A DNA stretch of 64,000 nt from Streptococcus urinalis 2285-97 (lineage in GTDB: Bacteria; Bacillota; Bacilli; Lactobacillales; Streptococcaceae): assembly GCF_000188055.2 (NCBI RefSeq), contig NZ_AEUZ02000001.1, positions 1,502,001 to 1,566,000 of the forward strand, in the 5' to 3' direction. Positions 1-64,000 of the stretch are shown here, piece by piece. The position numbers and the translations under genes were made by a program. Under the pieces are notes generated by a model. The model did no database searches. It was not told the DNA's origin and was given only the letters and a program-made list of their open reading frames with translations. Position 1 is the stretch's first letter; every line of letters starts with the position of its first letter.

Positions 1-7
1 ATTGGTC

Positions 8-1129
8 ATGACTAACCATGCCATCCTGTCTGCTTCTGCCTCACACCGTTGGCTCAACTGTCCACCGTCCGTTCGATTGACGGAAGACATGCCAGATGTG
101 ACCTTAGAGTTTGCTCTTGAAGGATCAGACGCTCACGAGCTATGTGCTTATCTTATTGAGAAGGCATTGGGTAGGAAGGTGCGTGATCCAACTAAGGACT
201 TATCCTTCTACAATGAAGAAATGCAAAACTGTGCCGAGGAATATCGCAACTACGTCATGGAGCAAGTTGAGAAAGCTAAAGGCTACTCTCGTGACCCAAC
301 AGTTCTGGTTGAGCAACGACTGGACTTCTCTAAATGGGTACCTGAAGGCTTTGGAACAGGCGACTGTCTGATTGTAGCAGACGGACTGCTTCAAGTTATC
401 GACTACAAACACGGACTTGGCGTTTTAGTTGATGCAGACCACAACCCACAGATGATGTGCTACGCTCTTGGAGCTCTGGAGATGTTTGTTGGGCTCTATG
501 ATTTTGACAAAGTCACTATGACCATCTTTCAACCACGGAAGAACCACATCTCCACCTTTGAGATAGATAAGGTTGAACTGCTTGATTGGGCGGAAAACGA
601 ACTCTCACCCAAAGCTGAACTTGCCTTCAAAGGGGAAGGGGAGATGACCTCCGGTAAACACTGTCAGTTCTGTAAGCTCAAGAATGTCTGTCGCAAACGT
701 GCAGAGGATAACTTGGCACTCGCCAAGATGGAATTTGCGAACCCTGCTACTCTAGACTATGAGGATATTGCAGAGATTTTACCTAAACTGGACTTGCTGG
801 TTTCGTGGGCAAATGATGTCAAAGCCTATGCTTTGAAAGAAGCAACTGAAGGATACAATATTCCAGGCTACAAACTGGTAGAAGGACGTTCCGTTCGTAA
901 GTTTTCAGACGAAGTTGCCGTCAGTCAAGCTGTGATTGAAGCTGGCTTTGACCCTTACGAAAAGAAACTCCTAACTATCACTGCCATGACTAAACTCCTT
1001 GGCAAGAAAACCTTTAATGACCTACTTGGTGGTCTGATTGTAAAACCAAGCGGTAAACCGACACTCGTTCCTCTTGATGATAGTCGTCAAGAGATGAACC
1101 TAGCAACAAATGAATTTAAAGAGGACTAA
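8..1129 (+). CDS. DUF2800 family protein (PD-(D/E)XK nuclease-like), mobile-element replication module
   Basis: About 373 residues, the usual size of the DUF2800 proteins that open the replication module of many Firmicute prophages and integrative elements. The start at position 8 gives the family-typical N terminus MTNHAILSASASHRWLNCPP; an in-frame TTG two codons earlier is less likely. Near residues 217-231 is a Cys cluster (HCQFCKLKNVC) of the kind that binds an iron-sulfur cluster in Cas4/RecB-like nucleases. An acidic DxK-type core (CLIVADGLLQVIDYKHG) suggests the nuclease fold. The stop lies 4 bp before the next gene, so they form an operon. The ribosome-binding site falls outside the window. 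Nuclease function is inferred from the family, not shown here. Confidence 0.88.
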   Translation: MTNHAILSASASHRWLNCPPSVRLTEDMPDVTLEFALEGSDAHELCAYLIEKALGRKVRDPTKDLSFYNEEMQNCAEEYRNYVMEQVEKAKGYSRDPTVLVEQRLDFSKWVPEGFGTGDCLIVADGLLQVIDYKHGLGVLVDADHNPQMMCYALGALEMFVGLYDFDKVTMTIFQPRKNHISTFEIDKVELLDWAENELSPKAELAFKGEGEMTSGKHCQFCKLKNVCRKRAEDNLALAKMEFANPATLDYEDIAEILPKLDLLVSWANDVKAYALKEATEGYNIPGYKLVEGRSVRKFSDEVAVSQAVIEAGFDPYEKKLLTITAMTKLLGKKTFNDLLGGLIVKPSGKPTLVPLDDSRQEMNLATNEFKED

Positions 1130-1133
1130 TCTT

Positions 1134-1697
1134 ATGACAATGAAAGCAAAAACAACAAAAGTGATCACTGGTAAAAACACACGCTTCAGCTACTTGAATG
1201 CCAATGAACCAAAATCCATCAATGGAAGTACACCAAAGTACAGTGTCTCCCTCATCATTCCAAAGGATGATATTGAGACCATCGATAAAATCAAAGCAGC
1301 AATTGAACTTGCCTACAAGGAAGGCGAATCTAAGCTCAAAGGTAATGGAAAATCTGTCCCAGCACTTTCTATCCTTAAAACACCGCTTCGTGACGGAGAC
1401 TTAGAACGCCCTGATGACGAGGCTTATCGCAATGCTTACTTCGTCAATGCCAACTCGCCACATAAGCCTGGGATCGTTGACGGTAATCGCCAAGAGATTA
1501 TCGATACTTCTGAGCTTTACTCAGGCATCTATGGTCGTGCGTCTATCTCCTTCTATGCCTTTAACTCTAACGGTAACAAGGGAATTGCTTGTGGACTTAA
1601 CAACCTGCAAAAACTCCGTGACGGAGAACCACTTGGTGGACGTACTCGTGCAGAAGACGACTTTGCGACCGATGATGACGATGATTTCTTGAACTAG
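1134..1697 (+). CDS. DUF2815 family protein, probable single-strand DNA-binding protein
   Basis: About 187 residues. The start at 1134 is chosen because AAAGAGG lies just upstream; an in-frame ATG at 1110 overlaps the previous gene. The protein matches DUF2815, which sits between DUF2800 and a family A polymerase in phage and ICE replication modules and is generally treated as a single-strand-binding or annealing factor. The C terminus is strongly acidic (DDDDDFLN), as in SSB proteins that recruit partners through their tails. It is probably co-transcribed with both neighbours. The biochemical role is inferred from family and context. Confidence 0.87.
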   Translation: MTMKAKTTKVITGKNTRFSYLNANEPKSINGSTPKYSVSLIIPKDDIETIDKIKAAIELAYKEGESKLKGNGKSVPALSILKTPLRDGDLERPDDEAYRNAYFVNANSPHKPGIVDGNRQEIIDTSELYSGIYGRASISFYAFNSNGNKGIACGLNNLQKLRDGEPLGGRTRAEDDFATDDDDDFLN

Positions 1698-1768
1698 GAT
1701 GATCGTATCAGATAATACTTCTGGTGGCAGCACTCCTGCCACCTTTTATGAAAGGACAAGAATGGAAA

Positions 1769-3718
1769 ATGAAAGAATTGAGTATTGATATCGAAACATA
1801 TTCAGAAGTTGATTTACGAAAATCTGGTGTCTACCGCTATGCAGAAGATCCTTCCTTTGAAATCCTTCTTCTTGCCGTATCAATCGACAATGGACCAGTG
1901 AGGGTTTATGACTTAACCATGGAAGAACTTCCCAAAGAGATTATTCAGGCTCTCGTTGATGACACTATTATTAAGTGGGCTTTTAATGCTTCCTTTGAGC
2001 GTATTTGTCTGTCTAACTGGATGAAAAAACATCACCCTGATTTCTTGACTGAGGAGTTCCTATCTCCAAACTCATGGCGATGCAGTATGGTTTGGTCAGC
2101 ATATCTTGGCCTACCACTCTCACTTGAAGGAGTCGGAACTGTCCTCAAGCTAAAAGAACAGAAACTTAAAGAAGGTGGAGACTTAATCCGCTACTTCTGT
2201 CTCCCCTGTAAACCGACCAAGGTCAATGGTGGACGAACACGAAACTTTCCCAGTCACTCACCTGATAAATGGTCTGCTTTTATCGATTACAACCAGCGTG
2301 ATGTTGAGGTGGAATTGGCCATCAAAGACAAACTCCGTAACCACCCTGTTCCTGACTTTGTTTGGGACGAATACCATCAAGACCAGAGCATCAATGACCG
2401 TGGAATTGGTATTGATGTGGACTTTGTCAAAGCAGCTATTGCCATTGACGGGGAAAGTAAGACTAAAATCCAAGAAGAACTAAAAGAGCTTACTGGACTT
2501 GAAAATCCCAACTCCGTTCTTCAGATGATTGCTTGGTTACGAGAACACGGAGTGACCACCGATTCACTGGATAAAAAAGCTGTTAAAGAACTTCTCAAAA
2601 CCGTCGATGAAAAGACAGCCAAAGTCCTTAAGTTAAGACAACAGGCAGCTAAATCCAGCGTCTCTAAATACCAAGCTATGATGAACTGCGTCTGTAAGGA
2701 TGGCAGGGCTAGAGGCATGTTCCAGTTCTATGGAGCCAATCGAACAGGTCGTTGGGCTGGACGCTTAGTGCAACTCCAGAACCTACCTCAGAACCATCTT
2801 CCTGACCTTGAGGAAGCTAGAAAACTTTTCAAAACTGGGGACTTAGGAGCTACTGATCTACTTTACGACACGCAGGATACCCTATCACAACTTATTCGAA
2901 CTGCTTTTGTTCCAAGTAAGGGTAAGAAGTTCATTGTGTGTGACTTCTCTGCTATTGAGGCGCGTGTTTTGTCTCATCTTGCAGGAGAGGCATGGCGGAG
3001 CAAGGTCTTTGAGCAAGGGAAAGACATCTACTGCATATCTGCTTCACAGATGTTTGGAGTTCCAGTCGAGAAACATGGGCAAAACGCAGACCTTCGTCAA
3101 AAAGGGAAAATTGCGGAGTTGGCTTGTGGATATGGCGGAGCAGTTGGTGCTCTTAAAGCAATGGGAGCTATTGATATGGGACTTGAGGAACAGGAGCTGC
3201 AACCACTTGTAGATTCATGGCGACAGGCTAACCCCAACATAGTTCTCTTTTGGTGGGACGTGGATAGGGCTGTGAAAACTGCAGTCAAAGAGCAAGTCCA
3301 AACCGAGACGCATGGTATTCAATTCGAAGTTACCAAAGGGATGTTATTCATAACTCTCCCATCTGGACGCAAACTATCCTACGTTAAACCTAAAATAAGC
3401 GAGAACCAATTTAGTGGAGAATCTGTCACCTACGAAGGTACAGGAACTGCTAAACGCTGGGAACGACTTGAAAGTTATGGTCCAAAGTTTGTCGAAAATA
3501 TCGTCCAGGCCATCAGCCGTGATATTCTTGCCTACTCGATGAGACAACTTAGTGAGTTCAAGATTGTTGGTCATGTTCATGATGAAGTCATCATTGAGTG
3601 TGAGAAAGACCAAAGCCTTGAAGATATAGCAAGTCTAATGGGTATAGCACCTAACTGGATGTCTGATATTAACCTCAGAGCTGATGGGTATGAATGCTCA
3701 TTCTATCAGAAAGACTAG
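1769..3718 (+). CDS. Phage-type DNA polymerase I (family A)
   Basis: About 649 residues. The N-terminal exonuclease motif (SIDIETYSEVDL) is followed by polymerase motif A (CDFSAIEARVLSHLAG), motif B (RQKGKIAELACGYGG) and motif C (GHVHDEVIIE), so the 3'-5' exonuclease and polymerase cores both look intact. There is no 5' nuclease domain, as usual for phage and integrative-element enzymes. The start at 1769 gives the conserved N terminus; an ATG at 1748 is also possible. It is the last gene of the DUF2800-DUF2815-pol module and ends at a strong terminator. The genes that normally follow in such elements (VirE-like primase, VRR-NUC, SNF2 helicase) are missing, so the element is truncated or rearranged here. 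Confidence 0.92.
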   Translation: MKELSIDIETYSEVDLRKSGVYRYAEDPSFEILLLAVSIDNGPVRVYDLTMEELPKEIIQALVDDTIIKWAFNASFERICLSNWMKKHHPDFLTEEFLSPNSWRCSMVWSAYLGLPLSLEGVGTVLKLKEQKLKEGGDLIRYFCLPCKPTKVNGGRTRNFPSHSPDKWSAFIDYNQRDVEVELAIKDKLRNHPVPDFVWDEYHQDQSINDRGIGIDVDFVKAAIAIDGESKTKIQEELKELTGLENPNSVLQMIAWLREHGVTTDSLDKKAVKELLKTVDEKTAKVLKLRQQAAKSSVSKYQAMMNCVCKDGRARGMFQFYGANRTGRWAGRLVQLQNLPQNHLPDLEEARKLFKTGDLGATDLLYDTQDTLSQLIRTAFVPSKGKKFIVCDFSAIEARVLSHLAGEAWRSKVFEQGKDIYCISASQMFGVPVEKHGQNADLRQKGKIAELACGYGGAVGALKAMGAIDMGLEEQELQPLVDSWRQANPNIVLFWWDVDRAVKTAVKEQVQTETHGIQFEVTKGMLFITLPSGRKLSYVKPKISENQFSGESVTYEGTGTAKRWERLESYGPKFVENIVQAISRDILAYSMRQLSEFKIVGHVHDEVIIECEKDQSLEDIASLMGIAPNWMSDINLRADGYECSFYQKD

Positions 3719-3724
3719 ACACAA

Positions 3725-3762
3725 AAAACGGTTCACTACTAATTCAGGTAGTGAACCGTTTT
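3725..3762. terminator. Strong intrinsic terminator after the polymerase gene
   Basis: Perfect 15-bp stem (3725-3739 with 3748-3762) and an 8-nt loop. The arms begin with an A run and end with a T run, so it can act on both strands: for the polymerase operon (+) and the TenpN-like gene (-). Confidence 0.9.
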
Positions 3763-3776
3763 ATATGTGATAAAAA

Positions 3777-4319
3777 CTATTTCCTTAATTGATTGATGAA
3801 ATCTTCCTTGGAAATTGCTATTCCCAATTCATCATGAAAGTTGCGTAGAGTGCTAAATCGGTATGGGGTCAATGTTCTAAAAGTGACAGTTTCTCCCTTT
3901 TCAATCTTTGAACAAATCTCAATATACTTATTTACGTAATTCTTAACTCGTGAGAAAATACGATTTGAATTTCTTAGATAAAAAATCTTCTCATTTGGAT
4001 TTTTAAAGTGATATATTCTTGAATTGTCAATATATTTTTCCTCAATAATCGTCAACTTACTGAAATCTAAAGTCTTCAGACACATTCTTCCATCGTGACG
4101 TCTATAGGTTGTGTAAGGAAATAAATGACTTGCATTCCTAAGATGCTCAGGAATACCGGAGCGAAGCGGAATTGCAATCAGTTGATTATTGATATCAAGA
4201 ACCATAACACCATGGCCACGCGCATTATCTTCTTGAAACTCATCTAAATATTGGTAAGTATCGAAATAGTCTTGAGTTAATAGATGAAAATACAGACTAT
4301 TCTTATTGATTTTTGACAT
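3777..4319 (-). CDS. TenpN-like toxin (ToxN/AbiQ superfamily endoribonuclease) of a type III toxin-antitoxin locus
   Basis: 180 residues. The pattern fits TenpN-type toxins: an early GHGVMVLDINNQLIAIPLRS block, a middle KTLDFSKLTIIEEKYI block, and a C-terminal YRFSTLRNFHDELGI block. Members of this superfamily are RNases that cut cellular RNA and their own antitoxin precursor and are held inactive by the processed RNA. The assignment is supported independently by two tandem RNA repeats immediately upstream (4345-4440) behind a consensus promoter, the defining layout of type III systems. There is only a weak Shine-Dalgarno match, which fits low toxin translation. These systems often act in abortive phage defence or maintenance of mobile elements. 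It was recognised from memory of the family, so the subtype (TenpN rather than ToxN or CptN) is less certain than the class. Confidence 0.82.
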   Translation of the reverse strand: MSKINKNSLYFHLLTQDYFDTYQYLDEFQEDNARGHGVMVLDINNQLIAIPLRSGIPEHLRNASHLFPYTTYRRHDGRMCLKTLDFSKLTIIEEKYIDNSRIYHFKNPNEKIFYLRNSNRIFSRVKNYVNKYIEICSKIEKGETVTFRTLTPYRFSTLRNFHDELGIAISKEDFINQLRK

Positions 4320-4342
4320 AAACTAAATCTCTATCATACGAA

Positions 4343-4440
4343 AAAAGGGCCTTTCTTTTTAGAGTCGCGACCCTTACGACTACATCAACTTTAGAGTATT
4401 TTCTTTTTAGAGTCGGTATTACTCTCCGACTACTTCTACT
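4343..4440 (-). ncRNA. Type III antitoxin RNA: two ~48-nt repeats with pseudoknot potential
   Basis: Read on the minus strand. Two tandem copies share the core CGACTCTAAAAAGAAA, with a period of 48-50 nt. Copy 1 has stem GTCGG/CCGAC (4426-4430 with 4412-4416). Its loop AGAGTA (4420-4425) is complementary to TACTCT (4393-4398) just after the A-rich linker. Copy 2 has stem GTCG/CGAC (4377-4380 with 4364-4367). Its loop AAGGG (4371-4375) is complementary to CCCTT (4345-4349) at the same relative place. Different sequence with kept pairing is covariation and supports H-type pseudoknots, the fold of ToxI-class antitoxins. Only two repeats are present. Transcription should start near 4437, at the first repeat. 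Confidence 0.82.
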
Positions 4441-4443
4441 TAA

Positions 4444-4471
4444 ATTATACCAAAAACATCGCTAGTGTCAA
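4444..4471 (-). promoter_or_regulatory. Consensus promoter for the antitoxin RNA
   Basis: On the minus strand, a perfect -35 TTGACA (4466-4471) and a perfect -10 TATAAT (4444-4449) are separated by 16 bp. It sits directly before the first antitoxin repeat. Strong transcription of a short RNA ahead of a poorly translated toxin fits type III logic. Confidence 0.87.
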
Positions 4472-4480
4472 ATATAAACA

Positions 4481-5077
4481 CTATTTCGGATTTAATTCCT
4501 TCAATAAGGCCGCCACCAGAGCACGAGCTTTTGGCAAGCGATAAAATCCTGTAGAACGTTTGACCCCAATCTTAATAAACACATCCTCAATGCTCTCATC
4601 AAACTCTTTGGCGAGTAAGCCCAAAGTGATATCATACAAATCCTTATCGGCCTGTTTTACTTTCTCAAGTAAATCTTGCAGCATTTCTGCGAACATGAAT
4701 TCTTCTAGTTCTTCAGTAGAGCTGTGAAGAGTAGATTCATTCGTATCAATCCATTCTTCGTATGAAATAATCTCTTCAATATTTTTGGACTTACGTGTAC
4801 GAAACTCATTCAAAAAGTTCTCAACAGCATCTTTGTAGATACGCTCTGTTTGATTATATTCTTCAGAATATACTGGGATAAAAGCAACCAATACATAAAC
4901 ATTTAACCGTTTAGCTGGTCTCCAAGACCGAAGGGTATCTCTTTTGAGACGCATATCCTCAATAACTTGTTGGTTCTCAACCAACATAGGAGCTAGCACC
5001 TGCCCCTCTAAAAGTCCCACTTCTAGCGAGCATTCCTGCTTTTGACATTCGTTATAAATATTGTCCTTGTTTGTCAT
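4481..5077 (-). CDS. Hypothetical acidic protein upstream of the type III toxin-antitoxin locus
   Basis: About 198 residues from the ATG at 5077, chosen because a purine-rich AAAGTGGAAAA precedes it; an in-frame ATG at 5134 would add 19 residues that look like leader sequence. I do not recognise the family. The C-terminal 50 residues (DITLGLLAKEFDESIEDVF to the end) look helical and could hold a helix-turn-helix like sigma-region-4 or ArpU-type phage regulators, but that is a guess. The middle is acidic and helical, and there is no signal peptide or membrane segment. Its stop lies 10 bp before the antitoxin promoter, and it is divergent from the ABC-three-component operon. Confidence 0.6.
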   Translation of the reverse strand: MTNKDNIYNECQKQECSLEVGLLEGQVLAPMLVENQQVIEDMRLKRDTLRSWRPAKRLNVYVLVAFIPVYSEEYNQTERIYKDAVENFLNEFRTRKSKNIEEIISYEEWIDTNESTLHSSTEELEEFMFAEMLQDLLEKVKQADKDLYDITLGLLAKEFDESIEDVFIKIGVKRSTGFYRLPKARALVAALLKELNPK

Positions 5078-5325
5078 GTTTTCCACTTTCTGTCGTAAGC
5101 AGAGAAACGTGACAATACAAAGAACTCTTAACAAAATTTTCTGACCACATCAGCAATTCCTCTGCTAATTCATGGTCAACTGACTTTACAAGCTGAACTG
5201 CACACCTAATTTGTACTCTTAAAGTCACGGTAAATTAGATTTACTAATTTACAAAGTATCATCATTAGGCACCAACCATCTCAAATTACCTACTAGCGCT
5301 ATTCGGCAATTGAAGAATTTTACAT

Positions 5326-5389
5326 TCGCAAAACTTTTTATGCGTTCGCAAATATATTTTTGAACATCGCAATCCTGTCATGATATAAT
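5326..5389 (+). promoter_or_regulatory. Promoter of the ABC-three-component operon with phased TCGCAA repeats
   Basis: A -10 TATAAT (5384-5389) and a -35-like TTGAAC/TGAACA (5360-5366) with about 17-bp spacing. TCGCAA occurs at 5326-5331, 5346-5351 and 5367-5372, 20 and 21 bp apart (two helical turns), running into the -35 to -10 spacer. This is a plausible operator, perhaps for the small regulator encoded at the end of the operon. The promoter is fairly clear; the operator role is inference. Confidence 0.6.
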
Positions 5390-5462
5390 AAACTTAATCA
5401 TTAACGATTACTTTGTTCGACTCTATTGTATTAAATGAGATTTTGAATTCGGGGACAGATTA

Positions 5463-5487
5463 GTACAATACGGTACAGCTTGGTACA
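5463..5487 (+). repeat. Three GTACA repeats at exact 10-bp spacing in the operon leader
   Basis: GTACA starts at 5463, 5473 and 5483, one helical turn apart, just before the AAAAGGAG ribosome-binding site. It may be a second protein-binding site or an RNA-level control site. The rest of the 5135-5509 gap shows no convincing gene. Confidence 0.5.
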
Positions 5488-5509
5488 AAAATGAAAAGGA
5501 GATAATCAC

Positions 5510-6634
5510 TTGGATTTTCCCACTTATTTTAGAATACTGAAAAAATATCTTGGAGATGGCGCGACTATCCCAGAGTTTTTTCGAGAACTCATTGAAATGA
5601 TTACTGATGATGACGCCGAAGATATCATTAGTGCTTCTGGTATTACATCTGACAAAGCAGATAGTACGCTTATCTCTTATACAAAGCCCAAAAGAGGCTT
5701 CACCAAGAAGATGGCAAATCAATTGCTCTACCGGGTCAATTCAGCTAATATGACGGAGTCTATTGAAAGTAGGCCAGATGAAACTATTCAGTTACTAGCT
5801 AATGAATTTAATACTTATTATCCTGATATTACTGCTGAAAATGCCTCGCAAAGAATTCCAGAAATTTTCGTTGACTTCATTAGAGAGAAAGCTGGGATGG
5901 GAATATCAACCACAGCTCAAAAAGCTACATTTATTAACCAGTCGAATCAACTCAAAAAACAATATGGACAATTCTTACTGACGGAAGCAAATAACTGTTG
6001 TGCATTCCCAGGCTGTGATAGACCACTCATTTTAACAAGAGGTGGTTTAGCATCGGAAAACTATGAGGTTTCAACCATTGAAAAAGATAAGGACGCTGAA
6101 CCACTGAATCTGATAGCCCTCTGCCCAGATTGTTTTTTAACCTATCAAGCAGAAAGTCGCAAAAAAATTGTAACAGCTCTAAAAAATGTTAAAAAGATTC
6201 TAGTCTCTGCACATAACAGCCAACAATCGATTTCTGATATGAAGTTAGATAGTGGAATTGTCTCAGTTTTGACTAGTCTCAATAAACTAAAATTTGATGA
6301 ATATGATATCTCCTATGACCCGAAGCAATTGACTGATAAGATATCACCTGAGAACAATCGTACGCTTTATCAATTGGTTAAGAACCAAGTTATTGATAAC
6401 TACTTAACCATTCAAAAAATCATTATAAATTTAGATAAACAAGGAAGAATCGATTACGAGGATATCCAATATCAAATGCGATCGATGTACAAAAAGTTAA
6501 AGGCTGCCAAGCATGGTAATCTTGAGATTTTCAATACTATTTCGGAAAAACTCCATAAAGCTACACTACAGGACATCTACTTCTGCCAGATGATTGTCTC
6601 TTACTTTATCCAAAAATGCGAGGTACTTGAATAA
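5510..6634 (+). CDS. ABC-three-component system protein with HNH-like zinc domain
   Basis: 374 residues, starting at TTG 5510 with AAAAGGAG 8 bp upstream; no ATG fits. The N-terminal ~150 residues are helical. Residues ~155-215 carry an HNH-like zinc fold: C164/C169 (CAFPGC) and C205/C208 (LIALCPDC), with the NL.ALC.DC spacing of HNH nucleases. The usual catalytic His pair is replaced (YEVSTI, residues 185-190) and the His after the second Cys pair is Phe, so the domain may be structural or nucleic-acid binding only. The C-terminal third is helical, as in the C-terminal domains of ABC-3C partner proteins. The stop overlaps the next start (TAATG). The system assignment rests on the next two genes and is linked to anti-phage or conflict functions in the literature on ABC ATPases. 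Confidence 0.8.
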   Translation: MDFPTYFRILKKYLGDGATIPEFFRELIEMITDDDAEDIISASGITSDKADSTLISYTKPKRGFTKKMANQLLYRVNSANMTESIESRPDETIQLLANEFNTYYPDITAENASQRIPEIFVDFIREKAGMGISTTAQKATFINQSNQLKKQYGQFLLTEANNCCAFPGCDRPLILTRGGLASENYEVSTIEKDKDAEPLNLIALCPDCFLTYQAESRKKIVTALKNVKKILVSAHNSQQSISDMKLDSGIVSVLTSLNKLKFDEYDISYDPKQLTDKISPENNRTLYQLVKNQVIDNYLTIQKIIINLDKQGRIDYEDIQYQMRSMYKKLKAAKHGNLEIFNTISEKLHKATLQDIYFCQMIVSYFIQKCEVLE

Positions 6635-6858
6635 TGCAATTACCAAATAAACTTTATTCCTATCAAAAAAGCACCCTAGCCTATTTACCTAGAGTGCTAC
6701 ATGAAATTAAAATGGGGAACTCAAATGTGAAAGATATCTTTCATACTATCTCAGAAGAGTTGGAGGATCCGACAGATTTCTTATCCATCATGGATTGCTT
6801 ATATACATTAAACGCCATTGAAATGACCAATGAAGGAGAGGTAACATTATGCTTATAG
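6634..6858 (+). CDS. ABC-three-component system middle component (MC6-like)
   Basis: 74 residues, beginning inside the stop of the preceding gene (1-bp overlap) and ending 10 bp inside the ATPase gene, so all three are translationally coupled. The pattern LYSYQKSTLAYLPRVLHEI, then a helical LSIMDCLYTLNAI, then a short strand (GEVTLCL) fits the small winged-helix-like middle components of ABC-3C systems. These are thought to bridge the partner protein and the SMC-like ATPase. Subfamily MC6 is my best match from memory. Confidence 0.78.
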   Translation: MQLPNKLYSYQKSTLAYLPRVLHEIKMGNSNVKDIFHTISEELEDPTDFLSIMDCLYTLNAIEMTNEGEVTLCL

Positions 6859-8507
6859 AAATGTGGTCGCCAGTCTTTAAAAAGGATGGACAAACTCGGG
6901 AACCGATTCAATTTCACCCTGGATTAAACGTTATCATGGGTATGGACTTAGCTAATAATTCTATCGGCAAATCCTCTTCTTTATTAGCAATTGACTTCAT
7001 ATTCGGAGGTAATAGCTATCTAAAATCAATTGCGGTTAAGAAATTAGGTGATCATCCTATCTACTTCTGCTTTCAATTTGAGAAAAAGTTTTATTTTTCA
7101 AGAGATACAGCCAATCCTGATATCATTATAGTGTGTGACAAGAACTACTCTCCAACTGGTGAAATAATGGACCTTGGAACGTTTCTTAACAAACTTAAGA
7201 AACGATATCATTTGGAATCCTCCGATTTATCATTCCGATTAGCTATGAGTGGTTTCTTTAGAATTGCAGGGAAAAATAATCAAAATACCGATTTCCCGTT
7301 ACAAGTTTATGCAAGCCAAAAATCTTCCGAATCCATTACAACCCTTATCCAACTATTTAATTTGTATGATAACATTGCACGATACAAAGAAAGACTTAAG
7401 GATAAGAGTGACCAGTTAACAACGTTTCGCAATGCTCGAAAATATGAATTTATCTCCAACTTAGTTGGTGGTAAAAAGCAATTCGAGCTCAACGTCTCAG
7501 AAATTAAAAGATTGGAATATGGCTTATCACACCTTCAAGATACTTATCAAGACAACATTTGTTCGGATGACATTGAGAAACATCAGCAAAAACTCCAGCT
7601 TAGAAATACTAAGTTGGAGCTAGAAAGTATTCTCCGTGATAAACAAAGACGTCTTAAGCTATTAGATATCAGTATCGAATTTGGTTTATATCCTACTGAA
7701 TCTGACTTAACAGAGCTTCAGCAATACTTCCCTGATACTAATCTCAAGAAATTATATGAAGTTGAGACCTACCACAAAAAATTGGCAACTATTTTAGATT
7801 CCGAATTCTCAACCGAACGTGAATCCCTAGTAGGTGAGATTGACGAATTAGAGAGTCAATTAGTAACTCTAAACCAAGAACTTCAAGAACTAGGAAGCAT
7901 CCCAAATCTTTCAACTGAGTTCTTAGAAAACTACTCTAAACTAACAGCAACGATCAATGCACTCAAAGAGCAAAACGAAGCCTATCTGAAAGAGTCTGCT
8001 TTATCAAAAGAAAAGTCAGAAGCAGACTCTGACTTGAAGCGTAGCACCGAAGATATACTAATAGAGTTAGAAGGAAAAATCAATGCTAAAATGCGAGAGT
8101 TCAATAATATTCTGTATCCAGATATTCGCAAAGCCCCTCAAATCAATCTCAAAGCTCATAACAGCTACTCCTTCTACACCCCAGATGATGATGGTACAGG
8201 AACTAAGTTCAAAGGGATGATTTTATTTGACCTAACCATGCTCTATCTCACTAACCTGCCAGCACTGGCACACGACTCATTACTCTTGAGTAATATTAGC
8301 TACCAAGCAACCGAAGCTCTGTTGAAGCTATATGACCAATCAAAATCACTAAATAAGCAGGTGTTTTTAGCTTTCGATAAAGCAAGCTCATACTCTCCAG
8401 AAGCTAATCAACTCTTATTAGAAAATACTGTATTGCGACTCTCTAGTAACGGAAATGAACTCTACGGTATTTCATGGAATAAAGGAGAAAACTCAGATGA
8501 AGTTTAG
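6849..8507 (+). CDS. DUF2326 ABC/SMC-like ATPase of the ABC-three-component system
   Basis: 552 residues. The N terminus has the DUF2326-type P-loop NNSIGKSS (residues 36-43) followed by the typical AIDFIFGG. Residues ~170-390 are long coiled coils broken by short turns, SMC/RecN-like. The C-terminal head has a conserved DLTMLYLTNLPALAHDSLL segment acting as the Walker B/signature region, and a final YSPEANQLLLENTVLRL stretch. DUF2326 proteins are the ATPase arm of ABC-3C systems, so this gene identifies the operon. The start codon lies within the previous gene. The ATPase motifs look intact, so the system is probably functional. Confidence 0.87.
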   Translation: MLIEMWSPVFKKDGQTREPIQFHPGLNVIMGMDLANNSIGKSSSLLAIDFIFGGNSYLKSIAVKKLGDHPIYFCFQFEKKFYFSRDTANPDIIIVCDKNYSPTGEIMDLGTFLNKLKKRYHLESSDLSFRLAMSGFFRIAGKNNQNTDFPLQVYASQKSSESITTLIQLFNLYDNIARYKERLKDKSDQLTTFRNARKYEFISNLVGGKKQFELNVSEIKRLEYGLSHLQDTYQDNICSDDIEKHQQKLQLRNTKLELESILRDKQRRLKLLDISIEFGLYPTESDLTELQQYFPDTNLKKLYEVETYHKKLATILDSEFSTERESLVGEIDELESQLVTLNQELQELGSIPNLSTEFLENYSKLTATINALKEQNEAYLKESALSKEKSEADSDLKRSTEDILIELEGKINAKMREFNNILYPDIRKAPQINLKAHNSYSFYTPDDDGTGTKFKGMILFDLTMLYLTNLPALAHDSLLLSNISYQATEALLKLYDQSKSLNKQVFLAFDKASSYSPEANQLLLENTVLRLSSNGNELYGISWNKGENSDEV

Positions 8508-8706
8508 CTACAATAAATTATGGAAACTTCTCATTGATAAAGATTGGACAAAAACAAAGCTTAGACAAGAAGCTGGGATTAGTTCTTCCACGATCGCAAA
8601 ATTAGGAAAAGGGGAAAATATCACTACTGATATTTTATTGAAAATTTGTATTACACTTGATTGTAAGATTGAAGATATAGTAGAAATTATAGATAATGAT
8701 GATTAA
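8497..8706 (+). CDS. Small Cro/CI-family (XRE/YozG-like) transcriptional regulator
   Basis: 69 residues. The start at 8497 overlaps the ATPase gene by 11 bp and has AAAGGAG at 8481-8487. Almost the whole protein is one helix-turn-helix domain: WTKTKLRQEAGISSSTIAKL, then GENITTDILLKICITLDCKIEDI. Coupling to the operon suggests autoregulation of the ABC-3C genes, with the phased repeats at 5326-5372 as candidate sites. Only 2 bp separate its stop from the IS66 end. Confidence 0.85.
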   Translation: MKFSYNKLWKLLIDKDWTKTKLRQEAGISSSTIAKLGKGENITTDILLKICITLDCKIEDIVEIIDNDD

Positions 8707-8793
8707 TTGTAAGCGCCCAATAACAAGGTACCTATCCTCTCTTCCAGTAATTCTGCTATACTGTAGAAAATAAGAATACTGGGGGATATCTGA

Positions 8794-8975
8794 ATGACCA
8801 AACAACCTATTGTTCCTTTGGAACAACTACCCATTTCTCGAAAATTTGAGAAAAAGCGAAGAATGCTCTTATCTTTCGTTGTAAAGTGAGAGAGCTTGAT
8901 CTCTCTTTTTACTCCCCTATCTCATCTGAACAAGCTATCGCTATCTTGGATAAGGTATTGTCCTATGACCATTAA
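8794..8975 (+). pseudogene. tnpA: IS66 tnpA (accessory protein), frameshifted
   Basis: Starts at ATG 8794 (MTKQPIVPLEQLPISRKFEK). Around 8855-8862 the frame breaks: read directly it ends at 8887, but shifting one frame continues as NALIFRCKVRELDLSFYSPI through ...AIAILDKVLSYDH to a stop at 8975. The span of 182 nt is one short of a whole number of codons, so one base has been lost. The intact form would overlap tnpB, as is normal for IS66. Confidence 0.8.
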
Positions 8976-9315
8976 CTTAAGTGATTTAGGCCAGGTCTAT
9001 CTGGTTTGTGGAAAAACAGATATGAGACAGGGCATTGATTCGCTCGCTTATCTTGTTAAAAGTCAATTTGACCTAGATCCCTTCTCAGGTCAGGTATTCC
9101 TCTTTTGTGGGGGGCGGAAGGATCGCTTTAAAGCTCTTTATTGGGATGGTCAAGGATTCTGGCTCCTCTACAAGCGTTTTGAAAAAGGAAAACTCACTTG
9201 GCCAAACAATGAGTATGACGTTAAGGCTCTGACTTCTGAACAATTAAACTGGCTAATGAAAGGATTTTTCATCACTCCTAACATAAACTGTACAAAAAGT
9301 CGTGATTTCTATTGA
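8965..9315 (+). CDS. tnpB: IS66 TnpB accessory protein
   Basis: 116 residues from the ATG at 8965, overlapping the end of tnpA. It carries the family signature: VYLVCGKTDMRQGIDSLAYL, FSGQVFLFCGGRKDRFKALY, and a WDGQGFWLLYKRFEKGKLTW core. Length and sequence look intact. It is needed with TnpA and TnpC for IS66 transposition, but both partners are broken here. An in-frame start at 8896 would cover tnpA coding sequence and is not credible. Confidence 0.9.
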   Translation: MTINLSDLGQVYLVCGKTDMRQGIDSLAYLVKSQFDLDPFSGQVFLFCGGRKDRFKALYWDGQGFWLLYKRFEKGKLTWPNNEYDVKALTSEQLNWLMKGFFITPNINCTKSRDFY

Positions 9316-9368
9316 AATCATGGCTTTTCTTTAGGTATAATATAGAAAACATTAGGAGGAGATCATTT

Positions 9369-10797
9369 ATGGAAGAATTACTTAAAATCATTAAACAGCA
9401 GTCTAATGAGATTGCTCTCCTTCGTGAACAAGTCGTTTATCTGACACAAAAAATTTATGGCAAATCATCTGAGAAAACGATTCAAATTAATGGGCAACTC
9501 AGTCTTTTTGAAGAAGAACAATTAACTGAAGAAAAAGCGGACTTACCCAGGTGAACTTGAAACCATTACCTATCAGCGTAAGAAGGCTAAAGGAAAACGT
9601 CAAACCATTCTGAACCAATTTAAAGCCGAAGAAAGACATTATCACCTAACAGAATGTGCTTGTCCAGATTGTCATGGGGCTCTCAAAGAAATTGGTGCAA
9701 CCGTTCAGCGTCAAGAACTGGTCTTTATTCCAGCACAGCTGAAGAGAGTTGACCATATCCAGCATGCCTACAAATGTCTGGCTTGTAGTGAGAAGACTCT
9801 CAGTGATAAAATTATCAAAGCTCCCGTACCTAAAGCACCACTAGCACATAGTCTAGGGTCTGCTTCAATCATTGCTCATACGATTCATCAGAAGTTTCAT
9901 CTTAAAGTACCGAATTATCGTCAGGAAGAAGATTGGACTAAACTTGGTTTGCCTATAACACGCAAAGAAATCGCTAACTGGCATATTAAGGCAAGTCAGT
10001 ATTATTTTGAACCACTTTATGAGCTTTTACACCAGAAATTACTAGAACAGCCCGTCCTTCATGCGGATGAAACCAGCTATCGCGTTTTAGAAAGCGATAG
10101 CCAGCTAACTTACTATTGGACCTTCTTATCTGGTAAGGATGAGAAAGAAGTAATCACTCTTTATCATCACGATAAGCGTCGTAGTGGGCTAGTTGCCCAA
10201 GAATTTCTAGGTGATTACGCTGGTTATGTTCATTGCGATATGCATGGGGCTTATCGTCAATTGGAGACTGCCAAGGCAGATAAGAGTTCTCTGGTGTTCA
10301 AAGGGCTGTGCTATTGTGATAAGATGTTTGCCTTAGAGGAGTCATGGGCTGATTTATCTTTACAAGATCGCCTGATGAAACGCCAAGATGAGTTAGAACC
10401 TTTGATGGCAGAGTTCTTTGACTGGTGTCGCAGGCAGGCTGTTCTTCCAGGCTCTAAGTTGGGACGTGCCATTGACTATAGCCTTAAGTATGAAGAAACG
10501 TTTAGAACTGTACTTAAAGATGGTAGTCTCGTCTTATCCAATAATATGGCGGAACGTGCGATCAAGTCTTTGGTTATGAGACGTAAAAATTGGCTCTTTT
10601 CACAAAGCTTTGAGGGTGCTAAATCAAGTGCTATCATTATGTCTCTATTGGCAACAGCTAAACGACATCACTTGGATAGCGAAAAATATATAGGTTACCT
10701 ACTAGAGAATCTTCCGAATGAGGAGATATTCGCCAAAAAGGAAGTTCTAGAGGCTTATTTGCCATGGGCAGAGAAGGTACAACAAAATTGTAGATAA
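9369..10797 (+). pseudogene. tnpC: IS66 TnpC transposase, frameshifted and internally deleted
   Basis: Begins at ATG 9369 (MEELLKIIKQQSNEIALLRE, leucine-zipper-like). An extra C in the CCC at 9546-9548 shifts the frame to a stop at 9554; the +1-corrected frame continues as GELETITYQRKKAKGKRQTI through a CPDC/CLAC zinc finger to the DDE core. The core keeps HADETSYRV, HCDMHGAYRQL and MAERAIKSLVMRRKNW. Near 10258-10281 the text jumps from GAYRQLE to KADKSSL, where the family normally has about 20 residues including a HxRRKF segment, so an internal deletion is likely. Transposition activity is very unlikely. Confidence 0.88.
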
Positions 10798-10860
10798 CAA
10801 AATCTTCCAGAGTCAGTGAACTTTGGAAGATTTTAATATACCTTGTTATTGGGCGCTTAC

Positions 10861-11077
10861 GTTATGACTGCTAAACAAATTCAAGAACTCCAAAAACGAA
10901 ATGCTCTTACAAAATCAAAAGTCTATCTAGATTATACATCTAGATAGACTTTCCAAGCATGATGCTTGAACATATTGAATACTCTATTTAGGTTGGAGAG
11001 AGATAATTAAACATAGATCATTCACACCGTAAAACGGAGAAAAGTTTAATGACATTTCAGGTCATAGGTCAAAAGAT
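10861..11077. other. Junk between IS66 and the adhesin: short ORF stub and a perfect hairpin
   Basis: Just after the IS end, an ATG at 10864 opens a 27-codon stub (MTAKQIQELQKRNALTKSKV...) that may be the start of a cut gene; I do not recognise it. At 10918-10952 is a perfect 15-bp stem with a 5-nt loop, without a strong T tract. No intact gene is visible. Confidence 0.5.
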
Positions 11078-13702
11078 TTAATCCTCTTTTTTCTTAGAAC
11101 CATACATAAGAGTGCTTATTAACAAAACAATTATTCCAAACAACGATAGATGAGTATTGATCTCGCCAGTAGAAGGAAGTTCAACAACACCATCTGCTTC
11201 AACTTCAGCTTTCTTATCTTTGCCTGCTTGGGCGGCATCTTCGGCTGCTTTCACGGCTGCTTCAGCTGCGGCTTCTGCGGCATCTTGGGAATCTGGTTTG
11301 CCGTTGCTATCCGCATCGTTGACGGTTACTTCTGATGTCGTTACTTGATCAAGACGTGCTTTCAACGCTTCTTTGACTGGGCCTTCTGGTAAGCTATCGA
11401 CTAACGGAGTTGCTGTACCTTTCTTCTCAGTTGTGACATCGTTCAAGCCATCTACGGCTGATTTCTCATCTGGATTAACAACACCATCTGCTTCAACTTC
11501 AGCTTTCTTATCTTTGCCTGCTTGGGCGGCATCTTCGGCTGCTTTCACGGCTGCTTCAGCTGCGGCTTCTGCGGCATCTTGGGAATCTGGTTTGCCGTTG
11601 CTATCCGCATCGTTGACGGTTACTTCTGATGTCGTTACTTGATCAAGACGTGCTTTCAACGCTTCTTTGACTGGGCCTTCTGGTAAGCTATCGACTAACG
11701 GAGTTGCTGTACCTTTCTTCTCAGTTGTGACATCGTTCAAGCCATCTACGGCTGATTTCTCATCTGGATTAACAACACCATCTGCTTCAACTTCAGCTTT
11801 CTTATCTTTGCCTGCTTGGGCGGCATCTTCGGCTGCTTTCACGGCTGCTTCAGCTGCGGAAACTCTTAGAGCAACTATACTATCAGTTATAATCTTAACT
11901 GCATCATCTACTTTATCTTGGCTTGTAAAACTATCGTTTACTACTACTTGACCTTTTTTGATAGAATCATCGTAAGCCGTTTGTTTTGTTTTATCTGCAT
12001 TAACATATATATCAGTTAACTTCAAATTAGAATCATTATCTAAAAGTCGTTGTAATTCTTCTTTCTCAACCTTTTTATAAGTATAGGTAATAGTTTGAAT
12101 ACCTGAATTGAAATTAATTGTGTTACTGTCCTGATATCCTACTGCAGTAGGAGCATTAGTCCTCTTAAATGTATAATTAGGTAACATCAATTTATCCGAC
12201 AAATCTAGAGATTGATAAGTCAGACCTGAGTATAGCTTTTCTTTAATAACATTTCCAGTTGAATCATCAACATACAATAATTTTATATAGCTACCACCTG
12301 AAGAATACTCAAACCTAGTTAAATCAAATTGTTGTAAATTTGTTCCTGACCCAGTAGAAGCAAAAATCGCAAAGCCCAACTCTTCTCTTCCCTTAGCCTG
12401 GTTAGTAGTTAGTCTACTTTTATCTAAATAGGTTTGAATATTTTTTGTGAATATTTGTCCATCATATGTCACTGTCATAGCCTTTGATTGTCCATTATAA
12501 TCAACAATCACATTTTTAAATTCGTTATTATGCGGTTGTGACTCTAATCTTCGAGCATCTTGCAACAATGTAATTGCTTTTCCACTAGCATCTGTGCCAT
12601 AAAAGGCACCAAAAGCCCCATTTTGATATCCACTAAACTTAGGATCCGCTCCTGCTTTCTGATTTACATTAGGGTTTGAGGTATTATGCCATGTGTCGAA
12701 CTTAAACCCAAAAGAATTTGGAAGGCCACCTAATCCAATACTCGCTCCTGATAGTCCAATTGTCCCTGGTGCAGTTGAAGTAAAAGCAAAAGAAACTCCA
12801 TCTCCACCGCTTCTTCCACCAACGTTGTATCCTTCATATTTATCACCTAAACTTAATCTACCTTCTAGTCTAAAAGATTCATTCATATCAATTCTTTTAT
12901 TCAAAAGTAAACTTCCAGCTTGACCTGAAACATCTTCAGTTAGTACAACAGGATTTTGGTCATCACCATGTGCTGTTCCTCTAACTTCAAAGTGGTCAAC
13001 CATATTATTTTTAGTGACAATTAGATGAGCTTTATCCACATACTCAGCAGATCCCAATGGAAACTCTTGACTACTAGATTCTCTATCAGATAAATTTAAT
13101 GAACGACGTGACCTTACTTTTGGTTTATCTACACTATCTCTTGAAGGTAACTGATATTTATCTGAGTACTCCTGCTTGTTTGGAGTATCCTGAAGGGTAT
13201 ATACCGTATCCTGTTCTTCCTTATTTTGATGTTCACCAGATACTTCGCTTCCCCTATTATTATCAACACTAGCTTTCTCCAAACTTTCATCAGCATCATC
13301 TATAGAACGCATTGTATTTACAGGAGGTACAGTAATATCTTTTTCACTTACAGTTTCTCCCAAATCATTAACTTTATCTGTATCTTCTGATGAGATATTA
13401 GAGTCTTCACTGATACCAGATTCCGAAATTTTAACCACATCATCAGGATTTATATTTTCTGTATGACCTGCTGAAACTACAGTATCTGAATTAATTGTAT
13501 TGTCCACTGAGGTTACTTCAGCCGCTTGTGTTACCTCTGCACTCATAGCACTTGACTCATCCGCCAAAACAGAATGACTATTCATTCCTAAAAATAATAA
13601 CCCGACTAATACAGAAGCAGCACCAAACTTAAACTTCTTAATCGAAAAGCGTTGTTTCGTCTGTGAAGCATCGTATTGTGTCCCTCTTGCCTTACTAAAC
13701 AT
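11078..13702 (-). CDS. LPXTG-anchored lectin-like adhesin with YSIRK-type signal and repeats
   Basis: 874 residues. The N terminus has a YSIRK-like export signal (QRFSIKKFKFGAASVLVGLL), then a low-complexity Ser/Asp/Glu-rich stretch to ~210. Residues ~215-450 form an L-type (legume-like) lectin domain (GGDGVSFAFTS; FGFKFDTWHNTSNPNVNQ as likely metal-binding loop). A MucBP-like domain follows (GGSYIKLLYVDDSTGNVIKE to ~545), then a linker and two 98-residue Ala/Lys/Asp-rich repeats plus part of a third. It ends with LPSTGE, a hydrophobic helix and GSKKKED for sortase anchoring. The layout resembles streptococcal SraP/BR-type host-binding adhesins, so a host-glycan-binding role is inferred. AAAAAAGGAG precedes the start. 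It is divergent from an AraC-type regulator that may control it. Confidence 0.92.
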   Translation of the reverse strand: MFSKARGTQYDASQTKQRFSIKKFKFGAASVLVGLLFLGMNSHSVLADESSAMSAEVTQAAEVTSVDNTINSDTVVSAGHTENINPDDVVKISESGISEDSNISSEDTDKVNDLGETVSEKDITVPPVNTMRSIDDADESLEKASVDNNRGSEVSGEHQNKEEQDTVYTLQDTPNKQEYSDKYQLPSRDSVDKPKVRSRRSLNLSDRESSSQEFPLGSAEYVDKAHLIVTKNNMVDHFEVRGTAHGDDQNPVVLTEDVSGQAGSLLLNKRIDMNESFRLEGRLSLGDKYEGYNVGGRSGGDGVSFAFTSTAPGTIGLSGASIGLGGLPNSFGFKFDTWHNTSNPNVNQKAGADPKFSGYQNGAFGAFYGTDASGKAITLLQDARRLESQPHNNEFKNVIVDYNGQSKAMTVTYDGQIFTKNIQTYLDKSRLTTNQAKGREELGFAIFASTGSGTNLQQFDLTRFEYSSGGSYIKLLYVDDSTGNVIKEKLYSGLTYQSLDLSDKLMLPNYTFKRTNAPTAVGYQDSNTINFNSGIQTITYTYKKVEKEELQRLLDNDSNLKLTDIYVNADKTKQTAYDDSIKKGQVVVNDSFTSQDKVDDAVKIITDSIVALRVSAAEAAVKAAEDAAQAGKDKKAEVEADGVVNPDEKSAVDGLNDVTTEKKGTATPLVDSLPEGPVKEALKARLDQVTTSEVTVNDADSNGKPDSQDAAEAAAEAAVKAAEDAAQAGKDKKAEVEADGVVNPDEKSAVDGLNDVTTEKKGTATPLVDSLPEGPVKEALKARLDQVTTSEVTVNDADSNGKPDSQDAAEAAAEAAVKAAEDAAQAGKDKKAEVEADGVVELPSTGEINTHLSLFGIIVLLISTLMYGSKKKED
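11183..11859 (-). repeat. Tandem 294-bp repeats in the adhesin gene (two full, one partial)
   Basis: Units at 11187-11480 and 11481-11774 appear identical at base level, and 11775-11859 matches the first 85 bp. Each encodes 98 residues. Such identity indicates recent duplication or gene conversion, and copy number may differ between strains. The repeats also create open frames on the opposite strand that are not genes. Confidence 0.93.
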
Positions 13703-13719
13703 ACGTAGTCTCCTTTTTT

Positions 13720-13743
13720 ATTTTGTATATTTTTATACAAAAT
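13720..13743 (-). promoter_or_regulatory. 10-bp perfect inverted repeat just upstream of the adhesin start
   Basis: ATTTTGTATA and its complement around a 4-nt centre, directly before the adhesin ribosome-binding site. It may be an operator or an mRNA hairpin affecting translation; the TATA-like sequence inside could also be part of the promoter. Confidence 0.5.
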
Positions 13744-13804
13744 TAAGTCTACCTGTTTAGGAGTTTGATTAGAATATCTCTATTTATTTATATTTTCTCA
13801 TGTG

Positions 13805-13819
13805 TTTTTTTTTTTTTTT
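13805..13819. repeat. Homopolymer tract of 15 T between adhesin and regulator genes
   Basis: A run of 15 T in the divergent promoter region. Tracts of this length slip readily, so promoter spacing could vary (phase variation). No other such tract occurs in the window. Confidence 0.7.
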
Positions 13820-13874
13820 CTAATAAAGCGTATTTAATTTTTTTGATCATTTTTGGTATTTTTAACTTTTAGAG

Positions 13875-15188
13875 GTGATATCTATTGACTTTCTTAGAAT
13901 CTTTTTTAGAATTATTACTATAAATCAAAAAGAGGAGGTGCTCATCATAAACTCTTTACTGTTAAAATCATTACATAGCACTTTAAAATTATCTATTACC
14001 GTTTGTGACAGATCCTTTACAGTTCTAACAGAGTATAAATCAGATAAAACCGTTTCTCTTTATTATGACCATCATCTTATCTTAAATGAGTTTAGTAAAA
14101 CCAAAGAGAATTTCTTATTTCACTATGGGTTTATGGGAGAATTGTTCCTTGCTCTTCGCACAGACAATCACTACGTCATTATTGGTCCTTGGAGGAGTAA
14201 TGCCATTGATCCTTTACTCTTTAAAAGGAAAATGAACGAAGCTCATATTGAGAACGATGAACAAAATTATTTCTTTGAGAAGTTGGTTCAACTTCCTTTC
14301 TTCCCCCTCAGTCAAATTAGAGAGCTACTTATTTTAGTTAACTATTGTTTAACTGGGAAAATTGAAGATTTGTTGTCAGCCCCTTTACATCACTATACAA
14401 AAGGGTGGAGCAATGCTTTTGATTTAAATAAAATCAAACAGTTGTCTGTCGAAAATAGTAATACCTATACTTATCAATACCAGTATGAAACTAGGATTTT
14501 ACAAGCTGTTAAATCTGGGAAGGAAGAGCTTTTAAGAGAAACTGTAAGTCAATTAAGCAATGCCGTTTCTGCTACGTTAAGTGGCGATGAATTACGGTCC
14601 GAAAAGAATTACTCTATTATGATTTATGATCGTTTAGCTCAAGGAGCTGTTCACTCTGGCCTTGATATTGAGACAGCCTATCAATCGCGAGATCGCTTTG
14701 TTACAGAAACAGAACAAGCTCAATCATTACACGCTGTTTTGAAGTTACGCGATACAGCTATTCTATTTTACACTCAACAAGTGTCGGGGATTAAACAAAA
14801 ACTAGTATCACAATATTCTCAAACAGTTATTGGGGTTATTCAATATCTTGAAAATAACCTCAATCGAGCTATTAAGACTGCGGAAATAGCCAGACAGTTT
14901 CACATGAGTGAATCTAAATTACGAAAGTTATTTAAACAAGAAAAGCACATGACCATTCTACAATATTTTCTTCATTTAAAAATTGAAGTGGCTAAACAGT
15001 TATTAGAGGAAGGAAAAACATTGGCTCACATTGCGGAATTACTCCAATTCTCAACATCAGCTAATTTTTCACGTACCTTCAAAAGAGTGGTTGGGATCAG
15101 TCCATTAAAGTATGCGCAGCAAAATAATTTGGCGAGTCAGCAGACCAGTAAAGGACAGACTCAAAAAGATCCAGAGGAGAGCCACTGA
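13875..15188 (+). CDS. AraC-family transcriptional regulator
   Basis: Up to 437 residues. The C-terminal ~100 residues hold the double helix-turn-helix of AraC/XylS proteins: IKTAEIARQFHMSESKLRKL and TLAHIAELLQFSTSANFSRT, then FKRVVGISPLKYAQQ. The first ~300 residues are an effector or dimerisation region I do not recognise. The start is uncertain. GTG 13875 has no good ribosome-binding site. A strong AGGAGG at 13933-13938 is followed at the right distance only by ATC/ATA (13944-13949). It is divergent from the lectin adhesin, a layout common for AraC-type regulators of streptococcal surface proteins, so local control is a reasonable inference. Confidence 0.85.
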   Translation: MISIDFLRIFFRIITINQKEEVLIINSLLLKSLHSTLKLSITVCDRSFTVLTEYKSDKTVSLYYDHHLILNEFSKTKENFLFHYGFMGELFLALRTDNHYVIIGPWRSNAIDPLLFKRKMNEAHIENDEQNYFFEKLVQLPFFPLSQIRELLILVNYCLTGKIEDLLSAPLHHYTKGWSNAFDLNKIKQLSVENSNTYTYQYQYETRILQAVKSGKEELLRETVSQLSNAVSATLSGDELRSEKNYSIMIYDRLAQGAVHSGLDIETAYQSRDRFVTETEQAQSLHAVLKLRDTAILFYTQQVSGIKQKLVSQYSQTVIGVIQYLENNLNRAIKTAEIARQFHMSESKLRKLFKQEKHMTILQYFLHLKIEVAKQLLEEGKTLAHIAELLQFSTSANFSRTFKRVVGISPLKYAQQNNLASQQTSKGQTQKDPEESH

Positions 15189-15215
15189 TGACAGGCTCCT
15201 CTCTGGATCTTTTTC
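15165..15215 (+). terminator. Terminator overlapping the end of the AraC-type gene
   Basis: A long stem formed by AGATCCAGAG... and ...CTCTGGATCT around a loop that includes the stop codon, followed by TTTTTCT. The stem has two mismatches near the loop. The gap from here to 15505 shows no other feature. Confidence 0.75.
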
Positions 15216-15505
15216 TATATAAAAAAACTCTATAACTACTGCCAATGGTATCACCCACTACAATTGACAATGGCAAAATAAATGGAAACTTACTATTATC
15301 CCATTCAATGATATACCTAATGTTATAAAATATTCATTTCAACTAATTCGATATGCTACATAGTTGGTTTAAACTAATTTCTGTATTATGGTTTACGTAA
15401 ACTTATTAAAGGTATATAATTAAGTTGTTGTTTGCTTTCAATTACCTCTCAATCGTCATTAGATTTGATAAATGAATGTTTCTCATATGGGAAAGGATGA
15501 TTAAG

Positions 15506-16129
15506 TTGAAATTTTTACGATTTATGATTGGTATCAATATTATGGCTTTAGCTGTTGCCTTATCCAAAGTCTCACAATTGGGAACTTCTCCTATTGCCTC
15601 TATTCCCAATGTTCTATCAGAAGTATGGAAACAATCGATAGGGTTATACATGCTGTTGTTTATGCTTTTTTTGATTATTCTACAAATAATAATTGTTGGT
15701 CATCAAATAAATAAAGTTAAGCTTTTCAATATTTGTATTCAAATGTTCCCTGGCGCTATATTTGGATATTTTATCAATTGTTATGTTAACCTTTTGAAAA
15801 TACTTCCTCCATTTGACAATTATTTTTTAAAGATTAGCTTACTATTGATTAGTATAGTTATTTTAGCGCTGGGTGTAGTTATTGAAGTTAAAGCAGATTT
15901 TATTTTAATGCCTGGAGAAGGATTACCTCAAACAATAGCAAAGCATTTTCACTTACCTTTCGCAAAAGTCAAACTGTGGTCAGATTTATCCATGGTGTTC
16001 ACGGCTTTAATCCTTTCGTTTCTATTATCGAGACCCTTTTTGGGAATACGCGAAGGGACACTTCTTGCAACAGTATTCACAGCTCCTTGTGTGTCAATGA
16101 TTACATATAGCCTTGACAAATTAAAGTAG
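15506..16129 (+). CDS. YczE/YyaS/YitT-like integral membrane protein
   Basis: About 207 residues with five hydrophobic segments and the family's early pattern GINIMALAVALSKVSQLGTSPI and later MPGEGLPQTIAKHF. I choose TTG 15506 because GAAAGGA lies at a proper distance; an ATG at 15476 is possible but has no ribosome-binding site. The function of this family is unknown; some members are suggested to be transport-related. It stands alone between gene-poor stretches, with no obvious operon partner. Confidence 0.75.
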   Translation: MKFLRFMIGINIMALAVALSKVSQLGTSPIASIPNVLSEVWKQSIGLYMLLFMLFLIILQIIIVGHQINKVKLFNICIQMFPGAIFGYFINCYVNLLKILPPFDNYFLKISLLLISIVILALGVVIEVKADFILMPGEGLPQTIAKHFHLPFAKVKLWSDLSMVFTALILSFLLSRPFLGIREGTLLATVFTAPCVSMITYSLDKLK

Positions 16130-16384
16130 TATGCTACTAACAATTCATAGATTTAAACCTTTCTAGTATGATGTTTGGGTTAAAAAAATAATCAACAAAA
16201 TGCTACTTTACTAATTATTCTACTGATTCCAAAAAGTTGGACAATAATTAGTGAAAGAACTTTGGACATATCAAGCAATAATAGACAAAAAGTTAAGCTA
16301 ATTAAAGACTATTTCTTTCAGACTCTATTCCTCTTGTAATATCTTATTTTCCAAGTTTTTTCTCAAATTGAGCATGACCATGAC

Positions 16385-16418
16385 AAAGAGCGCTCCCATG
16401 TCTTGGGAACGCTCTTTC
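16385..16418. terminator. Hairpin terminator
   Basis: AAAGAGCG-TCCCA pairs with TGGGA-CGCTCTTT with one mismatch and a 5-nt loop, followed by T-rich sequence. It may serve the YczE-like gene or be part of the decayed IS. Confidence 0.65.
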
Positions 16419-16424
16419 TTCATC

Positions 16425-16605
16425 TATTTCATATTCTTGAAACCAACGAAACCATTTGGATGAATTCCTAAAGCTTCTCCAACGATTTTTACAGACTACT
16501 CCGCCTCAAGAAAACTTTAACAACAGCTAATTTAAACGCCTTATCAAATGTTTTCTTGACTTGATTATTTTCCTCGTTTCCACTTAATTTTGTGTCCACA
16601 TTATT
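16425..16605 (-). mobile_element. Remnant of an IS3-family element (orfA fragment)
   Basis: Minus-strand pieces match IS3-family OrfA: KTFDKAFKLAVVK, then VKIVGEALGIHPN, then FRWFQEYE in another frame, separated by small shifts. A TGGACACAAAATTAAG stretch near 16575-16600 looks like the element's end. The rest of the gap 16130-16696 holds a hairpin at 16623-16649 (10-bp arms) and a GTTGGACA end-like sequence near 16230. No intact gene is visible. Confidence 0.65.
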
Positions 16606-16696
16606 TAACCAGGTCCAATCCCAAAAGTTAGATTTTCTGTCTAACTTTTGAGATGCAAGTCATTATTTAGTTGGGGGAATATTTTTTAAGAACTAG

Positions 16697-17998
16697 TTAT
16701 TTATCTAGTAAAGCTTTTATATCTGCAGAAAGTGTTTCTTCTATGATAACCTTTGGATTGTCATTTCCCTCTTGTTTGATCTCTCCGCCTATTGAAAAAT
16801 CATGAAGAAAAGCATCTTGCTTAATTTCAATGGTGTGGACATGTTTACCTTTAGTTGCAATGTTTTTACCAACACTAAGATTTTCTATCTCACCGCCAGG
16901 TTGTAGGGATAAAGCAATTGCCTTAAGGGATTGAATTTCACCTTTTACTAAGGAATCTCCAACATCACCAGATGTAGTAATAGAATCTTCAATAATAATC
17001 TCTCCCACTGGTTTTGAAAACTGCATTCCAATTGAACCATCTCCGTAAGTAGTAATTGACTTAAATGAGGCAAAATCTATTGTACCATCATATTGATTAA
17101 ACCCCCGTGCTCCTGAGCCGTAAGTCACAACTGCATCATTGGCTTGAAAACGATGCACTGTCCCAAAATTGACAAATCCAATGCCAGAAGTTCCAAAGCT
17201 TTCAATAGGTTTTTCTGTAATCCAGCTATCCACTTCACCCCATACATCTAAGACCATATCGTTTACACCGTAGGTGGTAACTGTTCCTTGAGAGTGAATT
17301 GATTGAGCATGAGCGCCGGTTAAAATGAATATTCCTCCTGTAATCATATTAGGCTGACCAAAAGGAATCATACCATTTGAATAAATATCTTTAGTTACTA
17401 ATTCCTTAACTTCTACAGAACCACCTGTTTCATTAAAACCTGCAATAAAAACACCTGATCCTAATACAGGGGCATTCTTACGACCAATTGAAACGTTTTT
17501 AATATCGGCTGATATGGTTGATGCACTGTCTTGATTATAATTAAAGATAGTTAAAGCCCCTTGTTGGACGACGACTCCATATTTTAGTGGCTTTTCGGAA
17601 CGATTTCTGGAGTCGCTAAATGGGATGTCTAAGTCATCAATAATCAGTTCCATAGTTTTATTTGGTGCGCGTGTTAATAGTTGAACCTGACCAGTTACTG
17701 TGAGCTTCTCTAAAGTCATTGTAGATAAATCTTCGTCACTTGATGAAATGTAAATCGCTCTTTGGTTAGAGATGCTTTGAATAATTAAGTCTGAAAGCTT
17801 ATTATTTTTTGTTAAAGCAATCCCATCACTATTTGGAAAACTTAACATGGTTCCTTTATCTCTAGAACCATGAATACTTACTCCCGCTGAAAGTGTCACA
17901 GAATAAGGAATAAGGATAGATGAAGCGACATAAATATCATTGTTTTCAATTTTTATTGCTTCGATGAATTCAGTTAAATTATTAACTTGATTTACCAT
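16697..17998 (-). CDS. Hypothetical protein, beta-helix-like, no export signal
   Basis: 433 residues with a good GGAGGT upstream. I do not recognise it. After the first ~25 residues it is mostly short beta strands and turns rich in Ile, Val, Gly, Thr and Asn, with recurring I-x-s-x-s-I-x-T-x-G-like rungs (VKELVTKDIYSNGM, FKSITTYGDGSIGM, IEDSITTSGDVGD). This suggests a right-handed parallel beta-helix as in pectate-lyase-like folds. There is no signal peptide, membrane segment or cell-wall motif, so it appears cytoplasmic. It lies alone in a gene-poor, IS-scarred region. Confidence 0.75.
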   Translation of the reverse strand: MVNQVNNLTEFIEAIKIENNDIYVASSILIPYSVTLSAGVSIHGSRDKGTMLSFPNSDGIALTKNNKLSDLIIQSISNQRAIYISSSDEDLSTMTLEKLTVTGQVQLLTRAPNKTMELIIDDLDIPFSDSRNRSEKPLKYGVVVQQGALTIFNYNQDSASTISADIKNVSIGRKNAPVLGSGVFIAGFNETGGSVEVKELVTKDIYSNGMIPFGQPNMITGGIFILTGAHAQSIHSQGTVTTYGVNDMVLDVWGEVDSWITEKPIESFGTSGIGFVNFGTVHRFQANDAVVTYGSGARGFNQYDGTIDFASFKSITTYGDGSIGMQFSKPVGEIIIEDSITTSGDVGDSLVKGEIQSLKAIALSLQPGGEIENLSVGKNIATKGKHVHTIEIKQDAFLHDFSIGGEIKQEGNDNPKVIIEETLSADIKALLDK

Positions 17999-18183
17999 TG
18001 TAATACCTCCAACTATTTATGGTAATAATATAGCGCTTAGCTTAAGAAAAGTAAAATAAAAAATATTATTTCAATATTATGTAGTCAAAAACATATTATT
18101 TTTAAAATATTGAATGAAGTAACATGATAGCACTATATAGTATTAAATAAAGGATAGTTCAATGAAGTAAGTAGGATTTATAA

Positions 18184-18213
18184 AAAAAGACGATAGTTTT
18201 TCTTTATCGCCTC
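18184..18213 (-). terminator. Terminator downstream of the ClbS-like gene
   Basis: On the minus strand a stem close to GGCGATA/TATCGTC is followed by a run of seven T. Confidence 0.6.
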
Positions 18214-18254
18214 TAGTAAACAATTTTATGAAATTTTTATTTTACAAGCTACAA

Positions 18255-18773
18255 TTATAATACTACCTTCTTCCATTTTCTGATTTTTGTTCTGAAAGTT
18301 CCAAAAGGTGCAACTGTATTAACATGAATAAACTTATATACTTCCCAAGTCGCTGTTTTAGTCGCCTGATCAGCCCATTCTCTCATATGTGGTTTAAATA
18401 ATTCTTCCTGACTTAGTGCATCAATCATGGCATAAATAGAATTAATGTTTTTATTTAGTTTGGCTTTTAGCTCTTGTAGAGATAATTGAGCGTAAGTATC
18501 TGTGAACCATTGATACAAGTCGCCTAGTTGATTCCATTTAAAGTTATCTGATGGCGTATTAACTTGAAGTCCATTTCTTTCATCCTCTTCCCATTTAAGA
18601 ATCAAAGTTGTCCATCCAACCTGATAAGCAAGATTCTCAGCTGGAGTTCTATCAACTTCATCAACTCTTTTATCTTTTAAGGTTTCCGGAATATTATTAA
18701 ATTCTGAAATATATTTCTCAAATGCTTTACTTATTTCTTTTTTCAGCTCTTCTTTATTTTCGTATGTTCGCAA
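18255..18773 (-). CDS. ClbS/DfsB family four-helix-bundle protein
   Basis: 172 residues from TTG 18773, chosen because GGAGGTGA lies just upstream; the ATG five codons earlier overlaps that ribosome-binding site. This gives MRTYENKEELKKEISKAFEK, the usual N terminus. The family pattern is clear: RTPAENLAYQVGWTTLILKW, then FKWNQLGDLYQWF, then HVNTVAPFGTFRTKIRKWKK. ClbS itself protects against colibactin; most relatives are uncharacterised DinB-like proteins, so the role here is unknown. It is a single gene with its own terminator. Confidence 0.85.
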   Translation of the reverse strand: MRTYENKEELKKEISKAFEKYISEFNNIPETLKDKRVDEVDRTPAENLAYQVGWTTLILKWEEDERNGLQVNTPSDNFKWNQLGDLYQWFTDTYAQLSLQELKAKLNKNINSIYAMIDALSQEELFKPHMREWADQATKTATWEVYKFIHVNTVAPFGTFRTKIRKWKKVVL

Positions 18774-19301
18774 AAAAATCACCTCCATTCTGATTTATCA
18801 GTACCCTAAATTAAACAGATCTTATTTTCTCCTTTACCTCTTCAAAAAATATTATATTTCTATACCTTTTACGAATGAAGCTTTTAAAAGGCAGTGACTA
18901 TTCTCAGAAATATTCTGATTGTAAACAAGATTATATCTATTAACAACCACGAACTCTCTTCTTTTCTATTATTATACTACTTTTCTCTAAATGTTAAAAT
19001 AAGGATATTATTTTACTGATTTAAAAATACTAACTTTAAAATATGTAGTATCAACATATAGAACTCACACTTCTATCGACCATCTTGGTGATATCAGAAA
19101 ATCAAAAAAGTGGGGGCAAAACTATTCCCACAGACACCCTACCTGTCAGAACATTTTGCACCCCCTCTGCGTATGTGGGAATAAATTTTATACTTTACCG
19201 CTATCAATCCAACTACCTCACTTCAGATTGTTTGATTGATACTTCACCAAAAAATTCAAAAAAGGCTTGAAATCAAGGCTTTTCTAAACCCTGAAACGGT
19301 G

Positions 19302-19380
19302 GGCTTTATCCCTCTCTCACCAGCAGTCCGACTACCTCCACATGATGCGTATTTGGTAATATCACATTATTTAACGATTT
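19302..19380 (-). pseudogene. Fragment resembling the C terminus of a TrmA/RlmD-family RNA methyltransferase
   Basis: The minus strand reads NNVILPNTHHVEVVGLLVRE then stop; the P.THHVE.V..L pattern is how RlmD/RlmCD-type uracil methyltransferases end. The upstream body of the gene is absent. The 3' end of such genes (rumA) is a known streptococcal ICE insertion site, so this may be a leftover attachment-site scar. Recognition is from a short stretch and is tentative. Confidence 0.4.
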
Positions 19381-19465
19381 GACACTATTTAACGATTACA
19401 ATGCTGAGAGCCAAACTCAACTCCTCTAAAAAGTTTTATTTCCTCAATGCTATCCATAAGATCAC

Positions 19466-19503
19466 CAAAAAATCCTTGAAATTTGCTGATTTCAAGGATT
19501 TTA
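19466..19503. terminator. Perfect 13-bp hairpin terminator
   Basis: AAATCCTTGAAAT pairs with ATTTCAAGGATTT around a 6-nt loop, with A and T runs outside. It lies downstream of smc on the minus strand. Confidence 0.75.
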
Positions 19504-19672
19504 TTACGTTAAATTGTATCAATTAACTTCTTCTTATTTCTGTTGCAACTAGTTTTACCATAAATTCTCCTTTTTACATTACTATTATTGTACCAAAAAT
19601 CACTATTTTTAGGGAAAAATAGCTAATTTTCTTTTTAAACAAAAAGACTTTCATTATGGTGAAAGTCTTTTA

Positions 19673-22600
19673 TTAAGTGAGTCTAACAAAATCTAAATCT
19701 GGGTTTGCTTGATCCTTTAACTTGACAGATACTAATTTAGAAACACCTGACTCTTGCATCGTAACACCATAAATACTATCAGCTGCAGCCATAGTCCCTT
19801 TACGATGAGTGACAACAATAAACTGACTATTTTTGTCAAAACGATTCAAATAATCACCAAAGCGTTTAACATTTGCTTCATCTAGAGCGGCTTCTACTTC
19901 GTCTAAGATAACAAAAGGAATTGTCTTAACGCGAATAATAGCAAATAATAAAGCCAGAGCAGAAAGGGCTTTTTCACCACCACTCATTAAATTGAGAGAC
20001 TGGATTTTTTTACCGGGTGGTTGTACAGAAATTTCCACTCCTGCAGTCAATAAATCACCTTCCGTTAATAGTAAGTCAGCTGAACCACCACCAAACATTT
20101 GCACAAAAGTCTCTTTAAACGATTGTCTTATTGCTTCAAATGTCGTCTTGAATCTTGTTTTAACTTCATCGTCCATATCATTAATAGTATTCAATAACAA
20201 GGATTTGGCTGAGTCTAAATCAGCTTTTTGATCATGTAAGAAAATAAGACGATCATTAACTTCCTTATACTGATTAATGGCTTCTAAATTTACAGGACCT
20301 AGCGCTTTTATTTGTCTCACAAGATGATTAAGATCAAGTCTGGCTTGATCTGTATTTTCAATAGACTGTGCTTCATTCTTAGCTTCTTGATAAGTCATTT
20401 GATAATCTTCATTTAACAATCTTGCATATTGACGCAATTGTGTTTCTACTTGCTCTATTTCAGACTCTGTTTGTGCTTGTGTCCTAATTAAGGATTCATT
20501 TGTCTGACTCTCATTTTGAATTTGACTTTCAATATCTTCTGATTGTGCTTCGATATCTTCTAATTCAAATTGGTATTTTACAAGCATTTCTTGAAGGTGA
20601 CTTTGATGTGTCTTGGCTTGTTCAAATTGATTTTCCAATTGTGGCAAATCATACTGATCAGCTTCTAAATCATCTTGTGATAATAATAATTGATATTTTT
20701 CGATATTGGTATCAATATCTTGAAGTTGTTGTTTAACTCTTTCTAAATGAGTTTTATCATATTTTACTTGACTAAGATAATCACGTTCTTCAAGTTTAGT
20801 TTCAGATAATTGCTGACGTAGCTTATGTAATTTTTGATTGATATTAGATTTATTTTCTTTTAGTTCATTGATGTCTTTGTCTAATTTTTCTTTTTCTTGA
20901 TTAATTAAAAGAATATCATTTTCTAGTGATGCTTTTTGTTTTTCTAAATCAATAATAGTTGAACTTTCATGTGCTTGATTCAAGTAATCATAGAGTTCAT
21001 TGACATCATTTAATTTTTCTTGTAATTGTTGATAAGCTAATTGGTTTTTTTGTTCAACCAATCTTGCTTCTTCTCCATTTTGTTTTAGTTTTTCTAATTC
21101 TTCTTTTTCAAGAGATAATTCTTTTTTAGCTTTTGCAACTTTTTCTTCAATCTCTTTTAAATTAAGTTTTTGCGCTTCAATTTGAGATTGTAGTTGATCA
21201 AGTTCAGGTTTAATAAAAGTTGTATTATTTTGACGATTGGAACCTCCAGAAAAAGAGCCTCCAGGTCTTATTTCTGTACCATCTAAAGTAATAATCCTTA
21301 CTTGAAAACGAGTTAACTTGGCTGCTTGATTTGCTTGATCAATATGCTCAAAAACAGCCGTTGCACCTAGTAAATTTTCAAAAATATTCGTTAAGTTTTC
21401 ATCGTAGTCAACTAGTTTACTAGCAACACCTAAAAATCCTGGACTCGTTTCTAAGGTTTTTAAAAGATTTTGATGAATTTGTCTTGGTTTTATAGTTGTT
21501 AGTGGTAAAAAGGTCGCTCTACCATGTCTATTTTTCTTTAAAAATGCTATTGAACGTTTTGCTGCTGCTTCATCTTTGACAATAATATTTTGACTACTTG
21601 CTCCTAAAGCAATTTCTAATGCCGTTCGGTATTTGGTGTCAAACGTTAGATTTTCACTAACTGCTCCGATAATACCCTGAAGTTGTTGAGCAGCTTGTAG
21701 AACTGATTTTACCCCTACATAAAACTGACTATTATTTTTTAAAATCTGTTCAAGACTTGATTTTCGAGCTTCTTTTGACTTAATATCATCTAAAATAGCA
21801 AAAAGGTTATCCTGCATTTGCTGATAAGCTGTTTCTTTTGACACAATGTCTTGATTTTTTTCCTGATAGACTCTTAGTAATGAAGCGACACTTTTTTGAG
21901 ATGTTTCCAACGCCATCTTTGCCATTTGAAAATCTTTTTCCAAATTAGTTAAGTTTGCTTTTGTTTTCTCCAACTCATTTGTCTGATTTTCTGATTTTTG
22001 AGACTCTTGTTCAATATCACTTTTCACACTTGTAAGCTGATTAGAAAGTTGAGCTTCTTTGTGCATTAAAGTAACAAACTCTTCACGTAATTGTTCAATC
22101 AGCTGATCTGGATCTGTGGTATATTTTTTCAATTCAGACTCAATTCTTGCAATTGACTGACTGATTTTTTCCAATTTTGATTGAACTGTTCCTATACGCT
22201 CAACAATCTCTTCAGACTCAGCTTGTGTCTTTAATTTTGATTGTTCAAGTTCACTTAGAGATTGTGACATTTCTTGCCTTTTTGTTTCTTTTTGGCTAGA
22301 TTCTAATGTCATAATTTCAATTTGGCGTTGAGTGTCTGAGATTAATTTGGTAATTTCTAATAAAGAGGCTTGTTCTTGACTGATGGTTTGTGATAATTGA
22401 TGGCGTTTTGTCTTTTGCGATTGGTTTTGCTCTTCCAATTGCTGACGACGTTTGTAATAATCTTTAAGTTCGCTTGTTACTTTTTCTTTTTTTTCATCAA
22501 GAGTTTGATGATTTACATGTGCCGTTGCAATATCTTCAACTAATAAATCTAATTGTAACTGTTTACGTCTCGCTTCTAATTCTAAAAATTGCTGAGCGAT

Positions 22601-23230
22601 ATTAGCTTGTTTTTCTAGAGGTTTTACTTGAGAATCTAATTCATAAATAATATCCTCTAAGCGATCAAGATTATCTTGAGTTTGGTTCAAACGAGTTTGT
22701 GTTTCTTTTTTTCGGGTTTTGTATTTTAAGACACCCGCAGCTTCTTCAAAAATACTACGTCGTTCTTCCGCTTTACTATTAAATATAGCTTCTACTCGAC
22801 CTTGAGAAATAATTGAAAAAGAATCTTTTCCAAGACCAGTGTCCATAAAAAGGTCGTGAATATCTCTAAGTCTTACTTTTTTGCCATTTATAATATAGTC
22901 ACTATCTCCATTACGATAAATATGACGTTCCACTCTGATGGTATCACTTGCATTTTTGATAAAATGATCACTATTATCCAGAACAACACTAACCTGTGCA
23001 AAATTGAGAGGATTTCGATTTTGTGTTCCTGCAAAAATGACATCTGGCATTTTACCACCACGTAAACTTTTAGCACTTGACTCTCCTAGAGCCCAACGTA
23101 AACTTTCAGTGATATTACTTTTTCCAGAACCATTTGGTCCAACAACAGCAGTCACTCCTTTGTCAAAGACAATTTTTGTCTTATCAGCAAAAGATTTAAA
23201 GCCTTGCATTTCAATTTCTTTTAAAAACAT
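19673..23230 (-). CDS. smc: Chromosome segregation protein Smc
   Basis: 1185 residues, the usual streptococcal length. The Walker A motif GPNGSGKSNI is near residue 32. Two long coiled coils flank a hinge at ~510-660 (GIIGAVSENL ... GGSFSGGS). The C-terminal head has the signature LNLMSGGEKALSALAL and Walker B FVILDEVEAALDE. Smc with ScpA and ScpB compacts and segregates the chromosome. It starts 7 bp after rnc, as in other streptococci. All ATPase motifs look intact. Confidence 0.98.
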   Translation of the reverse strand: MFLKEIEMQGFKSFADKTKIVFDKGVTAVVGPNGSGKSNITESLRWALGESSAKSLRGGKMPDVIFAGTQNRNPLNFAQVSVVLDNSDHFIKNASDTIRVERHIYRNGDSDYIINGKKVRLRDIHDLFMDTGLGKDSFSIISQGRVEAIFNSKAEERRSIFEEAAGVLKYKTRKKETQTRLNQTQDNLDRLEDIIYELDSQVKPLEKQANIAQQFLELEARRKQLQLDLLVEDIATAHVNHQTLDEKKEKVTSELKDYYKRRQQLEEQNQSQKTKRHQLSQTISQEQASLLEITKLISDTQRQIEIMTLESSQKETKRQEMSQSLSELEQSKLKTQAESEEIVERIGTVQSKLEKISQSIARIESELKKYTTDPDQLIEQLREEFVTLMHKEAQLSNQLTSVKSDIEQESQKSENQTNELEKTKANLTNLEKDFQMAKMALETSQKSVASLLRVYQEKNQDIVSKETAYQQMQDNLFAILDDIKSKEARKSSLEQILKNNSQFYVGVKSVLQAAQQLQGIIGAVSENLTFDTKYRTALEIALGASSQNIIVKDEAAAKRSIAFLKKNRHGRATFLPLTTIKPRQIHQNLLKTLETSPGFLGVASKLVDYDENLTNIFENLLGATAVFEHIDQANQAAKLTRFQVRIITLDGTEIRPGGSFSGGSNRQNNTTFIKPELDQLQSQIEAQKLNLKEIEEKVAKAKKELSLEKEELEKLKQNGEEARLVEQKNQLAYQQLQEKLNDVNELYDYLNQAHESSTIIDLEKQKASLENDILLINQEKEKLDKDINELKENKSNINQKLHKLRQQLSETKLEERDYLSQVKYDKTHLERVKQQLQDIDTNIEKYQLLLSQDDLEADQYDLPQLENQFEQAKTHQSHLQEMLVKYQFELEDIEAQSEDIESQIQNESQTNESLIRTQAQTESEIEQVETQLRQYARLLNEDYQMTYQEAKNEAQSIENTDQARLDLNHLVRQIKALGPVNLEAINQYKEVNDRLIFLHDQKADLDSAKSLLLNTINDMDDEVKTRFKTTFEAIRQSFKETFVQMFGGGSADLLLTEGDLLTAGVEISVQPPGKKIQSLNLMSGGEKALSALALLFAIIRVKTIPFVILDEVEAALDEANVKRFGDYLNRFDKNSQFIVVTHRKGTMAAADSIYGVTMQESGVSKLVSVKLKDQANPDLDFVRLT

Positions 23231-23237
23231 GTTCCCC

Positions 23238-23924
23238 TCACAAGAGATTATTTAAGGCATTTTTGGCAGCATCTTGTTCTGCTAATTTCTTTGATCTGCC
23301 CTTTCCTTGACTAATCTGCTTATCATTAACAAAAATAGCGACATTAAACTCTTTAGCATGAGCTGGACCATTTTCATCAATAACTTGGTAATCAATTAAA
23401 ATGTCACCATGAGCCTGTAAGTGTTCTTGAAGACATGTTTTATAATCTTTTACCTTTTCAAAAGTTCCTTTTTCAACTTGTGGAATCATAACTTTATTGA
23501 GAAATTGGCGGACTGTTTCAACACCTTTATCTAATAACAAGGCACCTAAAAAGGCCTCAAATAAATCTCCCAAAATTGTGGCACGATCACGCCCACCTGA
23601 CTTTTCTTCCCCTTTTCCAAGCTTAATATAACGATCAAAGTGACAAAATTTTGAAAATCCTGCCAAACTTTCTTCTCTTACAATCATTGAGCGAAGTTTT
23701 GACATATCGCCTTCAGCTTTTTCTGGATAACGACTAAACAGATATTCTGAAATAATTAATTGTAGAACAGCGTCTCCTAAAAATTCCAAACGTTCATTAT
23801 GTGAAATGTTTAGGAGGCGGTGCTCATTTGCATATGAAGTATGTGTAAATGCAGTTTCTAATAATTCTTGATTCTCGAAGGTAATATTAAAATGTGTTTT
23901 TAATTGCAATTCTAAATCTTTCAT
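23238..23924 (-). CDS. rnc: Ribonuclease III
   Basis: 228 residues. The catalytic signature [14 protein letters not shown] is near residue 42, with the second acidic cluster [15 protein letters not shown] near 118. A C-terminal dsRNA-binding domain follows ([10 protein letters not shown] ... [17 protein letters not shown]). It cleaves double-stranded RNA in rRNA maturation and regulatory RNA turnover. It is followed directly by smc. Confidence 0.98.
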
Positions 23925-24042
23925 TTTTCTTCCTTTCTATTTGTCAAAGTGACCTCTTTATTATAACAAATTATTGCCAATAATATAGTGTCTAACCATA
24001 ATAAAAACATAAAAAAAGCAAAAAGTGAAAACACTTTCTACT

Positions 24043-24852
24043 TTAAATATCTGTTAGTGGACAAGCAGTATCTGGCGACGTGTCACAAACTTGAAAATCA
24101 TGACCCACACCTAAATCTGCTTGCATTAATTGATTTTCCATAGTCATATGCGCTAATTCTTTAATATTATTTTCTTTACTTAAATGCCCTAGGTAAATTT
24201 TTTTGGTTTTATTACCCAAAGTACGAATCATTGTATCTGCACCATCTTCATTTGAAAGATGTCCACGATCTGATAATATGCGTTGTTTCAAATTCCATGG
24301 ATAGCTACCTGCCCTTAAAATTTCAACATCATGATTTGACTCAATGAGATAACCATCTGCATTTTGAATAATACCAGACATACGATCACTGACATATCCA
24401 GTATCTGTTAGCATCACAAAACTTTTATTATCTTTCATAAAGCGATAAAATTGAGGATCTATGGCATCATGGCTAACACCAAAGCTTTCAATATCAATAT
24501 CTCCAAAAGTTATCATTTTTCCTCTTTGAAAGACATGCTTTTGACTACTATCAATCTTTCCAATCATATTACAGTCATCGATCACTTGCCAAGTCTTTTC
24601 ATTGGCATAGATATCAAGATGATATTTTCTAGCTAAAACACCTACACCTTTGATATGGTCTGAATGTTCGTGTGTAATTAAAATAGCATCAAGGTCTTCA
24701 GGTTTGCGATCAATTTCTGCTAATAAACTGGTTACTTTTTTTCCAGTTAAACCAGCATCAATTAAAAGACGCTTTTTAGGCGTCTCCAGATAAAAGCTAT
24801 TTCCAGTGGATCCTGATGCTAATATACTGTATTTAAATCCATTTGTTGACAT
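24043..24852 (-). CDS. vicX: VicX (WalJ/YycJ) metallo-beta-lactamase-fold protein
   Basis: 269 residues. The metal-binding motif THEHSDH is near residue 59, with further His/Asp residues typical of the fold (SHDAID, LTDTGYVSD, HLSNEDG). It is the third gene of the vicRKX operon, 3 bp after vicK. Relatives have DNA-exonuclease-like or signalling roles linked to the WalRK system; the streptococcal role is not settled. Confidence 0.95.
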   Translation of the reverse strand: MSTNGFKYSILASGSTGNSFYLETPKKRLLIDAGLTGKKVTSLLAEIDRKPEDLDAILITHEHSDHIKGVGVLARKYHLDIYANEKTWQVIDDCNMIGKIDSSQKHVFQRGKMITFGDIDIESFGVSHDAIDPQFYRFMKDNKSFVMLTDTGYVSDRMSGIIQNADGYLIESNHDVEILRAGSYPWNLKQRILSDRGHLSNEDGADTMIRTLGNKTKKIYLGHLSKENNIKELAHMTMENQLMQADLGVGHDFQVCDTSPDTACPLTDI

Positions 24853-24855
24853 GTT

Positions 24856-26205
24856 TTATTCTATGTCATCCTCCCATTCCTCATCAATACTTGTTTTATC
24901 ATATGGTAAGACAATTGTAAAGGTAGAGCCTTTTCCATATTCACTCTTTGCCCAAATATAGCCATTATGTTGCTTAACAATTTCTTTTGCAATTGCAAGA
25001 CCTAAGCCAGTACCTCCTTGAGCACGACTTCTAGCTTTATCAACACGATAAAAACGATCAAAGATTAAAGGTAAATCTTTTTTTGGAATACCCAATCCTT
25101 GATCTGAAATAGAAACAATTAATTGAGTATCAGTTGTCTTTATAGAGACGGTAATTTTACCACCATCTGGAGAATACTTAATTGCATTATTAACAATATT
25201 ATCAATAACTTGAGTCATTTTATCATTATCAATTTCTACCCAAATCGAAGTTAAAGGGTAATTCCTGATAATATCATAATGTTTATCATTTATCGTGTGC
25301 TGATTTCTAATACGATCAAATCGGTTTAAGATAGAAGTAATAAATGCTGTAAAGTTAGTCATCTCGACTTCTAAGCGCGTGACTTGATTATCAATACGAG
25401 AGAGGTTTAACAAATCAGAAATCATTCTCATCATCCTGTTTGTTTCGTCCAAAGAAACTTTGATAAAACTTGGCGCAACATCTTCCTTAATGGCTCCTTC
25501 ATCTAAGGCTTCTAAATAAGATTTAACAGATGTCAAAGGAGTCCTTAATTCATGACTGACATTAGAGACAAAGAGACGACGCTCCCTTTCTTCCTTTTCT
25601 TGCTCAGTTGTATCATGCAATACTGCAACTAAACCAGAAATAAAACCACTTTCGCGTCTATTTAAAGCAAAACGAATTCGAAGTGTAATAAATTCCCCAA
25701 GTTCATTTCGTTTATTAATCGCTAACTCAGGCCGCTTAGAAACAAGTTCTCTATAGGTATAATTATTTTCACTATCAAGTAAGTCAACCAAGTTTAGCTT
25801 CAGAGCCTCTTCTTTACTAAGATTAAGCTGCTTTTGGGCAGTATCATTAATCATAGTAATTTTACCCGAGCGATCCGTCGCAAGCACACCATCTGTCATA
25901 TAAGCTAAGATAGAAGCTAATCGATTTTTCTCTTGTTCTAGATTTTCATGAGTTAGGCGAAAAACTTCTGATAAATCATTGAGCTGCTCAGATAGCTCTA
26001 CTAATTCAGCATCACCTTTCAGAGTAATATCTTCTGTATACTGACCCTTTATCAGTTCTCTGATTTTATGACTCATGGTACGAATCATTTTAACGTTACG
26101 ATAATCACGAAAAGCTAGATAAATAAAGTAAAAAGCAACAAAAACTAGAAGTAATAGAATCGCTAATTCAAAGAGCGATAAATTCCCTATAATATTGTCA
26201 TTCAT
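24856..26205 (-). CDS. vicK: Sensor histidine kinase VicK (WalK)
   Basis: 449 residues. A single N-terminal membrane helix ([19 protein letters not shown]) with almost no external part is the streptococcal form of WalK. It is followed by HAMP (~35-90), PAS (~95-205), the H-box [19 protein letters not shown] and a HATPase domain with N ([11 protein letters not shown]), G1 (DQGLGIP) and G2 ([14 protein letters not shown]) boxes. It phosphorylates VicR to control peptidoglycan hydrolases and surface metabolism. It overlaps vicR by 8 bp, so it is translationally coupled. Confidence 0.98.
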
Positions 26206-26908
26206 TTGATTTCATGTAATACCCAACACCACGTCTTGTCAAAATGTATTCAGGACGGCTTGGTGTGTCTTCAATTTTCTCACGGAGACGACGAACGGTA
26301 ACATCAACCGTTCTGACATCACCAAAATAATCATAACCCCAAACAGTCTCTAATAAATGTTCTCTCGTCATAACTTGACCTAGATGGTTTGCCAAATGAT
26401 GAAGTAACTCAAATTCACGGTGAGTTAATTCAATTTCTTTTTGACGTTTTTTGGCGACAAAAGCCTCGGGTAAAATTTGTAGTTCTCCAATATTAAGTTC
26501 AGAGTTAGTTGATGCTTTTCCATCATTATTTGATGAAGAAGTAATCGAATCATTACGTCTAATATGTGCTTTAACACGCGCTAACAATTCTCTATTTGAA
26601 AAGGGTTTAGTCACATAATCATCTGCACCAATTTCAAGTCCAATCACCTTATCAAATTCACTATCCTTTGCAGAAAGCATAATAATAGGAATATGACTGC
26701 TCTTACGAACTTCTTTTGCTACTTCTAGTCCATCTAATTCTGGTAACATCAAATCCAAAATAATCAAATCTGGATTTTCTTCTTCAAATTTAGCAATAGC
26801 TTCGCGACCATCAAATGCCGTGACAGTATCATACCCTTCTTTAGCTAAATTAAACTTAATGATATCTGAGATTGGCTTTTCATCATCAACAATCAGAATT
26901 TTTTTCAT
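26198..26908 (-). CDS. vicR: Response regulator VicR (WalR)
   Basis: 236 residues. The receiver domain has acidic residues at 9-10 and the phosphorylation site in [16 protein letters not shown], with a conserved Lys in [13 protein letters not shown]. The C-terminal OmpR-type winged helix ([20 protein letters not shown] ... [19 protein letters not shown]) binds DNA. This is the essential regulator of cell-wall turnover in most low-G+C Gram-positives. It is first in the vicRKX operon and divergent from an amino-acid ABC transporter. Confidence 0.98.
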
Positions 26909-27131
26909 TTTAATACCTCTTAAGATAAAACTATCTTATTTTTGTTTTGTCTTTAATGATTTTTGATGAGAATTTTTCTCAAATTAAAATCAAAAAGGAC
27001 CTATACTTAGTTATTATACCAAATTATTAATATAAAGAGAAATAAGAAACATGTATGACTAGTGACCTTGACTTCTTTTAAAACACTTTATTAATAGAAT
27101 TTTTAAAAGACTTAAAAATTATCTGAAAATA

Positions 27132-27161
27132 TTGACATTAATTTTTTTTTTGTGATAAAAT
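27132..27161 (+). promoter_or_regulatory. Promoter of the amino-acid ABC transporter operon
   Basis: TTGACA (27132-27137) and TAAAAT (27156-27161), 18 bp apart over an unbroken T-rich spacer, upstream of the transporter ATPase gene. The remaining gap back to 26909 is the divergent vicR side and shows nothing else clear. Confidence 0.75.
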
Positions 27162-27214
27162 TTTGCCATGTTAGATAATGTGACAAGTATTTTATATTCA
27201 TTAAAGGAGAAAAA

Positions 27215-28000
27215 ATGACACTGATTGAATTTAAAAATGTTGAAAAATATTATGGAGATTACCATGCCTTACGTGATATTAATTTAGAAATAGAAAAAGG
27301 TCAGGTTGTCGTTTTATTAGGACCATCTGGATCCGGAAAATCTACCTTAATCCGAACAATCAATGCTCTTGAGTCTATTGAAAAGGGTAGTTTAAAGGTT
27401 AATGGACATGAGCTTGTAAATGCTTCTTCGAAAGATTTAGTAGCACTTCGAAAAGAAGTCGGTATGGTCTTTCAACATTTTAACTTATACCCACATAAAA
27501 CAGTGTTAGAAAATGTTACTTTAGCACCAATTAAAGTATTGGGCATGTCAAAGACTGAAGCAAATAAAATTGCTGAAAAATACTTATCTTTTGTTAATAT
27601 GTGGGATCGTAAAGATTCCTATCCTGGAATGTTATCCGGTGGTCAAAAACAACGGATTGCTATTGCAAGAGGCCTTGCAATGAATCCAGAATTATTATTA
27701 TTTGATGAACCTACTTCAGCTCTTGACCCAGAAACTATTGGTGATGTTTTAGCTGTCATGCAAAATCTTGCAGCAGAAGGCATGAACATGGTTGTCGTAA
27801 CACACGAAATGGGATTTGCACGTGAAGTTGCTGACCGAATTATTTTTATGGCTGAAGGACAAATATTAGTTGACACCACTGATATTAATGGTTTCTTCGA
27901 AAATCCACAAGAGCCTAGAGCGCAACAATTTCTAAGTAAAATCATCAACCATACCAGTGATAAATTAGAAACAAAACACAAAAAACGCCATCAAGAGTGA
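27215..28000 (+). CDS. glnQ: Polar amino acid (glutamine-type) ABC transporter ATPase
   Basis: 261 residues. Walker A GPSGSGKST, Q-loop VFQHFNLYPHKT, signature LSGGQKQRIAIARGLA, Walker B LLLFDEPTSALDP and switch His VTHEMGFA are all present. The C terminus has an extra basic tail (KLETKHKKRHQE). It belongs to the PAAT family and energises uptake with the binding protein and two permeases that follow. GGAG lies upstream of the ATG. The exact substrate (glutamine or glutamate) is inferred from family and synteny. Confidence 0.93.
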   Translation: MTLIEFKNVEKYYGDYHALRDINLEIEKGQVVVLLGPSGSGKSTLIRTINALESIEKGSLKVNGHELVNASSKDLVALRKEVGMVFQHFNLYPHKTVLENVTLAPIKVLGMSKTEANKIAEKYLSFVNMWDRKDSYPGMLSGGQKQRIAIARGLAMNPELLLFDEPTSALDPETIGDVLAVMQNLAAEGMNMVVVTHEMGFAREVADRIIFMAEGQILVDTTDINGFFENPQEPRAQQFLSKIINHTSDKLETKHKKRHQE

Positions 28001-28009
28001 GGTGATAAC

Positions 28010-28822
28010 ATGACATTTAAACAAAAATTAACTCTCCTCTTTGCCTTTTGCTTACTTTTGCTAGGAGCTACTTCTACTACAAGTCATGCTTCCGAACAAA
28101 CACTTCTTAACTCTGCTGCTGTAAAGAAAATCAAAAAAAGTGGTGTTTTAAAAGTCGGTGTTAAACAAGATGTTCCAAACTTTGGTTACTACAGCGCAAA
28201 AACAAAGAGCTATGAAGGTATGGAAATTGATATTGCTCGTAAAATCGCCAAATCATTAAATGTAAAACCAGTTTTTACAGCTGTAACAGCACAAACTAGA
28301 GAAGCTGTCATGGATAACGGCCAAGTTGATATGGTCATCGCAACTTACACCATTACTCCTGAACGTCAAAAGTCTTATGCTTTTAGCAATGCTTATTACA
28401 CAGATGAAATTGGTTTTTTAGTTCAACGTAAAAACAAGATCTCAACTGTAAAGGACTTAAATCATAAGACCATTGGTGTTGCTCAAGGATCAACTACCAA
28501 AGCTGCGATTGAAGAATACGCTAAAGCACACAACCTATCCTTTAACTTTGTACAATTAGGATCTTATCCAGAACTAGCTATTTCATTGTATGCTAATCGT
28601 ATCCAAGCTTTTTCTGTTGATAAATCCATTCTTACCGGCTATCGTAGTAGCAAATCAAAAATACTTATTGAAGGGTTTAATACGCAATCCTATGGTATTG
28701 CTAGCAAAAAGTCCAATCAACAATTTATTTCTTATGTTAATACCTTGATTTCAAAATGATCTCAAGATGGAAGTTTAACTTCTATTTATCATAAATACCA
28801 GTTGAAACCTGCAAGCAATTAA
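28010..28822 (+). pseudogene. Amino-acid-binding protein of the ABC transporter, premature stop near the C terminus
   Basis: An export signal (LTLLFAFCLLLLGATSTTSHA) precedes a complete SBP_bac_3 domain (KIKKSGVLKVGVKQDVPNFG ... SFNFVQLGSYPELAISLY). The reading frame stops at TGA 28757-28759, but the same frame continues for 20 codons as SQDGSLTSIYHKYQLKPASN to TAA 28820. Relatives have Trp at the stop position (kW..DGsL..IY.KY.L), so TGG to TGA is the simplest event. A shortened protein of 249 residues may still be made and may keep some activity. There is no Cys lipobox, so anchoring is unclear. Confidence 0.82.
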
Positions 28823-28856
28823 TAAAGAAGTGACAACAATTTAGAAGGGAATTTAC

Positions 28857-29552
28857 ATGTTATTAACAATTAGCCATTTTGCTTGGTCAAGATGGTCTGC
28901 TTTTTTTGCCAATTTTGGTCAATTTGCAAAAGGTTTTATATACACACTTGGTATGTCTGCATGTGCTTTGCTTTTAGCTCTTTTATTAGGTATCATTTTT
29001 GGTGCCATGAGTTCATCAAAACATAAAGTATTAAAAGGAATTGCGCGTGTCTATGTCGAATTATTTCAAAATACACCACTATTGGTTCAATTTGTGGTTG
29101 TTTATTATGGTTTAACTATTATTTCAAATGGTCTAATCATGCTTTCAACATTCTTCACAGCTGTATTATGTGTGGGGGTTTATCATGGCGCTTATATATC
29201 TGAGGTTATTCGTTCAGGTATTGAAGCTGTTCCAAGAGGTCAAACGGAAGCTGCACTATCGCAAGGCTTTACTTATAGTCAAACCATGAGTATGATTATT
29301 TTACCGCAAGCAGTTAGAACTATTTTGCCACCTATGACAAATCAAGTTGTCAGTTTAATCAAAAACACATCTACCGTTGCCATAATCTCAGGTGCTGATA
29401 TCATTTTTACTGCTAAAGCTTGGGCTTATGAAAGTACTAACTACGTTCCAGCATTTGCTGGCGCTGCTCTTTTATACTTTATTATGTGTTTCCCTCTCGC
29501 AACATGGGCAAGACATAAAGAAGAAGAAAACAAAAATTCTTATGCATTGTAG
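28857..29552 (+). CDS. Amino-acid ABC transporter permease (first)
   Basis: 231 residues with about five membrane helices and the family's cytoplasmic coupling motif EAALSQGFTYSQTMSMIILPQA. The first ~25 residues are typical of GlnM-type permeases. It probably pairs with the next gene as a heterodimer. It starts 34 bp after the restored end of the binding-protein gene. Confidence 0.92.
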   Translation: MLLTISHFAWSRWSAFFANFGQFAKGFIYTLGMSACALLLALLLGIIFGAMSSSKHKVLKGIARVYVELFQNTPLLVQFVVVYYGLTIISNGLIMLSTFFTAVLCVGVYHGAYISEVIRSGIEAVPRGQTEAALSQGFTYSQTMSMIILPQAVRTILPPMTNQVVSLIKNTSTVAIISGADIIFTAKAWAYESTNYVPAFAGAALLYFIMCFPLATWARHKEEENKNSYAL

Positions 29553-29564
29553 GAAGGAGTTTAA

Positions 29565-30215
29565 ATGAAATCAGTATTAACCTCTACAAATCTCGCCTTT
29601 ATTTTTCAAGGCTTACTTCTAACTCTTTATATCTCCTTTATTTCAATCGTTTTATCTACCATTTTTGGTACTATTTTGGCTGTTATGCGTAATGGAAAAA
29701 ATAAATTATTTTACTGGATTTCTAGTATTTATATTGAGTTTGTCAGAAATGTTCTAAATCTCTTGTGGATATTTATTATTTTCTTAGTCTTTCAAATGAA
29801 ATCAACGCCAGCTGGTATCGTTGCCTTTACCATTTTTACTTCAGCAGCGCTAGCAGAAATTATTCGCGGAGGTCTAAATGGTGTTGACAATGGGCAAGTT
29901 GAGGCTGGTTCATCCCAGGGATTTACAAGTAGTCAAGTCTTTATCCATATTATTTTTCCTCAAGCACTTCAAAAGATGTTACCAGCTATCATTTCACAAT
30001 TTGTTACTGTCATTAAAGACACATCTCTCCTTTATTCTGTAATTGCTATTCAAGAATTATTTGGTAAAAGTCAAATTTTGATGGGAACATACTTTGAACC
30101 GAGTCAAGTCTTTACACTTTATGCACTCATTACTGCTATTTATTTTGTCATTAACTTTGTCATTTCATTATTATCAAGACGTTTGGCAAAAAAATGGGAA
30201 CAAGCGTTACAATAA
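29565..30215 (+). CDS. Amino-acid ABC transporter permease (second)
   Basis: 216 residues with membrane helices and the coupling motif VEAGSSQGFTSSQVFIHIIF. A FVRNVLNLLWIFIIF segment replaces the usual R-N/G-T-P-L motif, a common variation. It lies 12 bp after the first permease gene with GGAAGGAG upstream, and it ends the operon before a terminator. Confidence 0.92.
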   Translation: MKSVLTSTNLAFIFQGLLLTLYISFISIVLSTIFGTILAVMRNGKNKLFYWISSIYIEFVRNVLNLLWIFIIFLVFQMKSTPAGIVAFTIFTSAALAEIIRGGLNGVDNGQVEAGSSQGFTSSQVFIHIIFPQALQKMLPAIISQFVTVIKDTSLLYSVIAIQELFGKSQILMGTYFEPSQVFTLYALITAIYFVINFVISLLSRRLAKKWEQALQ

Positions 30216-30247
30216 AAAAAAGATTGTGTAAAACGCAATCTTTTTTA
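30216..30247. terminator. Bidirectional terminator between the ABC transporter and DUF3114 genes
   Basis: AAAAAAGATTG pairs with CAATCTTTTTT around a 9-nt loop. It ends both converging operons and overlaps the DUF3114 stop codon. Confidence 0.85.
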
Positions 30248-31225
30248 TGACAACTTCCTTATCATTTTACGGAATTTTCTCATTTCCAGGCTAACTTGTT
30301 TTTCCGCACTTTTATCTTGGTAACTATAAACACCTCTTTTATTAAAGTAACTCAGTTCGTAACCCTGGGGTTTTTGAAACCACTTTGATTCTATATTTTT
30401 TGGAGAATAATAACCCTTTGTTACTTTATTTCTAAATGTTGGATCTAGCGGACGAACAGGATCAACATCAAGATCCCAGTGACGTTTCCCGGGAGTCCCA
30501 TAATTAAAACTAGCACCATTTACAATTCCCATAATATTTGACTTTTGACCATCAATTTCATTAAGAAAATCACCTGTTGAGGAAATAATAAACTCACTGT
30601 GAAAATGCAATAAAACTTTGATATTGAAAGACACAATTTCTTCTGGGAAAAGAAAGGCCTCTCCTCTTTTTAACAACTTATTATGAAGTCTAGCTGAGTC
30701 TTTTAGAGAGTAATCACTCCGTTTTCGCCAAAAATGACCTGATGTTTTCCCACTCAGATAATAGGCTAATGCTTGAGCATCCGTTTTGTCATTTCCGTAA
30801 TGAGAGCGAATGTATTCAGCTTGTTGACTAGAGATAAGATAGCGAAATTGATGGACCTTTTTTGTGAATGGCGATTTTTCAGATAAGGCTTTCCCTGGAA
30901 AAGCAAGGTTAACTTGCTCAGAAAAATCTAGCCAAAAAGAATGATCTGGAGCTAAATCTGGATGAAAGTTAGCCAATAAGGATCTTGTTTCAGAAAGCTC
31001 TCCACTCAATTCAGATGGCATTTGAACAATTGTCAATACCAACTTAATAAGTTGGATAGGACTGAGATTGTGTTTTTCGTTCTCCCAAATAGCATTAAAT
31101 AATGAAGATCCAACTCTTGGGTCAATCATTTGACCAGATTGTAAAAGGTCCAGACTTTTTTGAGATATGGGACTGTTAAAGATGGCTTTCAAAGCCATAT
31201 AGCGTTGGTAGCTTGTGAAAACCAA
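30245..31225 (-). CDS. DUF3114 family protein
   Basis: 326 residues, resembling a streptococcal family of unknown function (DUF3114) recognised by HFHSEFIISSTGDFLNEIDG, then NGASFNYG, then RHWDLDVDPVRPLDP near the C terminus. There is no signal peptide or membrane helix. The conserved His/Asp/Glu set could be catalytic, but no activity is known to me. It is monocistronic between two terminators. Confidence 0.82.
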   Translation of the reverse strand: MVFTSYQRYMALKAIFNSPISQKSLDLLQSGQMIDPRVGSSLFNAIWENEKHNLSPIQLIKLVLTIVQMPSELSGELSETRSLLANFHPDLAPDHSFWLDFSEQVNLAFPGKALSEKSPFTKKVHQFRYLISSQQAEYIRSHYGNDKTDAQALAYYLSGKTSGHFWRKRSDYSLKDSARLHNKLLKRGEAFLFPEEIVSFNIKVLLHFHSEFIISSTGDFLNEIDGQKSNIMGIVNGASFNYGTPGKRHWDLDVDPVRPLDPTFRNKVTKGYYSPKNIESKWFQKPQGYELSYFNKRGVYSYQDKSAEKQVSLEMRKFRKMIRKLS

Positions 31226-31312
31226 GTGCCTTCTCCTATTTTTTGTTAATCAATACTATTATAGCGCTATCAGTATGATTTAGCTAAAAAAAGCTCCTTA
31301 GAGAACTTTTTT

Positions 31313-32023
31313 TTACATCACATTTAATATCATTTGATAACAGACGGCGCCTATAATACCTCCAACTATTGGTCCAACTACTGGAATCCAAGCATAAGAC
31401 CAATTAGAATTTCCTTTATTTGGTATTGGTAAAATAGCATGCATTATTCTTGGTCCCAAATCTCTTGCTGGATTTATGGCATACCCTGTTGTTGCCCCTA
31501 ATGAAAAACCAACACCTAAAACAACTAAACCGACAATCAAAGGACCAAAACCTGAAGCTACTTTATTGGGGCCGATTGCCATAACAGTAATAACCAATAC
31601 TGCTGTTCCTAAGGCTTCATCAAAGACATTTGATCAGGTATGCTTAATAGCTGGACCAGTAGCAAAGCTTCCTAAAATAGCAGATTGATCACTGGTTTCT
31701 TGCCAATAAGGATAATAATGTAAATATAAAGCTACCGAAGCAAACATAGCACCAAGAAATTGAGCTATCAAATAAACTGGGACTTGATTCCAAGCTAAAT
31801 TACCAATAACTGCCATAGCAATAGTTACTGCAGGATTTAAATGTGCACCACTTAAAAAACCAGAAACATAGACTGCAACTGTAACGGCTATTCCCCATCC
31901 TAGAACGATAGCAATCCAACCTGAATTTTGTGCTTTTGTTTTATTTAGTACACAAGCTGCTACAACACCATTTCCTAATAAAACAAGGATAAATGTTCCA
32001 ATAAATTCTCCTATAAAAGTCAT
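31313..32023 (-). pseudogene. glpF: Glycerol facilitator / aquaporin gene interrupted by an in-frame stop
   Basis: Read through, this is a full-length MIP channel: first NPA box in GAHLNPAVTIAMAV and second in GYAINPARDLGPRI, the Asp being typical of glycerol channels. A TGA at 31634-31636 splits it after FATGPAIKHT; the same frame continues SNVFDEALGTAVLV to the normal end with no frameshift. Each half has three membrane helices, so a functional pore is unlikely unless the stop is read through. It is the last gene of the dhaKLM operon, where it would import glycerol or dihydroxyacetone. Confidence 0.88.
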
Positions 32024-32034
32024 CCTATTCTCCC

Positions 32035-32409
32035 TTATTTCTTAATTTCCAACTCTGCTAATTGTGTCTTTACCGTTTCTAAATCAGTGCCAGCTTGCAA
32101 TAAGGCTGCCGCTGTGTATGTCCCCTCAACTATTGGAACAATATTTAAGATGATGTCTTTGTCTGTAAAATCTTGTACCATTTCAATATTCATCCGAGCA
32201 CTTCCCAAATCAAAGAAGGCTAACAGAGTGTCTTTGGGATTTGATTCAACAACATTCTGAACTTGTTCAAAACTGGTTCCAATACCACCATCTGGTGTAC
32301 CACCAACATAGGTTAGACTAATATCTTTTGCAACCTCATTTACTAGATTCGCAATACCATCTGCTATCTTTTTTGAATGAGAAACAACGATAATTCCTAT
32401 CTCTGACAT
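32035..32409 (-). CDS. dhaM: Dihydroxyacetone kinase phosphotransfer subunit DhaM
   Basis: 124 residues: a single EIIA-Man-like domain with the phosphorylated His in IVVSHSKKIADGI (residue ~10), as in lactic acid bacteria that lack the HPr/EI-like domains of the E. coli protein. It passes phosphate from HPr to DhaL-bound ADP. It overlaps dhaL by 1 bp. Confidence 0.95.
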   Translation of the reverse strand: MSEIGIIVVSHSKKIADGIANLVNEVAKDISLTYVGGTPDGGIGTSFEQVQNVVESNPKDTLLAFFDLGSARMNIEMVQDFTDKDIILNIVPIVEGTYTAAALLQAGTDLETVKTQLAELEIKK

Positions 32410-32984
32410 TAGTCTACCTCCGCTTCTATCATAGCTTCGAACAAGAGTCCTGAAGAATATGAACCAGGGTCAATATGACCAATGGATCTTTCCCCAACAT
32501 AGGAAGCTCTACCTTTTGTAGCTTTCAAATCTTTGGTTGCTTCAACAACGTTCTTAATTTTTTCTATTGTCAATGAATCTGTTTTTAAAGCCTCAATCAC
32601 TGGTATCCACACATCAACCATTGTTTTTTCACCAATCTCAGCTTTACCGCGTTTTTGAATCATCTCTAGTGCAGCTTGTAAGTGCTGTGGTAAACTTGCT
32701 TGTTCATCAGATTTTGCCATTCCCATAAAAGCAGAACCGTAAAGTGGCCCTGAAGCGCCACCAACTTTACTCAATAATTGCATTGCAACAAGTTTAAATA
32801 CTTCTTGTGCGGAATCAAATGTCTTTCCTTTTAGATTTTCCATTACAGCAGTCATCCCTCTAGACATATTGCCGCCATGGTCGCCATCGCCAATTGGGGT
32901 ATCTAACTCACTTAGATAATCTTTATTTTCTTGAATTTTTTGATTAAAAAGTGACATCCATTTTAGTGTGTTTTCAACATTCAT
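32409..32984 (-). CDS. dhaL: Dihydroxyacetone kinase ADP-binding subunit DhaL
   Basis: About 191 residues from the ATG at 32984, with TAGGAGG correctly spaced before it; a start six codons earlier overlaps dhaK. The metal/nucleotide motif DTPIGDGDHGGNMSRG is near residue 25-40, and GGASGPLYGSAFMG is also conserved. It holds ADP as a cofactor and phosphorylates dihydroxyacetone bound to DhaK. Confidence 0.95.
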   Translation of the reverse strand: MNVENTLKWMSLFNQKIQENKDYLSELDTPIGDGDHGGNMSRGMTAVMENLKGKTFDSAQEVFKLVAMQLLSKVGGASGPLYGSAFMGMAKSDEQASLPQHLQAALEMIQKRGKAEIGEKTMVDVWIPVIEALKTDSLTIEKIKNVVEATKDLKATKGRASYVGERSIGHIDPGSYSSGLLFEAMIEAEVD

Positions 32985-32995
32985 CTTTATCCCTC

Positions 32996-33985
32996 CTACC
33001 AAGCTGGTGTTGTCACATCTGATTTAAGTGCCTTTTCCCATGAATGGTCTTCTAATTTTATAAGTGTTAAAGAAAGCCCTGCCATATCAATTGAAGTCAT
33101 AAAATCACCAATCTTTTTATAGACCACTGAAACATTTTTAGAAGCTAGCAAATTAGCCACATCATTTGCAAAAACATACTGCTCCATTAGTGGCGTACTT
33201 CCTAAACCATTTACTAGAATTCCAAATTTATCATCAGCTTTTATCTCAAAGCTATCTGTCAATTTTTCCACTAATTCCTTAGCCAGTTCTTTTGATGGTT
33301 GTAATTTTTCTTTCTTGTAACCAGGTTCTCCATGGATTCCTACACCATATTCAAATTCATCCTCAGCTAATGTGAAACCTGGTTTTCCAACTTCTGGAAC
33401 TGTTGCACCAGATAGTGCCAAACCTATTGTTTTGATATTAGGTACTAATTGATCTGCAAGTGTTTTGATTTCTTTTAGTGATTTACCAGCACGTGCAGCT
33501 TCTCCTAAAATTTTATGTACTAAGATTGTACCTGCAACACCACGTCTGCCTTGAGTATAAAGACTATCTTCAACAGCAATATCGTCATCGACAATCACAC
33601 TTTCTACAGAAATATCTTCCATTTCTGCTAATTCTTGCGCCATCTCGAAGTTCATGATGTCACCAGAATAATTTTTAATGACCATAAAAACGCCAGCCCC
33701 TTCGTCTGCTGCTTTTATGGCTTCAAGTATTTGATCTGGAGTTGGTGATGTAAAAACAGCACCACAAATTGCAGCAGAAAGCATCCCATCACCGACAAAA
33801 CCAGCATGTGATGGTTCATGACCTGAACCCCCACCTGAAATTAGACCAACATTTCCAGTTTTATTAGCTTTTTTAACAATAACATCATAGCCATCTAATC
33901 TTTCAACCAAGTCATCATGCATATATGAAAATCCTTTAAGCATATCATCTACAACTTGACTAGGATCATTAATAATTTTTTTCAT
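32996..33985 (-). CDS. dhaK: Dihydroxyacetone kinase substrate-binding subunit DhaK
   Basis: 329 residues from the ATG at 33985 (MKKIINDPSQVVDDMLKGFS), the family start. It contains SGGGSGHEPSHAGFVGDGML and the hemiaminal-forming His in YGVGIHGEPGYKKE. It binds dihydroxyacetone covalently through that His. First gene of dhaK-dhaL-dhaM-glpF, divergent from dhaS-dhaQ. Confidence 0.96.
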   Translation of the reverse strand: MKKIINDPSQVVDDMLKGFSYMHDDLVERLDGYDVIVKKANKTGNVGLISGGGSGHEPSHAGFVGDGMLSAAICGAVFTSPTPDQILEAIKAADEGAGVFMVIKNYSGDIMNFEMAQELAEMEDISVESVIVDDDIAVEDSLYTQGRRGVAGTILVHKILGEAARAGKSLKEIKTLADQLVPNIKTIGLALSGATVPEVGKPGFTLAEDEFEYGVGIHGEPGYKKEKLQPSKELAKELVEKLTDSFEIKADDKFGILVNGLGSTPLMEQYVFANDVANLLASKNVSVVYKKIGDFMTSIDMAGLSLTLIKLEDHSWEKALKSDVTTPAW

Positions 33986-34005
33986 GTGAAATACCTCCAT
34001 ATTTT

Positions 34006-34019
34006 TGTTTACGCTTTCA
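34006..34019 (-). promoter_or_regulatory. cre-like CcpA site upstream of dhaK
   Basis: TGTTTACGCTTTCA matches the CcpA consensus at the central CG and outer bases. It suggests catabolite repression of the dha operon. Confidence 0.55.
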
Positions 34020-34048
34020 TTATAACTTTAAGATGATTAAAAGATAAG

Positions 34049-34070
34049 GGACAAATTAATTAGTTTGTCC
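34049..34070. promoter_or_regulatory. DhaS-type operator between the divergent dha genes
   Basis: GGACAAAT-N6-GTTTGTCC, inside a longer inverted repeat (34046-34073). It closely matches the palindrome reported for Lactococcus DhaS (GGACACAT-N6-ATTTGTCC), and it lies between dhaK and dhaS, where the activator should bind. Confidence 0.8.
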
Positions 34071-34133
34071 CTTTCTTTTTAATCAAAACTTTGATACTGT
34101 AGACTTACATTAAATTGGAAATTGGAATACTAC

Positions 34134-34679
34134 ATGACAACTTCTATAATTACCAAAAAAAGAATTGCAAAAGCATTTAAAAAACAAATGATTGAAAAAT
34201 CATTTGATAAAATTTCAGTTGTGGATATTATGGACCAAGCTAATATTAGAAGACAGACCTTTTACAACCATTTTGTAGATAAATTTGAACTGTTAGATTG
34301 GATTTTTGAAACAGAATTGCAAGAACAAGTTACTAATAATTTGAATTACATCACTGGTTTCAAATTGCTTGAAGAACTTTTATTCTATATTGAAACCAAT
34401 CGTATCTTTTATCAGCAACTATTTCAAATAGAAGGCCAGAATGATTTTTATTCATTTTTTCGAGATTATTGTTTTATTTTAATGGAAAAAATAATTTCAG
34501 AGGAAGAATATCACAAAAATTGCTTAGCAAAAAACTATAAGATTTTTCTCATTCAATATCATGCTAATGCATTTGCCATCTCTATCAAAGACTATGTCTG
34601 CCAAAATACAGATCGTCCAGATATCTTAGCTATTAAACATGTTATTATAGCAAGCATTAAACAAAGTAAGGAGCTATAA
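34134..34679 (+). CDS. dhaS: DhaS, TetR-family activator of the dha genes
   Basis: 181 residues from the ATG at 34134 (MTTSIITKKRIAKAFKKQMI); a TTG four codons upstream is less likely. The N-terminal TetR helix-turn-helix is FDKISVVDIMDQANIRRQTF then YNHFVDKFELLDW. In lactococci DhaS with DhaQ-dihydroxyacetone activates dhaKLM; adjacency to dhaQ and the matching operator make the same role likely here. Confidence 0.92.
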   Translation: MTTSIITKKRIAKAFKKQMIEKSFDKISVVDIMDQANIRRQTFYNHFVDKFELLDWIFETELQEQVTNNLNYITGFKLLEELLFYIETNRIFYQQLFQIEGQNDFYSFFRDYCFILMEKIISEEEYHKNCLAKNYKIFLIQYHANAFAISIKDYVCQNTDRPDILAIKHVIIASIKQSKEL

Positions 34680-35669
34680 GTGGTTACCATCATCAATCAA
34701 GTCAATCAAACAATAAATCAGTATATTGACGGCCTATTAACTACGCAGCCACAATTAGCAAAATTAGGTGATTGGCCAATTATTTATAATCGTCATCAAT
34801 CTAAAAATCATGTTCCTATATTATCTGGTGGTGGTGCAGGACATGAACCTGCGCATGCTGGTTTTGTCGGTGATGGAATGCTATCAGCAGCTGTTTATGG
34901 GGATTTATTTATTCCACCAAAAGAAGACGCTATATTAGAAGCAATTCGTTTTTTGGATCATGGCTTAGGTGTTTTTGTCATTATCAAAAATTTTGATGCA
35001 GATATTGCTAGGTTTCACCGTGCAATTCATCAAGCGCGACAAGAGGGACATCGTGTTAAATACATCATTTCACATGATGATATCTCAGTGGAACCTAAAG
35101 CAAATTTTCAAATGAGACATAGAGGCCTAGCAGGAACTATCTTGTTACACAAAATACTTGGTGCCGCTGCTAAAGATGGTCTGACATTAGACCAATTAGA
35201 ATCTCTTGCATTTGAATTAGCTACAGAGATTGCTACCATAGGATTTGCAACAAAACCGTCTCAATTACCAGGTGAACAAGAGCCTCTTTTTCAACTAGCG
35301 ACTAACCACATCTCATTTGGCATTGGGATACATGGTGAAGAAGGGTATCGCGTTGTTGAATTCCAATCTTCTGAACAACTGGCAATCGAAATTATGAATA
35401 AATTACACATCAAATTTCACTGGCAAGAAGGAGAGCATTTTATTCTGCTCGTCAACAACCTTGGAACAGCAACAGACTTAGAACAAGGGATCTTTTTAAA
35501 TGATATTCGTCAACTGCTTGAACTAGAGGGATTACACTTACCTTTCATTAAAAATGGGAAGTTTATGACCAGTCTTAATATGGGAGGAATCTCAGTCACA
35601 CTGTGCCGGATGAAATCAAAACAATGGCTTAGGTATCTTCAAGAAGATACTAATGCTTTTGCGTGGTAA
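34680..35669 (+). CDS. dhaQ: DhaQ, DhaK-like co-activator
   Basis: 329 residues, GTG start directly after the dhaS stop, with AAGGAG upstream. It is a DhaK paralogue: LSGGGAGHEPAHAGFVGDGM and the dihydroxyacetone-binding His in FGIGIHGEEGYRV are kept. In lactococci DhaQ binds dihydroxyacetone and, with DhaS, signals its presence. It ends just before a terminator. Confidence 0.92.
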   Translation: MVTIINQVNQTINQYIDGLLTTQPQLAKLGDWPIIYNRHQSKNHVPILSGGGAGHEPAHAGFVGDGMLSAAVYGDLFIPPKEDAILEAIRFLDHGLGVFVIIKNFDADIARFHRAIHQARQEGHRVKYIISHDDISVEPKANFQMRHRGLAGTILLHKILGAAAKDGLTLDQLESLAFELATEIATIGFATKPSQLPGEQEPLFQLATNHISFGIGIHGEEGYRVVEFQSSEQLAIEIMNKLHIKFHWQEGEHFILLVNNLGTATDLEQGIFLNDIRQLLELEGLHLPFIKNGKFMTSLNMGGISVTLCRMKSKQWLRYLQEDTNAFAW

Positions 35670-35702
35670 TAAAAAAATAACCCTTTTAGGGTTATTTTTT
35701 TT
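35670..35702. terminator. Bidirectional terminator between dhaQ and thrS
   Basis: AAAAATAACCC pairs with GGGTTATTTTT around TTTTA. It serves both converging genes. Confidence 0.88.
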
Positions 35703-37641
35703 ATTCAGGACGAGACTTGCGATCGATATCAGCTAGAATCGTTTTAACAAACTCATCTACTGATTCTGTATGTGTTGCTTTACTTCCATAACGACGGACA
35801 TTGACAGACTTATCTTCCATTTCTTTGTCACCAACAATTAATTGATATGGTATTTTACTTGTTTGTGAGGCACGAATCTTATATTGCATTTTTTCATTAC
35901 GTTCGTCAACATCAGCTCTAACGCCACGATCTCTAAGAGTCTTAGCAACTTCCCACGCATAATCAATATGAGCTTCATTTGAAATTGGGATAACTGTTAC
36001 TTGGTGCGGAGCTAACCAAGTTGGGAAGGCACCTTTATAGGTTTCAATCAAGATAGCAGTGAAGCGTTCCATTGTTGAGATAACACCACGGTGAATCATA
36101 ACTGGACGATGTTCTTCCCCATCTGCACCAATATATTTAAGGTCAAAACGTTCTGGTAACAAGAAGTCCAATTGAATTGTTGATAAGGTTTCTTCATTTC
36201 CTAAAGCCGTTTTCACTTGGATATCTAACTTAGGACCATAGAAAGCTGCTTCACCTTCAGCTTCATAGTAATCCAGTTTCATGTCATCCATGGCTGCTTT
36301 AAGCATCGCTTGAGCATTTTCCCACATCTCATCATTATCATAATACTTATGTGTATCTTTAGGATCACGATAAGATAGACGGAAACGGTAATCAGTCAAG
36401 TTAAAGTCTTCATAAACATCAATAATCAATTGTAATGTTTTCTTGAACTCATCACGGATTTGTTCAGGAGCTACAAAAATGTGACCATCATTAAGAGTCA
36501 TTTCACGAACACGTTGAAGACCAGAAAGGGCACCAGATTTTTCATAGCGGTGCATCATACCTAATTCTGCAATACGAATAGGTAACTCGCGGTATGAATG
36601 CACATGGTTTTTATAGACTTGGATATGGTGCGGACAGTTCATAGGACGAAGTACAAATTCTTCCCCATCACCCATGTCCATAGTTGGAAACATGTCTTCT
36701 TGGTAGTGTTCCCAGTGACCAGAAGTCTTGTAAAGCTCAACTGATGCCAATGGTGGTGTATAAACGTGTTGGTAACCAGAAGCTAATTCTTTATCTGTGA
36801 TGTAACGCTCAAGCGTACGACGAATCGTTGCACCGTCTGGTAACCAGAATGGCAACCCTTGACCAACTTCTTGGGAAATCATGAATAAATCAAGTTCTTT
36901 CCCTAGTTTTCTGTGGTCACGTTCTTTAGCTTCTTCTAAACGTTTTAAATAAGCTTTAAGATCTTTTTTATCAAACCATGCTGTTCCGTAGACACGTTGC
37001 ATCATAGCGTTGTCACTATTCCCACGCCAATAGGCACCAGCAACATTTAAAAGATGGAAAACTTGAATACGACCAGTCGAAGGAACATGAGGTCCTCGAC
37101 ACAAGTCAACAAATTCACCTTGGCGGTAAATAGTTAATCCAGCTGCATCATCTGAGTGTTCTTGAATTAACTCAACTTTATAAGGATCATCCTTGAAAAG
37201 TTCAAGTGCTTCTTCTTTTGAAATCTCTTCACGGATACAGGGGTGATTTTCTTTTACAATTTTTTTCATTTCTTCTTCGATACGAGGAAGATCTTCATTT
37301 TTTATTTGGCCTTCACCATTATCTGTATCATAGTAGAAACCTTCCGCAATAGCAGGACCTACACCTAAATGTAAATTAGGAAATAGTCTTTTCGCCGCTT
37401 GTGCAAATAAGTGCGCTGCTGAATGACGTAATACTGATAAGGCATCTTCATGATCTGGTGTCACAATTTCAATTGAACCATCTTCAGTAATTGGTCTTGT
37501 TGTGTCAATTAATTGACCATTAAATTTACCTGCTAAAGCTTTCTTAGCTAGTGAATTGCTGATAGATTGTGCAATCTCAAAAGTCGTTATTCCAGACTCA
37601 AATTCACGAACTGCACCATCTGGAAAAGTAATGTTAATCAT
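35701..37641 (-). CDS. thrS: Threonine-tRNA ligase
   Basis: 646 residues with the full class II layout: TGS domain (1-61), editing domain with [16 protein letters not shown] and the HxxxC half ([15 protein letters not shown]), catalytic core motifs ([46 protein letters not shown]) and C-terminal anticodon-binding domain. It charges tRNA-Thr. Expression is controlled by the T-box leader just upstream. Confidence 0.98.
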
Positions 37642-37744
37642 AGATAAGATACCAAGAGTTCTATCAGTATTTGAAAATACTTGTTAAAAGGACTCTTTCC
37701 TTTCTCTTTTAATAAATTTTCTAGTCTTATCTTTTACTAGAATG

Positions 37745-37965
37745 AAAAAGCGACATCCTCAAAAGGACGTCGCAACGTGGTTCCACCTTAATTTGTGTAT
37801 AACGAAAAATAGTTATCGTAAACACCTCATATTGGCTATACCGTTGCCACCGTTTTATGTTTTTGTCATAAAAACGAGGAAGGAGTATTTTAACAATCTA
37901 CCTTGTGTTCTTTCCACCAACCAACACTCGCTCGTAAACTAGATCATTGTTAAAACATGTCTTCG
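37745..37965 (-). promoter_or_regulatory. T-box riboswitch leader of thrS
   Basis: The conserved T-box TGGAACCACG lies at 37776-37785, before a terminator stem (37750-37773, GCGAC.TCC/GGA.GTCGC) and a T run. Upstream, arms AACAAT/ATTGTT close a stem I-like region (about 37880-37950) with the specifier; I could not assign the threonine codon with certainty. Promoter -35 TTGAAA (37994-37999) and -10 TACAAT (37972-37977). Uncharged tRNA-Thr would favour readthrough. Confidence 0.9.
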
Positions 37966-38022
37966 TCAATAATTGTAACACATTTCATCCAATTTTCAAG
38001 CCTTTTTACCATAAAGTCAGTT

Positions 38023-39360
38023 CTATTCTAAAAAATCTTTAATGGCATAAACTAATTTTAAAGGTGCTTTAACAGCTTTTACAGATGTAACTGCTGTTGC
38101 TTTTGCTGCACGTTTGGGTAAATGAACTGCTTGATGAACAAGATTAATGGGTTCAACAAGCTCTTGTTGTCGTCTCACTGTTAAAGAAAATTTTTCTTTG
38201 TTTCGACTTTGTTTTGAAATGAGTGTATCTAAATAAAAAGTGTAAACTGCTCTACCAAATTGTTGAGCAGAGATATCATAACGTTTTTCTTCCAATTCTT
38301 TTTGAGACATTGGCGGTGTCTCTAACACAGCATCTATAATAGCATCTGAAAGTGTTGCTTCATCATAATAAAGCGTGCCAAACATCTTATCAGAAATTAA
38401 ATCATCCAAATAGGGATTCCCATGTGCAATGATGGGTTTCCCACTAGCTAGGCTTTCTGTATAGGTTAAACCTTGTGTCTCACTAGTAGATGCTGAAACA
38501 AAGAAATCACAGGCCTTATAATAAAGAGCAACTTTATCATGTGCAATCATTCCTGTAAAAATAACATGGTCGGTAATCCCTAAATCTTGACTAAGTGATT
38601 TTAGAGTCTCTAAATAAGGACCATCACCCACAATAACTAGTTTTATCTTATCATTATCTCTAATAACTTCTGGAAAATGCATTAAGATTGCTTGAATATT
38701 TTTTTCATAAGAAATACGCGACAGACTTAAAAGCATTGTTTCATTTTCTTTAATGCCTAATTCTGCCTTTAAATGTTCAATATCCTGATTCCTAATATCA
38801 TTTCGAACATAGTTATCTAGTGGAATACCGGTAGGAATAATTCTTTTTGGTACTTTAACGTCATAACCATCTAATAAGTTTAAAACAATCCGACTTGGAC
38901 AAATAATGCCATCTAAATCTTTTAGGTAACCTTTCATGATATGTTTTATCATACCAGGTCTAATTATTTTTCCTTTTGCGATATAGCCAACATAATCTTC
39001 ATATTGGGTATGATAAGTATGGACGACAGGAATCCGTAACGCTTTTGCAACCATCTTCCCCAATAAACCTAAACTAAATTCAGTCTGTGTATGAATAATA
39101 TCTAAATTATATTGTTTAGCGATTTTGTATGATGAAATTAGTCCACGGTAAACAACACGTCGGTCTGTAAAAGACACAAAAGGAACACTTGGTAAGCGAA
39201 TAATTGTTGGATCTTCAAAGCGTTTAACATGCTTATCAGTTGTCGTAAAAATATAAACTTCATGGCCCATTTTTTCCAACTCTGTTTTCAATGTTTTGAT
39301 ACTTGTCGCAACACCAGAAACTTGTGGAAAATAGGTATCCGTAAATAAACCAATACGCAT
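38023..39360 (-). CDS. GT4 glycosyltransferase, probable diacylglycerol glucosyltransferase
   Basis: 445 residues. GT4 features: an N-terminal GLFTDTYFPQVSGVATSIKT, then HTQTEFSLGLLG, PTGIPLDNY, VGDGPYLETL and the sugar-nucleotide site SETQGLTYTESLASGKPIIA. A basic, hydrophobic C-terminal tail (VHLPKRAAKATAVTSVKAVK) suggests membrane association. It is the homologue of the pneumococcal monoglucosyl-diacylglycerol synthase encoded next to cpoA, so it likely makes the first glycolipid of lipoteichoic-acid anchors. It starts 1 bp after the preceding gene. Confidence 0.88.
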   Translation of the reverse strand: MRIGLFTDTYFPQVSGVATSIKTLKTELEKMGHEVYIFTTTDKHVKRFEDPTIIRLPSVPFVSFTDRRVVYRGLISSYKIAKQYNLDIIHTQTEFSLGLLGKMVAKALRIPVVHTYHTQYEDYVGYIAKGKIIRPGMIKHIMKGYLKDLDGIICPSRIVLNLLDGYDVKVPKRIIPTGIPLDNYVRNDIRNQDIEHLKAELGIKENETMLLSLSRISYEKNIQAILMHFPEVIRDNDKIKLVIVGDGPYLETLKSLSQDLGITDHVIFTGMIAHDKVALYYKACDFFVSASTSETQGLTYTESLASGKPIIAHGNPYLDDLISDKMFGTLYYDEATLSDAIIDAVLETPPMSQKELEEKRYDISAQQFGRAVYTFYLDTLISKQSRNKEKFSLTVRRQQELVEPINLVHQAVHLPKRAAKATAVTSVKAVKAPLKLVYAIKDFLE

Positions 39361-39361
39361 T

Positions 39362-40360
39362 TTAATTCTCCATTACTGTTTGATAAACATTTCCTAATTG
39401 TTGAGCTATAGTTGCTAAATCTTTCGATTGTGCTACTTTAAAGCCTATTTCTCCTTTATTGTCTTCAGATTGTAGAACTTCTCTAATAGCTTTAACAAAC
39501 CCATTCACATCTTTTTCATAAGTGACTGCTTCTTCTGGAATCCAATCTTTATAGACAGGAATATCACGTAAAATAACATTTTGGTGACTAGCTAACGCCT
39601 CAAGAACAACAATTCCTTCTGTTTCTTCTCTACTTGGAAAGAAGAAAGCATCTGCACCTGACATAGCACCTTCAAAAACGTCACCTTTTATATAGCCTGG
39701 AAAAAGAACATTGGTCGGATGATTAGTCGTCACAATATCCCTGACTTGTTTGGGAATGATCCATTTATTAGTCTCACCAAACCAAATAAAAGTCACATCA
39801 GGCATTTTTTCTGCAACCTTTATAAAATCATCAATCCCTTTTCTCATAAAATACAGTCCTGCACATATCACAACTTTTTGATTTTCTTTTAAGTTAAAAT
39901 ACTCTCTAAAACTTGCTTCTTTCTCAGGTTTGGGACCATATTTTTCAATTTCAATACCATTTGAAACTGCATAAATAGGTGTTTTGATTCCATATGCTTT
40001 TATTAATTCTTTTGAATACTGAGTTGGTGTGATAATGGCATCTGCTTGGCGATAAAAACGGCAAAGATGACGTCTAAATAACGGAGCTAAAGCATTTGAA
40101 AAAATAAAAGAATTTCGAAAATCTTCTTCAGTCGAATGCCCATGAATGATAACCTTTTTACCAAGATTCTGTGCTTTACGCATTAAATACCAACTAAATG
40201 GTCCATTTGTATTGATATGGACTAAATCATAATGTTCTTTCGGATTAGTTGTATAAGGGATACCAGCAATATCTAAAGCCTTTTCTTGATGTTTAATAGC
40301 TCTACCAATACCTGATTGCCTAATATACTTTTCTGCTTCCAAATATAGCAATACTTTCAT
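39362..40360 (-). CDS. GT4 glycosyltransferase, CpoA-like glycolipid synthase
   Basis: 332 residues, the length of pneumococcal CpoA. Motifs: HINTNGPFSWYLM, IIHGHSTEEDFRNSF, VSNGIEIEKYGP, VICAGLYFMRKGIDDF and the donor site REETEGIVVLEALASHQNVI. CpoA-type enzymes add a second sugar to monoglucosyl-diacylglycerol (IagA is a related group B streptococcal protein). It precedes and is coupled to the partner enzyme. The sugar added (Gal or Glc) cannot be told from sequence alone. Confidence 0.87.
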   Translation of the reverse strand: MKVLLYLEAEKYIRQSGIGRAIKHQEKALDIAGIPYTTNPKEHYDLVHINTNGPFSWYLMRKAQNLGKKVIIHGHSTEEDFRNSFIFSNALAPLFRRHLCRFYRQADAIITPTQYSKELIKAYGIKTPIYAVSNGIEIEKYGPKPEKEASFREYFNLKENQKVVICAGLYFMRKGIDDFIKVAEKMPDVTFIWFGETNKWIIPKQVRDIVTTNHPTNVLFPGYIKGDVFEGAMSGADAFFFPSREETEGIVVLEALASHQNVILRDIPVYKDWIPEEAVTYEKDVNGFVKAIREVLQSEDNKGEIGFKVAQSKDLATIAQQLGNVYQTVMEN

Positions 40361-40447
40361 GAATTCTATTATAGCTTATTTTAGTCTATTTTTCAGCTAG
40401 AAGAAAAAAATCAGTCTTGCGACTGACTTTTTTACCAATAATATTAC

Positions 40448-41899
40448 TTATTTTTCGATCCAAGCAGACACTGACCCTGCATTTACTGGAAAGTCAGCCC
40501 AGCCTTTCTCGTCAATAGTCACTGTTTCTTCATGATTACCAAGGTAATCAATAAATGTCTTGCCCGAATGTAGGCTTCCTATTTCTATCGTTTTCCAACC
40601 AGAATCACCATTTGACAGAATGACAGCCATAGGCTTTTGATGGTCTTCATCACCAAGAAATGCCCAAGCAATACAGTTAGCATGGTCTAGATAATCAACT
40701 TGTTCTCCAAAAGTATAATGTTTTCTTAAATAAGTTAATTTATCAATAATATCTCTAAATGAAGATTGGCCATTCTCTCCTTCTACACCATAATAATCGC
40801 CATAAAACAGACAAGGAGTTCCTTCTTGCCTCAAGAGTATCAAGGCATAGGCAAGTGGTTTAAACCATTCTTCAACAGTTGACTCTAATGCTTGCCCTTT
40901 TTGAGTATCATGATTTTCAACAAAAGTAATCGCTAATGATGGATTTTGTTTTACCAATGTCCCATCAAATATTTGTCGTAAATCAAAGTGATTACCTTCT
41001 TGTGATGCTTTAAAAAATGCCAAATGTAATGGAACATCAACTAGAGAAAACTGAGATTGTGTTGAGTCAAGATAATGCTCCATTAAAGCATCATCTGAGA
41101 CCCAATATTCACCAAAAACTGCTAAATCAGGTTTGATACTGGTCCTAATATCATTAATAAAAGTCTTCATAAAGTAAGAATCAATATGCTTGATAGCATC
41201 TAATCGAAAGCCATCTACTTGAGTTGTTTCAATAAACCACTTTACCCATTCCTTTAAGTGTTGAATGACTTCTGGATGCTTAAAATCAATATCATTATAC
41301 ATCAAATAGTCATAATTGCCATTCTCGTTATCAATCAGACTGCTATTTGCCCAACCTTTATTATCACCTTCAATCATGAAGATACCATTTTTTTGGTGTC
41401 TTGCATCATAATCAAGTCCTGTAAAATGATACCAATGCCATTTAAAATCATTGTATGTATTTCGACGACCAGGAAAATCAAACCCAGTCCAACCTTCTAT
41501 TTCAAAGGAATCTGAAATGGGTTTTTGACGATCATTTGGGTCCATCTCTAAGACATAGAATGTTTCTTGATGATCACCATTTGCTTTATGATTTAAAACA
41601 ATATCTGCAAACGTTTTGATACCAACTTCTTTTAAGGCAGAAATAGCTTCTAAATATTCTTCTTTTGTCCCATACTTAGTTGGGACTGTGCCATTTTGAT
41701 CAAATTCACCTAAGTCAAATAAATCATATATCCCATAACCAACATCATTGAAACCAGTTCCTTTAAATGCGGGCGGCATCCAGACTTGGGTAATTCCTAA
41801 TTCTTTTAAATGGTTGGCATCTTCTTTTAATCGCTTCCAGTGTTTACTATCTGCTGGTAAGTACCACTCAAAATACTCCATCATTATGTCTCTTGTCAT
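40448..41899 (-). CDS. amyA: Cytoplasmic alpha-amylase (GH13)
   Basis: 483 residues, no signal peptide. GH13 motifs: DIVLNHKANGDH (region I), GFRLDAIKHI with the nucleophile Asp (II), FGEYW with the acid Glu (III), FVENHDTQ with the transition-state Asp (IV). It hydrolyses intracellular maltodextrins or glycogen. It stands between ccpA and the glycolipid genes, as in other streptococci. Confidence 0.95.
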   Translation of the reverse strand: MTRDIMMEYFEWYLPADSKHWKRLKEDANHLKELGITQVWMPPAFKGTGFNDVGYGIYDLFDLGEFDQNGTVPTKYGTKEEYLEAISALKEVGIKTFADIVLNHKANGDHQETFYVLEMDPNDRQKPISDSFEIEGWTGFDFPGRRNTYNDFKWHWYHFTGLDYDARHQKNGIFMIEGDNKGWANSSLIDNENGNYDYLMYNDIDFKHPEVIQHLKEWVKWFIETTQVDGFRLDAIKHIDSYFMKTFINDIRTSIKPDLAVFGEYWVSDDALMEHYLDSTQSQFSLVDVPLHLAFFKASQEGNHFDLRQIFDGTLVKQNPSLAITFVENHDTQKGQALESTVEEWFKPLAYALILLRQEGTPCLFYGDYYGVEGENGQSSFRDIIDKLTYLRKHYTFGEQVDYLDHANCIAWAFLGDEDHQKPMAVILSNGDSGWKTIEIGSLHSGKTFIDYLGNHEETVTIDEKGWADFPVNAGSVSAWIEK

Positions 41900-41936
41900 C
41901 AGTGACTCCTATTGAAAAATAGCTGTGTAACAGCTC

Positions 41937-42938
41937 TTACTTAGTTGTACCACGTTTTTTGATACCATGGTTGAGTAATATTTCTTTTTCTTCTAGCTCT
42001 TCTTTATTCATGATTTTAGTTAGCATGCGCATGCTGACAGCTCCTAAATCATAAACAGGTTGACTGATAGAAGATAAGTTAGGCCTTGTGTACTGAACAA
42101 CTGGTGAATCATTACTTGTAATGATTTCAAAATCTTCAGGAACTTTTTTGCCTAATTCAAATAAGCCATTTAAAAGTCCAGCCGCCAATTCATCTTCAGC
42201 AACATAAGCTGCTGTTGCCCCTGAATTAATAACACGTTGAGCTAAATCAAAACCTTCTTTATAGCTATAATTAGCTTCAAAAACAAGGCCTTCTTTGAAG
42301 TCTAATTTATTTTGCTTTAGTCCTTCTTTGTAGCCAACGAGGCGAACTTTACCATTGATATCGTCAATTAATGGTCCTGAAATATAAGCAATTTGCTTAT
42401 GGTTTTCAGCTAAAATATTAACCACGTCAATGACTGCTGCTTTGTAATCAATATTTACACTTGGCAGTTGATGTTCTAAGTCAACAGTACCAGCTAAGAC
42501 AATTGGTGTTCTTGAGCGGGAAAATTCAGCACGAATTTTTTCAGTTAAATGGTGTCCCATAAAAATGATACCATCTACTTGCTTTGCAAACAGTGTATTG
42601 ACAACATTGACTTCTTTGTCATCATCTTCATCACTTGAAGCTAAAACAATGTTGTATTTGTACATTGCAGCGATATCGTCAATTCCTTTAGCTAAGATTG
42701 AAAAATAGTTATTAGCGATATTTGGAATAACAACACCAACAGTCGTTGTCTTCTTACTTGCTAGTCCACGCGCAACTGCATTTGGTCTATAGTCTAAACG
42801 TTCAATTACTTCAAGAACTTTTTTTCGTGTATTTTCCTTTACATTTTTATTGCCATTGACAACGCGACTAACGGTTGCCATTGAAACACCAGCTTCACGG
42901 GCAACATCATATATCGTGATAGTGTCATCAGTATTCAT
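41937..42938 (-). CDS. ccpA: Catabolite control protein A
   Basis: 333 residues. The LacI-type helix-turn-helix TIYDVAREAGVSMATVSRVV is followed by the hinge VARGLASKKTTTVGVVIPNI and a periplasmic-binding-like core. CcpA with HPr-Ser-P binds cre sites to repress carbon-use genes. Several cre-like sites are visible in this window (dha, deo/udp, cel and bgl genes). A cre-like TGTAAACACTTTCA at 42997-43010 upstream suggests autoregulation. Confidence 0.97.
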   Translation of the reverse strand: MNTDDTITIYDVAREAGVSMATVSRVVNGNKNVKENTRKKVLEVIERLDYRPNAVARGLASKKTTTVGVVIPNIANNYFSILAKGIDDIAAMYKYNIVLASSDEDDDKEVNVVNTLFAKQVDGIIFMGHHLTEKIRAEFSRSRTPIVLAGTVDLEHQLPSVNIDYKAAVIDVVNILAENHKQIAYISGPLIDDINGKVRLVGYKEGLKQNKLDFKEGLVFEANYSYKEGFDLAQRVINSGATAAYVAEDELAAGLLNGLFELGKKVPEDFEIITSNDSPVVQYTRPNLSSISQPVYDLGAVSMRMLTKIMNKEELEEKEILLNHGIKKRGTTK

Positions 42939-42996
42939 TGGTTATACTTCCTTTCTATATGAAAATTACGCTTTCAAAAATTATTTTAGCATGTTT

Positions 42997-43010
42997 TGTA
43001 AACACTTTCA
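42997..43010 (-). promoter_or_regulatory. cre-like site upstream of ccpA
   Basis: TGTAAACACTTTCA matches cre except CA for the central CG. A TTGAAAAC-CT-GTTTTCAA palindrome at 43093-43110 is a second possible site. Confidence 0.4.
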
Positions 43011-43119
43011 AGTACTAATTTCTATTTTTTGAAAAAGTTTTCAAAAAAAGTTACGATTCATGTCTTTTTTTCTAAAAATAGTGATAGATCCTTTGAAAAC
43101 CTGTTTTCAATATAAAAAA

Positions 43120-43147
43120 GGATAGAAAGAATAAATTCTTTCTATCC
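43120..43147 (-). terminator. Terminator of the nucleoside operon
   Basis: GGATAGAAAGAA pairs perfectly with TTCTTTCTATCC; on the minus strand the stem is followed by TTTTTT. It ends the udp-nupC-deoC operon before ccpA's promoter. Confidence 0.85.
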
Positions 43148-43171
43148 CAGTTGTTGTCACTTTAATTAAAT

Positions 43172-43843
43172 TTAATAAGTTCCTTCTTCAACGGTTTGAT
43201 TTTTTATAATCTTGATAATTCTACTTGTTCCTAAGCGTGAAGCACCTAAAGAGATAAATTTTTCAGCGTCTTCTAATGAAGCAATTCCTCCAGCCGCTTT
43301 GATTTTAACATTTTTTCCAACATGTTGAGCCATGGTTTCAACATCTTTGAATGTTGCACCACCTGTTGAAAAGCCAGTTGAGGTTTTAATAAAATCAGCG
43401 CCTGATCTCGTCACAACACCACATAATTCAATCAGCTCTGCTTCAGTTAAATTACAAGTTTCTACAATAACTTTTAAGATATGGTCTTGACAAGCTTCTT
43501 TGATTTGGCGGATTTCATCTTCTACTTTGTCGTATTGACCATTTTTTACATCTGTTAAATTGATAACCATATCAATTTCATCAGCACCATTTTGAATGGC
43601 ATCTTTGGTTTCAAACACTTTTGTTGCTGTTGTGCTGTATCCATTTGGAAATCCAATAACTGTACAAATAGCTAATTTTCCAGATACGTATTCTGATGCT
43701 CTTTGAACATAGGATGCTGGGATACATGCTGAAGCAGTCTGATAAGTCATGGCGTCATCTAAAATAACTTTGATTTCTTCCCATGTTGCAGTTGTTGACA
43801 ATAAGGTATGGTCAACAGTTTTTAAAATATCTTTTGTTTCCAT
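43172..43843 (-). CDS. deoC: Deoxyribose-phosphate aldolase
   Basis: 223 residues. The Schiff-base Lys is in [14 protein letters not shown]; the conserved DHTLL start and VKAAGG-like [16 protein letters not shown] are present. It splits deoxyribose-5-phosphate to glyceraldehyde-3-phosphate and acetaldehyde. Last gene of the udp-nupC-deoC operon for using nucleosides as carbon. Confidence 0.97.
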
Positions 43844-43871
43844 AAGTAATCTTTTGAGAACCTCTTTTTAT

Positions 43872-45080
43872 TTAAAATAATGTTACGATACCAACAATCA
43901 TTGCACTAAGAATACTTACCGCTACACCACCAAGCATTGCTCTAAATACTAATCTAGCAAGTGTTCCACGTTTTTCTGGGCACAAAACAGCAATACCAGA
44001 CACGCAAATTCCTAAACTAGATAGGTTTGCAAAGCCACAAAGCGAAATAGTAGCAATCAATCCTGTACGATAATCTAATGATTTAATCAGATGACCTAAT
44101 TGTTGGAAAGCGACAAATTCGTTAAGAACTAATTTACTTCCTAATAAATTACCTTCTAATAAAATATTTTTTCCTTCTAAGCCCATAAAGAAACCAAATG
44201 GAGCAAATATATAAGAGAAGATTTGTTCTAACCTTATACCAAAGACACTCAATATCATGTTAACGAGAGCAACAAGTCCAACAAAGGCAATTAAACTAGC
44301 ACCAATAGAAAATGCCATTTGAGCACCTGTTGAGGCACCTTCTGCAATGGCATCAATGACATTAGCATTATTACCTTTATTATCCATTTTGACTTCTTCA
44401 ATTTCAAAGAATTTTTCAGTTTGAGGATAAAGCGTTTTTGCAACTAAAATACTACCAATTGGTACCATTGTTGAAGCAATTAAGAGATACTTCATTGGTA
44501 TTCCTAGTGCAATATAGCCTCCTAAAATAGATACTGACATGCTTCCCATACCTGAAACAAGAACGACCATAATTTCACTATCAGTCATTTTGTTAAGGTA
44601 TTTACTAACTAATATTGGACTGTCTGTTTGTCCTAAAAACATATTGGCAACGGCAACAAAGCTTTCCACTTCAGATGACTTCATTAGTTTTCCGACGCCT
44701 TTTCCAATCCACTTGACGACAAATCCCAAAATCCCCACATAGTATAATAAACTAACAAGAGCAGATAGGAATACAATGTTACCTAGGGTTTGGATTGCAA
44801 ATATGAATCCTGTTGGAGCACTACCATTTGCTAATGATCCAAAAACAAAATCTAGTCCAGCTTTACCACAGTTGATGACATTTGTAACGCCATCAGAAAC
44901 CACTTCAACAATTTTTTGGCCTAAAGGTACTTTGACCAATAAAACTGCAATGATAAATTGTGCGATAAGTGCCTTTCCTATCAGTTTAACAGAAACCGCT
45001 TTACGATTAAAGGAAATAGCATACATTATCCCTAAAACAAGACAGATACCAAGTAAACTATAAATAAATTGCATTTTCAA
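43872..45080 (-). CDS. nupC: NupC-family concentrative nucleoside transporter
   Basis: 402 residues, many membrane helices. Family motifs: MFLGQTDSPILVSKYL, SEIMVVLVSGMGSMSVSILGG, and NEFVAFQQL near the C terminus. Cation-coupled uptake of pyrimidine or other nucleosides; partners are udp and deoC, with about 16-28 bp gaps on either side. Confidence 0.95.
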   Translation of the reverse strand: MKMQFIYSLLGICLVLGIMYAISFNRKAVSVKLIGKALIAQFIIAVLLVKVPLGQKIVEVVSDGVTNVINCGKAGLDFVFGSLANGSAPTGFIFAIQTLGNIVFLSALVSLLYYVGILGFVVKWIGKGVGKLMKSSEVESFVAVANMFLGQTDSPILVSKYLNKMTDSEIMVVLVSGMGSMSVSILGGYIALGIPMKYLLIASTMVPIGSILVAKTLYPQTEKFFEIEEVKMDNKGNNANVIDAIAEGASTGAQMAFSIGASLIAFVGLVALVNMILSVFGIRLEQIFSYIFAPFGFFMGLEGKNILLEGNLLGSKLVLNEFVAFQQLGHLIKSLDYRTGLIATISLCGFANLSSLGICVSGIAVLCPEKRGTLARLVFRAMLGGVAVSILSAMIVGIVTLF

Positions 45081-45096
45081 CTCCTAATGTACTTTA

Positions 45097-45955
<859 letters not shown>

Positions 45956-46041
45956 TAATGAAAATATTACTATTTTTTAATCTAGAGGACTTGATTTTTG
46001 AAAGAGCTTTTATTACACTAAGACTAGCTAAAGGGGATAAC

Positions 46042-46800
46042 ATGACAAAAGATCAATTATCAACAAAACTGAAGAAATTAAAACATGTACAAGTCTATAA
46101 CCAGATTTTTCATCTCATTCAAGATGGCACTTTTCCTCCTGGTATGCAGTTACCTTCTGAGCCAGAACTAGCAGAGCAATTAAATGTTAGTCGTATGACG
46201 CTTCGAAAATCCCTAGCACTGCTTCAAGAAGACCATCTTGTCAAAAATATCAGAGGAAAAGGAAATTTTGTTAGAGAACTTAATAATTACGCCAACCATG
46301 CTGGAATGGAAACCTTACAACATCCCATAAAAGCGTGTTGTAATGTTGACATCGAAAAAGTTGAAATTGAATTTCGGATTGAAGTTCCAAGTGAAGCTAT
46401 TAGTGCCGCTATCCAACAAGAAACACCTGTCGTGATTATTGCAGATAGATGGTATCACTTAAGTGACAATACTAAAGCTTATACCTTATCATTTATTCCT
46501 GTCGATGTTATCTCTCAATTTAATATTAATCTCAATCACTTAGATGAGTTAAATAGCTTCTTAGAAGAAAAACTATATCAACCTGGGAATGCAAGTCATT
46601 CACAAACAGAATTTTGCTTTACAAAAGCGGGAAATTTCACCGCAACAAAGTATATATTATCTGAACATGGTGATTTTATGTTGATTCAAGAAAGTATTTT
46701 TAAAGGTGAAAAAATGTTGGTGCAAAATAAGCATTATATTCCTATTGAATGTTTTGAAATGCATTTAAACTCACAATATTTTGATACTAAAACATACTGA
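46042..46800 (+). CDS. GntR-family (HutC/UTRA type) regulator of nucleoside genes
   Basis: About 252 residues from ATG 46042, with AAAGGGG before it; an earlier in-frame ATG at 45958 would start within the operator region. N-terminal winged helix: PPGMQLPSEPELAEQLNVSR then MTLRKSLALLQEDHLVKNIR. C-terminal UTRA ligand domain to the end. It is divergent from udp-nupC-deoC, so it probably responds to a nucleoside or deoxyribose metabolite. Confidence 0.9.
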   Translation: MTKDQLSTKLKKLKHVQVYNQIFHLIQDGTFPPGMQLPSEPELAEQLNVSRMTLRKSLALLQEDHLVKNIRGKGNFVRELNNYANHAGMETLQHPIKACCNVDIEKVEIEFRIEVPSEAISAAIQQETPVVIIADRWYHLSDNTKAYTLSFIPVDVISQFNINLNHLDELNSFLEEKLYQPGNASHSQTEFCFTKAGNFTATKYILSEHGDFMLIQESIFKGEKMLVQNKHYIPIECFEMHLNSQYFDTKTY

Positions 46801-47009
46801 TTAAGAGATTCATTAATCTTTTCTAAAAAACATACTGTATGATAGATTACAAGAATTAGCTTTAGATTGCAAGCTTATTTTCAATTATAAATAAAAAACA
46901 TCTCTTTTTTGGAAATTTTTTTATTTATAATTGAATTTTCTTTTTTTATTAATACTTGATTTTTCAGTTAATTTTTGAAAGAATAACATATAGAAAAGAG
47001 GTTATTCCT

Positions 47010-48095
47010 ATGACAAAATTAGATCACATTAGACACTATTTAAAAGAAGAAAATGCAGATTTAGCGGTTTTTTCAGATCCAGTTACCATTAACTACTTGA
47101 CAGGATTTTATTGTGATCCTCACGAAAGACAACTCTTTTTATTTGTTTTTCAAGAATCAGATCCTTATTTATTTGTACCTGCCTTAGAAGTGACACGTGC
47201 TGGCCAAGCTGTTCCTTTTAATGTCTTTGGTTATATGGATTCTGAAAACCCATGGGAAAAAATAAAAACAGGTTTACCACAAATTAAAACTTCGAAAATT
47301 TTTGCAGAATTTGATCACCTTAATGTTACTAAATTCAATGGTTTAAAATCCATTTTTGGTGACAACTTCGATAATTTGACGCCTTACATTCAGAGAATGC
47401 GTTTAATCAAATCTGCTGATGAAATTGAGAAAATGAAAATTGCTGGTGATTATGCAGATAAAGCTGTTCAAATTGGCTTTGAAAATATTTCATCACAAAA
47501 TACTGAAACAGATATCATCGCACAAATTGAATTTGGAATGAAAAAAATTGGCATCAATCAAATGTCATTTGACACCATGGTTTTAACAGGTGATAATGCT
47601 GCTAACCCACATGGTATTCCTGGAACCAATAAAATTGAGGATAATGCTTTGCTCTTATTTGATTTAGGTGTTGTTTCAAATGGCTATACAAGTGATATGA
47701 CACGGACAGTTGCTATTGGAAAACCTGATCAATTTAAGATTGATATTTATAATCTTTGTTTAAAAGCTCATCAATCGGCTATCGATTTTATTAAACCAGG
47801 AGTGACGGCTTCTCAAATAGATGCTGCTGCACGAAGTGTTATTGAGGAGGCTGGTTATGGAGAGTACTTCAATCATCGCCTAGGACATGGACTTGGTATG
47901 GATGTTCATGAATTTCCATCTATTATGGAAGGAAATGATATGATTATTGAAGAAGGTATGTGCTTCTCAGTTGAACCAGGAATATACATTCCTGGAAAAG
48001 TTGGTGTTCGTATAGAAGATTGTGGTTACGTCACTAAAGATGGATTTGAAGTGTTTACACATACTCCAAAAGAATTACTTTATTTTGAAGCATAA
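47010..48095 (+). CDS. pepQ: Xaa-Pro dipeptidase (M24B)
   Basis: 361 residues from ATG 47010, with AGAGG before it; an earlier in-frame ATG lacks a ribosome-binding site. Five metal ligands are visible: LLFDLGVVSNGYTSDMTRTV (two Asp), HRLGHGLGMDVHE (His), FSVEPGIYIPG (Glu) and RIEDCGYV (Glu). It cleaves Xaa-Pro dipeptides. In related streptococci pepQ is directly divergent from ccpA; here nucleoside genes separate them. Confidence 0.96.
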   Translation: MTKLDHIRHYLKEENADLAVFSDPVTINYLTGFYCDPHERQLFLFVFQESDPYLFVPALEVTRAGQAVPFNVFGYMDSENPWEKIKTGLPQIKTSKIFAEFDHLNVTKFNGLKSIFGDNFDNLTPYIQRMRLIKSADEIEKMKIAGDYADKAVQIGFENISSQNTETDIIAQIEFGMKKIGINQMSFDTMVLTGDNAANPHGIPGTNKIEDNALLLFDLGVVSNGYTSDMTRTVAIGKPDQFKIDIYNLCLKAHQSAIDFIKPGVTASQIDAAARSVIEEAGYGEYFNHRLGHGLGMDVHEFPSIMEGNDMIIEEGMCFSVEPGIYIPGKVGVRIEDCGYVTKDGFEVFTHTPKELLYFEA

Positions 48096-48126
48096 AAAAA
48101 TCACTTTTTAAAAGTGATTTTTCTTT
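48096..48126. terminator. Bidirectional terminator between pepQ and the cel operon
   Basis: AAAATCACTTTT pairs with AAAAGTGATTTT, flanked by A and T runs. Confidence 0.85.
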
Positions 48127-48128
48127 TT

Positions 48129-49490
48129 TTATTCAGCTGCTGCTAAGTTAGCTGCTTCTTCAGCTACCAATTTTTTATCGTAAACACGAATGAATGGATA
48201 GTATACTAAGAAGGCTACTAGGGCACATAAGAGTGCAACTACAATTGCTTTAACATCAGCGGTACCGAGGAATGCACCGATACCAACTGGTGTTGGCCAT
48301 GGAACTTGCGCTACAACTGGTTTTATCAATGATAATTTCATTGAGAAGTAATAAACAGACATTGAAGCAATTGGAGCTAGCATAAATGGAACAGCAAGTG
48401 CTGGATTATAAATAATAGGAAGACCAAAGATTAGTGGTTCGTTAATATTGAAGAAGCCTGGAACTACTGAAGCTTTACCGATAGCACTCAATTGTTCAGA
48501 ACGAGCACGAGTAGCTAACCAGATACACATACCAAGTGTGGCACCAGAACCACCAGCGATAACAAACATATTTGAAAATTCACCAGCAACGATTAAATGT
48601 CCACCGTTAGCATTTGTAGCCATATTTGCAAGAGCGATTGGGTTTACGAATGCAAAGATAATATTGGCACCATGGATACCGACAATCCACAAAGCTTGAG
48701 TTAAGAGATAAATAACAACAAGACCAAGCCATGTATCTGTTAAATGCGCAACGAAACCAAATGGAATAGCAATAACTTCAAAAATATCAGTTCCTAATGC
48801 AACAAGAATACCATTTAAAATAATAACAAAGAAGGCGATAACAAAACTTGGAATGAGGGCTGTAAATCCACGTGATACACCTTCTGGTACAGATTCAGGC
48901 ATGCTAATAACCCAGTGACGTTTAACACACATACGATATAAAAGAACTGAAACAATACCCATGATGATCGCTGTAAAGATACCAGTTGTACCAAAACGTG
49001 TAACACCATTTGCCATTGCCCAACCATCAGCAACAACTGCACCTTTTTTAAGAGCTACTACTGCTGACATGGCACCATTTTTAAAGACAATTTGTGGAAC
49101 TGTCATGATAAAAGCAAATAATCCAAGAAGTGCACCATTAATTGGTGTTAAATCAAGATCTTCTTCTTCAGCATAGATTTTTGTTAATTCATAAGAAATA
49201 GCAAGAACGAAGTAAAGTGATAAAGAACCCATTGTTGCGTAGTTTGCAACCATGTAAAGTGGGGTAAATTTATCAAATGATGCTGCGAAGACTTTGGCTA
49301 CGATTGGCCAAAATGAGAATGCTTGTGGTAGGATACTAAAAACCAAAAACATTGAACCGACGATGGTAAATGGAACTGCTGCCATACCAGCGGCTGTGAT
49401 TGCACGAACCACTTTATATGATGCAATTTTTCCCATTGGACCCATTAGATACTTATCTAATAAGCCAAAGAAACCTTTTTGTTCTTCCAT
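48129..49490 (-). CDS. celB: PTS cellobiose-family transporter subunit IIC
   Basis: 453 residues with about ten membrane helices, typical of EIIC of the lactose/cellobiose family (GSMFLVFSILPQAFSFW, WIVGIHGANIIFAF, NINEPLIFGLPIIYNP). The conserved NEPLIFG motif binds sugar. It imports and phosphorylates beta-glucosides with the IIA and IIB subunits upstream. Last gene of the operon. Confidence 0.95.
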   Translation of the reverse strand: MEEQKGFFGLLDKYLMGPMGKIASYKVVRAITAAGMAAVPFTIVGSMFLVFSILPQAFSFWPIVAKVFAASFDKFTPLYMVANYATMGSLSLYFVLAISYELTKIYAEEEDLDLTPINGALLGLFAFIMTVPQIVFKNGAMSAVVALKKGAVVADGWAMANGVTRFGTTGIFTAIIMGIVSVLLYRMCVKRHWVISMPESVPEGVSRGFTALIPSFVIAFFVIILNGILVALGTDIFEVIAIPFGFVAHLTDTWLGLVVIYLLTQALWIVGIHGANIIFAFVNPIALANMATNANGGHLIVAGEFSNMFVIAGGSGATLGMCIWLATRARSEQLSAIGKASVVPGFFNINEPLIFGLPIIYNPALAVPFMLAPIASMSVYYFSMKLSLIKPVVAQVPWPTPVGIGAFLGTADVKAIVVALLCALVAFLVYYPFIRVYDKKLVAEEAANLAAAE

Positions 49491-49510
49491 GAGAACTCCT
49501 CCTAAAAAAT

Positions 49511-50044
49511 TTAAATATATTTTTCAATATTTTGAAAACGTTTGTAATAATTATCCTTATTCAATTCAATCAATCTAATACGATTGAGACTAAACCATGC
49601 AACAACCATTCCCAAGACTTGTAGCAGTATGAGAAATATCAGAGCTGTCCTATGATTTGAAAAGGTTGGTAAAATCGTATTTGCTGACTGTGTTACCAAT
49701 GAAATCAGGATAACAAATGCATTCACAAGCAGTTGTGCTTTAAAAGCCAAATCTGTCATTTTTAGATTGATCACTTTAGCACCATATAGTCTAAATTGCT
49801 CTATTGTTGCAATCACTAATAAAATGAGCATCAGAGCTGGAATAATAAGGTAGAGACTAGCTTGGAATAATTGTGTGATTAACCAATAAGTATTGGCAAA
49901 AAAGAATAAGGTTAACGAGTATCTTAGCAACATGAATCGATTAAAGCGATTGTTTTTCAGTTTAACTTCAGTTCTAATTTGATCTGGTGTTTTTTTTGAT
50001 TTTTGCTTTTCACTCATAACCTTTTGAAGTTGCTTTTGACTCAT
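49511..50044 (-). CDS. Hypothetical four-helix membrane protein of the cel operon
   Basis: 177 residues. A charged N-terminal ~40 residues (QKSKKTPDQIRTEVKLKNNR) precedes four hydrophobic helices (LLRYSLTLFFFANTYWLITQ; IIPALMLILLVIATI; LLVNAFVILISLV; LIFLILLQVLGMVVAWF). I do not recognise a family with known function. The gene between IIA and IIC resembles an unknown found in streptococcal cel operons, which suggests a link to beta-glucoside transport or its control. Confidence 0.8.
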   Translation of the reverse strand: MSQKQLQKVMSEKQKSKKTPDQIRTEVKLKNNRFNRFMLLRYSLTLFFFANTYWLITQLFQASLYLIIPALMLILLVIATIEQFRLYGAKVINLKMTDLAFKAQLLVNAFVILISLVTQSANTILPTFSNHRTALIFLILLQVLGMVVAWFSLNRIRLIELNKDNYYKRFQNIEKYI

Positions 50045-50059
50045 TTTATTTACCCACCT

Positions 50060-50374
50060 CTAATTAACTTTCTTATATAAAGCCAACATTTCTAGAGCTA
50101 CTTCACGAAGTGTCATGGTAGTCATTAAGTGATCTTGTGCATGGACCATAATGATTTCAATCTTAATTTCAGTCCCACTAGCATATTCTTGCAATAATTT
50201 TGTTTGTGCATTATGAGCTAGAAGTAATTCTTCGTTAGCATCGTCTAGTAATTTCTCAGCAGCTTCATAATCGCCTTCTCTCATTTTATCGAAAGCTTCA
50301 TGAACTGTTGTTCTAGAATTTCCACTATTTAAAATAATTTCAAAGGCTGCCATTTGCAACTCATCACTTGTCAT
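50060..50374 (-). CDS. PTS lactose/cellobiose subunit IIA
   Basis: 104 residues, complete EIIA-Lac family protein: QMAAFEIILNSGNSRTTVHE, the phosphorylated His in LLLAHNAQTKLL, and IIMVHAQDHLMTTMT near the end. It passes phosphate from HPr to the IIB subunit. Confidence 0.95.
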   Translation of the reverse strand: MTSDELQMAAFEIILNSGNSRTTVHEAFDKMREGDYEAAEKLLDDANEELLLAHNAQTKLLQEYASGTEIKIEIIMVHAQDHLMTTMTLREVALEMLALYKKVN

Positions 50375-50383
50375 AATTATCTC

Positions 50384-52354
50384 CTATATCTCTTGTAAAA
50401 AGATTGATTTAAAATCATCAAAATCTTTACAAGCTATTAATTTTTCTTTTTGTTCTTTTTGTTCTGTTAATGCCACAATCACTCTTGTAATATCAGATAA
50501 GCCTTCATTGCTAAATTGTGATGGCGAGACTAGAAATACTAATCTTATACTTTCAAAATCTTCTTCCCAATAGATGCCATCTCTGATAATCGCAACGGCA
50601 ATTTTAGCTTTTGTATCAATAGCTTTTAAGGGATGAGGCACTGCTATATCTTGGTCAAAAACAACTGAACTAAATGATTCTCTAAGAGAAATTAGCTCTT
50701 TCATAGATTCACTGTAATCTGTGTCATTTTTGTCGTCATCCATCATTTGAATGAGATGATCCAGCACATCTTCTTTTGTTGATTGATTTAATATAAGAAA
50801 ACGTTTTTGATCAAAATAATGTTCAAATGTTGATAGCAATGAAAGTGTATTACTAGACTGTTTTGGACGGTGTTGCTTAAACTCTATTTGATTTAATTTT
50901 TGTTTGATTGTTTGAACTTCTTTGTCATTTAGGAAAACACTTACTGTAAATACAGGGATAGTGAAGACCAAATTAGATAAATCAATGGTTGAAATAATTA
51001 AGTCTACATTTTCTAACTTATCTGCAGTGATGTCATAATAACCCACTAAATCAACAACATTAATTTGACGGCCAAGTTCATTTTCAATTCTCATCCTAAG
51101 CATCTGGGCACTGCCATAACCAGTGGCACAGATAACCAAGGCATTTAATTTATGATTTTGATGAAAACGTTCTATAGCTGCTAATAAGTGAAGTGATACA
51201 TAAGCAATTTCATCTTCTGATAAATGATAATCTTGAAACGTTATCATATGACTCATTAATCCATGAGCGATAAGATAAGCTTCTTTATATTGTGTTTGAA
51301 TATCCTGTAAGAGTGGATTATCTAATCTAACATCATTTTTAAGCCGTTCTAATAGAACTTCTAAATGTGTTAATAAGCCTTCTAAAAAAGTAAAATCTTG
51401 ACTAAATTGATAACCATAAAGTTGATCAATTTCTAAACAAGCTTTAACCAGGTCTTGTAGTAACGACAATCTATTCTGACTATCTTGTTTAGATTTTTGA
51501 GCACTTTCGGAAATGAGATGAACCGCAATATAATTAATTTCTTCATTCGGAAAATCAGTTTTTGTGATTCCTTTTGTGCGAGTTAGAATCTGTCTAGCAA
51601 TACTAATCTCTTTTTGAAATCGTGATTGATCAATTTTTAGTTCAGAAATTCTAAAACCCTTATTAACCCTTGAAATTGCTAATGCGATATGCACAATCAA
51701 ATTTTGAATGACAAAGTCAGATAATTTCAAAGATTGATTACGGCACTCATCCAATACGATGATGGTGATTTCTTCAAAGCTAATCGGTAATTTAAAGAAA
51801 TCATCACCAACATATTGATGGATATTCTTTAGAAAGTGTCCACTAAAGTAATAATCCATGATGAAGTGCCGTTTATCATGTTCTGCACCTTTGACGTAAA
51901 CGCCTTTGTTAGCCCTACTCTCAATACTGAGATTATATTTGACAAAATCCTGACGGATTTTTTTAAAATCTGCTGATAAAGTCGAACGACTAACATATAA
52001 AGTATCAACCAAATCTTCAAAGAAAATATCATCTTGCTCAAAAATGAGTTTATTGATGATGTAATTCCTTCGATCATTAATATCAATATTTTCAGTCCCA
52101 AAATGGTCAGAGTCAGCCTTTATTAAACTTAAATAATCATTTTGATCATTAACAGTTAATTGATAACCATGACCCTGTTTTGATAAGATACTAATGCCAC
52201 TACTTCCTTCAATACTTGACAATAATGATTTGATGTAAGTTCGGACAGTTCTATCAGAACAAGCCAGATGTTTTGCCAACTCTTTACTCGTTACAAAATC
52301 TCCTTTATGTTGGTAAAGATATTGTAAGATGAGTATTTCTTTTTGACCTAACAT
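50384..52354 (-). CDS. PRD-containing transcriptional activator of the cel operon (BglG/MtlR type)
   Basis: 656 residues in the LicR/CelR layout: N-terminal helix-turn-helix domains (LYQHKGDFVTSKELAKHLAC; DTLYVSRSTLSADFKKIRQD), two PTS regulation domains with conserved His (~180-390), an EIIB-Gat-like domain (NALVICATGYGSAQMLRMRI) and an EIIA-like C terminus (SFSSVVFDQDIAVPHPLKAI). Activity is set by phosphorylation from PTS proteins. It lies between IIB and IIA in the operon it probably activates. Confidence 0.93.
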   Translation of the reverse strand: MLGQKEILILQYLYQHKGDFVTSKELAKHLACSDRTVRTYIKSLLSSIEGSSGISILSKQGHGYQLTVNDQNDYLSLIKADSDHFGTENIDINDRRNYIINKLIFEQDDIFFEDLVDTLYVSRSTLSADFKKIRQDFVKYNLSIESRANKGVYVKGAEHDKRHFIMDYYFSGHFLKNIHQYVGDDFFKLPISFEEITIIVLDECRNQSLKLSDFVIQNLIVHIALAISRVNKGFRISELKIDQSRFQKEISIARQILTRTKGITKTDFPNEEINYIAVHLISESAQKSKQDSQNRLSLLQDLVKACLEIDQLYGYQFSQDFTFLEGLLTHLEVLLERLKNDVRLDNPLLQDIQTQYKEAYLIAHGLMSHMITFQDYHLSEDEIAYVSLHLLAAIERFHQNHKLNALVICATGYGSAQMLRMRIENELGRQINVVDLVGYYDITADKLENVDLIISTIDLSNLVFTIPVFTVSVFLNDKEVQTIKQKLNQIEFKQHRPKQSSNTLSLLSTFEHYFDQKRFLILNQSTKEDVLDHLIQMMDDDKNDTDYSESMKELISLRESFSSVVFDQDIAVPHPLKAIDTKAKIAVAIIRDGIYWEEDFESIRLVFLVSPSQFSNEGLSDITRVIVALTEQKEQKEKLIACKDFDDFKSIFLQEI

Positions 52355-52421
52355 GACGTCTCCTTTGAAAATGATTCTAATATTCTATTTATTTAATATT
52401 ATAACTCATTCTCAAATCTAA

Positions 52422-52739
52422 TTAAATGGAATCTTTAACGAGTTTAGCCATTTTTTCAATACCCATTGGAATTGGAATATAAGCTTGTGGTGGAATTTGA
52501 ACTACAGGTCGATCAACTTTTTTTGCTGCTTCTTCAAATTGTTTAAAATGCATCTTAGTTTGAGGGCTGATGAGATACAAATCATATTCAGCTGAAGCAA
52601 TGCGCTTGCCACCTTCAGGGACGCCAACAGCATTCATTTCAATATCTTCACCTTGTTCTTTTAACAATGTTTCTGTTTTTTTAGCAATTAGTGAAGAAGA
52701 CATACCACCTGCACAAATAATTAAAGCTTTTTTAGCCAT
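52422..52739 (-). CDS. celA: PTS cellobiose-family subunit IIB
   Basis: 105 residues. The phosphorylated Cys lies in ALIICAGGMSSSLIAKKTET (residue ~9). Complete EIIB-Lac/Cel domain, ending VQIPPQAYIPIPMGIEKMAK. First gene of the cel operon, with a cre site at 52793-52806 upstream. Confidence 0.95.
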   Translation of the reverse strand: MAKKALIICAGGMSSSLIAKKTETLLKEQGEDIEMNAVGVPEGGKRIASAEYDLYLISPQTKMHFKQFEEAAKKVDRPVVQIPPQAYIPIPMGIEKMAKLVKDSI

Positions 52740-52792
52740 TTCCTTTTTCCTCCTTGGGATTTAATATTTTGTTTTTGTAATTTTATTATATA

Positions 52793-52806
52793 TGAATACG
52801 CTTACA
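52793..52806 (-). promoter_or_regulatory. cre site upstream of the cel operon
   Basis: TGAATACGCTTACA fits the CcpA consensus at all fixed positions I know. It is placed to repress celA and downstream genes in glucose. Confidence 0.65.
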
Positions 52807-52900
52807 ATGACCATGGTTACTTTTTCCGTAACGATACGGAAATTCCTTTTTTAAACTGAAATCTTTTTCTGTAATGAAGCATTTTGGAATATTATCTCAA

Positions 52901-52940
52901 TAAAAAAAGATAATGGAAAATCCACTATCTTTTTTTAATG
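52901..52940 (-). terminator. Terminator before the cel operon
   Basis: AAAAAAGATA.TGGA pairs with TCCA.TATCTTTTTT with one mismatch. It ends the gene at 52944-53279. Confidence 0.8.
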
Positions 52941-52943
52941 TCA

Positions 52944-53279
52944 TTATGCAATAACTTGTCCATGTGAAACAGCCACATTTGATTGTTTCAAGTCATATTC
53001 TGATATAATCAAATCTTGTAATTTATGATCACTTAGACGTGATGACACCATAAAACCATTTTCAGTTGGGTATTTAAGTTTGATAACTTTCATGACATTT
53101 TGATTTTCTTTAATGTCTGGCACCTCAGTATCTGAAAACTGAATCAAATAATTATTATAGTCTTGATTTTCGATATTATAAGAAGGTGTTACTCTTTTTT
53201 TAGTAAAATACATAAACACTTTCCAAAAAATAACCATAATAGCAACAATAAGCAAAAAGCCTAAAACATAATCCATCAT
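52944..53279 (-). CDS. Hypothetical small membrane-anchored protein near the bgl genes
   Basis: 111 residues: one N-terminal membrane helix (LGFLLIVAIMVIFWKVFMYF), then a polar domain (YNIENQDYNNYLIQFSDTEV ... VAVSHGQVIA). Not recognised. It has its own cre site (53316-53329) and terminator and lies between the decayed SemiSWEET/bgl genes and the cel operon, so CcpA control is likely. Confidence 0.72.
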   Translation of the reverse strand: MMDYVLGFLLIVAIMVIFWKVFMYFTKKRVTPSYNIENQDYNNYLIQFSDTEVPDIKENQNVMKVIKLKYPTENGFMVSSRLSDHKLQDLIISEYDLKQSNVAVSHGQVIA

Positions 53280-53315
53280 CTAATCCCCCTTGGTTTGATT
53301 ACTTTCATAGTTTAT

Positions 53316-53329
53316 TGATAACGCTTACA
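53316..53329 (-). promoter_or_regulatory. cre site upstream of the 111-aa gene
   Basis: TGATAACGCTTACA is a close match to the CcpA consensus. Confidence 0.65.
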
Positions 53330-53380
53330 GTATTTTCCTATTAAGGTTAGGTGTCAATAGTTAAATGACACTTTTTCTTA

Positions 53381-53621
53381 TTATTTGTAAATTAATTTAT
53401 AAACCAAAATAATGCCTGCAAGTGTAGCTGATATGGCATTTGCTCCTACTAAAGCAACGTCTTTGATCATTACACCATGTGCTAACCACAATAACATACC
53501 AAGTCACTGACATTACATACATTCCTAAAGAGATCGTTTCAGTATCTTTTGTTTTGATCACTTTTATCGCTTGAGGTATAAAACCAAAAGTTGTTAAACA
53601 TGCTGCAACAATTCCAATCAT
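53381..53621 (-). pseudogene. SemiSWEET sugar transporter gene, frameshifted
   Basis: The start reads MIGIVAACLTTFGFIPQAIK and VIKTKDTETISLGMYVMSVT, the first two helices and PQ-type motif of SemiSWEETs. An extra T in ACT-TGGTATG (about 53502-53506) shifts the frame. The correct frame continues as GMLLWLAHGVMIKDVALVGA and NAISATLAGIILVYKLI to TAA 53381-53383. The direct frame ends in unrelated sequence at 53397. SemiSWEETs pass sugars down gradients; position next to a beta-glucosidase suggests export or uptake of a product sugar. Confidence 0.82.
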
Positions 53622-53639
53622 TCTTATTTCCCTAAAAAA

Positions 53640-53665
53640 CCTTTATTGCCTTTTAGCAATAAAGG
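53640..53665 (-). terminator. Terminator after the bgl pseudogene
   Basis: CCTTTATTGC pairs with GCAATAAAGG; on the minus strand a TTTTTT run follows. Confidence 0.85.
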
Positions 53666-53675
53666 TCATTTCTTT

Positions 53676-55101
<1,426 letters not shown>

Positions 55102-55121
55102 TTATTCATTATATTTATAAT

Positions 55122-55135
55122 AGCGAGCGTTTCCA
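55122..55135 (-). promoter_or_regulatory. cre-like site upstream of bgl
   Basis: On the minus strand TGGAAACGCTCGCT, matching the CcpA core with a weaker last base. Confidence 0.5.
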
Positions 55136-55254
55136 AAAAAGAAAATGTGATTTTTTTCCTTTAACATTTAGGAAAAGACTTGTTTCATATTGCAAAATTG
55201 TTTGTGTTATTAGTTTATGATATGATGGAAGTGTCAGTAAAAAGGAGGGATAAG

Positions 55255-55926
55255 ATGACAGACCCTACACTTAAAAAACAAGTTAAAGATGCAATAAACT
55301 TTCGAACGGCTGTTCGTGTTTATAATGACGATAAAATTCCTCAAGATTTATTAGATATTATTTTAGATTCAGCATGGCAAAGTCCATCATCCATTGGACT
55401 TGAGGGTTGGCGTTTTCTCGTCTTAGAAAATGAAAATCTCAAAAAACAACTAAAAGAGGTCGCTTGGGGAGCTCAATATCAATTAGAAACTGCAAGCCAC
55501 TTCATCCTATTGCTTGCTGAAAAAAACGCTTGGTATGATAGTCAGTCTGTAAAAGACAGTCTAATCAGAAGAGGAATAACTGATGACAATGGTTTTGAAC
55601 AACGTCTTAAAACCTATAAATCATTTCAGTTAAGTGATCTAGCTATCCATGAAGGAGATGACAGAGCTCTTTTTGATTGGACTGCAAAACAGACCTACAT
55701 TGCATTGGGAGATATGATGATAACTGCTGCTTTTTTAGGCATTGATTCCTGTCCAATTGAGGGCTTTGATTATCATGCTGTTAATACTATACTAGCTGAG
55801 AATAACATCATTGATCCTAAAAAAGAAGGTGTAGCTAGTATGCTATCACTGGGCTATCGTCTCAGAGACCCTAAACATCCAAAATCACGCAAACCGCGTG
55901 AATCCGTGATTACTTACATCAAATAA
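55255..55926 (+). CDS. NAD(P)H nitroreductase family protein
   Basis: 223 residues from ATG 55255, with AAGGAGGG before it; earlier starts have no ribosome-binding site. FMN nitroreductase fold: FRTAVRVYNDDKIPQDLLDI, then SAWQSPSSIGLEGWRFLVLE, then QTYIALGDMMITAAFLGIDS and the C-terminal SMLSLGYR. It probably reduces quinones or nitro compounds with FMN. It lies 11 bp before the VOC-family gene, so the pair is an operon. Confidence 0.9.
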   Translation: MTDPTLKKQVKDAINFRTAVRVYNDDKIPQDLLDIILDSAWQSPSSIGLEGWRFLVLENENLKKQLKEVAWGAQYQLETASHFILLLAEKNAWYDSQSVKDSLIRRGITDDNGFEQRLKTYKSFQLSDLAIHEGDDRALFDWTAKQTYIALGDMMITAAFLGIDSCPIEGFDYHAVNTILAENNIIDPKKEGVASMLSLGYRLRDPKHPKSRKPRESVITYIK

Positions 55927-55937
55927 GGAGATATCAA

Positions 55938-56327
55938 ATGAAATCATTACATACTTGTATCCGTGTCAAAGACTTAGAAGAATCAATTGCATTTTACACA
56001 AAAGCTTTTCCCTTCAAAATCAGTCGTAAACGTGATTTTCCAGAATCAAAATTTACACTTGTTTATCTCGCATTAGAAGGTGAAGATTATGAGTTAGAAT
56101 TAACGTATAACTATGATCATGAAGCTTATGATTTAGGTGACGGTTATGGCCACATTGCAATTGGTACTGAAGACTTAGAAGCAACACATGAAGCTCACAA
56201 AAAAGCTGGTTACACAGTAACTGATATTAAAGGCTTAACTGATAAATCTGCACGATTCTATTTTGTACAAGATCCAGATGGTTATAAAATTGAAGTGATT
56301 GATTTGAAATCTTTCATGCAAAATTAG
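55938..56327 (+). CDS. gloA: VOC-family protein, probable lactoylglutathione lyase (glyoxalase I)
   Basis: 129 residues. Two VOC half-repeats with metal ligands: MKSLHTCIRVKDLEESIAFY (His5), YELELTYNYD (Glu), GYGHIAIGTEDLEATH (His), DPDGYKIEVIDLK (Glu). All four ligands are present, which supports glyoxalase I, detoxifying methylglyoxal. Paired with the nitroreductase gene. Confidence 0.9.
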   Translation: MKSLHTCIRVKDLEESIAFYTKAFPFKISRKRDFPESKFTLVYLALEGEDYELELTYNYDHEAYDLGDGYGHIAIGTEDLEATHEAHKKAGYTVTDIKGLTDKSARFYFVQDPDGYKIEVIDLKSFMQN

Positions 56328-56329
56328 AT

Positions 56330-56353
56330 AAAAAAGAGGGTGACCTCTTTTTT
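56330..56353 (+). terminator. Terminator after gloA
   Basis: AAAAGAGG pairs with CCTCTTTT around GTGA, followed by a T run. Confidence 0.8.
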
Positions 56354-56428
56354 TCATTAGAGCTAGTTTTTGCTAAAGCATAGAAACTATGATACAATTT
56401 GTGAAAATACACGCAGAAAGAGACTTGT

Positions 56429-57355
56429 ATGACTTTACTTTCAATTATCATACCTTGTTACAATGAAGAAGAATCGATCGAACCCTATTTAAAAGAGATG
56501 AAGATGGTTGAAAGTGCCATGTCTTCTCAACTCGAATTTAATTACTTATTTATTAATGACGGTTCAAAAGATAATACACTATCACAGCTCAGATTATTTT
56601 CACAACTCTACCCTAATGTCCATTACATTTCTTTTTCCCGAAATTTTGGTAAAGAAGCAGCTCTTTTAGCTGGCTTGGAAAATGCAACTGGTGATTTTGT
56701 CGTCGTTATGGATGTTGATTTACAAGATCCCCCAGAACTGCTACCAATGCTTTATCAAGAAATACAAGATGGTCACGATGTTGTGGCTACTAGACGTAGC
56801 AATCGTAAAGGTGAACCACCCATTAGAAGTTTTTTTTCAACTCTATTTTATAAAGTTATCAATCTTATCTCAGAGACTGAAATTGTTAATGGTGCAAGAG
56901 ATTATCGTATGATGACCAGACAAGTTGTCGATAGTATTTTAGAATTAGGTGAGGTCAATCGTTTTTCAAAAGGGATTTTTTCATGGGTTGGCTTTGATGT
57001 TGTCTATGTGAGCTTTGATAATAAAGAACGAGTCGCTGGAAAGACGTCCTGGAATTTTTGGGGATTATTAAACTATTCCATTGATGGTTTTATTAACTTT
57101 TCTGAAATCCCCTTATCAATAGCAACTTGGATAGGCACCTTTAGTTTTGTTATTTCTTTATTTGCTATACTTTTTATAGTGATACGTAAACTATTATTTG
57201 GTGATCCCGTATCGGGTTGGGCAAGTACCGTTTCTATCATTCTCTTTATGGGAGGTATTCAGCTTTTTTGTATGGGAATTATTGGAAAGTACATGTCCAA
57301 AATTTTCTTGGAGACAAAAAAAAGACCTGTATATATTGTTAAAGAAAGACAATAA
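56429..57355 (+). CDS. GT2 glycosyltransferase (GtrB/CsbB-like), membrane
   Basis: 308 residues. GT2 A-fold: LLSIIIPCYNEEESIEPYLK, then SFSRNFGKEAALLAGLENAT, DxD site VVMDVDLQDPPELLPM, and GKTSWNFWGLLNYSIDGF. Two C-terminal membrane helices (SIATWIGTFSFVISLFAILF; VSIILFMGGIQLFCMGIIGK). The family makes polyprenyl-phosphate-linked sugars for decoration of cell-wall polymers; the sugar is unknown. It is a single gene between two terminators. Confidence 0.9.
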   Translation: MTLLSIIIPCYNEEESIEPYLKEMKMVESAMSSQLEFNYLFINDGSKDNTLSQLRLFSQLYPNVHYISFSRNFGKEAALLAGLENATGDFVVVMDVDLQDPPELLPMLYQEIQDGHDVVATRRSNRKGEPPIRSFFSTLFYKVINLISETEIVNGARDYRMMTRQVVDSILELGEVNRFSKGIFSWVGFDVVYVSFDNKERVAGKTSWNFWGLLNYSIDGFINFSEIPLSIATWIGTFSFVISLFAILFIVIRKLLFGDPVSGWASTVSIILFMGGIQLFCMGIIGKYMSKIFLETKKRPVYIVKERQ

Positions 57356-57387
57356 AAAAAAAGACAACTTAAAGTTGTCTTTTTTAC
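57356..57387. terminator. Bidirectional terminator
   Basis: AAAAGACAACTT pairs with AAGTTGTCTTTT, serving the GT2 gene and the lipoprotein pseudogene. Confidence 0.85.
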
Positions 57388-58544
57388 ATTCCTCCTGAGA
57401 AGGCTTCTAATAAGTCATCATATGAATAATTTGAACTTGACTCAGTTGTGTCCACTTTCCATTTACCAGAATCACTATCACGTTGTAATTTCAAAGTGTA
57501 ACCATCAGTTGGCATATATTTTGGCGTATTGACTTGTGCATCATCATAATGGGAATGCATGTTGTCAAACACATACTTTTCAGCTTCTTTATAGTAAGTT
57601 TGGTAATCTGAATTAGAATCATTTTTGTGTTGATTAATATAATCTTTTTCCAAAGATGTCAAATCCATGTCTTTTAAGTCAATAACAGATGGTTTGACTT
57701 GGACAACTGCAGAATCTGGGAAATAACTCTTGATGGTAACATCCATTTTTGCTCTTTTAGCATTAACTTCAACATATTGATCAATAAATGTTGTTGTTTC
57801 AGCATCACTAGGTTTAAAATATTGGAATGAATTTTTTAATGCTTGTGAAAAGACATCATAATAAGCTTTCTTATCAGAATCGGCATCATTTGATAATTTT
57901 TTCGATGATTTTGATTTTGTTGCTAACAATTCAACGGTTGCTTTTTTTCCTTCAAAACTTGCTGCTGAAGTGTATGTTCTAGATAAGGAACCTGAGCCGT
58001 TTAAGAAAGTTTGATTAATAAATTGGTTGGTTAACGATTTGATTTCTTCGGTATTATCCTTGTATTTTGAAATTTTTACTGGGATAGTAATCTCATCTTT
58101 TGTCTTTTTGCCATCTGAAATATACAGTTGCCCAACAGACAGATCATATTTTTTCTCACTTTTATCAACCTGATAGACTAAATAGCCTGTTTTTGATTTT
58201 CCTTTTGACAATTTTCCGTAATTTAATGTCTTAAATTGGTTCTAAGAGTCATAAACACTTTCTGAATCAATACTATTATCATCACTATCACTTAGTGTAA
58301 AATCATCACGACCGATAGACAAGCTACCATCTGTTTTATTTGTGATTTTAACTTTTAAAGCCAAATAGCCATTATCATCACTTTCAAGTTTTGAGTCTGA
58401 AGGGACAATGTATTGACCATCAACGATAGAAACAGCTAAGTCCTTTGATTTTCCTGATTCCTAGCTCGACTTGTTTCCGCAAGCAGCCAAAAGCATGACT
58501 GATGACAGTGACACTAGTCCTACTAAAACTTTCTTATTTCTCAT
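57384..58544 (-). pseudogene. Lipoprotein gene (DUF5105-like) with two in-frame amber codons
   Basis: Starts at ATG 58544: MRNKKVLVGLVSLSSVMLLA then AC, a clear lipobox with Cys. The frame is whole over 387 codons except TAG at codon 28 (58461-58463, after GNKSS) and TAG at codon 101 (58242-58244, after SVYDS). Between and after them the sequence is normal (SKDLAVSIVDGQYIVPSDSK; GKSKTGYLVYQVDKSEKKYD). No frameshift is present. The N-terminal domain resembles telokin-like/DUF4352 folds and the rest a DUF5105-type region; function unknown. Unless the ambers are suppressed, only a short secreted peptide is made. Confidence 0.85.
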
Positions 58545-58654
58545 ATTTTTCCCCCTAAAACTGAATACACTTAGCTTCTTGCTAATTGAATACACTTACA
58601 TTATAGCAGATTTTAGATTAAATTTCAGTTCAATTTAATTGAAAAGTTAGTGTC

Positions 58655-58686
58655 AAAAAAAAAGAGTATCTTAGATACTCTTTTTT
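58655..58686 (-). terminator. Terminator after smpB
   Basis: AAAAAGAGTATCT pairs with AGATACTCTTTTT around a short loop, overlapping the smpB stop. Confidence 0.85.
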
Positions 58687-59152
58687 AGCGTTGATTAATG
58701 CTTTTCATAACCCGTTTAATATCACGATCTTGTTCACGACGTTTGATGCTTTCGCGTTTGTCAAAATCATGTTTTCCTTTTGCAAGTCCAACTAAGACTT
58801 TAGCAAAGCCGTTTTTCAAATAAACTTTTAAAGGAATCAGAGTCATACCTGTCCCTTTAAGATCATTTGTTATTTTAGTAATTTCACGTTTCTTTAGTAG
58901 TAACTTCCTGGTGCGTGTAGGATCTTGATTCCAAATATTTCCTTGTTCAAATGGGGAAATATGGACATTGATAAGCCACGCTTCACCGTTTTTAATTTGT
59001 GCATAGCCATCTTTTAATTGAATTCTTGCAGCTCTAACACTTTTAATCTCGGTTCCTGTCAAGACAATACCAGCCTCGAAGGTATCTACTATACTATAAT
59101 CATGCCTAGATTTTTTATTTTGTGCTAAAACATTTCCTTCTTCTTTGGCCAT
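58685..59152 (-). CDS. smpB: SsrA (tmRNA)-binding protein SmpB
   Basis: 155 residues, normal length. Typical core: [40 protein letters not shown], and a basic C-terminal tail ([20 protein letters not shown]). It delivers tmRNA to stalled ribosomes. 9 bp after rnr. Confidence 0.98.
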
Positions 59153-59161
59153 GTCAACTCC

Positions 59162-61534
59162 TTATTTTGTTTTCTTTTTCTTATTCCTTGATATCCCTTT
59201 ATAAAATGGTTTTTTTGCTTTCTTTCTGACTTTAAATTCAGATTTTGAGATTTTATCATTTGAGTGTCGCTCAGAAGATCTAGGACGTTTTTTTCGTTCA
59301 GATGATCGATCTGTTTTACTAGAACGATTACGGTTATCTTTTTGTGAAGACCTTTTACGTGATGACTTCTTAGATTTGTTTGGTTTTTTCTCAACAATGT
59401 CATATTCACTTGGAAGATACTCAAAGTCAATATCACCCGTTTCTTTATCAGCTTTGACCAATTTTACCTTAATCGGTTGACCAACTCTAAAGACTTTACC
59501 AGTTTTTTCACCCTGTAATGTTAGAGTTCTTTCGTTAAAAAGAAGGTATTCTGGTAAAGTTGTTACATGAATAAGTCCTTCAATGGTATTTGGGAGTTCA
59601 ACAAACATGCCAAATTTTACCACACTAGAAATCATAGCATCAAATTCTTGACCAACATATTCTTGCATGTATTCAGCTTTTTTCATTACTTCCACTACAC
59701 GTTCAGCATCTATAGCACGTCTTTCAAGACTTGATGAAGATTGGGCTAATTCTGGAATAACCGCTGAAAAATGAGCTATTTTGTCGTCATTAACTTGAGA
59801 ATAATCACGTATCATTCTGTGAACTAATAAATCAGGATAACGTCTAATTGGGCTGGTAAAATGTGTATAATATTCTGCGGCTAAACCATAGTGTCCATGA
59901 TTATGCTCTGAATACCTTGCTTGTTGCATTGATCTTAAGAGCATCATGTTAAGAACTTCTGCACCTGGTTTCCCTTCAACTTTTGCCATGAACTCTTGCA
60001 ATGCTTCTTGAGAAATTTTTGATGCAGTACCATGAATTTGAATTCCAAAGATACTAGCATAGTCCATAAATTTTTGTAGTTTTTCAGCTTTTGGTTCTTC
60101 ATGGATACGATAGATAAATGGTAACTTAGCCTTGGCAAAATGTTCTGCCACACACTCATTTGCAGCTAACATGAATGATTCAATCATCCGCTCAGCTGTT
60201 CCACGTTGACGTAAAACAATATCAACTGGCATTCCTTTATCATTGACAATTATCCTTGCCTCAGAAGTATCAAAGTTTAAAGCACAACGTCTGACACGCA
60301 TTTTTTCTAAAATATGATGGAGTTCAGTCATATCTTTGACTGACTCAGAAATTTTACTGTATTGATTGATGACTTCTTCATTACCAGCAATCATCTCATT
60401 AACATCATTATAGGTCATCCGATAAGTCGTCTTGATAACTGATTGCGCAATTTGATGATGAAGAACCTTACCATCCTTATTAATTTCCATAATAGCTGAC
60501 TGAGTCAATCTATCAACATTCGGATTTAAAGAACAGATACCATTTGATAGACGTTCAGGTAACATTGGAACTACTCTATCAGTTACATACACAGAAGTTC
60601 CTCGTTTAACGGCTTCTTTGTCAAGTGCAGACCCCTCTTTAACATAATAGGAAACATCTGCGATATGAACACCAAGCTCAAAATTGCCATTAGGAAGTCT
60701 TTTTATGTGGACAGCATCATCAAGATCTTTTGCGTCAGCACCATCAATGGTAAAAGTAATTTCTTGTCTTAAGTCAATTCGACCTTGAAAATCTCTAGAA
60801 CTTGGTGCATCTGGAATAGCATTAGCTTCTTTAAGTACATCATCTGGAAATGTCGAAACAATATCCATTGACTCTAGAACTTCTAAGACATCGATACCCA
60901 CATCTCCTTGATGACCTACGATGTCTCTCACTTGACCAACAAAATAGTCATGCCCACGACTAGGATAATGTGTAATAGTTACTTTTATAATTTCACTACC
61001 ATCTAAAACAATGGGTTCTTTCTTCAAATAAATGGGTTGCTGAACCTTTTGATTTTTTGATTTGATATAACCAATATAATTTGGTTTTTCATCATCTAAA
61101 ATAACCTTACCAACAACGGTTTTTAATGCTCTTTCAATGATATTAACCACTTTTGCTTCTGCAGCATTACCTGTTAATCTATTTGAAGGTTTCTTAATAA
61201 TGGCTTCAACGATATCACCGTCTATTGCATAACCGACATCATTTCGACCTATAAATAAATCATCCTCAGTATCGTTAATATGTAAAAACCCAAAACCAGC
61301 TTTATTGGCGCGAAATGTTCCTCTTACAGTAACGACTTCTTTTTTAGGATTTTCTTTTCTCAAAGAAAGACTACCATCTTGTTCAAAACGTAATAGTCCT
61401 TGACTTTCCATTTTTGAAATTTCTTTAATCAGATTTGTGAAATGCTTAGCGCCAGACATTTCAAGTGCTTCTGCTAAATCATTGATATCTGATTTGCCTT
61501 TTTCTTTTAAATAGGCGATAATTTTTTTCTTCAT
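59162..61534 (-). CDS. rnr: Ribonuclease R
   Basis: 790 residues. N-terminal cold-shock-like domains, RNB catalytic core with TIDGADAKDLDDAVHIKRLP (metal Asp residues) and HFTSPIRRYPDLLVHRMIRD, an S1 domain (~625-710) and a Lys/Ser/Arg-rich tail. It degrades structured RNA 3'-5' and, with SmpB-tmRNA, removes defective mRNA. Operon with smpB; secG lies upstream, with a hairpin terminator between. Confidence 0.97.
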   Translation of the reverse strand: MKKKIIAYLKEKGKSDINDLAEALEMSGAKHFTNLIKEISKMESQGLLRFEQDGSLSLRKENPKKEVVTVRGTFRANKAGFGFLHINDTEDDLFIGRNDVGYAIDGDIVEAIIKKPSNRLTGNAAEAKVVNIIERALKTVVGKVILDDEKPNYIGYIKSKNQKVQQPIYLKKEPIVLDGSEIIKVTITHYPSRGHDYFVGQVRDIVGHQGDVGIDVLEVLESMDIVSTFPDDVLKEANAIPDAPSSRDFQGRIDLRQEITFTIDGADAKDLDDAVHIKRLPNGNFELGVHIADVSYYVKEGSALDKEAVKRGTSVYVTDRVVPMLPERLSNGICSLNPNVDRLTQSAIMEINKDGKVLHHQIAQSVIKTTYRMTYNDVNEMIAGNEEVINQYSKISESVKDMTELHHILEKMRVRRCALNFDTSEARIIVNDKGMPVDIVLRQRGTAERMIESFMLAANECVAEHFAKAKLPFIYRIHEEPKAEKLQKFMDYASIFGIQIHGTASKISQEALQEFMAKVEGKPGAEVLNMMLLRSMQQARYSEHNHGHYGLAAEYYTHFTSPIRRYPDLLVHRMIRDYSQVNDDKIAHFSAVIPELAQSSSSLERRAIDAERVVEVMKKAEYMQEYVGQEFDAMISSVVKFGMFVELPNTIEGLIHVTTLPEYLLFNERTLTLQGEKTGKVFRVGQPIKVKLVKADKETGDIDFEYLPSEYDIVEKKPNKSKKSSRKRSSQKDNRNRSSKTDRSSERKKRPRSSERHSNDKISKSEFKVRKKAKKPFYKGISRNKKKKTK

Positions 61535-61570
61535 ATTTACCTTTTTTCTATAATAGTTTACTACTAAAGA

Positions 61571-61602
61571 AAAAGTGAGCTAGACTAACACTGTCAAGCT
61601 CA
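61571..61602 (-). terminator. Terminator after secG
   Basis: AGTGAGCT and AGCTCACT arms, extended by GAC/GTC pairs, followed on the minus strand by a T-rich run. Confidence 0.75.
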
Positions 61603-61606
61603 CTCT

Positions 61607-61843
61607 TTATTTACTTGATAAGATGGCAAGCACTAAGGCAATCGCTAGCCAAAAAAAGACTAAAATTGCAGTAAAACGTTGCATAAAAGCTTCAAAACCT
61701 CGAGCCTTTGTGCGTTCGAAGAGCGCTTCTGAGCCACTGCTATCAAAAACATTGCTACTTGGATTTTTTTGTGGTTGCATAAAGATAGCAATCACTAATA
61801 TAACAGATAATATAAGCAATGCTGTTAGTAGTAAGTTGTACAT
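61607..61843 (-). CDS. secG: Protein translocase subunit SecG
   Basis: 78 residues with two membrane helices (LLTALLILSVILVIAIFMQP; FTAILVFFWLAIALVLAILS) and the conserved loop QPQKNPSSNVFDSSGSEALF. Part of the SecYEG channel. Followed by rnr, as in other streptococci. Confidence 0.95.
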   Translation of the reverse strand: MYNLLLTALLILSVILVIAIFMQPQKNPSSNVFDSSGSEALFERTKARGFEAFMQRFTAILVFFWLAIALVLAILSSK

Positions 61844-61888
61844 GTTATTTCCTCCAGTATGGTCTTGTACATTCTAACATAAATCATA

Positions 61889-62035
61889 TTACGATTCAAT
61901 ATGTAAGGTAACTTTTCTTTCTTTAGGACAGTACTTTAAAACCTCTATTTTTTCTGGATGATTGGTTTTATTCTTACTGGTTAAATAGTTTTTACTACCA
62001 CATTCACTGCATTTCAAATTGATTTTAACTCTCAC
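61889..62035 (-). CDS. rpmG: 50S ribosomal protein L33
   Basis: 48 residues, GTG start at 62035. It reads [20 protein letters not shown] then [20 protein letters not shown] then KVTLHIES. Zinc-binding Cys pairs (CSEC; the second reduced to a single C in KYCPKE) suggest the form with incomplete zinc ligands. Its start overlaps the exporter stop by one base (TAGTG), with AAGGA upstream. Confidence 0.92.
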
Positions 62036-63153
62036 TAAATTTCCTTGACCTTAAGGTACTTTCTAAAATTAATAAAACTCCATAAGAAGTTACTTAAAAC
62101 GATGAGACTCGTTATATAGAAGACATAACGATAACCCATCTGTACAGCAATCGTAGAGCCAACAAAGGGACCAATCACTTGTCCAAAATTGGTGAACATT
62201 TGATTATATGAAAAAATTCGTGAAATCCCTTCCCTTGGAGTAATCTTAGTCAATAGTGAATTGATACTTGGCATCAAAGCTCCTGTACCAAAACCATATA
62301 AGAATCGTAGGATACCTAATTGTATAGTTGTTTTGGCTAATGCACATAAGAAATACATGGAAAAACTATAAAATAAGGCAATTAATAATAGCCTGTGATT
62401 TCCGATTCTATCCCCAATTTTACCAAGAGTTGGACTGCTCAAAATACTTGAAAAACCCATTGCGGATACTATTAAACCTGACACAAATAATAAATTTTCT
62501 TTTTGACCCAAATGTCTAATATACAAGCTTAGAATTGGAGCAATAGACTGTGCAGAAATTTGAATAATCATACTAGTTACAAAGAGTCCAATTAAGATTT
62601 GAATACTTTTGACATTTCTAAAAACAGCTTCAGTTGACATAGCTTGCTTTTTAGAAATAGGTTGGAAGTCTTCTTTCACAAAGAAAATGGTTAATAAACT
62701 ACAAAATAATAAAATACAGCCAACCATCAAGAAAACTTCACGTATTCCAAACACTTCAGCTAATACGCCACCAATTAGTGGACCAATTAAGGTTCCAGCT
62801 GTCATACCTGTTGCCAAAGTTCCTAGTGCGTAACCTGAATGCTTTTGTGGTGCTTGACTGGCTATCAAAGCTGTCGAATTTGGAATATAACCAGCAAACA
62901 TACCGTTAACAACTCTTAAAATTAAAAGCCAAAAAACATTTGGAACAAAAGCTAAACCGCCCATTGTAAAAGTCATCACTAGACTTGCTCTAACCATCAT
63001 TGGTTTACGTCCATAACGGTCGGCTAATTTTCCCCAAATTGGAGCTACTAAGGCTGAAGCTAAAGCTGATAACGCAACCGCCATTCCAGCATAGAACTCG
63101 ACTTTATCTTTTGGAGCACCCAGATCTTCAACATATAATGCCATAAAAGGCAT
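62035..63153 (-). CDS. pmrA: PmrA-like MFS multidrug exporter; 5' end probably disrupted
   Basis: 372 residues from ATG 63153 ([20 protein letters not shown]). Twelve-helix MFS exporter with motif A variant [20 protein letters not shown]; closely similar to pneumococcal PmrA through the end (LKVKEI). Family members begin ~30 residues earlier; here the same frame continues upstream as VDWKKNLKIAWLGNFFTGAS (from 63225). It reaches a TGA before any ATG/GTG/TTG, and the ATG at 63259 is one base out of frame. A start-proximal frameshift is therefore likely. The ATG at 63153 lacks a ribosome-binding site and would cost the first helix. Confidence 0.85.
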
Positions 63154-63339
63154 AACAAGTGAAAAGCTTGCCCCAGTAAAAAAGTTCCCGAGCCAAGCTA
63201 TCTTTAAATTTTTTTTCCAGTCAACTACATTGACAGCTTTATCACTGATAACAATTCATCTTCTTTCCAGTACAGTATATTTCATGCTATTATAGCACAT
63301 TTTTACAGAAATATAAAGTTAGTCTTATGATGAAAGCAA

Positions 63340-64000
63340 CTAACGTTTTTTGAGACTACCTAATAAGCCTCTGACTAATTCTCGGCCAAGTGTTCTAACT
63401 GTTGTACTGATAAAAGCATCCGTTGCTTTCTCAACTTGAGTCTTTCTTGGACGAGTATGACTCGTTTTCTTACTTGATTTGCTAGAATTGCTCACTTTTT
63501 TTGCAGCAGCTTTATCAGCTTCTTCTTTTTGCTTTGCTTTATCATCTGCAACCACTTTTTGAGCTAATAGTTCATAAGCGGATTCACGATCAACAGTTGT
63601 GTCATACTTACCTGCAAAAGGTGACGATTTGATAAGGTCACTCAATTCCTGATCATTCATGACATTAAAACTACTTTTTGGAGGCATGATATAAGCTCTT
63701 TCAACCATATTAGGTTGACCTTCAGTACTAAGTGTCGAAATCAAGGCCTCTCCAACACCCAATTCAGTAATCGTTGTCGCTACATCAATTTCAGGATTTT
63801 GTCTAAATGTTTCTGCAGCTACTTTAACAGCTTTTAACTCTTTTGGAGTATAAGCTCGTAGTGCATGCTGAATACGATTACCTAGTTGTGCTAAAACTGT
63901 TTCAGGTAAATCCAATGGATTCTGAGTGATAAAGAAGACACCTACCCCTTTTGAACGTATCAACCTCACAATTTGTTCAACTTTATCAAGGAAAACTTTT
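63340..64000 (-). CDS. DUF853-type HerA-like ATPase, C-terminal part (cut by window edge)
   Basis: At least 219 codons; coding continues to position 64000 (KVFLDKVEQIVRLIRSKGVG). It contains GVFFITQNPLDLPETVLAQL and GNRIQHALRAYTPKELKAVK, the C-terminal half of the DUF853 (HerA/FtsK-related) ATPase, then a Lys/Ala-rich linker and IDs like ISTTVRTLGRELVRGLLGSL at the end. The P-loop lies outside the window. Role unknown; related to DNA-translocating ATPases. Confidence 0.87.
   Translation of the reverse strand, partial: KVFLDKVEQIVRLIRSKGVGVFFITQNPLDLPETVLAQLGNRIQHALRAYTPKELKAVKVAAETFRQNPEIDVATTITELGVGEALISTLSTEGQPNMVERAYIMPPKSSFNVMNDQELSDLIKSSPFAGKYDTTVDRESAYELLAQKVVADDKAKQKEEADKAAAKKVSNSSKSSKKTSHTRPRKTQVEKATDAFISTTVRTLGRELVRGLLGSLKKR

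Follow-up and report, generated by a model that had tools for sequence, protein, structure and literature searches.

A TenpIN-type toxin–antitoxin locus with two pseudoknot-capable RNA units in phage-like DNA of Streptococcus urinalis

The window, a stretch of 64,000 nucleotides from Streptococcus urinalis 2285-97, belongs to a genome that consists of a single 2.13-Mb contig, and carries on its minus strand a promoter, two short RNA units and a gene for a TenpN-like protein, the ORF of which was matched once in that genome (Table 1). Positions 1-11859 of the window were matched to Streptococcus phage phiStag1 in two pieces with a mean identity of 95.6%, which makes the surrounding DNA phage-like; no tRNA was found within the window by ARAGORN. 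The locus occupies a swap site (3725-5134) bounded on one side by the phrog_2513 gene, labelled as sigma-70 family in one phage record, and on the other by the convergent terminator and DNA polymerase gene; hairpins like this terminator were present in the inspected empty and chimeric alleles.

Table 1. Features of the TenpIN-type locus and its flanks (window coordinates)
Feature	Position	Strand	Basis or remark
Upstream neighbour gene	4481..5134	-	phrog_2513, function not assigned in PHROG; left edge of swap site
Promoter	4444..4471	-	TTGACA 4471-4466, 16-nt spacer, TATAAT 4449-4444
TenpI unit 1	4393..4436	-	Sequence and covariation
Inter-unit stretch, including unit 2 5′ tail GATGTA	4381..4392	-	Sequence
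TenpI unit 2	4341..4386	-	Sequence, pairing, covariation, terminator scan
Short leader of toxin gene	4320..4340	-	Purine-rich AGAGA 4332-4328
TenpN-like toxin gene, 180 aa	3777..4319	-	NCBIfam NF047358; phrog_8049
Hairpin terminator between toxin gene and convergent DNA polymerase gene	3725..3762	.	Right edge of swap site
Convergent phage DNA polymerase gene	1724-3718

Several other genes were noted in the same part of the window. Beside the toxin–antitoxin locus, at 5510-8706, lie genes for a CTD11 ABC-3C protein (PF20277 at E 7.3e-51, with LmuA matched weakly), for a small protein and for a DUF2326 protein that weakly matches LmuB/PDC-M68B, together with an HTH gene; this set is likely an ABC-3C / Lamassu-type defence system. 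IS66-type genes (TnpB_IS66 and DDE_Tnp_IS66) lie at 8896-10797, and the phiStag1 match extends past them to 11859. At 11078-13702 lies the gene for a cell-wall-anchored protein that combines a YSIRK signal with a legume-lectin-like domain and with GA-like and FIVAR repeats.

The initial annotation had placed a TenpN-like toxin gene next to the RNA, and profile comparison agreed: the 180-aa protein matched NCBIfam NF047358 (TenpIN) at E 6.2e-21 over profile positions 1-141 of 141, although its score of 75.1 bits is below the curated cut-off of 90. It also matched phrog_8049 (E 3.1e-67), to which no function is assigned in PHROG. Scores against NF047358 were 64.6-74.9 bits in four subclade relatives, all below the cut-off, and 102-130 bits in the distant relatives L018, L019 and L024; since the subclade falls under and the distant relatives over the TenpIN cut-off, the subclade is a divergent branch, and identification of the window protein as a divergent TenpIN-type toxin is supported by these scores. 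Invariant columns in 12 aligned proteins include RG-G, P-RS and TL-N-H. When a profile of these 12 proteins was aligned by hhalign with nine ToxN/AbiQ proteins, 50 columns were matched at E 0.0043 with a probability of just 8%, and reversed controls gave E 0.27 and 0.23. IPLRS was aligned with PLSS in this comparison, a PL-S motif that would hold a ToxN active-site serine, and the likeness of the TenpN-like profile to ToxN is suggestive. The window protein had no ToxN_toxin (PF13958) match in Pfam at E up to 1; Pfam and PADLOC gave nothing meaningful for it, and PDB sequence searches returned weak unrelated matches alone, with no credible relative. Two AlphaFold models (pLDDT 40.6 and 34.9) were too poor for fold comparison.

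Upstream of the toxin gene, the promoter (TTGACA-16-TATAAT) agrees with the consensus at 12/12 positions, as the annotation's phrase "perfect promoter" implied, and was the sole 12/12 site among the nine promoter-like sites found by the scan (7.1 in shuffles). The predicted transcript start, near 4437-4436, coincides with the 5′ edge of that unit. On the minus strand, unit 1 contains stem 1 (GTCGG 4430-4426 / CCGAC 4416-4412), stem 2 (AGAGTA 4425-4420 / TACTCT 4398-4393) and the A-rich core TCTAAAAAGAAA (4411-4400). Unit 2 begins its stem 1 at 4380 (GTCG 4380-4377 / CGAC 4367-4364), giving a period of 50 nt from 4430, and carries the same core TCTAAAAAGAAA at 4363-4352; stem 1 and the identical core had been described from both copies in these very letters. 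For the second stem of this copy, the pairing AAGGG/CCCTT proposed earlier is present, though the stem is longer than 5 bp, with AAGGGTC (4375-4369) opposite GGCCCTT (4351-4345) forming 7 bp, one of them G-U; a T run (4346-4341) lies at its end. In the short leader that follows, the ribosome-site-like stretch is AGAGA (4332-4328), and AGAGG in most close relatives; by its letters, this substitution may lower toxin translation. No Rfam family matched the window at gathering scores, and a search of 4250-4550 at E up to 10 returned just two snoRNA families, far under their cut-offs.

The pairing of loop and downstream tail was evaluated first within the window and then across relatives. Shuffling of the loop and tail letters gave P values of 0.0065 (unit 1) and 0.002 (unit 2) for the observed pairing, and exchange of partners between the two units lowered the scores from 14 to 8 and from 16.5 to 10.5. 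Among 15 distinct loop/tail pairs from 11 loci, cognate pairing had a mean score of 13.9, compared with 10.0 for re-dealt tails and 11.0 for tails dealt within unit class; in either test 0/5000 permutations reached the cognate value. Eighteen aligned units, 16 of them distinct, gave 169 cells, of which 95.3% were paired, a share that fell to 81.8% in shuffles and to 59.6% or less when the alignment was slid; the covariation score was 0.462, against 0.216 in shuffles (0/500 as high) and at most 0.152 in slid alignments, and cells changed on both sides numbered 28 against 11.5. Two of the five measures did not exceed shuffles in this set, where kinship of the sequences was only partly controlled: pairs with two-sided change numbered 6 (mean 4.8 in shuffles, 102/500 of which were as high), and further pair types 13 (12.2 in shuffles, 192/500 as high). 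By inspection, unit 2 of L016 and unit 2 of L028 are one base out of register in the alignment, which biases it against structure, and unit 2 of L015 retains merely three uninterrupted pairs.

The second stems seen in unit 1 were AGAGTA/TACTCT, GAACA/TGTTC, GGACA/TGTTC and AGGAGG/CCTTCT, and those in unit 2 include AAGGGTC/GACCCTT, AGAGCC/GGCTCT and AGAAGG/CCTTCT. The comparison thus confirmed that each unit can form an H-type pseudoknot, in which stem 2 varies between units and relatives yet stays paired, and the compensatory change of loop and partner that the annotation had read as a pseudoknot RNA holds in the wider set. Chance repeats devoid of RNA function would be compatible with the shortness of the units and with controls that remove relatedness only partly, but the permutation, shuffle and slide controls and the presence of the units in several genera leave this explanation a negligible probability.

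Relatives of the toxin were collected from several sequence sets. The protein search matched 5/284 genomes of the genus, four closely (the own genome included) and one distantly, and one of the four close genomes held a second, distant match as well; other scans yielded four loci in species genomes, two viral contigs and three phage records, in one of which the toxin is annotated TenpN. A further viral scan for TenpN relatives added no contigs. Matches in 68 plasmid records were all below 60% identity, and the profile search matched 11/395 genomes of the order, 4/398 of the class and 7/398 of the phylum, the own genome being counted in each. The close set comprises streptococci, Enterococcus cecorum, Staphylococcus intermedius (toxin broken) and S. 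cornubiensis (toxin partial), plasmids of E. faecalis (59%), Listeria (50%) and Macrococcus (46%), and another genome of the order (L028, 54%). One phage record outside this set, L019, is a Vibrio phage placed in Tectiliviricetes; its toxin, annotated hypothetical, scored 103.6 bits with the TenpIN model and is preceded by a hairpin terminator and, before that, by a pair of nearly identical repeats.

Both units were found in 14/15 checked subclade loci with a period of 49-51 nt, several of the 14 being near-identical prophages; the exception, L010, has a partial toxin and neither unit. All ten subclade loci in which the toxin frame is unbroken kept them, as did four of the five in which it is broken or truncated (L004, L007, L010, L011, L012). 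With three further loci of the chimeric kind described below (L049, L054, L055), the toxin is broken, truncated or a remnant in eight loci, and the antitoxin units are intact in all of them but L010, which has none, and L049, which has lost 1 nt. The distance from the -10 element to stem 1 was 13 nt in the top-scoring site of 11/14 rows; it was 14 in L017, 38 in L015 (second site 13) and 11 in L054, and the site of L016 was missed by the script. A distance of 13 nt would place the transcript start at the unit 1 edge.

Among the published criteria for type III systems, a review lists a Rho-independent terminator, palindromic in form, that separates the repeats from the toxin (PMC5086642). Scanning of 150 nt 5′ of the toxin for hairpins with loops of 3-8 nt revealed no separate small-loop terminator in any of ten subclade loci (the window and nine relatives). 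Such a terminator was present in 9/9 ToxIN chimeras and in 12/14 distant TenpN-like loci (absent from L029 and L037), a sample of the distant loci in which several start positions are approximate and two members are almost identical. In 14/14 subclade loci, a T run of 6-10 ends unit 2. As a plain hairpin, unit 2 stem 2 had a predicted energy of -8.8 kcal/mol in the window and -9.4 in L013. Taken by itself, this stem is weak in L015 (-3.1), L016 (-2.8) and L017 (-4.6 kcal/mol). For these three relatives and for L028, the minimum-energy prediction combines stem 1 with an A-tract/U-tract hairpin, which makes stem 2 a less convincing terminator in some loci than in others. With 0/10 separate terminators and with stem 2 leading into the T run, no terminator candidate other than the last antitoxin unit was seen, and unit 2 probably doubles as antitoxin unit and intrinsic terminator. 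A terminator embedded in an antitoxin unit was not found among the titles and abstract beginnings listed by literature searches, which leaves its absence in print unproven.

An ordinary TenpIN locus, in which the T run belongs to no stem-2 terminator and toxin dosage is set by translation, Rho, RNA decay or the A-tract/U-tract hairpin, would be in keeping with the presence of that hairpin in the lowest-energy folds of four relatives and with a ribosome-site-like stretch that most close relatives have in stronger form than the window. It is rather unlikely in our estimate, since the T run is kept in every one of the 14 loci while the stem changes, and since most distant TenpN-like loci and all the chimeras have a terminator at this very place.

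The reading of unit 2 as terminator concerns the TenpIN allele; the swap site also exists in empty form, with AbiE, and as a chimera of TenpI unit 1 and ToxIN (L069, L074, L075 and L076 are among the swap-site loci seen). Nine chimeras were first found with the exact unit pattern, that is, stem 1 plus core. In the genus, the pattern was detected in 8/284 genomes: four held both units together with a TenpN-like gene, and four held one unit (G099, G107, G258 and G259), where the protein search had given no match; among viral sequences it was detected in seven stretches, two with both units and five with one. In 9/9 chimeras, unit 1 up to TACTC precedes a 4-nt linker (ATCC, GTCA, ATCA or TTAT), after which come a different, ToxI-like repeat beginning GGAGATTCCG, present in one to three copies, and a hairpin terminator. 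The ORF after the terminator is a ToxN_toxin match in the three loci tested (E 5.1e-33, 2.3e-33 and 1.7e-33). In L049 the ToxN ORF is interrupted and unit 1 stem 1 has a 1-nt deletion; in L054 and L055 a short remnant resembling a ToxN start was recognized by eye, and the ToxN search of these two genomes gave nothing.

Seven of the nine chimeras were reachable without the unit pattern: five viral contigs through both the neighbour gene and ToxN, and G099 and G107 through the neighbour gene, of which they hold 61-residue remnants; L057 and L058 are known from the pattern alone. The neighbour-gene search gave eight viral loci (five chimeric, two TenpIN, one empty), one of the two TenpIN calls being judged from the same contig in other scans, and the ToxN search gave six viral loci, of which five were close matches on the five chimeric contigs already named and the sixth was distant and partial. 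In the genus, the neighbour gene was matched in 26/235 genomes; five genes with at least 88% identity adjoin two TenpIN loci (own genome included), two empty sites and one AbiE pair (PF13338, PF08843; the second gene runs off the locus), and the remaining matches had 23-35% identity.

Locus L046 shares 202 nt with a TenpIN phage at 99.5% identity, and the shared stretch stops precisely where unit 1 ends. The upstream DNA of L046 is also identical to that of the window, which makes recombination between alleles likely. Across the nine chimeras, unit 1 showed 0-2 differences in 37 positions plus the deletion in L049, the 66 nt 5′ of it 0-14 differences plus gaps in some pairs, the linker 0-3 in 4, and the first ToxI-like repeat 0-5 in 34, the higher values involving single-repeat loci. 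All variable positions of unit 1 are in the loop, and one change turns A-U into G-U. This low divergence fits constraint on unit 1, in a comparison of small numbers in which the pattern itself fixed 20 unit 1 positions and the 66 nt mix a gene end with the promoter. In the chimeras, unit 1 may be a neutral scar, a stabilising 5′ leader or a retained cross-protective antitoxin. A TenpI-ToxIN chimera was not found among the titles and abstract beginnings listed by literature searches, and its absence in print is unproven; a GBS prophage with a toxN homologue and its RNA is reported as one case in the accessible text of PMC11357604.

The chimeras also bear on a reading of the two units as a cis-acting regulatory leader, an attenuator of the downstream gene with no antitoxin. 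Leader position and a terminator-like end would suit an attenuator, but this reading is very improbable in view of two 50-nt pseudoknot-capable repeats with a common A-rich core, of the TenpIN-type gene that adjoins them and of the retention of unit 1 before an unrelated toxin gene.

We propose instead that the single promoter drives an RNA of about 100 nt with two pseudoknot antitoxin units. Initiation of transcription would set the 5′ end of unit 1 and termination the 3′ end of unit 2; with the outer ends made in this way, one cut within 4381..4392, presumably by the toxin, would suffice to release two monomers. Stem 2 of unit 2 and its U-tract would end most transcripts, with no separate hairpin, and read-through past unit 2 would be the only source, in small amount, of the TenpN-like endoribonuclease, which the pseudoknots would bind and silence. 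If the antitoxin supply were lost, the freed toxin would stop growth, as in abortive infection or prophage addiction. According to PMC5377504, a published TenpIN aborts phage infection, and by analogy superinfection defence or prophage retention are likely uses of the locus; the ABC-3C / Lamassu-like gene set nearby (5510-8507) makes a defence role plausible. Taken whole, from the paired antitoxins and the terminating unit 2 to read-through toxin and prophage defence or addiction, we regard the proposal as probable. The call of a type III system made in the initial annotation has held up on the TenpIN match, on pseudoknots covarying in relatives down to 46% toxin identity and on the 12/12 promoter. 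A bolder extension, in which unit 2 meters the toxin as terminator and unit 1, kept with its promoter, is a single-pseudoknot antitoxin retained so that a ToxIN prophage can displace its TenpIN rival unpoisoned by leftover TenpN (anti-addiction or cross-immunity), is conceivable from the allele structures, though we consider it doubtful.

If unit 2 is indeed the terminator, a single RNA element sets the toxin dose as well as the activity of the antitoxin. In the chimeric loci, nature provides evidence of how addictive toxin–antitoxin modules may pass between prophages, and the subclade provides a compact, covarying TenpI set for modelling and structure work; in the accessible part of a 2016 review, solved antitoxin structures are named for ToxI and CptI only (PMC5086642).

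Among the closest known systems is TenpIN of the Photorhabdus luminescens type (NF047358), which the locus resembles in the whole-profile toxin match, about two 50-nt units and a pseudoknot-capable RNA 5′ on the same strand, but from which it differs in a score below the curated cut-off, the want of a separate small-loop terminator and a unit 2 that enters the T run. TenpI is given as 50 nt repeated 2.1 times (PMC12373285), in agreement with the two 50-nt units of the window; the two antitoxin units that had been read as a small number were indeed found, but two is normal for TenpIN. ToxIN/AbiQ (PF13958) has the gene order, an RNA antitoxin and weak profile similarity at the PL-S motif in common with the locus, and in sister prophages a ToxIN cassette sits behind the same promoter and unit 1; unlike the window locus, ToxIN has units of 34-36 nt (PMC5086642) and a separate terminator, and the window protein is without a Pfam match. 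CptIN of Eubacterium rectale is similar in its two genetic repeats, which give an H-type pseudoknot of 45 nt whose second loop is long (PMC4627078) and whose loop is described as adenine-rich (PMC5086642), whereas it forms a separate family in the three-family classification (PMC5086642); CptIN constructs name repeats and terminator (PMC4627078). AbiF-RCd22 of Clostridioides difficile likewise has two RNA motifs before the toxin gene and terminator read-through, but is structurally unlike characterised type III systems and has a separate terminator stem-loop (PMC12373285). Overall, the locus is real, correctly read and ordinary in kind, with the merged terminator and the chimeric alleles as its variant features.
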